33,182 nucleotides of DNA, from positions 1 through 33,182 of the forward strand of contig JAAYPO010000091.1 of assembly GCA_012519745.1 (NCBI GenBank), in the 5' to 3' direction. This stretch comes from Clostridiaceae bacterium (GTDB taxonomy: Bacteria; Bacillota; Clostridia; Acetivibrionales; DTU013). The notes below the pieces were generated by a model. That model saw only the letters and a list, made by a program, of their open reading frames with translations. It was not told the origin of the DNA and searched no databases. The translations under genes and the position numbers were made by a program. Shown piece by piece: positions 1 through 33,182 of the stretch; position 1 is the stretch's first letter; every line of letters starts with the position of its first letter.

Positions 1-142
1 CTCATTGTCAAGAGGCTCGTGGAATAAATGCGAAGACTTGGTACGTTTTTCACTTTTCAAGGTACATTCCTATCTCGATAGTGCTTTGAGCTGTTTTTCA
101 TAAGCTACTTTACACTATCAAAGTGTGTGTGATGTTAACTCT
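1..142. other. Window edge without a supportable gene
   Basis: No complete gene is visible here. In the first plus-strand frame, eight codons (LIVKRLVE) run from the window edge to a stop at 25-27. They could be the tail of a plus-strand gene lying outside the window, because a plus-strand terminator follows at 143-195, but the other two frames also stay open to positions near 87 and 111, so the frame is not decided. A 7-bp inverted pair (GATAGTG and CACTATC) lies between about 78 and 120. Confidence 0.25.
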
Positions 143-195
143 GCCGCCCACGGTTTGCAAGTAGCTAAGCTACACAAATCTGGGCGGCTGTTTTT
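143..195 (+). terminator. Plus-strand rho-independent terminator
   Basis: GCCGCCCA (143-150) pairs perfectly with TGGGCGGC (181-188). Inside it, TTTG/CAAA and GTAGC/GCTAC (161-165 with 169-173) extend a long stem. The 3' arm is followed by a T-rich run (TGTTTTTA). The T-run lies on the plus strand, so this should end a transcript coming from the left, outside the window, converging on ssrA. Confidence 0.6.
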
Positions 196-370
196 ATTGC
201 TATCGGCTGTATAACGAAATGCGGTTATTTAACGATAACAACCACAATATGTTGCGTAACCTTCCTATCAAACCAAACCAAGCACACACTATGCTGTGAA
301 ACAGGAAACCAAAATGCAACGCTATCACGGAGAAAGCCTTGCAATCACAGCATTTTCTGCGGTAAAACAA

Positions 371-409
371 CGATACCGCTAATGACACGATTGTATCATT
401 AGCGGTATC
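371..409 (-). terminator. ssrA terminator, 14-bp perfect inverted repeat
   Basis: Positions 372-385 and 396-409 are perfect inverted copies (GATACCGCTAATGA and its complement) with a 10-nt loop. The hairpin begins 5 nt beyond the CCA end of tmRNA on the minus strand and is followed by GTTGTTTTA. The U-tract is weak, but position and stem quality fit an ssrA terminator. Confidence 0.65.
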
Positions 410-414
410 TGATT

Positions 415-834
415 TGGTGGAGGCGAGGGGAGTCGAACCCCTGTCCGAAACCATATCCTCCAGCGCTTCTACGGGTGTAGATTGTACTTTGTGCGTTGCT
501 CAGTATCCTTGCGGACTTTAGCACTGCTTTTCCCTACGGCGGACCTCTACAATCAAAGTTCCGCTTTCGGTAGCCTTTTAATCGGGCTCAGCTCAAGGCT
601 ACCACTGAACCAGTCCCGGAATTTGACCTTCCCCTTCCTAAGGCCTGACTTAATGACGCCAGCTACCCGAGGTGCAGGAACCCCGGACTGACGGGCCGCC
701 TATATTAGGCAGCAGCTAAAGCGAAATTATCGTTTTTAGCGTTTAATTTTAGTTTCTCGTTTTTTAAGAGGCCAACGAGAATCCTCTACCCGCTGCACTG
801 ATCTCAACGACCCCGTCGAAACCAATACGCCCCC
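415..834 (-). ncRNA. ssrA: tmRNA (one-piece)
   Basis: Transfer-messenger RNA rescues ribosomes stalled on mRNAs lacking a stop codon and tags the nascent peptide for proteolysis; it acts with SmpB, encoded just upstream. Read on the minus strand it starts GGGGGCGUAUUGGUUUCGAC, the classic bacterial tmRNA 5' end, and finishes with a T-arm (GGGG-UUCGACU-CCCC) and CGCCUCCACCA. The 5' GGGGGCG and 3' CGCCUCC pair over 7 bp with one G-U. The tag frame at 740-705 starts at a GCU resume codon and reads AKNDNFALAAA followed by UAA. At 420 nt it is somewhat longer than many one-piece tmRNAs. The tag ends ...LAAA, the type recognised by ClpXP, whose genes lie at 19.4-21.3 kb. Short ORFs overlapping this region on either strand are artefacts. 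Confidence 0.97.
705..740 (-). other. tmRNA tag-peptide reading frame
   Basis: Eleven codons read GCU AAA AAC GAU AAU UUC GCU UUA GCU GCU GCC and then UAA, giving AKNDNFALAAA. The core NDNFALAA matches Firmicute tag peptides. The resume codon is assigned from the preceding UUAAAC context and not by experiment; the first alanine is conventionally carried by the charged tmRNA or the resume codon. Confidence 0.85.
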
Positions 835-848
835 GTGAATAAGGTAAC

Positions 849-897
849 GTGACACTTCTCTTACAGAGGGTATTCCTTAATAGATGAGAACTGTCAC
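849..897. repeat. Imperfect hairpin between smpB and ssrA, dispersed-repeat family
   Basis: GTGACACTTCTC (849-860) and GAGAACTGTCAC (886-897) are inverted copies with one mismatch over 12 bp. The right arm shares the GAGAACTGTC core with the repeats near 17.5, 23.8 and 28.8 kb, and a GGGGACACTCC segment follows at 912-922. It lies in the 164-nt gap between the end of smpB and the start of tmRNA, where the ssrA promoter or processing site should also be; I could not identify a convincing ssrA promoter there. Confidence 0.5.
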
Positions 898-998
898 CTT
901 TTTATAGGTAAGGGGACACTCCAATCTGAACAGGGTGGATCCCTAAAGGTACACCCCAATGAACAGATGAACTATCCTCTTATCATCTTTTCAATGTC

Positions 999-1463
999 CT
1001 ACCGAATGCTCTCCTTGAGCTTACGGTCGATCTCGCGCTTGGCATCCCGCGCAGCAATGTCGTCACGCTTGTCGTACAGCTTCTTGCCCTTTGCTACACC
1101 AAGCTCCAGCTTCACTCTGCCCCGCTTGAAGTAAAGCTGCAGAGGCACCAATGTCAGGCCCTTCTGCTGTGTCAAGCCGATGAGCCTGTTGATCTCGCTT
1201 TTGTGAAGCAGCAGCTTCCGGTCGCGCAGCGGATCCTTGTTGAATATGTTTCCCTGCTCATATGGACTGATATGCATGCCATTGAGCATGACCTCACCGC
1301 CCTCGATGGCGGCATAGCTGTCCTTCAGGTTCACCTTGCCCTGCCTGATAGACTTCACTTCCGTGCCCGACAATACTATACCGGCCTCAATTGTCTGCTC
1401 GATAAAGTAATCATGTCTTGCCTTTTTATTCTGAGCGATCACTTTTATTCCTTCGTTTGCCAT
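999..1463 (-). CDS. smpB: SsrA-binding protein SmpB
   Basis: SmpB binds tmRNA and delivers it with EF-Tu to the stalled ribosome A site. The 154-residue product has the expected length and the family hallmarks: a beta-barrel region with [19 protein letters not shown] (about residues 34-52), an HISPYEQGN segment, and a basic helical C-terminal tail ([19 protein letters not shown], about 126-144) that in the family enters the empty mRNA channel. The ATG is preceded by GGAAGG at 8-nt spacing. It lies directly upstream of ssrA on the same strand, a common arrangement. A near-consensus sigma-A promoter is at 1556-1585 and the leader between promoter and start codon can form a terminator-like structure (see 1491-1541). 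Confidence 0.97.
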
Positions 1464-1490
1464 AACACAAGCCTTCCGTTAACTCCCCTG

Positions 1491-1541
1491 CCGATAAAAA
1501 TAACCCTTCGTGAAAAGGGTTTGATTTTATTCCTTTATCGG
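1491..1541 (-). promoter_or_regulatory. Structured smpB leader, possible attenuator
   Basis: In the minus-strand leader an inner stem pairs AACCCTT (1521-1515) with AAGGGTT (1508-1502) and is followed by ATTTTTAT, which resembles a short intrinsic terminator. An outer stem pairs CCGATAAA with TTTATCGG (1491-1498 and 1534-1541), enclosing the inner one and partly using the T-run. The element lies between the smpB promoter and its ribosome site. Whether it ends transcription, or only stabilises the leader, cannot be told from sequence. Confidence 0.45.
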
Positions 1542-1555
1542 CTCGGTCGACTTTC

Positions 1556-1585
1556 ATTATATACCGCACACATGCATAATGTCAA
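1556..1585 (-). promoter_or_regulatory. Sigma-A promoter of smpB(-ssrA)
   Basis: On the minus strand a perfect -35 TTGACA (1585-1580) is separated by 18 bp from a perfect -10 TATAAT (1561-1556). Transcription should start near 1549, about 85 nt upstream of the smpB ATG. Confidence 0.8.
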
Positions 1586-1589
1586 GTCC

Positions 1590-1634
1590 GGGCGGGCGAT
1601 GCCTGCATCCACAGGGCGGACGATGCCCGAATCC
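1590..1634. repeat. Two 21-bp direct repeats with a 24-bp period
   Basis: Positions 1590-1610 and 1614-1634 match at 18 of 21 bases, each starting GGGCGG and containing CGATGCC, with a 3-nt spacer. They sit immediately upstream of the smpB -35 box (minus strand) and just beyond the end of the small membrane-protein ORF, so they could be an operator or simply a local duplication. Confidence 0.6.
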
Positions 1635-1650
1635 GGCTTAAAGCTCCGGC

Positions 1651-1893
1651 TTAATATTCCTTGTTTTTGACCCACAAATATATACCCAGACCAGGAATTG
1701 ACGAAGCCAACATCATAACCAACATCCATCCATAGAGAGCTACACCATTATCGCCGCCTCTTTTTGTAAGCCTGTATGCTGTTCCGTATGATAAAAAGAC
1801 TTGTACAATATAACTAGCGTACCACAAGAATATGAAAATCCTCATTAGTCCCATACACTCCCAAATATTATACATTTTTCTACTTTGTATCAA
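1651..1893 (-). CDS. Small two-helix membrane protein, unknown function
   Basis: I do not recognise this protein. The 80-residue frame has two hydrophobic stretches (about residues 17-43 and 52-75) separated by a charged loop RLTKRGGDNG and ends in a charged VKNKEY tail, as expected for a small inner-membrane protein with two helices. The longest frame begins with a TTG codon at 1893; the ATG codons at residues 14 and 17 (1854, 1845) follow a GGGAG and may be the true start, giving 64-67 residues. It lies 41 nt downstream of the MATE gene on the same strand and may be co-transcribed with it. The frame is short and could be spurious, but composition and sidedness favour a real gene. Confidence 0.5.
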   Translation of the reverse strand: MIQSRKMYNIWECMGLMRIFIFLWYASYIVQVFLSYGTAYRLTKRGGDNGVALYGWMLVMMLASSIPGLGIYLWVKNKEY

Positions 1894-1934
1894 TAATCGA
1901 TAATTAAGTCAATGCATCCTTCTATTTTTTTTCA

Positions 1935-3320
1935 TTATACTTCAACATCCAGCAGAACCGGCTGCCCTTTCACGACCGTACTGTTCTTCCATTTACCGGT
2001 CAGATAATATGCCAGGAGCAGGACTAATGCTCCCAGACTGGCTACCGGTGCTGCGAGTCCCAGGCCCAGCAGGCCTTTGTCCAGGACGATCCCCAGCAAT
2101 ATCGCTGTCGGTATACGAAACCCTAAGGAGGCCATGATGCCGCCAACAGAAGAGATAATGGTATGTCCTGAACCCGTTATGAGGCCGTTAAGGCAGAATG
2201 TTGCAGGCACGATCAGATAATCCAATGAGAATGTCCTCACGTACTGGACACCTGCCGCGATCATTTCAGGGTCATCTCCAAAGAGTGAAAGTATTTGCCC
2301 CGGTATCAATTGTGTTATTACGAATACTGCCAGAGATACGGAAAAAGCAAGCCCATACCCGGTGTGGAACGTCTTTTTTGCCCGGTCGATCATGCCTGCA
2401 CCCATATTTTGTGCGACCATTGCAGAGACTGAGGATCCAACGGCAATAGCAGGCAATATGGCAAATCCGTTATACTTTCCTACGATGCCGACAGCGGCAG
2501 ATGCACTCACTCCCATTCCGTTTGCTATCGTTGTAAGCACCAGGAATGAGAAATTGGTTATAACATTCTGTATCGAGATAGGTATACCGACCTTCAGCAG
2601 CATGAAAAACCTATTCTTGTAAAACTTGAAGGAGCTGAGCTTAAAATCAAAGTCAAAATCGGTGCGTATCAGATATATTATGCACGCTATCATGCTCATG
2701 GCCTGGGATACCACTGTGGCGTATGCCGCACCGGCAGCACCCATATCGAAGACACCTACAAGCAGCAGGTCAAGAAATACATTGACTACGCATGCTATCG
2801 TTACAAAAATAAGAGGCCTTTTACTGTCTCCCAGTCCGCGCAGGATAGCGGAAAAAGCGTTATAGCCAAAGATGAATATCGTGCCTGTCAAAGTAATGTT
2901 AAGATAATCCTTTGCCTGTTGATACGCTTCAGGAGGGGTCTGCATCCAGTGAAGGATGGTGTCTGACAACAAGAGCATAGATACTGTCAGCACGACAGCT
3001 GCGGCAAGCAGGAATGTAATAAGTGTTTTTATCGATTCACTCATTCCTCTCCTGTCGCCTGAGCCAAGGTACTGTGCAATTACAACTGTACCACCGACAC
3101 TAAGCCCTATGACGATGTTGGTAATAATAAACGTGACCTGTCCCCCAATGTTGACTCCCGATATGCCTTCGGTACCTGTGTAGTTGCCTACAATGACCAT
3201 ATCAGCAACATTGTAGAGTGTCTGTATCAAATTTGACAGCATGAAGGGCAGTGCGAACTTGATCAGCTGTATTGCTACGCTGCCCTCTGTCAGGTTTTTC
3301 TCCAATGTATTTTTCTGCAT
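1935..3320 (-). CDS. MATE family multidrug/metabolite exporter
   Basis: The 461-residue product has the length and pattern of a multi-antimicrobial extrusion (MATE) antiporter: about twelve hydrophobic segments in two homologous halves, each beginning with a helix like FALPFMLSNLIQTLYNVADMVIVG (first half) and VGIPISIQNVITNFSFLVLTTI (second half). MATE proteins export cationic compounds or metabolites using sodium or proton gradients. The N-terminus (LTEGSVAIQLIKFALP) and the NVADMVIVGNYTG segment resemble the DinF/MepA-like subgroup common in Clostridia. Substrate cannot be assigned. No regulator is adjacent. The gene is separated from the sugar transporter operon upstream by about 150 nt containing that operon's terminator. 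Confidence 0.93.
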   Translation of the reverse strand: MQKNTLEKNLTEGSVAIQLIKFALPFMLSNLIQTLYNVADMVIVGNYTGTEGISGVNIGGQVTFIITNIVIGLSVGGTVVIAQYLGSGDRRGMSESIKTLITFLLAAAVVLTVSMLLLSDTILHWMQTPPEAYQQAKDYLNITLTGTIFIFGYNAFSAILRGLGDSKRPLIFVTIACVVNVFLDLLLVGVFDMGAAGAAYATVVSQAMSMIACIIYLIRTDFDFDFKLSSFKFYKNRFFMLLKVGIPISIQNVITNFSFLVLTTIANGMGVSASAAVGIVGKYNGFAILPAIAVGSSVSAMVAQNMGAGMIDRAKKTFHTGYGLAFSVSLAVFVITQLIPGQILSLFGDDPEMIAAGVQYVRTFSLDYLIVPATFCLNGLITGSGHTIISSVGGIMASLGFRIPTAILLGIVLDKGLLGLGLAAPVASLGALVLLLAYYLTGKWKNSTVVKGQPVLLDVEV

Positions 3321-3402
3321 ATCCTATACCAGCCGTTTCTAATCAGATGTATTAATATACTATATAACTTTGATTTCGATTTGACAATCACCCACGCGAA
3401 AC

Positions 3403-3431
3403 AAAAAGCAGAATATTCTTATATTCTGCTT
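3403..3431 (-). terminator. Terminator of the sugar ABC operon
   Basis: An 11-bp perfect stem pairs AAGCAGAATAT (3406-3416) with ATATTCTGCTT (3421-3431), loop TCTT. On the minus strand it is followed by five Ts and lies about 45 nt beyond the permease stop codon. A-runs on both sides mean it could also act on the other strand. Confidence 0.8.
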
Positions 3432-3474
3432 AAAAAATTCAAATCTATTGGAATAACGCCGGTGCGCAAGACTC

Positions 3475-4419
3475 TTATTCCTTAACACCGCCTATTGCTA
3501 ATCCAGTTACAAAGTATCTTTGCAGGAACGGATATACGACAAGTATCGGCACCGCCGTGACTATAGTGATGGCAGCCCTTATGCCCTGCGGCGTAGTCGT
3601 ATTTTTACCTCCTGCGGCAGCTGCCGCATCGGCTCCGGTTGCTGCCGGAGTCCTGTTTCCTGCATTCATTGCACTGGCAAGCAGCTTCTGCAGTTCATAT
3701 TGCAATGTGGAGAGATACTGCTTTCCTGAGTTGTATATCAAAGTATCAAACCATGAGTTCCACGATCCAACAGCAACAAAAAGTGCTATGGTAGCCATTG
3801 TAGGCACGCACAGAGGCAGAATGATCTGGAAGAATATCCTGAACTCCTTTGCACCATCTATCCGCGCTGATTCAACGAAGCTTTCCGGTATCGTCTTTAT
3901 ATATGTGCGAAGAACGATCAGGTTGAAAGCACTGATTATATTGGGCACCCAATATGCTGCAAACGTGTTTATCATACCCAGACTCTTGATCAACAAATAG
4001 TTGGGGATCAAGCCTGCGTTGAAATACATTGTCAATACGAATATTGTGGTAATGGGCTTACGCAGGACATATTCTTTACGGCTGATAGTGTACGCCAGCA
4101 TAGATGTAAAGAACAAGTTGGTAACAACGGTAATTATCATTTTCAGTACGCTTATCACAAATGCATCATATATCGTATCCATTTTCAGCACTACACGATA
4201 GTTCTGAAGGGTGAATATCCTGGGCCACAAATATACTCCGCCCCGCACGGTATCCAAGCCGTCATTGAATGATATAGCGAGTGTATTCAGCATTGGGTAC
4301 AGCATCACCACGCACAATGTTATCATAATCAGTGTATTGAATGTAGTAAATACGATATTTTCAACATCGGTCTTCCTATGTCTGATCCTTATGCTTACAT
4401 CTTCGATTTTTGGTTCCAT
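3475..4419 (-). CDS. ABC sugar transporter permease, YtcP/LplC type
   Basis: Inner-membrane permease of a carbohydrate-type ABC importer (MalG-like half of the pair). The 314-residue protein has about six helices, the EAA loop (ESARIDGAKEFRIFFQIILP) that contacts the ATPase, and the family C-terminus with YPFLQRYFVTGLAIGGVKE. The ATG at 4419 is chosen because a GGGGGGTG site lies 6 nt upstream; a GTG at 4428 is a three-codon-longer alternative that overlaps this site. A region rich in Ala, Gly and Thr (NAGNRTPAATGADAAAAAGG and onward) interrupts the segment before the last helix and looks like an expanded loop. It follows the other permease by a few nucleotides. No ATPase gene is nearby, so a shared MsmX/UgpC-like ATPase is inferred. 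Confidence 0.93.
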   Translation of the reverse strand: MEPKIEDVSIRIRHRKTDVENIVFTTFNTLIMITLCVVMLYPMLNTLAISFNDGLDTVRGGVYLWPRIFTLQNYRVVLKMDTIYDAFVISVLKMIITVVTNLFFTSMLAYTISRKEYVLRKPITTIFVLTMYFNAGLIPNYLLIKSLGMINTFAAYWVPNIISAFNLIVLRTYIKTIPESFVESARIDGAKEFRIFFQIILPLCVPTMATIALFVAVGSWNSWFDTLIYNSGKQYLSTLQYELQKLLASAMNAGNRTPAATGADAAAAAGGKNTTTPQGIRAAITIVTAVPILVVYPFLQRYFVTGLAIGGVKE

Positions 4420-4432
4420 ACTGTCCACCCCC

Positions 4433-5392
4433 CTATATCAGTTTCTCTTCGCCAAGTTTTCCGGAAATAAAGTTTGCTGTGGAAATCAGAAAAATACTGA
4501 CTACCGTCTTAAATATTCCGGCAACAGTGGCAAGCGAATAGTTACCCATCTGCAGGCCGAATGTGAGGACAAAGATATCTATTGTCTCAGACCGGTCGAC
4601 TACCAGCCCGTTTCCAAGGAAGTACTGGATTTCAAAGCCTGCCTCCAGGATCATTCCTATGCTCATTATCATCAGCACTACTATTGTAGCCTTGATGCCG
4701 GGCAGCGTAATATACAACATCTTCTGGTAGCGGTTTGCACCGTCCATAACAGCAGCCTCATAGAGGGTTGGGTCGATGGCTGTCATTGCGGCTAAATATA
4801 TGATAGTATTCCAGCCGAGCTCCTTCCATAGATGCGACCCTGCTACTATACCCCAGAAATATTTGGGTTCGGCTAAAAACATGATTGGTTCCTTGATCAA
4901 ATTGAACCTCATCAATATATCATTGATAATGCCGCCGCTGGTCGGAACAGACAGCATGACCGAAACCATGCCTGTAACAATGATCCAAGACAGAAAATGA
5001 GGCATGTAGCTAATATTTTGTACAATGCGCTTAAATTTTGTGCTTCTTATTTCATTTAGCAATAAAGCCAATGTGATAGCAAATATATATCCTGTGGCAA
5101 GTGTAAGAACACTCTGCCCCAACGTATTGACTATATCTCTTATAAATCGTTCGCCGTTGAGTCCGGTAAAAAGCTTGACGAAATTGTCAAAACCGACCCA
5201 TTTCTGCTTCCAGATACTTCTGATAGCAGGCTTGTAATTCTGGAATGCCATAGTCCAACCTACTATGGGCACATATGAGAACAATATCTTGTACAGCAGT
5301 ATGGGGACACTCATTATTACCAGTTCCCGCTGCGCAAACACCGTACTCCAGAAACCTTTCTTTCCGGTAGTTGGAGCTAGAGTCTTGCTCAT
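4433..5392 (-). CDS. ABC sugar transporter permease, LplB type
   Basis: Partner permease (MalF-like half) of the same importer. The 319-residue product has a charged N-terminus, then helices starting at VIMSVPILLYKILFSYVPIVGW, and the EAA loop YEAAVMDGANRYQKMLYITL. The start at 5392 is chosen over a longer frame because a perfect AAGGAGGT precedes it by 7 nt; the longer frame reads through the upstream hairpin. The gene stops just before the next permease, so the two are translated as a pair. It is separated from the upstream lipoprotein gene by a strong hairpin (5415-5442) that probably lowers its transcription relative to the binding protein. Confidence 0.94.
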   Translation of the reverse strand: MSKTLAPTTGKKGFWSTVFAQRELVIMSVPILLYKILFSYVPIVGWTMAFQNYKPAIRSIWKQKWVGFDNFVKLFTGLNGERFIRDIVNTLGQSVLTLATGYIFAITLALLLNEIRSTKFKRIVQNISYMPHFLSWIIVTGMVSVMLSVPTSGGIINDILMRFNLIKEPIMFLAEPKYFWGIVAGSHLWKELGWNTIIYLAAMTAIDPTLYEAAVMDGANRYQKMLYITLPGIKATIVVLMIMSIGMILEAGFEIQYFLGNGLVVDRSETIDIFVLTFGLQMGNYSLATVAGIFKTVVSIFLISTANFISGKLGEEKLI

Positions 5393-5414
5393 TGTGGTTA
5401 CCTCCTTATCTTTA

Positions 5415-5442
5415 AAAAAAGGGGACTTTCGTCCCCTTTTTT
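5415..5442 (-). terminator. Intercistronic hairpin between binding protein and permeases
   Basis: GGGGAC (5421-5426) pairs with GTCCCC (5431-5436), loop TTTC, extended by six A-T pairs on each side, so it has the form of a bidirectional intrinsic terminator. It lies 15 nt past the lipoprotein stop codon and just upstream of the permease ribosome site. Such partial terminators or 3'-stabilising hairpins are known to make solute-binding protein mRNA more abundant than permease mRNA. Confidence 0.8.
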
Positions 5443-5456
5443 CACGGAACCGGATA

Positions 5457-7211
5457 TTATTTTCCGCCGCCCCAGTTTGCAATTCTATCCTGGATGCCTT
5501 CGTTTATAACTCTTTCAATTTCCTTATAGTTGACTTTTTCGATCTCTGAAACATATTCAGCCCAGATCCCTTCGAATTCAGAGGGCTGTGCAAGTATTGC
5601 CCTGGGCAGATACTTCAGTGAAATGTCAGTCAGCTGCTTGTTAGCCATCTGAGCTTCACTTCCGTCAGGCAGAGTGATGTTCCAGCAAGGATAGTATACC
5701 GGATTTTCCGGAGGCTGGTTGAGGAAGTCTCTCCAGGTCTTCTTGCCGTATGCATTGAGGAAGTTCTTGTCATAATCACTCAGTGTAGCAAAGAATTCTT
5801 CAGGCTGATTGTCAGCGTTGTATGCGTTACCATCGTCGTATGTGCCCTGATACTTCGGCAATACATCGAGGAGCGCTTCAAGCCTGTTGGATGCTCTCCA
5901 TACGAGGTCCTTCTGGGTCTCACGCATTTCGGGAGTCCTATAGAATCTGCCGTTATCGTCTACCAGATAATCTTCGCCTTCGATACCCCAGTGGAGGATC
6001 TTCTGCCATTCCTGGCTCATCATCGTGTTCAGGAACGCGACTGCAACGTCAGGCTGCTGGCAGGATACGGATACACCGAAGCCCTGGTTGATATTCATTA
6101 CGTCTCTGTCTGCATAGTAAGGAGTAGCTCCTTCATAAACAGGCATTGTTGAAACGAAGGTACGGTGGTCTTTTCCTTCTGCAACGAGAGCATCCTGTGC
6201 ATTACCGAAGCCCCAGCGCTGATCGTACATACCAAGTACACGGCCGGAAGCCAGCTTTGCAAGATACTGGTCAAGAGTCTGTGTGAAGGATTCTCTGTCA
6301 ACAAGACCCTTTGCGTTCATAGCGTTCAGATACTGATAGTATGTCTTTGCGATATCTTTATTTGCGAAAATCTCAGCTACGTTATTTTTAACGATAACGC
6401 CGCCGTCATTGGGATGACCTGCCAGATATTCGGGCGGGTTTGTCATGCCCCACTCTCTTCCGGACACAGCCAGGACTTCAAAACCGATAGTAGGCTGTCC
6501 ATCGATGGTAGGATATTTCTTTACATAATTTTCGATCAATCCGAAGTACTTGTCGAGATTCCAGTTGTCAAGGTTCGGATAGCCGGCATCTTCGAGAACA
6601 TGCTTCTGGATCCAGAAACCTGAAGCTCCGTAGTGTGTGCCGCCTGTGATCTCGTTATAGAAACGATTGTAGTTGGGAAGTATATAGATCTTCTTTTCAC
6701 CATCGCCTGCATCAAAGGACAGACGGTTCCAGTAAGGTCTTACATGCTCAAAGAGAAGATTTGCCTTGTCTTCTGTCAGATACTCATCCATAGGAATGAG
6801 TGCGCCGCCGAGAATAAAGCGTGCATTCAGGTCTGTTGCACCTACAAGGTCAGGATACTCGCCGCCTGCCAGCATAACACCTGTCTTCTGGTCGGCATTG
6901 TCGGGAGCAACTATTTCATAGGTAAGTGTTACACCCAGCTTATCCTTCAGAAGCTTGGTAAGCTTGTTGTCTGCTGCCGGTGCAGATGAAGCAGTAGTCA
7001 TCCACAAGCTGATGGTCACCGGGTTGTCAGGAGAAAGAACCGGTAGTCCGCCTGCCGTTTCAGCCGGCTTATCATCAGAAGAACCTGAAGAGTTCGGAGT
7101 GCCGGTGGATGGTGGGGCCGGTGTATCCGGTCCAGGCTGCTTTGTTTCGCCGCAGGCTGCAAATGAAAGAATAAACGCTGCGACTAACAAGAGTACTAAT
7201 AATCTTTTCAT
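5457..7211 (-). CDS. Lipoprotein sugar-binding protein (LplA-like, family 1)
   Basis: Surface-anchored solute receptor of the ABC importer. The 584-residue precursor has a lipoprotein signal peptide, MKRLLVLLLVAAFILSFAAC, with Cys20 as the lipidated residue, then a flexible Pro/Ser/Thr-rich linker to about residue 58. The rest resembles the large extracellular binding proteins paired with LplB/YtcP permeases, including an N-terminal VTISLWMTT strand and a ...YVSEIEKVNYKEIERVINEG C-terminal helix. A perfect AAGGAGG lies 5-6 nt before the ATG. The gene is first in its operon and is divergent from a response regulator, suggesting control by that two-component system. The ligand is not predictable; family members take up oligosaccharides, e.g. 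xylan- or pectin-derived ones. Confidence 0.93.
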   Translation of the reverse strand: MKRLLVLLLVAAFILSFAACGETKQPGPDTPAPPSTGTPNSSGSSDDKPAETAGGLPVLSPDNPVTISLWMTTASSAPAADNKLTKLLKDKLGVTLTYEIVAPDNADQKTGVMLAGGEYPDLVGATDLNARFILGGALIPMDEYLTEDKANLLFEHVRPYWNRLSFDAGDGEKKIYILPNYNRFYNEITGGTHYGASGFWIQKHVLEDAGYPNLDNWNLDKYFGLIENYVKKYPTIDGQPTIGFEVLAVSGREWGMTNPPEYLAGHPNDGGVIVKNNVAEIFANKDIAKTYYQYLNAMNAKGLVDRESFTQTLDQYLAKLASGRVLGMYDQRWGFGNAQDALVAEGKDHRTFVSTMPVYEGATPYYADRDVMNINQGFGVSVSCQQPDVAVAFLNTMMSQEWQKILHWGIEGEDYLVDDNGRFYRTPEMRETQKDLVWRASNRLEALLDVLPKYQGTYDDGNAYNADNQPEEFFATLSDYDKNFLNAYGKKTWRDFLNQPPENPVYYPCWNITLPDGSEAQMANKQLTDISLKYLPRAILAQPSEFEGIWAEYVSEIEKVNYKEIERVINEGIQDRIANWGGGK

Positions 7212-7290
7212 AACATCCTCCTTTTATTCATAGCAGTCATTGAGTAAACGGAAAACACCGACAAATGTCCGTGCCTGGATTCCCGTCAAA

Positions 7291-7319
7291 TTGACTCAAA
7301 CGGCTGCTTATTATATAAT
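7291..7319 (+). promoter_or_regulatory. Promoter of the response regulator/kinase operon
   Basis: TTGACT (7291-7296), 17-bp spacer, perfect TATAAT (7314-7319) on the plus strand. The start should be near 7326, giving a leader of about 75 nt before the ATG at 7401. Confidence 0.75.
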
Positions 7320-7322
7320 CAC

Positions 7323-7351
7323 ATTATATTTGGGGCGTGTCATGAAGTAAA
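7323..7351 (-). promoter_or_regulatory. Candidate promoter of the sugar transporter operon
   Basis: On the minus strand TTTACT (7351-7346), 17-bp spacer, TATAAT (7328-7323). It overlaps the region that RNA polymerase would occupy at the plus-strand promoter, so the two face each other. The weak -35 fits activation by an AraC-type regulator. A second TATAAT-like sequence at about 7312-7317 on this strand is an alternative. Confidence 0.5.
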
Positions 7352-7400
7352 TTATCAAATTAGGGTAAAGTACTGGACATTTTTTTAAGGGGTCATCCGG

Positions 7401-8990
7401 ATGCTCAGAATCGTGATCGTAGACGATGAACCATCGGTGCTTGAAGGTTTGCATATCTTCCTGGGCACTCATAAAAAGAATGGGTATGATATAGTGGGAC
7501 AGGCATCGGACGGCAAAGCAGCATTCCCTGTCATCTGCCGTATGAGGCCTGACCTTGTCATATGCGATATTCGCATGCCGGGTCTGACAGGTCTGGAGCT
7601 TATCGAAAAGGTCAATTCAGAAATCAAACCGGTCCCGAAATTTATCATGCTCAGCGGATACAACGATTTTGCCTATGCAAAGAAGGCAATGCAGTCGGGT
7701 GCCATAGGATATATGACAAAACCGCTGGATCCGGAAGAGCTGGAAAGGGAGCTTGCCAGAGCTACGGAGATAATTGAAAACGAAAATAAGATCAACAGGG
7801 AAAACCTTGAGCTTATCAGGTATACTGCAAACCAGCTATATAATGATGTGATAAGTGGAAAGCGAAGCGATAAGCTCGCCCGCAAGGCCGGCTTCATTTT
7901 CAATATGCCTGAAAGGGCAAAAATGAGCATCATTAGGTTCATAACCATAACCGGCGGCAATGAGCAGTCCAGATCGAACTGTATCTATGATCTGCTCATG
8001 AGTATCACTGGCATAAGGAATGAAAACTGTATTTTTTATAATGGGAACGGATCTTACATCATTATTATCCACGAAGGCATGGAGGGTCTCGATCCAAAAT
8101 ATTCTTTGACGGAAAGCTGGTCCAGGAGGCTGGGAGAAATAGATCCCGATGATTATGGACTTCAGTCATACTGGGTCTTGATGAGCGGCACGTGTAACGG
8201 GGGCATCCTGGAGAATATTTCCGAATGCACCAAGCAGCTTGACCAGCTCCACATGTATTGCATGCTGCACCCTGAGAACACCATTGTAAGCTATGATGCC
8301 ATGGATAAAAGCTCACTGTTTCAAAAACAGGCCGGGACGGAAAAATGGCGCATACTGCCGGACACACTTTACGACAATGTGGTCGATGCGATCAAGGGTT
8401 CAGATGCGGACAAGGTGAGATCTGCCATAGAGGATCTGTTTATTGAGCTATACAGGACCGCCAGGTCGGATCTTGTTTTCTCGGTCTGTCTTTACAGGCT
8501 TGCCGATGTCGTCAGAAAGGTAGCTTCCTCCTTTGGCATAGAGGCCGGAAAGGATATTATGGCCTTTACAGCCTCCATAAGCATCAGGAACCCCAACTGC
8601 AAAAGCCTTGCACTGGCAATGTGCAGCCATGTTTACGAGAAGCTGAACAGCAACAACGACAAATCTCTTGTCATGCTGGAAAATGAGATCATAGATTATA
8701 TCAAAGCAGACTTTGCAATAAAAAATCTAAGCATACAGCTTATGGCAGACCATTTTTCACTTCCGGCTATAATAATAAGCAAAATCGTCAAAAAGAAAAC
8801 CGGCAGGAAATTCAACGATTATATAAACTACCTGCGCATAGAATATGCCAAAATGCTTTTTGCATCGAAGGAGCTGAAGATAACTGCAGTCTGTGACGAA
8901 GTCGGCTATTCAGATTATGGCTATTTTACAAAGAAGTTCAAGGAACTGACAGGTATACTGCCATCAGAATACAAAAAGAAGTATACTTGA
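7401..8990 (+). CDS. Response regulator, receiver plus AraC-type DNA-binding domain (YesN-like)
   Basis: Transcription factor of a two-component system. The N-terminal receiver (about 1-125) has Asp8-Asp9, the phospho-acceptor Asp56 in DLVICDIRMPG, Ser85 and Lys107 (MTKPLD). A middle region of about 300 residues has no motif I recognise. The last 100 residues form an AraC family double helix-turn-helix, ending with VGYSDYGYFTKKFKELTG. At 529 residues it has the size usual for YesN-type regulators. A TTAAGGGG site lies 8 nt before the ATG. The kinase gene follows 28 nt downstream and the ABC transporter operon is divergent, so the likely job is to activate that operon in response to extracellular sugar. 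Confidence 0.94.
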   Translation: MLRIVIVDDEPSVLEGLHIFLGTHKKNGYDIVGQASDGKAAFPVICRMRPDLVICDIRMPGLTGLELIEKVNSEIKPVPKFIMLSGYNDFAYAKKAMQSGAIGYMTKPLDPEELERELARATEIIENENKINRENLELIRYTANQLYNDVISGKRSDKLARKAGFIFNMPERAKMSIIRFITITGGNEQSRSNCIYDLLMSITGIRNENCIFYNGNGSYIIIIHEGMEGLDPKYSLTESWSRRLGEIDPDDYGLQSYWVLMSGTCNGGILENISECTKQLDQLHMYCMLHPENTIVSYDAMDKSSLFQKQAGTEKWRILPDTLYDNVVDAIKGSDADKVRSAIEDLFIELYRTARSDLVFSVCLYRLADVVRKVASSFGIEAGKDIMAFTASISIRNPNCKSLALAMCSHVYEKLNSNNDKSLVMLENEIIDYIKADFAIKNLSIQLMADHFSLPAIIISKIVKKKTGRKFNDYINYLRIEYAKMLFASKELKITAVCDEVGYSDYGYFTKKFKELTGILPSEYKKKYT

Positions 8991-9018
8991 TACATTCATA
9001 TATATAGTCAGGAGTGGA

Positions 9019-10821
9019 ATGCATATGAAAAGGATCCTGGTCCCCCTGGATAATATCAGCATCAGACGAAAATTTATAATGGTCTATATATTGGGCATAT
9101 GCCTTCCTCTAGTGGCAGGAGCTATCATTTGGATGGGTTTCACCTCCCAGGAGATCAGGCAGAACACGACTCATTATCTGGACCAGGCATATGAGAAAAC
9201 CGCCAACGACTTCAACATCCTGACACAGACCGCCATCAATATATCCAACCAGATAAATGCCGATGAATCTATCCTTCAGGATCTTTCGACAGCATTTTCA
9301 ACACCGAAAGAGCATTATGAGCTCTACTGGAATCTTTTGAGGGAACGCTTCAATATGTACCTGATAAGCAATCCGGAAATTGCCGGAATAACACTGTACA
9401 TCGACGACCCTCACTTTATAAATACCGGCTATTTTCGTGTACTGGACGAGGAGATCCGGAATACGGAATGGTTCAAGGCTGCATCCAAAATCAACTCAAG
9501 TATCATCATTTACCCTGGTTCCACTATGATAGCTGTCTTTCCCTATGCCAACAGACTGACCGTGATACGCAAGATCAATTCTCCCGAGTACAGGGACAAT
9601 GCTACAAATTACCTGCTTATCGAACTGAATCTTGACAGGATCATAGCCGAACTCGATAAGGAGAAGCTCAGCACTGATACCTATATCACATACTCAGGGG
9701 ACAAGATCTTCTGGGGCCCCAAATATATCCCCGCGGCAGGGTCGGTAAAAACTCTGGAGCTTCCTTCGGAAAAAAAGTTCTACATCTTTCAGAAGCCCAT
9801 CGGAACAGACAACTATTTTGTAGGGTGGAAAATCACCGGCATATACGACAAAAACCAGATCTTCAGCAGGCAGATAGTTGTCCTGGCCTATTTCCTGCTG
9901 ATCACATTATCACTGGCCGGTGTGTCGTTTATACTGATATGGTTCATACTTAAGTCCATGCGTTATCGCCTGCTTGCTCTATCCGGCCATATGAAAAATA
10001 TAGGAGAAGACCATTTCGATCCGCTGCTGCTGGATAACCCCGGTCAGGACGAGATCGGCTGGCTGATAATAGCCTTCAATAAAATGATCGGCGATATAAA
10101 TGAACTGATCAACGTTGTGTACAAGCTGGAGATGCAAAAAAAGGATATCGAGGTCGAGAACATACGCGCAGAATACAAGTATCTGCAGGCCCAGGTCGAC
10201 CCCCATTTTCTTTTCAATACCCTCAATGCCATCCTTGTCTTCTGCTACAAAAACAACTATACCGAGCTTACGGCAGTCATTTCAAGCTTATCCAAGCTGC
10301 TGAAGCGCCTGCTCACCTCCGGCAGTGATATGGTCACCGTATCGGAGGAGTTCGATTTCATTGAAAAATACCTGTCTATTGAGAAATTCAGGTTCGGCGG
10401 AAAATTTGAATACGAGATCCACATTTCACAGGAGGTCATCGATTCAGAGCTGAAGATACCCAAGATGAGTATACAGCCGATCGTGGAGAACGCCTGTAAG
10501 CACGGCCTTCAATCCTCCATGGACAATAAGAGGAAGCTTGTGCTTCAGGCAGAGATCCGTTCCGGCTCCCTTGTGATATCGGTAAAGGATAACGGTACAG
10601 GCATGGATGCACAAAAAGTGGCCTCGATACTCAAGAAAATCGAGGATCCCCAGGAGGAAAATATGGAGAACGGCTCCGTCAGGGACGAAGACGGAAGCGG
10701 CGTTGGTATGATGAACGTATACAGGCGCATGATGATGAAATATAGCAAAAGGTTCCACTTCATCATAAATAGTGGACCCGGACAGGGCACGGAAATAATC
10801 ATGCAGGTGGACAAGGTCTGA
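9019..10821 (+). CDS. Sensor histidine kinase, YesM-like
   Basis: Membrane sensor partner of the regulator upstream. The 600-residue protein has an N-terminal helix (about 17-40), an extracellular domain of about 240 residues (sugar-sensing Cache-like region inferred from position), a second helix (about 288-316), a HAMP region, and a His_kinase domain with the phospho-acceptor His396 in QVDPHFLFNTLN, characteristic of the YesM (LytS-like) class. The ATP-binding N-box (IVENACKHGL) and G-box (DGSGVGMMNVYRR, GPGQGTEI) follow. An AGGAG at 9010 supports either the ATG at 9019 (4 nt, tight) or the ATG at 9025 (10 nt). It ends 26 nt from the tail of the convergent second regulator. Confidence 0.94.
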   Translation: MHMKRILVPLDNISIRRKFIMVYILGICLPLVAGAIIWMGFTSQEIRQNTTHYLDQAYEKTANDFNILTQTAINISNQINADESILQDLSTAFSTPKEHYELYWNLLRERFNMYLISNPEIAGITLYIDDPHFINTGYFRVLDEEIRNTEWFKAASKINSSIIIYPGSTMIAVFPYANRLTVIRKINSPEYRDNATNYLLIELNLDRIIAELDKEKLSTDTYITYSGDKIFWGPKYIPAAGSVKTLELPSEKKFYIFQKPIGTDNYFVGWKITGIYDKNQIFSRQIVVLAYFLLITLSLAGVSFILIWFILKSMRYRLLALSGHMKNIGEDHFDPLLLDNPGQDEIGWLIIAFNKMIGDINELINVVYKLEMQKKDIEVENIRAEYKYLQAQVDPHFLFNTLNAILVFCYKNNYTELTAVISSLSKLLKRLLTSGSDMVTVSEEFDFIEKYLSIEKFRFGGKFEYEIHISQEVIDSELKIPKMSIQPIVENACKHGLQSSMDNKRKLVLQAEIRSGSLVISVKDNGTGMDAQKVASILKKIEDPQEENMENGSVRDEDGSGVGMMNVYRRMMMKYSKRFHFIINSGPGQGTEIIMQVDKV

Positions 10822-10847
10822 GGTATCGGTACCGGTCCCTGCTATCC

Positions 10848-11981
10848 CTATGTGGTTTTCGTATCATATTGTGTCGGTTTTTTATGTGTGATCTTTTCAA
10901 AATGCGAGAAAAAGTTATTGTAGTTGTTATAACCCACAATGGATGATATATCGTTAAGCTTCATATTTGTCGTCTTCATAAGGTCAATGGCCTTTTTGAT
11001 CCTCAGCCTGTGCTGGTATTCATTGATACTGCACCCAAACTGCTTGATAAAAGCTTCACCAAGATATCCTGCCTCCAGGTATTTCATCTTTGCCAGCCGG
11101 GAAACGCTCAGTTCCTTGTTGAAATGCTCCTCTATATACTCCTTTACTTCATATAAATAGCTTCTGGAGTTTTTACGCCGATCCTCGAGCATCAGACCGA
11201 TGATCCTTGAAGTGATGTTGGTCAGATGCTTTTTCATATCTCCTATATCCAGTGCCTCTCCCTTTTCGAATACCAGAGCAGAATTCAGCCTTATGTTTCT
11301 CTCAAATGCAATACGGAGTATGTGATATATACAGCTGTTTATAATGATGCGGACTTCCTGCAGGCATACCTTGTTGTGCGCAAAAAAATCAAAAAGCTCA
11401 TCTATCAGTTTCACTGCACCGGAAAGGTCCATTAGCTTAAGCGTCTTGGTAAGCTCTTCGTCGAAATCCTTCTCAAAATTCCTCCACTGGGTTTTCTCAT
11501 CAGCTCCTGCTTCATTTGCGGCACTGCCATCCCGGCTCAACAGGCTGCGCCTCGTCTTGAAGGCATCTATCTCCTCCTGGGAAAAACCATACTCCGTCAG
11601 GAATGTGTTATCAAGCTTTACCTTTACCTTATGAAGCACAGATATCATTTCATCCCTGTCAAGGGGCTTGAGCAGATAGTCAAAAACCTGGTTCCTCATA
11701 GCCTGCTGTATATAGGAAAAATCGGAATAACCGGTGAGCAGGATAAACTCCAGGTCAAAGTCCAGCTTCCTTGCTTCATTTACAAGCTCAAGCCCGCTTA
11801 GATGCGGCATACGTATATCGCTGATCAGCAGATGCGGCCGTTGCTCTTGGATACTGGCAAGAGCGTCTGCGGCGTCGGATGCCGTTCCGCAAAGCTCAAA
11901 ATCAAGCTCACTCCAGGGTATCATGATTTTTATGCCTTCTATTACAGATGGCTCGTCATCTACTGCAAAAGCTTTGTACAT
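10848..11981 (-). CDS. Second response regulator, receiver plus AraC domain
   Basis: The 377-residue protein has a receiver with Asp8-Asp9, acceptor Asp55 (LLISDIRMPHLSG), Thr83 and Lys105 (LLKPLDRDE), a shorter linker than the first regulator, and a C-terminal AraC helix-turn-helix pair (about 275-377) ending with VGYNNYNNFFSHFEKITHKKPTQYD. It shares the AxDDEPSVxEG start and DIRMPxLxGLELV signature with the regulator at 7401. It lies tail-to-tail with the kinase and 63 nt downstream of the PHP gene on the minus strand. No kinase gene is attached to it, so it is an orphan or takes phosphate from the kinase at 9019. The ATG is preceded by GGAGG at 12 nt and a closer AGGTGAG. Confidence 0.93.
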   Translation of the reverse strand: MYKAFAVDDEPSVIEGIKIMIPWSELDFELCGTASDAADALASIQEQRPHLLISDIRMPHLSGLELVNEARKLDFDLEFILLTGYSDFSYIQQAMRNQVFDYLLKPLDRDEMISVLHKVKVKLDNTFLTEYGFSQEEIDAFKTRRSLLSRDGSAANEAGADEKTQWRNFEKDFDEELTKTLKLMDLSGAVKLIDELFDFFAHNKVCLQEVRIIINSCIYHILRIAFERNIRLNSALVFEKGEALDIGDMKKHLTNITSRIIGLMLEDRRKNSRSYLYEVKEYIEEHFNKELSVSRLAKMKYLEAGYLGEAFIKQFGCSINEYQHRLRIKKAIDLMKTTNMKLNDISSIVGYNNYNNFFSHFEKITHKKPTQYDTKTT

Positions 11982-12044
11982 TTCTCACCTATACCTCCGT
12001 AATATCTCATATATTCTGATCCCGGTACGGATCTGTTCCGCGGG

Positions 12045-12989
12045 CTATTGTCCCCGCTGCGCCTGCCTGAGTGCCGACAAAAGACTGTATGGAATCCTGA
12101 GGTTCCCCCTGCCCGATCCCGCTTCTATGTCAGGTTTGAAGCTCCCGTGGAAATCACTGCCGCCTGTGACCTTCAGTCCGTGCTCCTGCGCCAGTTTCAG
12201 CAGTTCGTCCGTCTGCTCCTTTGAATTATCGGAATAAAGGGCCTCGATACCCTTGAGTCCCGCCCTCTTCAATCTTTCCAGGATATCTCCCAGCTGTCTG
12301 CCTCTGACTCCCAGATAGATGGGGTGTGCGATGGCCGGTACTCCTCCTGCCCGGATTATTTCAGCCAGGCCTTCCTCGGGAGTGAGCTTGTCTTTCTTGA
12401 AATATGCCGGTCTGCCTGCTCCAAGATACCTGTCGAACCCCTCAGATATACTTGAGATATCTCCCTTTTCCATCATCACTCTGGCTATGTGCGGTCTTCC
12501 GACAACTCCTCCGGCCGCTTTGCGGGTCACTTCCTCCAGGGATATATCCAAACCAAGCTCATTGAGCCTTGCTATTATCTTGGGGTTGCGCTGCTCTCTT
12601 CTCTGCCGCAGATCCTCCAATGTTTCGGATATACGCTCATAGCTGCCGCTGAAAAAATAGCCCAGCAGATGCATTTCCGGTTCGGCCGGCTCCCCGGCTG
12701 TCATTTCACTCCACCCCCGAGGGTATTCAAATGGTGCCAGATCCCAGGATGAAATGGATACGCTTATCTCAACCCCCGGGATTACTTCCATCCCAAGTCT
12801 CTCACCTTCCTCCAGGGCCTGTTCCACCCCGCTTACGGTGTCGTGATCCGTCAGAGCTATAGCGGCAAGCCCCAATCCGTATGCGTGCCTGACCAGAGCC
12901 GCCGGCTCCATGCTGCCGTCGGATGCCGTTGAATGCATATGCAGATCGATATATTTCCCTTCCTGTTCAAATGTTGACATCAAACTCAT
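12045..12989 (-). CDS. PHP-domain metal-dependent phosphoesterase
   Basis: Polymerase and histidinol phosphatase (PHP) family hydrolase, related to YciV/RnaAM nucleoside 3',5'-bisphosphate phosphatases. Family metal ligands are visible in order: IDLHMHSTASDG (His17, His19 from this start), LTDHDTVSG, PGVEIS, GRPHIARVM, AIAHPI and GGSDFHG. The length of about 314 residues is slightly above the usual 280 because of a short insertion, RGWSEMTAGEPAEPEMHLLG. I take the ATG at 12989 because the longer frame (from 13052) overlaps the end of the DUF402 gene and the extra residues do not look like this family; the ATG at 12980 is equally possible. It is second in the minus-strand group DUF402-PHP-regulator. 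Confidence 0.9.
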   Translation of the reverse strand: MSLMSTFEQEGKYIDLHMHSTASDGSMEPAALVRHAYGLGLAAIALTDHDTVSGVEQALEEGERLGMEVIPGVEISVSISSWDLAPFEYPRGWSEMTAGEPAEPEMHLLGYFFSGSYERISETLEDLRQRREQRNPKIIARLNELGLDISLEEVTRKAAGGVVGRPHIARVMMEKGDISSISEGFDRYLGAGRPAYFKKDKLTPEEGLAEIIRAGGVPAIAHPIYLGVRGRQLGDILERLKRAGLKGIEALYSDNSKEQTDELLKLAQEHGLKVTGGSDFHGSFKPDIEAGSGRGNLRIPYSLLSALRQAQRGQ

Positions 12990-13030
12990 CCCCGCAGCCT
13001 GCACTTCATATATATTAGTTTTTCCATTCT

Positions 13031-13504
13031 TCAATATTCCCACCCATTGCACTGTGCCGGCGGAAATCTTCTGCTGTAGATCATTTTCAGCAGCTCATCG
13101 AATATCCTCAGCGACGCCGCAGTCTGCTGCGGACTGATCAGTCCCGTCTCCAGTGCCTGCGCAAGCTCATCCACATCAAGCACCTCGACCCTTCCGCCGG
13201 GATAAAGCTTTATATCCACCAGAAGGTCATTTAGTGTGTATGTATCGCGATCCTGGTCGTATTGCACCTCCAATATGTCACAATACCAGTACAGGAAATT
13301 ATTATCCTTGTCATAAAACCTGCCGATTTTGTAACCCTTTTTTAAAAATGTAAAGGATATGCCTCCGTAAAAATCCGGACGCGGCTTAATAGCTGTCCAT
13401 TTGGTCACAAGCAGCTCCTCGCTCCTGAATAGAAGTTCATCCTCAGAAATATCCACTATTTCGTAGGGTATATATCTCCTGCGCAATACTGTCGGTTTGC
13501 TCAT
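13031..13504 (-). CDS. DUF402 family protein
   Basis: The 157-residue product matches the DUF402 pattern: an RRRYIPYEIVDI start, an aromatic core FYGGISFTFLKKGYKIGRFYDKDNNFLYWYCDI, and the diagnostic TLNDLLVDIKLYPGGRVEVLDVDEL. DUF402 proteins include nucleoside-diphosphate phosphohydrolases (Ntdp) and the archaeal FAU-1 RNA-binding protein, so a nucleotide or RNA-related role is plausible but not shown here. Its last codons end just upstream of the chosen PHP start, so the two genes may be co-transcribed. A near-consensus promoter lies at 13558-13585. GAGG/AGGAG motifs in the 20 nt before the ATG serve as the ribosome site. Confidence 0.9.
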   Translation of the reverse strand: MSKPTVLRRRYIPYEIVDISEDELLFRSEELLVTKWTAIKPRPDFYGGISFTFLKKGYKIGRFYDKDNNFLYWYCDILEVQYDQDRDTYTLNDLLVDIKLYPGGRVEVLDVDELAQALETGLISPQQTAASLRIFDELLKMIYSRRFPPAQCNGWEY

Positions 13505-13557
13505 CCAATTCTCTCCTATTCTCCTGCGTTGGCCGCGGCACCCGCTGCCTTGCTATA

Positions 13558-13585
13558 ATTATACCCCAGCAAATTGCAATATCAA
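13558..13585 (-). promoter_or_regulatory. Promoter of the DUF402-PHP group
   Basis: On the minus strand TTGATA (13585-13580), 16-bp spacer, perfect TATAAT (13563-13558). The predicted start near 13551 gives a leader of about 47 nt that contains a GC-rich inverted segment. Confidence 0.65.
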
Positions 13586-13658
13586 ACATTATTCTAACCT
13601 TACTGGAAAACTATGATCTTTGATGAACTAAATTCCGGCATGACTCATTTCCCATTAT

Positions 13659-13687
13659 TTGATAAATCTATTTTTTTATGGTAATAT
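13659..13687 (+). promoter_or_regulatory. Promoter of the cysteine-rich protein gene
   Basis: TTGATA (13659-13664), 17-bp spacer containing seven Ts, TAATAT (13682-13687). The ATG at 13734 lies about 40 nt past the expected start. Confidence 0.55.
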
Positions 13688-13733
13688 ATTCGTGCTATAT
13701 CCACAGTATATACCGTCAAGGCAGGGGGTAACG

Positions 13734-14081
13734 ATGAAACGGTCAGGTAACTGCGGCAGCTGTGCCAGAGGGATCAGGATAAAGGTCAACAGTGATATCC
13801 TCTGCAGGATACATGGTGCAGTATCAAAGGATTACAGGTGCTCCAGGTATATCCGGAAGGTCGCCCAATGGTCATCCGGTCCATCATCAGCGCCATCGGC
13901 GTCAGAGGCGGATCACATAGACAAGTGTATCGATTGCGAATACTTTGTCCCCTCCATCTCCAGCGAGGAGAAGGATTCATCTGTTGGATACTGTGAACTG
14001 TTCACGGTCAGACATTACAACGGTATGTCCAAAAATGCCTGCTCAAGGTTCAGAAAAAAGGCCCAAAAAAACATATCCTGA
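13734..14081 (+). CDS. Small cysteine-rich protein with a duplicated Cys motif
   Basis: I do not recognise a named family. The 115-residue protein contains two similar blocks: NCGSC...DILCRIHG...RCSRY (residues 6-40) and KCIDCEYF...GYCELF...ACSRF (about 66-108). Each has CxxC, a third Cys after 10-20 residues, and a final Cys-Ser-Arg-aromatic, a layout suited to binding zinc or an iron-sulfur cluster. A Ser/Pro-rich linker joins the blocks. The ATG at 13734 is chosen over an upstream one because AGGGGGT precedes it; the longer frame would add residues encoded by promoter DNA. The gene is followed at 97 nt by the lytic transglycosylase and may share the promoter at 13659-13687. Confidence 0.75.
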   Translation: MKRSGNCGSCARGIRIKVNSDILCRIHGAVSKDYRCSRYIRKVAQWSSGPSSAPSASEADHIDKCIDCEYFVPSISSEEKDSSVGYCELFTVRHYNGMSKNACSRFRKKAQKNIS

Positions 14082-14093
14082 TTCCTGTGGTTA

Positions 14094-14121
14094 TTTACTT
14101 CACGTGTGAATCCGATATAAT
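14094..14121 (+). promoter_or_regulatory. Candidate promoter of the transglycosylase gene
   Basis: TTTACT (14094-14099), 16-bp spacer, perfect TATAAT (14116-14121). The spacer contains a small inverted pair, TTCAC-GT-GTGAA (14099-14110), which could be an operator. Confidence 0.45.
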
Positions 14122-14177
14122 ATATGTATATCCATTATACATTATTATGGTCGTTGCCATACCTTGGAGTGAATATT

Positions 14178-14885
14178 GTGATACCGAAGATATCAGATAT
14201 ATTTCAGCAGAAACTCGACCGGATACAAGCCAGAGTCCCTGTGAAAATAAGAGGCTCTTCCGATGATGTCCCTTTTGAGCGGTACCTCTCCAACAGCATA
14301 AACAAAAATGCTCAATCGTCAGAGGTCACATCCGTGCAGGATACTGCCGAAGCTTTGGCAAGCTCTCTTGCCTCCCAGCTGGCCTCCTCCGGTCAGCAGG
14401 ACAGGGAAACCAAAGCCTCAAGTGCACTTCAAAGGGCTTTGGACTCCCTGTCGGTCAACAAGTCATATGGTGTTCTCAATAAAAGTCAGATAAGTGAGCT
14501 GATAGAACAAAATATTTTGAAGAGCTCCGAGAAATATCACATCGATGCCGACCTGATCAGGGCTGTCATAAAGCAGGAGTCCAATTACAATCCATATGCC
14601 GTATCGCGGGCCGGTGCTCAGGGCTTGATGCAGTTGATGCCCGGTACTGCCGACTCACTGGGGGTCCGTGATCCTTTCGACATATCCGAAAATATTGACG
14701 GAGGCACAAGATATCTGAGAGACCAGCTGGTAGCATTCGACGGCAATCTGGAACTGGCACTGGCAGCCTATAATGCAGGTCCCGGCAATGTTTCAAAGTA
14801 TAACGGTATCCCTCCCTTCGCAGAAACCCAGGGATATGTTAAAAAAGTGATACAAAATTATTTGAAATACTCAAATAATGAGTAG
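14178..14885 (+). CDS. Lytic murein transglycosylase (SLT family)
   Basis: Cleaves peptidoglycan glycan strands to 1,6-anhydromuramic products. The C-terminal 110 residues form a Slt/MltC-like lysozyme fold: the catalytic Glu in [17 protein letters not shown], the structural [28 protein letters not shown] and [15 protein letters not shown] motifs. The N-terminal part has an Ala/Ser-rich linker and a [15 protein letters not shown] start. I take the GTG at 14178 because GGAGTG lies 6 nt before it; a longer ATG frame from 14124 has no ribosome site. There is no clear signal peptide from this start, so export would need another route; enzymes of this short clostridial type are often linked to flagella or spore functions, which cannot be decided here. 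Confidence 0.9.
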
Positions 14886-15229
14886 TTTTTCTACCGGCAT
14901 GTCTTGCTATAATATCAATTTACGACACCTGTAATCCACACTTTCCACATTCTTATCCACACAAGAAAATCCTACAATATGCGCATATTACGAGCAGTTT
15001 CCACATTATTCACAGGTCGACTCAAACTGTTCCATACAAATCCCCACAGTCCGGTTTTTAAGCTTCCAGCCTTTGAAACATGGCATTTATGTACTTTTAG
15101 AAATACATTCCCCCGCATTTTCACTTTAAAATAAAAAACGACATTTTTCGATATATGTCGTTTTTTTCCATAATTTACTGTTACTTATTTAACAATGTGA
15201 TTAGATTGAAAAATGTGGAAAAATAAAAG
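14886..15229. other. Convergent intergenic region with DnaA-box-like sites
   Basis: No gene is supportable in this 344-nt gap. It holds several DnaA-box-like 9-mers: TTATCCACA at 14953-14961 and 15230-15238 (the latter overlapping the tsaD stop), TTATTCACA at 15006-15014, and weaker matches at 14932-14940, 14941-14949, 14997-15005 and, on the minus strand, TTTTCCACA at 15222-15214. A bidirectional terminator lies at 15133-15166. Both flanking genes point inward, so no promoter is needed here. Confidence 0.6.
15133..15166. terminator. Bidirectional terminator
   Basis: AAAAAACGACAT (15133-15144) and ATGTCGTTTTTT (15155-15166) form a 12-bp perfect stem with a 10-nt loop, with T-runs on both strands. 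It serves the convergent transglycosylase and tsaD genes. Confidence 0.85.
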
Positions 15230-16279
15230 TTATCCACAGGAAGTGCCCAATTTCAGCGATGGTACTGCGTTGAGATCAAGACCGGAAACATTGCCCCTCT
15301 TCAGCTCATAATAAGCAGCCGCTCCGATCATTGCCGCATTGTCTGTACAAAGCACCGGACTTGGATAGAACATTTCCATTGAGTTGCGGTCAGCCGCTTC
15401 CTTCATGCAGCTTCTCAGCTGCGAATTGGATGCCACCCCTCCGGCCAGCGCGATTCGCCGGACATCATTATCTACGGCAGCCTGTATCGTATTATTGACC
15501 AGCACGTCGACTACGGCTTGCTGGAAACTGGCGCACACATCAGGTATATTTATAGCCTCACCTTTTTGCTCCTTGCCGTTCAGATAGTTCAGTACGGCGG
15601 TTTTGAGCCCGCTGAAGCTAAAGTCCCATGTTCCGTCATTGAAATGGACCCTGGGAAAATCCACAGCCCGGGGATCCCCCTTCCTGGCCTCGGCATCTAT
15701 CAAAGGCCCTCCCGGATATCCCAGCCCCAGGGCACGCGCTATCTTGTCAAATGCCTCCCCGGCAGCATCATCCCGTGTCTGACCAATGATCCTGAAGCTG
15801 TGATGATCAGAAACGTGCACAATGTGGCTATGTCCGCCGGAGGCTACCAGACATATGAAAGGAGGCTCCAGCACATCATTCTCCAGATAATTTGCTGCAA
15901 TATGCCCCTCTATGTGATGGATACCGACCAGAGGCTTTCCCGTGGCAAAAGCCAGTCCTTTTGCTGCCGACAGTCCGACCAGCAGCGCACCTACAAGCCC
16001 GGGTCCATAGGTAACCGCTATTGCATCCACCTGCTCAAGCTTTATCGATGCTTCATCCAGGGCCTGGCTGATGACCGGCATGATAAGCTCGACATGCTTG
16101 CGTGATGCGATTTCAGGCACGACACCGCCAAATTTCTTATGGATGTCGACCTGGGATGAAATGATATTGGACTTTATGTGCCTGCCGTTGACCACGACAG
16201 CTGCCGATGTTTCATCACAGCTTGTCTCAACGGCAAGTATGACAATATCTTCGGATTTTTTGTTAGTCAACAAAAACAC
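15230..16279 (-). CDS. tsaD: tRNA N6-threonylcarbamoyladenosine transferase TsaD
   Basis: Catalyses the final step of t6A37 formation in ANN-reading tRNAs, with TsaB and TsaE (encoded at 29.3-30.5 kb). The 349-residue protein has the family length and motifs: [42 protein letters not shown], the iron-binding HIEGH (His122, His126), [33 protein letters not shown] and the C-terminal TDNAAMIG with the third metal ligand. The frame starts at a GTG (16279) overlapping an AGG; a TTG at residue 4 (16270) has better spacing to GAGCAGG. The stop codon overlaps a perfect TTATCCACA box. TsaC is not in the window. Confidence 0.97.
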
Positions 16280-16603
16280 CTGCTCTTTCCGTTACGCATG
16301 TTTAACTGATAAATACCATGACATAATAGTATGATAGCCCAAACATATGGGATTTACAAGGAGGACCGTCCGATTATCGGTACTGCTGGCTGCATGACGC
16401 TATTTCCCGCGGTTTTGAAGCAAAAAAAACATGGAGTTGGACTCCATGCCCCTTATTAGGAGAAACGCTAATGTTCAACTTAATTATACCAGAGCTGCTA
16501 TTTGTACTAAATAGTTCCATACTCCTTTTTTTTACTGGGACTACAGTCCTGCAGACCGGGACTGTGGTCCTATCTCCTGCCGCGATTTCTCCGGTGCATA
16601 TCA
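16280..16603. other. Intergenic region between uppP and tsaD
   Basis: No convincing gene in this 324-nt region; short frames lack ribosome sites and family features. It contains the uppP terminator (16422-16448) and an inverted repeat near uppP: GGACTACAGTCC (16538-16549) and GGACTGTGGTCC (16559-16570), 12 bp with one G-T pair and a 9-nt loop. The latter is not followed by a T-run on the minus strand, so it is probably not a second terminator. A weak promoter-like TTGTAA-N17-TATCAT may precede tsaD. Confidence 0.55.
16422..16448 (-). terminator. uppP terminator
   Basis: CATGGAGT (16430-16437) pairs with ACTCCATG (16441-16448), loop of 3; on the minus strand the stem is followed by eight Ts. 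Confidence 0.85.
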
Positions 16604-17389
16604 CTATCTGAGCAGATATGTTGCTATGACGATAACACCAAGGATCAGTCTATATACCGCAAATACCCCAAAGCCTCTCTTTTTGAGGTAGTCCAGCAAA
16701 AACCTGATGCTCAGCACACCTACCACGGCAGAAGTCAGGATAGCTAAAATAAAGGGCAGCGGTTCAACGGGTACGCTGATCAGATCCTTGGCCTTATATA
16801 AGCCGCTGAGGAAAATAAACGGTGTGGAAAGTAAAAATGTGAATCGTGCGGCATCCTCTCTGGTCACCTTCATGGCCCTTCCGGCAGCCATGGTTATTCC
16901 GGAGCGTGATACGCCGGGTATCATGGCAAGCGCCTGTGAGACTCCTATCAGAAAGCTCCTTTTCAGTCCGATCTCCTTAAGTGTTACCTCTGATCTGGAG
17001 TACTTGTCTGCAGCATAGATTATCACGCCCATGACGATAAACATTATACCTATTATGAGGGGATTCCTGAATGTTGTCTCAATGTGCTCCTCGAAAAGCA
17101 ATCCCAGTATGCCTCCGGGTATACATGCCAGGACCAGATACCAAAATAGCTTTCCATCCTTTGATTTTGCATCTGTCAAGCCGGCTTTTATCAGCTTTAT
17201 CCAATCTCTCCAGAAGAAAAAGATCACCGCTGCCAGCGTCCCCATATGCAGCGCGATATCAAAGGCAAGACCCGGATCCTTCCAGCCAAAAAACCATGGA
17301 GCCAGCGTTATATGCGCCGTGCTCGATATCGGCAGGAACTCTCCCAGCCCCTGCAGGACACCATAAATAAAGGCTTCCAGCAAACTCAT
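16604..17389 (-). CDS. uppP: Undecaprenyl-diphosphatase UppP/BacA
   Basis: Integral membrane phosphatase that recycles the undecaprenyl lipid carrier for cell-wall synthesis and confers bacitracin tolerance. From the ATG at 17389 the protein has 261 residues, close to the usual 265-275, and carries both family signatures: GLGEFLPISSTAH (residues 14-26, catalytic Glu17 region) and MIPGVSRSGITMAAGRA in the second half. About eight hydrophobic segments are visible. The start is chosen from the GGAGG 7 nt upstream and the family N-terminus; a longer frame to 17536 is not supported. The family Thr before EFLP is Gly here (GLGEF), a minor change. It lies downstream of lonB but past that gene's terminator. 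Confidence 0.96.
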   Translation of the reverse strand: MSLLEAFIYGVLQGLGEFLPISSTAHITLAPWFFGWKDPGLAFDIALHMGTLAAVIFFFWRDWIKLIKAGLTDAKSKDGKLFWYLVLACIPGGILGLLFEEHIETTFRNPLIIGIMFIVMGVIIYAADKYSRSEVTLKEIGLKRSFLIGVSQALAMIPGVSRSGITMAAGRAMKVTREDAARFTFLLSTPFIFLSGLYKAKDLISVPVEPLPFILAILTSAVVGVLSIRFLLDYLKKRGFGVFAVYRLILGVIVIATYLLR

Positions 17390-17493
17390 TTCAAATCCTC
17401 CAATTGCCTGAATATCATTATCACAGTCGGTTGCTTCCTGTGACCGTTCCTTCATTGATACTTTGCTGTTTTGTACTGCTCCATCTCTGTCGG

Positions 17494-17508
17494 CAGAACT
17501 GTCCCTGA
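17494..17508. repeat. Dispersed-repeat copy (AGAACTGTCCCTGA)
   Basis: CAGAACTGTCCCTGA matches the core of the repeat at 28793-28807 (GAGAACTGTCCCCTGA) apart from one deleted C and one substitution. It lies in the uppP upstream region. Confidence 0.4.
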
Positions 17509-17552
17509 GAAGGACCTTCCCTATAATAACACACATAGAAGCTGAAGTATAT

Positions 17553-17585
17553 AAAAAAACAGTGAAAGCAAAATACCTTCACTGT
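17553..17585 (-). terminator. lonB terminator
   Basis: ACAGTGAA (17559-17566) pairs with TTCACTGT (17578-17585), followed on the minus strand by seven Ts. It lies 43 nt past the lonB stop codon. Confidence 0.85.
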
Positions 17586-17627
17586 AGATATATACTCCGG
17601 AGGAGAATTTATGTCTGTATTGTATTA

Positions 17628-19325
17628 TCAGAAACCCTTGTCGATCACGGGAGATGCTGCCAGCACAGGCACAGCCGGCTTTTGTACAGGTATATCATCA
17701 TCCTGCTTGATAGTGCTCTGATGGAAGGTGTGTGTGATCACCTCTGCGATGTCGTCTATCGGTATTACTTCAATACCTATGTCCTCAAAGGTCTCCTGCC
17801 AGTTTTCCTTTGGTATCAGGACCTTGTTTATACCTGCCAGCAATGCGGCCTCCACCTTCTCCGGCACGCCCCCCACAGGCTTTACCTTTCCCCTTATCGA
17901 AAGTTCACCGGTCATGGCGATGTCATTGTTCACAGGCAGATTCATTATCGCAGAATATACGGCCGCAGCGATGGCAATACCCGCTGAGGGTCCGTCTATC
18001 GGTATCCCTCCCGGGAAATTCAAATGTATGTCATATTCCTTTGCATCCACGTTCAGAAATTTTTTCAATACCGTCAGAACATTTTCAACAGAGGCCTTTG
18101 CCGAGCTGGATCTCTTCAGCCTGTGGCCTTTGCCCTCCATTTCCTCTTCTTCGACGATACCGGTGACCTTTATCATTCCCTTACCGGAGACGGCCTTCAT
18201 AGCTGAGACCTCGATATCGATGACGATACCGGTGGCATTCCCGAAAACGGCAAGGCCGTTGATGCAGCCTACCTGCATCTCCTGCGCCGTCACCTTTTTC
18301 TCTATCCGGGGGCTGTAATGTCCGAATTCCACCACCCATTCTATGTCCTTTCGGGTGATGATGCTCCTGCCCTCGACCTGTATCACACCGCCGGCTATTT
18401 GTATTATGTTCACGGCATCCCTGCCATTCTGTGCATATTTGGCGATCAGCTCCTCAGAGCCGTCCTCCATCCTGAAGCCTCCTCTGATTACCGCATTTCG
18501 CGCAATAGCAGCGATCTCATCAGTCTTCAGCGGTTTGAAAAATATCTCCACACATCTGGAACGCAGCGCAGGCGGAAGCTCCTCAGATGTCCTCGTAGTG
18601 GCGCCGACAAGCCTGAAATCTGCGGGCAGTCCCTTCTGGAATATCTCATGTATGTGCAATGGTACATTCGTGTCCTCTGTGCTGTAGTATGCGCTCTCAA
18701 GTATTACCTTCCTATCCTCAAGGACCTTGAGAAGCTTGTTCATCTGTATCGGATGCAGCTCACCTATCTCATCGATGAACAATATGCCCCCATGGGCCTT
18801 TGTCACAGCTCCGGGCTTGGGCTGCGGGATGCCTGCGACCCCGTACGCACCGGCTCCCTGATAAATGGGATCATGTACAGATCCGATCAGCGGATCGGCG
18901 ATACCTCTCTCGTCAAACCTCAGTATTGTAGCATCCACCTCAACAAATTGGGAATCTCTTCTGAATGGTGATATGGGCATCTGCTTTGCCTCTTCAAGTA
19001 TTACCCTGGCAGCTGCCGTTTTTCCGATACCCGGAGGACCATATATTATAACATGCTGGGGATTAGGTCCGCACAGCGCCGCCCTTAACGCTTTCAGCCC
19101 CTGCTCCTGACCGACTATATCAGTTAGCGACTCCGGCCTTGTTTTTTCCGACAACGGCTCTGTCAGCTTGATCTCCTTTAGTCTGCGAAGCTTCTCCAAT
19201 TCCTTCCGGGACGCTTTTTCAATGGCGCTTCTATTACCCTGCTGCGATTTTAAGAGATTCAGGAAATAGAGCCCTATTATCACTGAAAAGAAAAACTGTA
19301 TTATCAGAAAGGTATTGGTAAGCAT
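17628..19325 (-). CDS. lonB: ATP-dependent protease LonB
   Basis: AAA+ serine protease of the LonB/YlxX type, which in Bacillus is associated with the forespore. The 565-residue chain starts with a membrane helix (residues 5-24, IIQFFFSVIIGLYFL), then the AAA+ domain with Walker A GPPGIGKT (96-103) and Walker B GILFIDEIGEL, a sensor-like ATTRTSEELPPALRSRC, and a Lon peptidase domain with the catalytic Ser447 in DGPSAG and the Lys of the GGVPEKVEAALLAG segment. The residues after the peptidase domain (from HQSTIKQDDD) form a Pro/Ala-rich tail. An AGGAGG lies 7 nt before the ATG. It follows clpX but the clpX terminator separates them, so it has its own promoter, not identified. Confidence 0.95.
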   Translation of the reverse strand: MLTNTFLIIQFFFSVIIGLYFLNLLKSQQGNRSAIEKASRKELEKLRRLKEIKLTEPLSEKTRPESLTDIVGQEQGLKALRAALCGPNPQHVIIYGPPGIGKTAAARVILEEAKQMPISPFRRDSQFVEVDATILRFDERGIADPLIGSVHDPIYQGAGAYGVAGIPQPKPGAVTKAHGGILFIDEIGELHPIQMNKLLKVLEDRKVILESAYYSTEDTNVPLHIHEIFQKGLPADFRLVGATTRTSEELPPALRSRCVEIFFKPLKTDEIAAIARNAVIRGGFRMEDGSEELIAKYAQNGRDAVNIIQIAGGVIQVEGRSIITRKDIEWVVEFGHYSPRIEKKVTAQEMQVGCINGLAVFGNATGIVIDIEVSAMKAVSGKGMIKVTGIVEEEEMEGKGHRLKRSSSAKASVENVLTVLKKFLNVDAKEYDIHLNFPGGIPIDGPSAGIAIAAAVYSAIMNLPVNNDIAMTGELSIRGKVKPVGGVPEKVEAALLAGINKVLIPKENWQETFEDIGIEVIPIDDIAEVITHTFHQSTIKQDDDIPVQKPAVPVLAASPVIDKGF

Positions 19326-19415
19326 TCCATCTCCTCCTCGGATCCTGATTTTCTGTTGTCCGGTAATGCATTCGCCTCGTTATATTATTAACTTTTAAGA
19401 TAAATTTATCCGCAT

Positions 19416-19443
19416 AAAAAAAAAGGGCATTCAGCCCTTTTTC
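19416..19443 (-). terminator. clpX terminator
   Basis: AAAGGGC and GCCCTTT around ATTCA, with flanking A- and T-runs of about nine and six, form a strong intrinsic terminator 10 nt past the clpX stop codon. Confidence 0.85.
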
Positions 19444-19453
19444 CGTCTTTTGC

Positions 19454-20749
19454 TTATGATGCGGTTTCCTTCTTGACCCGTGACTTTTTTCCGGAGGTCT
19501 TCTTGAGCGGCTTTTTGTTTTCGTTCAGGACCAGCTCCGGTTCAGCATTGTTTTCGATGGTGTCTTTTGTCACTATGCATTTTTCTATATTGTTAGCCGA
19601 CGGGATATCATACATCACATCCAGCATGACCTCCTCTATGATGGCCCTGAGCCCTCTGGCTCCGGTCTCCCGGGCAAGTGTCTTGTCAGCGATGGCTTCC
19701 AGCGCTCCCTGCTCGAACTCCAGCAGCGTATCATCCATCTCGAACAGCTTCTGGTACTGCTTCACCAGCGCATTCTTAGGCTCGGTGAGTATCTGCACCA
19801 GAGCCTGTCTGTCCAGGGAGCCCAGTGTTACTATCACCGGGAGCCTTCCCACGAACTCGGGTATCAGCCCGTACTTGAGCAGATCCTGAGGAAGCAGCTT
19901 CGAGAGTATCTCTCCGATGTTTTCTTCCTTGCTGCTTTCGATTTTTGCCCCAAATCCGATGGCCCTGGTCCCGATCCTGTTCTTTATTATCTTCTCTATA
20001 CCGTCAAATGCTCCGCCGCATATGAACAGTATGTTTGTGGTATCTATCTGGATGAACTCCTGGTGAGGGTGCTTCCTGCCGCCCTGTGGCGGTACCGATG
20101 CTGTGGTGCCCTCAAGTATTTTCAGCAGCGCCTGCTGAACGCCTTCTCCGCTGACATCCCTTGTAATAGAGGGATTCTCGGATTTCCTTGCGATCTTGTC
20201 TATCTCATCTATATATATGATCCCTTTTTCTGCCCGCTCTATATCGAAGTCGGCAGCCTGGATGAGCTTGAGCAAAATGTTCTCAACATCCTCCCCCACA
20301 TAACCGGCTTCCGTCAGCGATGTAGCATCTGCTATTGCAAACGGCACGTTGAGCAGCCTTGCCAGCGTCTGTGCCAGCAAGGTCTTGCCTGAGCCGGTAG
20401 GCCCGACCATTACTATGTTGCTCTTTTGTATCTCCACGTCACTGGATTTTATGTCGGTGTTGATTCTCTTATAATGATTGTACACCGCCACTGCAAGGGA
20501 TTTCTTTGCATCCTCCTGACCAATGACATATTGATCGAGTATCGCTTTTATCTCCTTCGGCTTGGGTATATCATTGAGCTCGGCATCTGCCTTTGTCTCG
20601 TCGAATTCTTCCTCGATGATCTCGGAACAAAGCTCTATGCATTCGTCACAAATGTATACTCCAGGGCCTGCGACCAACCTTTTGACCTGCTCCTGAGTTT
20701 TGCCGCAGAAGGAACATTTTAACTGTTTCTTCTCATCATATCTGGACAT
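19454..20749 (-). CDS. clpX: ClpX, unfoldase subunit of ClpXP
   Basis: AAA+ unfoldase that recognises substrates, including proteins carrying the tmRNA tag, and feeds them to ClpP. The 431-residue protein shows the N-terminal zinc domain (Cys12, Cys15, Cys34, Cys37), Walker [10 protein letters not shown], the pore loop GYVGED, Walker [11 protein letters not shown] and the IGF loop (RAIGFG) that docks on ClpP. The ATG at 20749 is preferred to an adjacent TTG; GGGGTGG lies 4 nt before. It follows clpP by 12 nt, forming a clpPX operon. The C-terminal 25 residues are a lysine-rich, charged tail ([17 protein letters not shown]) longer than usual. Confidence 0.98.
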
Positions 20750-20761
20750 CAATCCACCCCA

Positions 20762-21346
20762 TTATTTCTTTCTGATCATTATGTCATCTACCAGACCGTA
20801 ATCCTTTGCGTCCTCAGCCGACATAAAGAAATCCCTTTCAGTATCCTTCTCTATCTTGTCCAGCGGCTGGCCGGTCCTTTCACTTAATATACTATTTATC
20901 CTGTTCTTTATTTTCAGCAGCCATTCAGTTCTTATCTTTATATCGGTCGCCTGCCCCTGTGTCCCTCCAAGAGGCTGATGTATCATTATCTCACTGTTGG
21001 GCAGTGCAAAACGCTTTCCCTTCGTACCGGCGGCCAGTAAAAAGGCTCCCATGCTTGCGGCCATGCCTACGCATATGGTCTGGACATCGGCCTTTACATG
21101 CTGCATCGTGTCATATATGGCAAATCCGGCCGTGACGGACCCTCCCGGGCTGTTGATGTACAGCTGTATGTCCTTGTCCGGATCCACTGAATCAAGATAC
21201 AGCATCTGCGCTACTACCAGGCTTGCAGTGACATCATTTACTTCGTCACTGAGCATGATGATCCTTTCCTTCAGCAGCATGGAGAATATATCGTAAGAAC
21301 GTTCCCCTCTATTTGACTGTTCTACAACTATCGGTACCAAACTCAT
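20762..21346 (-). CDS. clpP: ClpP protease subunit
   Basis: Tetradecameric serine protease core. The 194-residue protein has the triad Ser98 (GMAASMG), His123 (MIHQPLGG) and Asp172, and the family length. GGAGG lies 7 nt before the ATG. It is directly upstream of clpX, so the two are made from one transcript; tig lies 105 nt further upstream with no strong terminator between. The residues around the active site are unremarkable. Together with the ssrA tag at 705-740 it is the expected protease for tagged peptides. Confidence 0.98.
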
Positions 21347-21451
21347 AATAATCCTCCTGACAAATACTTTTATGGTATATTACGGCATAAACAGATAAAA
21401 TATTTAAGCCTCATTATTGTTTCCCACAAAAAACGTAAAATAAACTGTTTA

Positions 21452-22738
21452 TCAGACCAGTTTTGCATTTTCAAGAAGGAAATCAACTGTCTTTCTTGCT
21501 ACCAATGTGCTTCTGATATATTCTATATCATCCGGCTGTAAATGTTGCCTGAATTCTTCCTCACTCTGCTTGTAATTTTCAGCCATCTTCTTTATCTCTT
21601 CACTGGTATCCTCATCCGACGGGACGATAGCCTCGGTCTTGCTGATCTTGTCGATGACCAGCTGAGTCTTTACCTCCTGCTGGGCTCTGGTTTTGAACTG
21701 TTCCCTGAAGGCATTCATATCCATTCCCATTATCTCAAGATATTTCTCCAGATCGAGTCCCTGATAGCGAAGCCTCATACCAAAGTCATACACCAGATTG
21801 TCTATATGCTTCTCTATCATTACATCGGGAATTTCAACTGTGGCATTTTCAACTACCTTTTCCACCACATTGTCCTCGTTTTCATGCTGAGCGGCGTGCT
21901 CTGCCCTGTCAAGGAGCTTCTTTCTGATATCGGCCTTGTACTCGTCAATGGTATTGAATTCGCTGATATCCTTAACAAACTCATCGTCAAGCTTGGGCAG
22001 CTCCTTTACCTTTATCTCCTTTACGGTCACCTTGAAGAGTGCGGGCTTGCCGGCCAGCTCCTTGCTGTTGTAGTCTTCAGGGAAGGTGACGTTTACATCC
22101 TTCTCTCCGCCTGCAGCCACACCGATCAGCTGATCCTCGAATCCCGGAATGAATGTGCCTGAGCCAAGCACCAGATTGTAATCGGTGCCCTTACCTCCTT
22201 CGAATGCCTCACCGTCTACGAAGCCTTCGAAATCAATAGTCACCGTATCGCCGGATTCGGCGGGTCTGTCCTCTATAGTAATAAGCCTTGAGTTTTTGTC
22301 AAGCTCCTTGTCGATCTCTTTTTCGATATCCTCGTCTGTCACCATGGCGCTTGCCTTTTTGACCTCTACGCCTTTGTATTCTCCCAGCTCGACCTCCGGC
22401 CTGACAGTCACTGTGGCGGTAAATATGAGCGACTGCCCCTTGCCTATCTGCTTTATGTCTATTTCCGGCCTGTCCACCGGGTGTATGTCGTTTTCCTCTA
22501 TGGCCTGATCATATGCCTCAGGACATACCTCGTTTATAGCATCCTCGTATAATACCTGGTCCCCGTAAAATTTCTCCACCATGTACCTGGGAGCCTTGCC
22601 CCTCCTGAAACCCGGTATGTTGAACCTTTTTGCGTTCTTTGCAAAGGACTTCTGCAGTCCCTGTTCGAATTTTTCCGCATCTACCTCTATCTCGAGTTGG
22701 ACAATATTCTTTCCTGTTTTCTCTACTTTAACCTGCAT
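21452..22738 (-). CDS. tig: Trigger factor (ribosome-bound chaperone)
   Basis: Ribosome-associated chaperone that meets nascent chains. The 428-residue protein shows the ribosome-docking signature FNIPGFRRGKAPRYMVEKFYG (about residues 39-59), an FKBP-type prolyl isomerase domain (SGDTVTIDFEGFVDGEAF...GSGTFIPGFEDQLIG, about 162-205) and a helical C-terminal arm region. Length is usual for the family. A promoter with a perfect -10 lies at 22824-22852 and the leader can form two hairpins. AGGAG lies 11 nt before the ATG. tig, clpP and clpX in this order are typical of Clostridia. Confidence 0.98.
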   Translation of the reverse strand: MQVKVEKTGKNIVQLEIEVDAEKFEQGLQKSFAKNAKRFNIPGFRRGKAPRYMVEKFYGDQVLYEDAINEVCPEAYDQAIEENDIHPVDRPEIDIKQIGKGQSLIFTATVTVRPEVELGEYKGVEVKKASAMVTDEDIEKEIDKELDKNSRLITIEDRPAESGDTVTIDFEGFVDGEAFEGGKGTDYNLVLGSGTFIPGFEDQLIGVAAGGEKDVNVTFPEDYNSKELAGKPALFKVTVKEIKVKELPKLDDEFVKDISEFNTIDEYKADIRKKLLDRAEHAAQHENEDNVVEKVVENATVEIPDVMIEKHIDNLVYDFGMRLRYQGLDLEKYLEIMGMDMNAFREQFKTRAQQEVKTQLVIDKISKTEAIVPSDEDTSEEIKKMAENYKQSEEEFRQHLQPDDIEYIRSTLVARKTVDFLLENAKLV

Positions 22739-22762
22739 CAGTTTTCATTCTCCTATCATTTC

Positions 22763-22808
22763 AGATTTATCAGCAACTGATAAAATTTATGGGGGCTGGT
22801 ATACCCCC
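22763..22808 (-). promoter_or_regulatory. tig leader hairpins
   Basis: On the minus strand the leader forms GGGGG...CCCCC (22808-22804 with 22795-22791) and, nearer the start codon, TTTATCAG-TTG-CTGATAAA (about 22767-22785). Neither has a following T-run, so they are not terminators. They may affect mRNA stability or translation. Confidence 0.4.
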
Positions 22809-22823
22809 TGGATTATCCCATAC

Positions 22824-22852
22824 ATTATAACAAAATATTTTTACAAAGCCAA
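22824..22852 (-). promoter_or_regulatory. Promoter of tig
   Basis: On the minus strand TTGGCT (22852-22847), 17-bp spacer, perfect TATAAT (22829-22824). The leader would be about 78 nt. Confidence 0.7.
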
Positions 22853-23001
22853 TACAAAACATTTTTTAATTTGAAAAGGCAGCAAAGGTGCTCTCTTTGT
22901 CATGTATATCAAGGCCTTCAGGCCATAACTCCCATCTCTGACAATGTATAGTATTTCCGTCAAAAAAGCGTATCTTTCAATATTGCCCAAAAACCGTATG
23001 C

Positions 23002-23766
23002 TCAGGTACCGGACGAGCTCAGCCGGACCGGTGCAAAGCCAAGATGATCTGCTGAAACAAGCTTGAAGTCAATACCCTCATGGTTCCCATCGATTGCATC
23101 TGCGCAGGCATCTCCGTGAAGATGTCCGTATATGCAGAGCTTCACATCATATTTCTTCATAATATCCATAAAGCCCGAAAACTCACCCTTTGAATTGTAC
23201 GGCGGATAATGTAGTGCAACAATGACCCTCCTGGGGGCAATTGCTGTGCTGCATGGCTCTGCAACGGGCCCCGGCAGTCCGACAGGAGCTGCTGCCGCGG
23301 CATTTTTAAGCGACAATTCCAGCCTCTGGAGCTCCCTTTTATATATTTTTTCATCCTCGGCCCCAAATCCGACCTCTCCTGGCATCACCCATCCTCTGGT
23401 CCCGCAGATCACATCTTCACCTGCACAGTAGCTGTTGTTGTGCATAAAGCTGATGGAATCGAATCCGTTCTCGTCAAGGAACTTATCCAGCTTGCTTTTT
23501 GTAGTCCACCAGTAGTCATGATTTCCCTTTGAGATGATCTTTCTGCCCGGCAGCTCATGTATGAATCTGAAATCCTCATATGCCTGCTCCAGGTAGGTTG
23601 CCCAGGAGATATCCCCCGGCACTATGACATGATCGCCGCTGGTGATCATTGATCGCCAGTTTTTCTCAAGCCTGCCCATATAATCAGCCCATCTGTTTCC
23701 GAATACATCCATGGGCTTGTCGATACTCATAGCCAGATGCAGATCGGATATAGCATACAACGCCAT
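23002..23766 (-). CDS. Metallophosphoesterase (calcineurin-like, COG1768 type)
   Basis: The 254-residue protein has the binuclear-metal phosphoesterase motifs: Asp8-x-His10 (ISDLHL), VPGDISW, SKGNHDYWW, ALHYPPY and YGHLHGDA. The MDVFGNRW segment followed by LEKNWRSMITSGDHVIVPGD matches the COG1768 predicted phosphohydrolase group, whose substrate is not known. An Ala/Pro-rich stretch (KNAAAAAPVGLPGPVAEP) lies between the body and the last metal motifs and looks like an expanded loop. AAAGGAAG precedes the ATG at 9 nt. A dispersed-repeat copy lies between it and uvrC. Confidence 0.92.
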   Translation of the reverse strand: MALYAISDLHLAMSIDKPMDVFGNRWADYMGRLEKNWRSMITSGDHVIVPGDISWATYLEQAYEDFRFIHELPGRKIISKGNHDYWWTTKSKLDKFLDENGFDSISFMHNNSYCAGEDVICGTRGWVMPGEVGFGAEDEKIYKRELQRLELSLKNAAAAAPVGLPGPVAEPCSTAIAPRRVIVALHYPPYNSKGEFSGFMDIMKKYDVKLCIYGHLHGDACADAIDGNHEGIDFKLVSADHLGFAPVRLSSSGT

Positions 23767-23784
23767 TGCTGGATCTTCCTTTCA

Positions 23785-23800
23785 GGGGACAGTTCTCCCC
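23785..23800. repeat. Dispersed repeat copy (GGGGACAGTTCTC)
   Basis: GGGGACAGTTCTC (23785-23797) followed by CCC. It is the exact complement of GAGAACTGTCCCC at 28793-28805. It lies in the 44-nt gap between the phosphoesterase and uvrC. Confidence 0.6.
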
Positions 23801-23810
23801 AAACCTTATA

Positions 23811-25655
23811 TTATCTGATCGACCTGAAAAACTCATACAGACTTTCAGCCAGAGATCTGCTGATGCCCTCTACCGCCTCCAGATCGTCTACACCGGCCTG
23901 CTTTATGCGGCTCACCGAGCCGAAGTGCTTCAGCAGTGCTTTTTTGCGTTTTGGTCCGATGCCCTCAGCTTCATCAAGGATGGACCTGGAATACCTCTTT
24001 GCTCTCAGCTTCCTGTTATAATCCAGCGCGAATCTATGTGCCTCATCCTGTATCGAGGTCACAAGCCTCAGTACCTTCAGATTCGATGTGAGATCGATCT
24101 CGCGCTCCGGCAGAACCAACCCCCTGGTCCTGTGCCTGTCGTCCTTGACCATACCGCATAGGGGGATCGTCACACCGATTTCTCTGAATACCTGACTGAC
24201 AGCATTCACATGTCCCAGTCCGCCATCGAGCATTATCAGGTCAGGAAGCTTGCTGAACCTGCTCTCCGACTCCTTCTGCCTCTCGGCCTCTGCATGCCTG
24301 AATCTTCGGTAAAGGACCTCCTGCATGCTGGCATAGTCGTTTTGTGTTTCGGTGGAGCGTACCCTGAAACGCCTGTATTCCTTTTTCGCCGGCTTGCCGT
24401 CTTCGAATACCACCATGGAGGCAACTATCTCCGAGGAGCCTGTATTGGATATGTCGTAGGCCTCTATTCTGCAGGGTATCTCTCCCAGTCCCAGCAAACC
24501 GGCCATCTCTCCCAGTCCCTCCTGCACTCCGTCCTGGTGTGAAGCTTTTTCACTGAAACGCTTTAGCTCGATCCTTGCGTTTTCAGCCACCATCTCCACC
24601 ATGTGGAGCTTTTCGCCTCTCCGGGGCACCCTCACATACACTCTTGTCCCTCTTCTGGAGCTCAGCCAGTCTTCCACCAGCTCCTTGTCTTCAATATCGA
24701 TTGCTATAATGATCTCAGAGGGTATGATTTTTGCCGTTCCATAAAATTGCTTCAGGAAGGAGGACGCAGTTTCCTGCAGTTCAGCCTCTCCGTTTCCTTC
24801 TATTATATAGAACTCCCTGCCAAGAAGCTTTCCTCCCCTGATAAAAAATATCTGGACGCAGGTGTCGGTACTGTTTGCCGAGAATCCTATAATATCCTGA
24901 TCCATGCCTGCTACCGACAGGACCTTTTGCTCCTGTGTGATATGTCTCAGACCCGTCAGCTTGTTCCTGAGAGCTGCCGCACGTTCGAATTCCAGCTTGT
25001 CGGCCGCTTCCTGCATTTGCTTTTCTATCCTTGCTATGATCACATCCTGCTTGCCGTCAAGAAAAGAGCAGATGTCACGCACCACCGCACCGTATTCTTC
25101 CACTCCGACCTTTCCGGCACAGGGTCCAAGGCACTGGCCTATGTGGTAGTTCAGACAGGGCCTGCTCTTGCCTATGTCTCTGGGCAGCACCCGTTTGCAG
25201 GTCCGTATCGGGAATACCTTCTTTATCAGGTTTATTGTTTCCCGGACAGAAATAACATTGGAATATGGACCGAAATAGCGGGCTCCATCCCTTTCCACCC
25301 GCCTTGTCATGAATATTCGCGGATACTCCTCATTCATGGTTATCTTGATGTAGGGATATGATTTGTCATCCTTGAGCAGTATATTGTATCTGGGCTTTTT
25401 GTCCTTGATCAGGTTACATTCGAGTATCAGCGCTTCAAGCTCAGTATCGGTGACGATATACTCAAATTCTTTTATCTTTGCCACCATGGCGGTGACCTTG
25501 GGAGTATGTGCCGCAGATGCCTGGAAATACTGCCTGACCCTGTTTTTAAGCACCCTCGCCTTGCCGACATATATGACGGAGCCGGTCTCGTCCTTCATAA
25601 GATAAACGCCCGGCTTATCGGGCAGTTTTTTGAGTTCTTCCTGAATATCAAACAT
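23811..25655 (-). CDS. uvrC: Excinuclease ABC subunit C
   Basis: Nuclease subunit that makes both incisions in nucleotide excision repair with UvrA and UvrB. The 614-residue protein shows in order the GIY-YIG domain (KPGVYLMKDETGSVIYVGKA, residues 14-33, N-terminal incision), the Cys-rich insertion with CLNYHIGQCLGPC, the UVR motif that binds UvrB (KQMQEAADKLEFERAAALR), the RNase H-like C-terminal nuclease (LPDLIMLDGGLGHVNA), and a double helix-hairpin-helix (EAEGIGPKRKKALLKHFG...AVEGISRSLAESLYEF). The length is usual. It begins 3 nt after the stop codon of the HPr-like gene, with only a weak AGG in front, so translation is probably coupled. Confidence 0.97.
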   Translation of the reverse strand: MFDIQEELKKLPDKPGVYLMKDETGSVIYVGKARVLKNRVRQYFQASAAHTPKVTAMVAKIKEFEYIVTDTELEALILECNLIKDKKPRYNILLKDDKSYPYIKITMNEEYPRIFMTRRVERDGARYFGPYSNVISVRETINLIKKVFPIRTCKRVLPRDIGKSRPCLNYHIGQCLGPCAGKVGVEEYGAVVRDICSFLDGKQDVIIARIEKQMQEAADKLEFERAAALRNKLTGLRHITQEQKVLSVAGMDQDIIGFSANSTDTCVQIFFIRGGKLLGREFYIIEGNGEAELQETASSFLKQFYGTAKIIPSEIIIAIDIEDKELVEDWLSSRRGTRVYVRVPRRGEKLHMVEMVAENARIELKRFSEKASHQDGVQEGLGEMAGLLGLGEIPCRIEAYDISNTGSSEIVASMVVFEDGKPAKKEYRRFRVRSTETQNDYASMQEVLYRRFRHAEAERQKESESRFSKLPDLIMLDGGLGHVNAVSQVFREIGVTIPLCGMVKDDRHRTRGLVLPEREIDLTSNLKVLRLVTSIQDEAHRFALDYNRKLRAKRYSRSILDEAEGIGPKRKKALLKHFGSVSRIKQAGVDDLEAVEGISRSLAESLYEFFRSIR

Positions 25656-25658
25656 AGC

Positions 25659-25928
25659 CTAGTTATTTTCACCCATGTCCGAAAGCAGATAGCTTTCCAG
25701 CTCAGACGCCGCTTCGGCTTCATCCTCGCCTTCAACCTGAAGGGATACCACAGTACCCTTCCCTATTCCCAGCGACAGCACGCCAAGCAGACTCTTGCCG
25801 TTTGCCTTTCTTTCGCCGTTGGCTATCCAGATGCTGGCTTTATAGCCGGACGCCTTCTGTATAAATAGAGCTGCCGATTTTGACTGCAGTCCCTGAGGAT
25901 TCGTTATTGTAATTTCTTTTATTAACAT
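25659..25928 (-). CDS. HPr-family protein with Gln15 and Ser46 (Crh-like)
   Basis: The 89-residue protein has the HPr fold sequence: NPQGLQSKSAALFIQKAS and NGKSLLGVLSLGIGKGT. In HPr, residue 15 is the histidine phosphorylated by enzyme I; here it is Gln15, and Arg17/Pro18 are Lys17/Ser18. Ser46, the HPr kinase site, is kept in GKSLLGVL. This combination is that of Crh, a catabolite-repression cofactor of CcpA that cannot carry sugar phosphate. So it is probably regulatory rather than a PTS carrier, though that is inference. The ATG is preceded by CGGAGG at 8 nt and an extended -10 at 25971-25979. It is directly upstream of, and coupled to, uvrC. Confidence 0.88.
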   Translation of the reverse strand: MLIKEITITNPQGLQSKSAALFIQKASGYKASIWIANGERKANGKSLLGVLSLGIGKGTVVSLQVEGEDEAEAASELESYLLSDMGENN

Positions 25929-25970
25929 TTTTCAACCTCCGTACATTTATCCTTTCCTCTGTTGCCACCA

Positions 25971-25979
25971 ATTATAGCA
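25971..25979 (-). promoter_or_regulatory. Extended -10 promoter of the HPr-like gene and uvrC
   Basis: The minus strand reads TGCTATAAT, an extended -10 (TGnTATAAT). No good -35 is visible at 17 bp (TGGCAC is the nearest). The leader would be about 35 nt. Confidence 0.5.
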
Positions 25980-26086
25980 AATGTCTGGTAATTGTGCCAT
26001 ACAAATATTAGGTCCTTCAATGCCTGTACCGCACATATATATTACAATATCAGAATATAAACAGCAACAAAAAACTGCTTGTGCAG

Positions 26087-26120
26087 CAAAAAGAGAGCAT
26101 AGACGAAAATATGCCCTCTC
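26087..26120 (-). terminator. Terminator of the sigma/anti-sigma operon
   Basis: On the minus strand GAGAGGGCATA pairs with TATGCTCTC (two-base bulge), loop of 8, followed by TTTTTG. It lies about 35 nt past the last gene of the operon. Confidence 0.65.
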
Positions 26121-26154
26121 ACTCGTATTTCTCAGCCCCTGCTGCTTGTTCCTG

Positions 26155-27114
26155 TCATTCTGCTTTCCCGGTCTCAGGCTTCTTCTCTTCCGGTCCGGGT
26201 GCTGTGTCCTTCGCTCCTGACCTGCTGCCTTTCAGATAATACTGCTCGGCCATTATGCCCAGACCCAGGGAATAAATGAAAATGCTTATTATCCCGATAA
26301 TTATCACACTCAACAAAATACTCTGCTGAGGTATCAAAAATATTATTATCAGCTTAACAAGGGTCACGGTCACAAGTCCCGTTATAAACTCTGCATGAAT
26401 GCTGTTCTTAGGGCTGAAGGACTTTAGTATCTTCCTTCCCAGATACATGAATGCCGGTATTGAGGCCACCAGCAGAAGTATTATATAAAGAAGGGGTGCG
26501 ACCAGGGTCAGCAGTAATATCAGCAGAAGTGCGCTCGCCCCTGTAAAGGCAAGTATACCGAGTATTATCTTTCTGCTGAAGCTCCTGTCCAGTCTTTTTG
26601 ATATGCTGATATACCTTTTGCGTGATATCAGCAATGAAAGCATACCTATGATAAACACTGCCAGCGTAAACAGCAGCACTATGATGAGTCTCAGATATGA
26701 GAACGCCCCTATGTCAAGGTTCATGGCCTCGCCAAGTATCCTTACCTCCTGCCCGCTTATGACTGCGCTGCCTGACTTGGTCAGAGAGCCAATGGTGATA
26801 ACATCCCCCATGACCTGCGCATCCTCATGCAGTACAGTGTTGCCAAACAGTGATACGACCTGTCCGGACACCACCGAATTGACGACAGCATCTCCAAATA
26901 CAGTGATAACATGGCCTCCGACCTTACTGTTGACTGTGACGTCTCCCAGCACGAATACTGCATTACCCTGGATCGGTTCTGAAATCACAGCATCCTCAAG
27001 TATACGGATCCTGTCTCCGCCTTCTGAGCGGACATAAATGCCCTCTGCTGCAGCGGGAACGGCTAAAGTCATTAAGATCATACAAAGGGCAAGAAGCGCT
27101 GCCAGTCTTTTCAT
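26155..27114 (-). CDS. Bactofilin-like beta-helical membrane protein
   Basis: The 319-residue protein starts with a signal peptide (MKRLAALLALCMILMTLAVPAAA). Residues 30-130 are regular hydrophobic strand repeats with Gly-Asp turns (VFVLGDVTVNS, VITVFGDAVVNS, VVSLFGNTVL, VMGDVITIG), spaced about 18-20 residues, as in polymer-forming bactofilin-type beta-helices. The second half has about five membrane helices (LRLIIVLLFTLAVFIIGMLSLL onward) and a charged C-terminus. The combination of an extracellular beta-helix and a membrane half is typical of polymer-forming cytoskeletal proteins fused to a membrane domain; function unknown. It overlaps the anti-sigma gene by 4 nt (ATGA), so it is the third gene of the sigma operon and a likely regulon effector or partner. 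Confidence 0.8.
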   Translation of the reverse strand: MKRLAALLALCMILMTLAVPAAAEGIYVRSEGGDRIRILEDAVISEPIQGNAVFVLGDVTVNSKVGGHVITVFGDAVVNSVVSGQVVSLFGNTVLHEDAQVMGDVITIGSLTKSGSAVISGQEVRILGEAMNLDIGAFSYLRLIIVLLFTLAVFIIGMLSLLISRKRYISISKRLDRSFSRKIILGILAFTGASALLLILLLTLVAPLLYIILLLVASIPAFMYLGRKILKSFSPKNSIHAEFITGLVTVTLVKLIIIFLIPQQSILLSVIIIGIISIFIYSLGLGIMAEQYYLKGSRSGAKDTAPGPEEKKPETGKAE

Positions 27115-27689
27115 TCAGTTTCCTCCCCGCTGTGCGTACCGACATAATGGAGCAGCCTCTGTATGACAAACAGCATAGCCAGCAATACGATGAACACATA
27201 GTAGTATGATTTGAAGATAGAGAATGAAACTTCTATCACTGCCAGCAGGGCGCTTCCAAGCAGTACGAAAATATCCTCCACCACCCCTATGACCGCTTCG
27301 GTGGCACTGGAGAAGGAACTGAAATACTCTCCGAGCTTCTCAAAAGCACTGAATAAACTGACCTGCTTCAGATCCGCCACGAAAACCAGCAATAGAACGA
27401 TGGACAATGCCATTGCTCCATTATACAGCCAGACTATCGTCTTTGCATTCTTTTCCCTGCGCTCTTTCTCGATGATGGCTACCTTGTCCATGACCTTTGC
27501 TTCAAAATCAGCCGGAGGTTCTATCTCTTCCTTTGTATCAAGTGTTGTGAAGATGGCTTTCATGCAATTGAACTCAGCATTGCATTCACTGCATTTATCC
27601 AAATGCTCTTTGAACTGTACGCTCTCGGCTTCCTTCAGGTCCCCGTCAAAATGCTTCATTATATATTCCTTTGATATATCACAGTTCAT
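27111..27689 (-). CDS. Zinc anti-sigma factor (membrane anchored)
   Basis: The 192-residue protein has an N-terminal zf-HC2/ZAS-type anti-sigma domain with His29-x3-Cys33-x2-Cys36 (HLDKCSEC) and a Cys3 in the expected position, giving the zinc site that binds the sigma factor. A helix at about 85-105 and two more near the C-terminus (about 135-180) anchor it in the membrane, with extracytoplasmic loops between. It overlaps the sigma gene by 4 nt and the next gene by 4 nt, so the three are translated as a unit. It should hold the sigma factor inactive until an envelope or redox signal arrives. Confidence 0.88.
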   Translation of the reverse strand: MNCDISKEYIMKHFDGDLKEAESVQFKEHLDKCSECNAEFNCMKAIFTTLDTKEEIEPPADFEAKVMDKVAIIEKERREKNAKTIVWLYNGAMALSIVLLLVFVADLKQVSLFSAFEKLGEYFSSFSSATEAVIGVVEDIFVLLGSALLAVIEVSFSIFKSYYYVFIVLLAMLFVIQRLLHYVGTHSGEETE

Positions 27690-28240
27690 AACGCCTCCTC
27701 CTTTCTATCTGGCATCAGTGCCTCTCTCAGCATCAGCCTTGCCCGGTAAAGCCTGTTTTTAATTATAGTCATCGGTTCTCCCAGAACCTTTGTCATCTCT
27801 TCATAGGACAATCCGTTTTGATGGAATAAAATAATCGGCGTTCTGTATTTTTCCGGCAATGACTGTATGGCCCTGCGTATCCGTTCAGAACGTTCCTTTT
27901 GCAGATAGCAGGTCTCCGGTGTATCTACGCCGTCCGAAAAATCCTCGATCTCCTCTATTGGCTGTGAGTTTACTCTCTTTTTTCGGTGTATGTCAAGGCA
28001 GAGATTAGTTGTTATGCGCACAGCCCAGGTAGAAAATTTGTATTCAGGATTGTAGCGGTCGAGGGCCTTGTAGATCCTGATGAATACCTCCTGGGAGATG
28101 TCGCTGATCTCTTCCTTGTCATTTATCATATTATATACGACGCTGAATATCAACTTTTTATATCGTGTCACAAGCTCTTCAAAATACTCCTGCTGCCCTG
28201 CCAGACACTTTTGTATCAAATCATAGTCGGTCAGCTCCAA
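27686..28240 (-). CDS. ECF RNA polymerase sigma factor (SigW-like)
   Basis: The 184-residue protein has sigma region 2 (ELVTRYKKLIFSVVYNMINDKEEISDISQEVFIRIYKAL) with the -10 recognition FSTWAVRITTNLCLDIHRKK, and region 4 (SLPEKYRTPIILFHQNGLSYEEMTKVLG...IKNRLYRARLMLRE). The start is a TTG at 28240; GGTGG precedes it by 11 nt, and no in-frame ATG lies upstream. A promoter with a perfect -10 is at 28269-28297; no ECF-type (GGAAC-N-CGTC) autoregulatory promoter was recognised. It heads the operon with its anti-sigma and a bactofilin-like protein. Confidence 0.93.
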   Translation of the reverse strand: MELTDYDLIQKCLAGQQEYFEELVTRYKKLIFSVVYNMINDKEEISDISQEVFIRIYKALDRYNPEYKFSTWAVRITTNLCLDIHRKKRVNSQPIEEIEDFSDGVDTPETCYLQKERSERIRRAIQSLPEKYRTPIILFHQNGLSYEEMTKVLGEPMTIIKNRLYRARLMLREALMPDRKEEAL

Positions 28241-28268
28241 ACGGTTCTCACCACCTTGCCTATATATG

Positions 28269-28297
28269 ATTATACGACAAAGCGGCCTCCATGTCTT
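28269..28297 (-). promoter_or_regulatory. Promoter of the sigma operon
   Basis: On the minus strand AAGACA (28297-28292), 17-bp spacer, perfect TATAAT (28274-28269). This would start transcription near 28262, about 20 nt before the TTG. Confidence 0.5.
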
Positions 28298-28326
28298 ATT
28301 ATTTAGCAGAAATTATGATACAATGT

Positions 28327-28340
28327 GAGGGGACAGTCCT
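28327..28340. repeat. Dispersed repeat copy (GAGGGGACAGTCCT)
   Basis: GGGGACAGTCCT, matching the GGGGACAGTTCTC consensus at 10 of the first 11 bases. It lies upstream of the DUF192 gene, opposite in orientation to the copy at 28793. Confidence 0.5.
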
Positions 28341-28425
28341 GCTAAAGCAAGCAAATATCGCTTTCGGCTGCGGAATGTCCTCTTCCAAAGCCAGGCTGCC
28401 TGTAAAGGAGTGTCCCTTTCTGCTT

Positions 28426-28764
28426 ATGATTATAAAAAATGCTACCCGAAAAACAATACTTGCAAACAAATGTGAACTCGCCGCATCCTTCTTTTCACGG
28501 CTGAAGGGACTGCAGTTCAGAAGAGAGCTGCCCAAAGGAACCGGTCTGCTGATAACACCATGTGATTCTATCCATATGTTTTTCATGAGATTTCCTATCG
28601 ATGCCATTTTTATAGACTCGAATAACAGGATCGTTTATATTGAACATAATATAAAGCCCTGGAGGATCTCCAGGGTTGTAAAAGACGCACGCAGCGTACT
28701 CGAGCTTCCATCCGGTACCGCTTTGTCTACAGGCTCTGAAATAGGAGATATCCTTGAGATGTGA
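28426..28764 (+). CDS. DUF192 family protein
   Basis: The 112-residue protein matches the DUF192 family: FFSRLKGLQFRRELPKGTGLLITPCDSIHMFFMRFPIDAIFID and DARSVLELPSGTA. DUF192 proteins are small and often exported in other bacteria; their role is not known. I take the ATG at 28426, where the family begins (MIIKNATRKT), over a longer frame from 28291 whose extra residues include the repeat. The nearest ribosome site, AAAGGAG (about 28404-28410), is 15 nt away, longer than usual, and can pair with the CCCTTT that follows. Flanked by inverted dispersed repeats at 28327 and 28793. Confidence 0.85.
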   Translation: MIIKNATRKTILANKCELAASFFSRLKGLQFRRELPKGTGLLITPCDSIHMFFMRFPIDAIFIDSNNRIVYIEHNIKPWRISRVVKDARSVLELPSGTALSTGSEIGDILEM

Positions 28765-28792
28765 ACTGACACGTGACCCGCCCCTCTGACAT

Positions 28793-28807
28793 GAGAACTG
28801 TCCCCTG
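28793..28807. repeat. Dispersed repeat copy (GAGAACTGTCCCCTGA)
   Basis: GAGAACTGTCCCC is the exact complement of the repeat at 23785-23797. A related GTGAACTGACACGTGAC precedes it at about 28761-28777. It lies between the DUF192 stop and the rimI stop. Confidence 0.6.
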
Positions 28808-28843
28808 ATCAGGGCCTGCGCTTTGCTGATGTGCCCCGGCCTG

Positions 28844-29296
28844 TCATTCCAGCCGCTTCCACATTATTATCGCATCCTCATTGTTGTCTGCATAATACCT
28901 TTTGCGCATCCCGCCGTCACTGAACCCGTATTTGCGGTATAATGCCTGAGCACTGAGATTGCTCCTTCTGACCTCCAGCGTTAGAGCTGTCAGTCCGCGG
29001 CTTTTTGCCTCTTCCAGCAACACCTCCATCAGCGCGCTTCCCAGGCCGCTTTGCCTGAATTCCGGATGCACCGCGATATTGGTGATGTGCCCCTCATCCA
29101 GCACCTGCCACATGCCGCCATATCCCACAGCCCTTCCGCCAATCACTGCACAGTAGTATACCGCAGCTTCATTATTCACAAATTCATCCGTTATGGACTG
29201 TTGGGACCAGGGTATTTTAAAGCAGAGCTTCTCGACTTTCATTATATCTTCGATATGCTCCCGGCCTGCTCTTACAATGCTCATATCATTCAGCAT
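28844..29296 (-). CDS. rimI: Ribosomal-protein-alanine acetyltransferase RimI
   Basis: GNAT N-acetyltransferase that modifies the N-terminus of ribosomal protein S18, often encoded with tsaB. From the ATG at 29296 it has 150 residues, the usual length, with the acetyl-CoA-binding RQSGLGSALMEVLLEEA and the C-terminal ALYRKYGFSDGGMRKRYY. This start is preferred because CCGGAGG lies 11 nt before it, inside the end of tsaB; a longer frame from 29353 runs into tsaB by 50 nt and lacks a ribosome site. It begins 7 nt after the tsaB stop codon. Confidence 0.93.
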   Translation of the reverse strand: MLNDMSIVRAGREHIEDIMKVEKLCFKIPWSQQSITDEFVNNEAAVYYCAVIGGRAVGYGGMWQVLDEGHITNIAVHPEFRQSGLGSALMEVLLEEAKSRGLTALTLEVRRSNLSAQALYRKYGFSDGGMRKRYYADNNEDAIIMWKRLE

Positions 29297-29303
29297 GTTT
29301 CCG

Positions 29304-30044
29304 TCAACCTCCGGAGCATTGGGTGTCATTGTCGATTTTCTGCTTTTTCGCATACTCTCTTTCAGCCTGTGACGGCCGAAGATAGAATGGCTTCAATTCC
29401 GTCTGATCCATGCTCTCTCCTGTGGTATGACGCAAAAGAGCCAGCTTGGCCGCAGATGCCGCCATTTGCTGCAGTGTGAAGTCAGGCATGAACAGACAGC
29501 GGTCATTCAGCTCTATTTTCAGGAAATCTCTGTGCAGCAATACTCCGTCACCTGTGAACAGGATCCTTACATTCTCATATTTTTCTTCAAACAGCTTGAC
29601 CAATTCGGATACATGGAGTCCCATATAGCCCGACTGGTTGGTCATCATGCCATTCTGAGGCCTGTAGATCGCTGTATAGACCTGATTGTTCCTTGCGTCC
29701 ATTATAGGGCATACAACAGTATCCTCTGCTGCCACAGCGGCATTTGCCAGCGCATCCAGAGAGGTGATTCCTGCGACAGGCTTATCCAGGGCATATGCCA
29801 GTGACTTTATCGTTGTCACACCGATACGAAGACCGGTAAATGAACCGGGGCCTGTCACTGCCGCATATACATCGATATCCCCAGGCGTGAGCTTTAGGCT
29901 GCCCAGCAGCTCCTTCAGCATGGGGACCAGTTTTTGTGAGTGGGTCTTCATATCCTTGATCAAAAATTCAGCCAGCAGCCCTTTTTCATCAACTACGGCT
30001 ATCCCCGCAGTGGCCGTGGAGGTGTCAACGGCAAGGGATCTCAT
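29304..30044 (-). CDS. tsaB: t6A synthesis protein TsaB
   Basis: Non-catalytic partner of TsaD in the t6A complex. From the ATG at 30044 the 246-residue protein begins MRSLAVDTSTATAGIAVVD and has YAAVTGPGSFTGLRIGVTTIKSLA, family hallmarks, with PIMDARNNQVYTAIY in the middle. GGGAGG lies 8 nt before the start; the longer frame from 30071 is not supported. It overlaps the end of tsaE by 20 nt and precedes rimI. The order tsaE-tsaB-rimI is common in Firmicutes. Confidence 0.95.
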   Translation of the reverse strand: MRSLAVDTSTATAGIAVVDEKGLLAEFLIKDMKTHSQKLVPMLKELLGSLKLTPGDIDVYAAVTGPGSFTGLRIGVTTIKSLAYALDKPVAGITSLDALANAAVAAEDTVVCPIMDARNNQVYTAIYRPQNGMMTNQSGYMGLHVSELVKLFEEKYENVRILFTGDGVLLHRDFLKIELNDRCLFMPDFTLQQMAASAAKLALLRHTTGESMDQTELKPFYLRPSQAEREYAKKQKIDNDTQCSGG

Positions 30045-30504
30045 CGGCAAGCCTCCCTTCATACTCTGCATACCTGCTTCCTATAAAGCTGATTGTGATC
30101 AGCCTGCTGTCCATATCGTCTCTGTCATCCTTCTCGATATTTATTTCGATCCGTTCCTCAGGAAGTATTTCCTTTATGATATCTGCCCATTCAATGACGG
30201 TTACACCATCACCGCCGATGTATTCATCATATCCGGTGTCGAACATCTCCTCCGGGCCTCCAATCCTGTAGACATCAAAATGATATAGCGGAAGCCTTCC
30301 CTCATATTCATTTACGATAGTAAAGGTAGGACTGGTGATATACCCGCCGATTTCAAGACCGGCTGCAATCCCGCCGGTAAGGGCTGTCTTCCCGGTTCCA
30401 AGTTCGCCTGTAAGGCACACATCGTCACCCTTTTGCAGTATCCTCCCAAGCTTTTTCCCCAGCTCTGCAGTTTCGCCAACTGAGCCCGCATGGAATCTAA
30501 TCAT
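30025..30504 (-). CDS. tsaE: t6A synthesis ATPase TsaE
   Basis: P-loop ATPase of the t6A complex. The 159-residue protein has Walker A GELGTGKT (33-40), SPTFTIVNEYEG, LYHFDVYRI and VIEWAD, as expected. Its ATG overlaps the amidohydrolase stop codon (ATGA at 30501-30504), so it is translationally coupled to that gene, and it overlaps tsaB by 20 nt. No own ribosome site is evident. Confidence 0.95.
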   Translation of the reverse strand: MIRFHAGSVGETAELGKKLGRILQKGDDVCLTGELGTGKTALTGGIAAGLEIGGYITSPTFTIVNEYEGRLPLYHFDVYRIGGPEEMFDTGYDEYIGGDGVTVIEWADIIKEILPEERIEINIEKDDRDDMDSRLITISFIGSRYAEYEGRLADEIPCR

Positions 30505-31679
30505 ACGCCCACGACCACCTGCCCGTTAATAATCGTATACAGGATCTTTGACCTCAGCTCCAGCGGATGCCCGTCCATAATGATTATGTCGGCATCCTTT
30601 CCGACTGCCAGACTTCCCACCCTGTCGTCTATCCCGGTGATCTCGGCAGCGTTTATGGTAATAGCTCTGAGCGCCTCCGTCTCATCCATTCCCTCTCTGA
30701 CTGCAACAGCTGCGCAAAGGGGCAGATACTGGACCGGAGTACAGGGATGGTCTGTCATTATCGCGATTTTCAGGCCGGCCTTCGAGAGTATTCCCGGTGC
30801 CTTTATACTCTGGTTTCTCAATTCTATTTTTGACCTGTCATTCAGAAAAGGACCTGTGATCACGCTGACATTTTCCTCACGCAGTATATCTGTGATCAAA
30901 TGACCCTCTGTACAGTGCTCTATTGTGATCCTTAGCCCGAATTCCTTGGCGATCCTCAACGCAGTAAGTATGTCATCCGCCCTGTGGGCATGCGCCTTTA
31001 AAGGTATCTCCCTGTTCAGCAGCTTCAGCAGCGCCTCCATTTTCATATCATAGTCCGGCTTGTCGTAATTCTCACTGTCCCGCTGATGATCGTCAAGCAT
31101 CTTCTTGTATTCAGCCGCCTTCATTAGATTCTCCCTCAGAAGCGCAGCCGTGGCCATCCTTGTCATAGGGGTCTGCCTTTTTTCGTGATAGACTGTTTTG
31201 GGGTTTTCTCCAAAAGCGGCCTTCATGGCTATCGGCTCCCTGATGACCATATCCTCCACTCTGCGGCCAAATGTCTTTAGAGCCGCAAACTGGCCGCCTA
31301 TGACATTTGCACTGCCGGGGCCGGTAACGACAGTCGTTACCCCGTTCTCCCTGGCTTCTGCAAAAGCCCTGTCTGCATGATATATCGCATCGATCGCCCG
31401 CAGATGAGGTGTGATAGGGTCTGTCATCTCATTGCCGTCATCGCCTTCAAAGCCTACCGCATCCTCCCACATCCCTATATGGCAATGGGCATCCACAAAG
31501 CCGGGCAGAACATAGCAGCCCTTTGCATCTATGACTTCAGAGCTTGCCGCCTCCAGCCTTGCCAGCTCAGCAGCATCATCGCCCAGCGCTGTTATTTTTT
31601 CCCCATCCGCCGCAATATATCCGTTTTTATAGTCAACTCCTGCCATAGTGAGCAGCTTCGCATTTTTTATCAGTATCAT
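30501..31679 (-). CDS. Metal-dependent amidohydrolase (imidazolonepropionase-like)
   Basis: The 392-residue protein is an amidohydrolase-superfamily enzyme: composite N- and C-terminal beta-sandwich (ADGEKITALGDD; AVGKDADIIIMDG), metal-binding HCH (His65, His67 in VDAHCHIG), LKAHAHRADDI, IEHCTEGH and TDHPCTPV with a catalytic Asp. The start at 31679 is chosen from the AGGAGGTC 4-6 nt upstream; a frame from 31706 is longer by nine residues. Substrate cannot be assigned; members include imidazolonepropionase- and dipeptidase-like enzymes. It heads the operon leading to tsaE, tsaB and rimI, driven by the promoter at 31715-31743. Confidence 0.92.
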   Translation of the reverse strand: MILIKNAKLLTMAGVDYKNGYIAADGEKITALGDDAAELARLEAASSEVIDAKGCYVLPGFVDAHCHIGMWEDAVGFEGDDGNEMTDPITPHLRAIDAIYHADRAFAEARENGVTTVVTGPGSANVIGGQFAALKTFGRRVEDMVIREPIAMKAAFGENPKTVYHEKRQTPMTRMATAALLRENLMKAAEYKKMLDDHQRDSENYDKPDYDMKMEALLKLLNREIPLKAHAHRADDILTALRIAKEFGLRITIEHCTEGHLITDILREENVSVITGPFLNDRSKIELRNQSIKAPGILSKAGLKIAIMTDHPCTPVQYLPLCAAVAVREGMDETEALRAITINAAEITGIDDRVGSLAVGKDADIIIMDGHPLELRSKILYTIINGQVVVGV

Positions 31680-31714
31680 TATTGACCTCCTGTAATCAAA
31701 AAACAACTTCTTTC

Positions 31715-31743
31715 ATTGTAGTCAAGGTCCGGCTCCCTTTCAA
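31715..31743 (-). promoter_or_regulatory. Promoter of the amidohydrolase-tsaE-tsaB-rimI operon
   Basis: On the minus strand TTGAAA (31743-31738), 17-bp spacer, TACAAT (31720-31715). A TTGACT overlapping the spacer is an alternative -35 but has no good -10. The leader is about 30 nt. Confidence 0.6.
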
Positions 31744-31806
31744 GTGCTTCTTTATTCTTCCCGGAAAACTATTTCACACATGAGGGTAAGCTTATGATAC
31801 ATGCCA

Positions 31807-32042
31807 TCACAGCCCTCTTGATTTTTCCCACTGCATTTCCTTCTGCTTCACCTGCAGGGAAAGGATAATGCCGTCAACGATTTCCTTTATCTTGCTGACT
31901 TCGTCAATGCTGCGGGGCAGTATCGGCGGACGCTCCAGCCATACCATTTGCATGCCTTCAGGATATATGCTCTCTGTCCCCAATAGGCGTAATGCTGCCT
32001 TTCTTCCTCAGTGAACTTCACAGGGAGAATGTATTTTTCCAT
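31807..32042 (-). pseudogene. Small gene broken by a one-base frameshift
   Basis: The start, MEKYILPVKFTEEE, reads from an ATG at 32042. It runs on in the initial frame only to 31887, but a -1 shift at the TTT run (32000-32002; GAAGAAAGG on the minus strand) opens a frame that continues KAALRLLGTESIYPEGMQM... and ends ...QWEKSRGL at the TGA at 31807-31809. Joined, the protein would have 78 residues with an acidic middle (RSIDEVSKIKEIVDG). Restoring one A in the run (AAAA instead of AAA) makes the frame whole, so a single deletion in this genome, or an error in the sequence, is likely. No family is recognised. An AGGAG lies 12 nt before the ATG. Confidence 0.55.
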
Positions 32043-32170
32043 GTTTTCTCTATAGCTCCTGAAATATGATACATATATTCTATACTGTTGGAACTGCACA
32101 TGCAAATACTTCACACTGACAGCAGGAATGTTTTTTGTAAAAGTGTGTCAGAATCAAACCCATACATGCA
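32043..32170. other. Intergenic spacer
   Basis: Apart from the ribosome site of the broken gene (CAGGAG) I see no gene, promoter or RNA here. Confidence 0.5.
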
Positions 32171-32194
32171 AAAAGGCTGCCTAAGCAGCCTTTT
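32171..32194 (-). terminator. Terminator overlapping the stop of the small gene
   Basis: AAAAGGCTGC (32171-32180) and GCAGCCTTTT (32185-32194) form a 10-bp stem with a 4-nt loop. On the minus strand the 5' arm encodes the last codons (KAA) and the stop codon lies in the loop, so the last codons of the ORF and the terminator share bases. Confidence 0.75.
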
Positions 32195-32417
32195 GTGACA
32201 GTTGAGGCATCGATGGATCCAAACTGTCCGAATATCTGAGTTTCTCTTCCGCCAAAGCTTTTTCTATATCCGCTTTCCATTCTATTACACGATCTCTGAT
32301 GTAAGGCGTATATTTATCCTGAAATACCTCAAAAGCTGTCAACGCTGTCTTAGCATCGACCTTTGCCTTAAGTAGTTTTCTCTGCGCCAAGATCGCACCG
32401 ATCATACTGGTATACAT
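32181..32417 (-). CDS. Small helical protein, unknown function
   Basis: I do not recognise this 78-residue protein. It is charged and probably mostly alpha-helical (LAQRKLLKAKVDAKTALTAF, EWKADIEKALAEEKL), without signal peptide or membrane helix. Upstream of the ATG at 32417 there is only a weak AAGAAA, so the start is uncertain; ATG at 32405 is an alternative. The terminator that overlaps its stop codon supports a real, transcribed gene. Its neighbour downstream is the broken 78-codon gene. Confidence 0.6.
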   Translation of the reverse strand: MYTSMIGAILAQRKLLKAKVDAKTALTAFEVFQDKYTPYIRDRVIEWKADIEKALAEEKLRYSDSLDPSMPQLSQKAA

Positions 32418-32734
32418 TTTCTTATTGATACTCTTATCATTGCGATTGGTACATCCTCATAATAATTTGCATGATTCATTTCATCCGGTAGGTTTTTTAT
32501 ATGATACGCCTTAATGAAACCAAAATCTTCACATAATTATCCTCTCACACCAACATATATGGACGTATCGAAACTTCCTTATTCCCCTAAACTGAATATA
32601 ATACCGGCGTGTCACCCTCTCATTTTGTTTTCAATAAGGAATCTGTTCTATCGATCCATTCGTCTATTATCGTCGATTTTTTCCCTTGTTCACAACCGTT
32701 CATCACGTTCCAGGCACACGTTCCAGGGGCAAAT

Positions 32735-32765
32735 AAAAACCCCAGAAACACTGAGGTTTCTGAGG
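32735..32765 (-). terminator. Minus-strand terminator downstream of the repeat array
   Basis: On the minus strand CCTCAGAAAC (32765-32756) pairs with GTTTCTGGGG (32749-32740) with one mismatch, loop of 6, followed by TTTTTATTT. It implies a transcript coming from the repeat region, although no gene is there. Confidence 0.65.
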
Positions 32766-32804
32766 TCTGTAAGCTCTTTGAAATAATCTTGTGATGTCCT
32801 TTCC

Positions 32805-32996
32805 CACTAAAGTTTGCTCGACCAGTGACAAAGTCTGCTCGGCTGGAAACCCATGCGTCCCAAGACTTTCCGCCGCACCTACCCTTCAGTGACAAAGTCT
32901 GCTCGTGGCCGCAAACACTCCGAATTACCCCTAAAATATATAAAAAAATAGCAAAATGACAAGCGAGTTCGCTTAAGCAGTGACAAAGTCTGCTCG
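32805..32996 (-). repeat. Three identical 19-bp repeats plus one degenerate copy
   Basis: CAGTGACAAAGTCTGCTCG occurs at 32823-32841, 32887-32905 and 32978-32996, with a decayed relative at about 32805-32820 (CACTAAAGTTTGCTCG). Spacings are 64 and 91 bp, unequal, which excludes CRISPR. Each copy contains a GAC-AAA-GTC dyad. Confidence 0.85.
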
Positions 32997-33182
32997 TATA
33001 AAGCACGGTATTTTATACGCAGTATTCACTTTTCATACGCAGGGTATAACCCTCTGCAGCAATATTGGAATTATATCAAATACACCTCCGCATTTCAACA
33101 TATCTACATATATATTTATCTTTGGTTGGCTACAACACTGCTGTTATGCACCTTTTGGTTGATTACACCGGCGGAGATGGAG

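Follow-up and report, generated by a model that had tools for sequence, protein, structure and literature searches.

The window, by which we mean the whole 33,182-nucleotide stretch of DNA analyzed here, is the entire contig C22 of its assembly, and the contig ends 186 bases past an array of short repeats. At its opposite end the contig opens with a dispersed repeat of about 120 bp (positions 1-119), which is identical over 119 bp on contig C82 and has copies that are 82-85% alike on C52, C50, C20, C111, C51, and C49; a tmRNA gene (415-834, tag AKNDNFALAAA) lies near this contig start. The features in and around the array are the following.

30501-31706, minus strand: amidohydrolase gene, host flank (Pfam PF01979)
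32737-32768, minus strand: intrinsic terminator in the flank, 26 bases away from the left terminus of the element (terminator scan)
32790-32794, plus strand: target site duplication TGTGA (TCACA in the direction of rpsI), the same five bases being found at the right junction on contig C2
32795-33182, plus strand: almost certainly the left end of a Tn7-like transposon, from a 5'-TGTCC terminus at 32795 inward and off the contig end (duplication and end alignment)
32801-32820, plus strand: site S1, a degenerate copy in a form 3 bases longer (position shared with the ends of relatives)
32823-32841, plus strand: site S2, exact 19-mer (repeat scan and end alignment)
32887-32905, plus strand: site S3, exact 19-mer (repeat scan and end alignment)
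32956-32975, plus strand: site S4, diverged (same place in G009, G019, and G042)
32978-32996, plus strand: site S5, exact 19-mer (repeat scan and end alignment)
33033-33051, plus strand: conserved block TCATACGCAGGGTATAACC inside the left end (same letters in relatives)

The array is built on the 19-mer CAGTGACAAAGTCTGCTCG, and the three identical copies described in the original prediction are present at 32823-32841, 32887-32905, and 32978-32996. Shuffling gives 0.01 matches to this sequence per shuffle with up to three mismatches allowed, and a search of the whole 3.07-Mb assembly, as had been proposed, returned no copies beyond these three. The degenerate fourth copy reported at the same time is real and is site S1; that count of three exact copies and one degenerate copy stands, except that a second diverged copy, S4, had been overlooked. 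The start-to-start spacings of 64 and 91 bear out the claim that the copies fall in three different frames, and the 128-amino acid frame that spans the array has no Pfam match. A CRISPR array would have spacers of one length, which these same spacings do not show. The five-site arrangement scores 74 out of 85, with 46 for the runner-up position in the window on either strand, a result that shows uniqueness only because the scored offsets came from the window locus itself. S2, S3, and S5 (32823-32996) all carry GTCTGCTCG where relatives have GTTTGCTCG, a shared change suggesting that the sites of a single end evolve in concert.

The boundary of the structure was placed by a 5-bp duplication together with alignment to the ends in G006, G009, G019, G036, and G042. 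The right end is found in the same genome on contig C2, 5 bp past the stop codon of rpsI, the gene for ribosomal protein S9. Contig C2, which ends 132 bases beyond this stop, reads TAA, TCACA, and then TGTCGACATAC, and the window end reads GGACA, TCACA, and AGATT in the direction of rpsI, TCACA being the 5-bp duplication at both outer junctions. The two outer junctions of G009 share the duplication TCTTT and those of G036 share TTTGG; in G042, where ATTGG adjoins the left terminus and TTGGT precedes the right one, the duplication is shifted by one base. No duplication was found in G006 or G014, both sides of which are readable, and an exact duplication is present in three of the six cases with both sides readable. 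Furthermore, the sites at one outer end point opposite to those at the other. With five spaced sites of transposase type adjoining a TGT terminus and a target site duplication at both junctions, we are nearly certain that a Tn7-like transposon has inserted between rpsI and the amidohydrolase gene and that the array is its left end. Two of the roles initially suggested for the repeats, binding sites and a mobile element, hold jointly, for these would be TnsB sites, by homology, at a transposon end.

The uninterrupted arrangement is seen in G005 and G007, where rpsI is directly followed by the amidohydrolase gene with no element between; these counterparts behind rpsI share 80% (G005) and 75% (G007) identity with the amidohydrolase of the window. 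We examined the sequence after rpsI in 18 genomes and located the gene end in 17 of them (all but G024). A right terminus, chosen by eye in this survey, lies 4-8 bases past the rpsI stop in 12 of the 17. No right terminus was found behind rpsI in G005, G007, or G019, although G019 has a left end; G001 has a decayed right terminus without TGT, and the contig of G002 keeps 5 bases past rpsI. Insertion is thus directed, with the termini judged by eye, to one place behind a conserved gene and in one orientation.

The minus-strand terminator that had been reported near the array is recovered by the scan at 32768-32737, but it belongs to the target flank, not to the transposon. Because of the gene order at the empty sites of G005 and G007, it is most likely the original rpsI terminator, displaced by the insertion. 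Right ends include a terminator-like hairpin, and for this reason the element seems to bring a replacement terminator for rpsI, leaving the old one stranded on the far side. A different reading of the right end, as the conserved native rpsI terminator, was rejected given that it is absent from the empty-site genomes; it is also countered by further right-end copies away from rpsI in G009 and G042.

The displaced terminator also bears on the third role in the original prediction, a noncoding RNA with repeated modules. As a minus-strand transcript, it would start from a promoter near 33098-33070 and stop at 32768-32737. A promoter-like match (11/12) and the terminator-like hairpin are indeed on the correct strand for such an RNA. 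However, the predicted transcript would run across the transposon terminus into target DNA, an Rfam scan gave nothing credible (one sub-threshold match, outside the array), and the folding energy of the array is ordinary (z -1.13). Conservation among relatives falls on the sites and the distances between them, and in G009 and G042 the sites end at the terminus, beyond which the flanks are unrelated. The RNA role is thus unsupported, and we consider it highly improbable.

The architecture of the transposon left end is shared among relatives. Measured from the terminus, the sites of the window start at 7, 31, 95, 162, and 186, and those of both G009 ends and the inner G042 end at 7, 31, 96, 163, and 196. 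In G019 the starts are 7, 31, 96, and 163, where the contig stops, and in G036 the contig breaks off after two sites. One additional site is present in the outer G042 end, and the G006 end is without everything between S1 and S5. At the G006 locus (L005, around 1490) S1 is fused to the sequence behind S5, and this left end looks as if recombination between repeats had deleted the three sites between S1 and S5. Identity between the window and the inner G042 end is 76/91 within sites versus 57/115 between sites; the corresponding values are 74/91 and 53/115 for G009 and 59/91 and 55/115 for G019, whose site identity is lower because its sequence is without S5. The letters of the conserved block TCATACGCAGGGTATAACC recur in G006, G009, and G042, and in G012, G125, G199, and G332, with GATACGC replacing CATACGC in the second G042 copy. 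This block is near letter-perfect between distant end copies despite differing surroundings.

A complete element can be followed in G009, which is assembled as one contig. There, a 45-kb segment with the duplication TCTTT lies between rpsI and the amidohydrolase gene and encodes TnsA (PF08721, PF08722), TnsB (PF09299), TnsC (PF05621), and TniQ/TnsD (PF06527, PF15978), all with matches that exceed the Pfam cut-offs, along with a cargo of BREX genes and an IetS-like gene. The nearest solved structure to its TnsB is that of E. coli Tn7 (7pik, E 9e-108), and its TniQ matches Tn7 TnsD (E 2e-19). The site cluster is located between rpsI and the TnsA gene in both G042 and G009; in G042 tnsA is beside rpsI and the sole TnsB match is elsewhere. 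A second, approximately 50% identical TnsB is encoded away from rpsI at G009:C1:669240-671339 (L058) and G042:C1:160678-162792 (L057), and further Tn7-like elements are therefore present in these genomes.

By homology with Tn7, TnsB would bind the five spaced sites and pair the left end with the right end, and TnsA and TnsB together would cut the element out. TnsC would relay the signal from the target selector TniQ/TnsD, which is predicted to read the 3' end of rpsI, and the insertion would leave the 5-bp duplication.

The G009 and G042 elements also have in common a stretch, 94% identical over 1.8 kb, that contains a tyrosine recombinase gene (the G009 protein belongs to Pfam PF00589). If the array were instead the end of an integrative element with a tyrosine recombinase, the repeats would be arm-type binding sites, and both the common recombinase gene and the long direct repeats that form the ends in G009 and G042 would be consistent with this. 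Nevertheless, the 5-bp duplications, the TGT termini, and the presence of tnsABC and tniQ suit Tn7 rather than a recombinase, and the outer-end sites are oppositely oriented. We therefore regard an element of this type as very unlikely here and retain the Tn7-like transposon.

The direct repeats of the transposon consist, in G009, of two identical, like-oriented copies of a 458-bp unit, 45 kb apart with one copy at each element end (L036 and L038, at about 4007.7-4008.1 kb and 4053.0-4053.4 kb); the end units of G042 are 86% identical to each other. A right terminus and a complete left end are both present in each unit, together with the hairpin and the conserved block, and the outer duplication in G009 encloses both units. 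The element ends may be direct copies of one two-terminus unit, like the long terminal repeats of retrotransposons. We put forward, as a speculative and rather unlikely possibility, an rpsI-homing clade of Tn7-like elements with doubled ends, in which a unit of about 455 bp stands at each end and recombination between units frees the interior. This recombination would perhaps take place at the conserved block, aided by the tyrosine recombinase of the element, and release of the interior would leave a two-ended landing pad behind rpsI for the loading of new defense cargo. A simpler reading than a functional design of this kind is that elements inserted in tandem and then decayed; the main-text passages of Benler et al. 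(PMC8649781) describe multiple ends that result when one element inserts inside or beside another.

The state of the copy in the window's genome is a separate matter from its kind. Searches of this genome for TnsA and TnsB returned nothing, and the same searches found targets in relatives; a TniQ family search, which had no positive control, also returned nothing. The two ends sit on separate contigs (C2 and C22) with the interior unassembled, and neither end has a second copy within the assembly. With the interior unassembled and no TnsA, TnsB, or TniQ detected, this may be a non-autonomous copy or a relic, or the tns genes may simply lie in the unassembled part. We judge the chances to be even that it is non-autonomous or a relic, with an array that is no longer in use. 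No tns genes were found in an assembly that has 138 contigs and is 99.99% complete, and short forms exist elsewhere: the right and left termini are about 130 bp apart in G014, and the G006 form measures 2.8 kb. On the other hand, S2, S3, and S5 remain identical. Each contig also breaks off within its transposon end, C2 after exactly 127 bp, a hint of repeated sequence and of additional material in the gap. It is possible that short-read assembly produced the 127-bp right-end stretch on C2 as an overlap; the stretch was found on no second contig, and at its opposite end the window's contig shows no clean 127-bp overlap.

A query of 381 bases around the array had matches in 12 of 60 genomes, the window's genome included, and clear relatives carry clusters of GAGCAAACTTTGTCACT-like sites; the short matches L011 and L014 were discarded as sequence unlike an end. 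Among 391 genomes of the class, 10 carry the S1-S2 double-site pattern (reversed control, 0). Six of these ten genomes are outside the order, and all six loci continue into another like site, three of them reaching the conserved block. TnsA homologues were detected in 19 of 391 genomes, in a sample without G009; several adjoin glmS-like sequence, and among 27 fetched TnsA stretches an rpsI end was found on the G042 stretch only. Scans for exact 18-mers gave 5 stretches in genome contigs and 6 in viral contigs, and the only one of the 11 that was inspected, L025, was rejected as a single copy in surroundings unlike an end.

A row of transposase docking sites at a Tn7-like end is a known kind of structure. 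Targets named for Tn7-like elements in the passages available from PMC10293859, PMC8649781, and PMC11406308 include glmS, tRNA, parE, and comM, but not rpsI, and a Bacillus cereus island with two Tn7-like sets sits after glmS, according to the portion seen of PMC2359905. The rpsI site is likewise absent from the main-text passages of the survey by Benler et al. (PMC8649781). In mostly open-access text we found no literature that pairs Tn7-like elements with rpsI, Tn7-like transposons with ribosomal protein S9, or rpsI with tnsB. Provisionally, rpsI as a Tn7-like landing site is new to the literature searched, which was mostly open-access main text. An unexplained repeat thereby becomes a precise transposon boundary, and rpsI is indicated as a Tn7-like landing site; new target selectors of the TnsD type are wanted both for understanding the spread of defense islands and as tools for site-specific insertion.

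The element resembles E. coli Tn7 (TnsABC+D) in that the G009 proteins match Tn7 TnsB and TnsD, and it shares with Tn7, as far as Tn7 is covered in passages of PMC11406308, the spaced left-end TnsB sites (here putative), the 5-bp duplication, and insertion directly after a conserved gene, which the right end adjoins. It differs in its target, rpsI rather than the glmS of Tn7, in having five left-end sites versus the three given for Tn7 in the main-text passages of PMC8649781, and in the doubled ends of G009 and G042. Within the same class, Tn7-like elements at glmS sites (glmS having been recognized by eye) have TnsA proteins 35-58% identical to that of G009, but they lie at this other gene and show no motif site of at least 14/17 within the fetched stretches. 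Finally, in the defense-carrying Tn7-like transposons described in the main-text passages of Benler et al. (PMC8649781), arrays of TnsB sites mark the ends and the cargo often consists of defense genes, and the BREX and IetS-like cargo of G009 resembles the defense cargo reported there.
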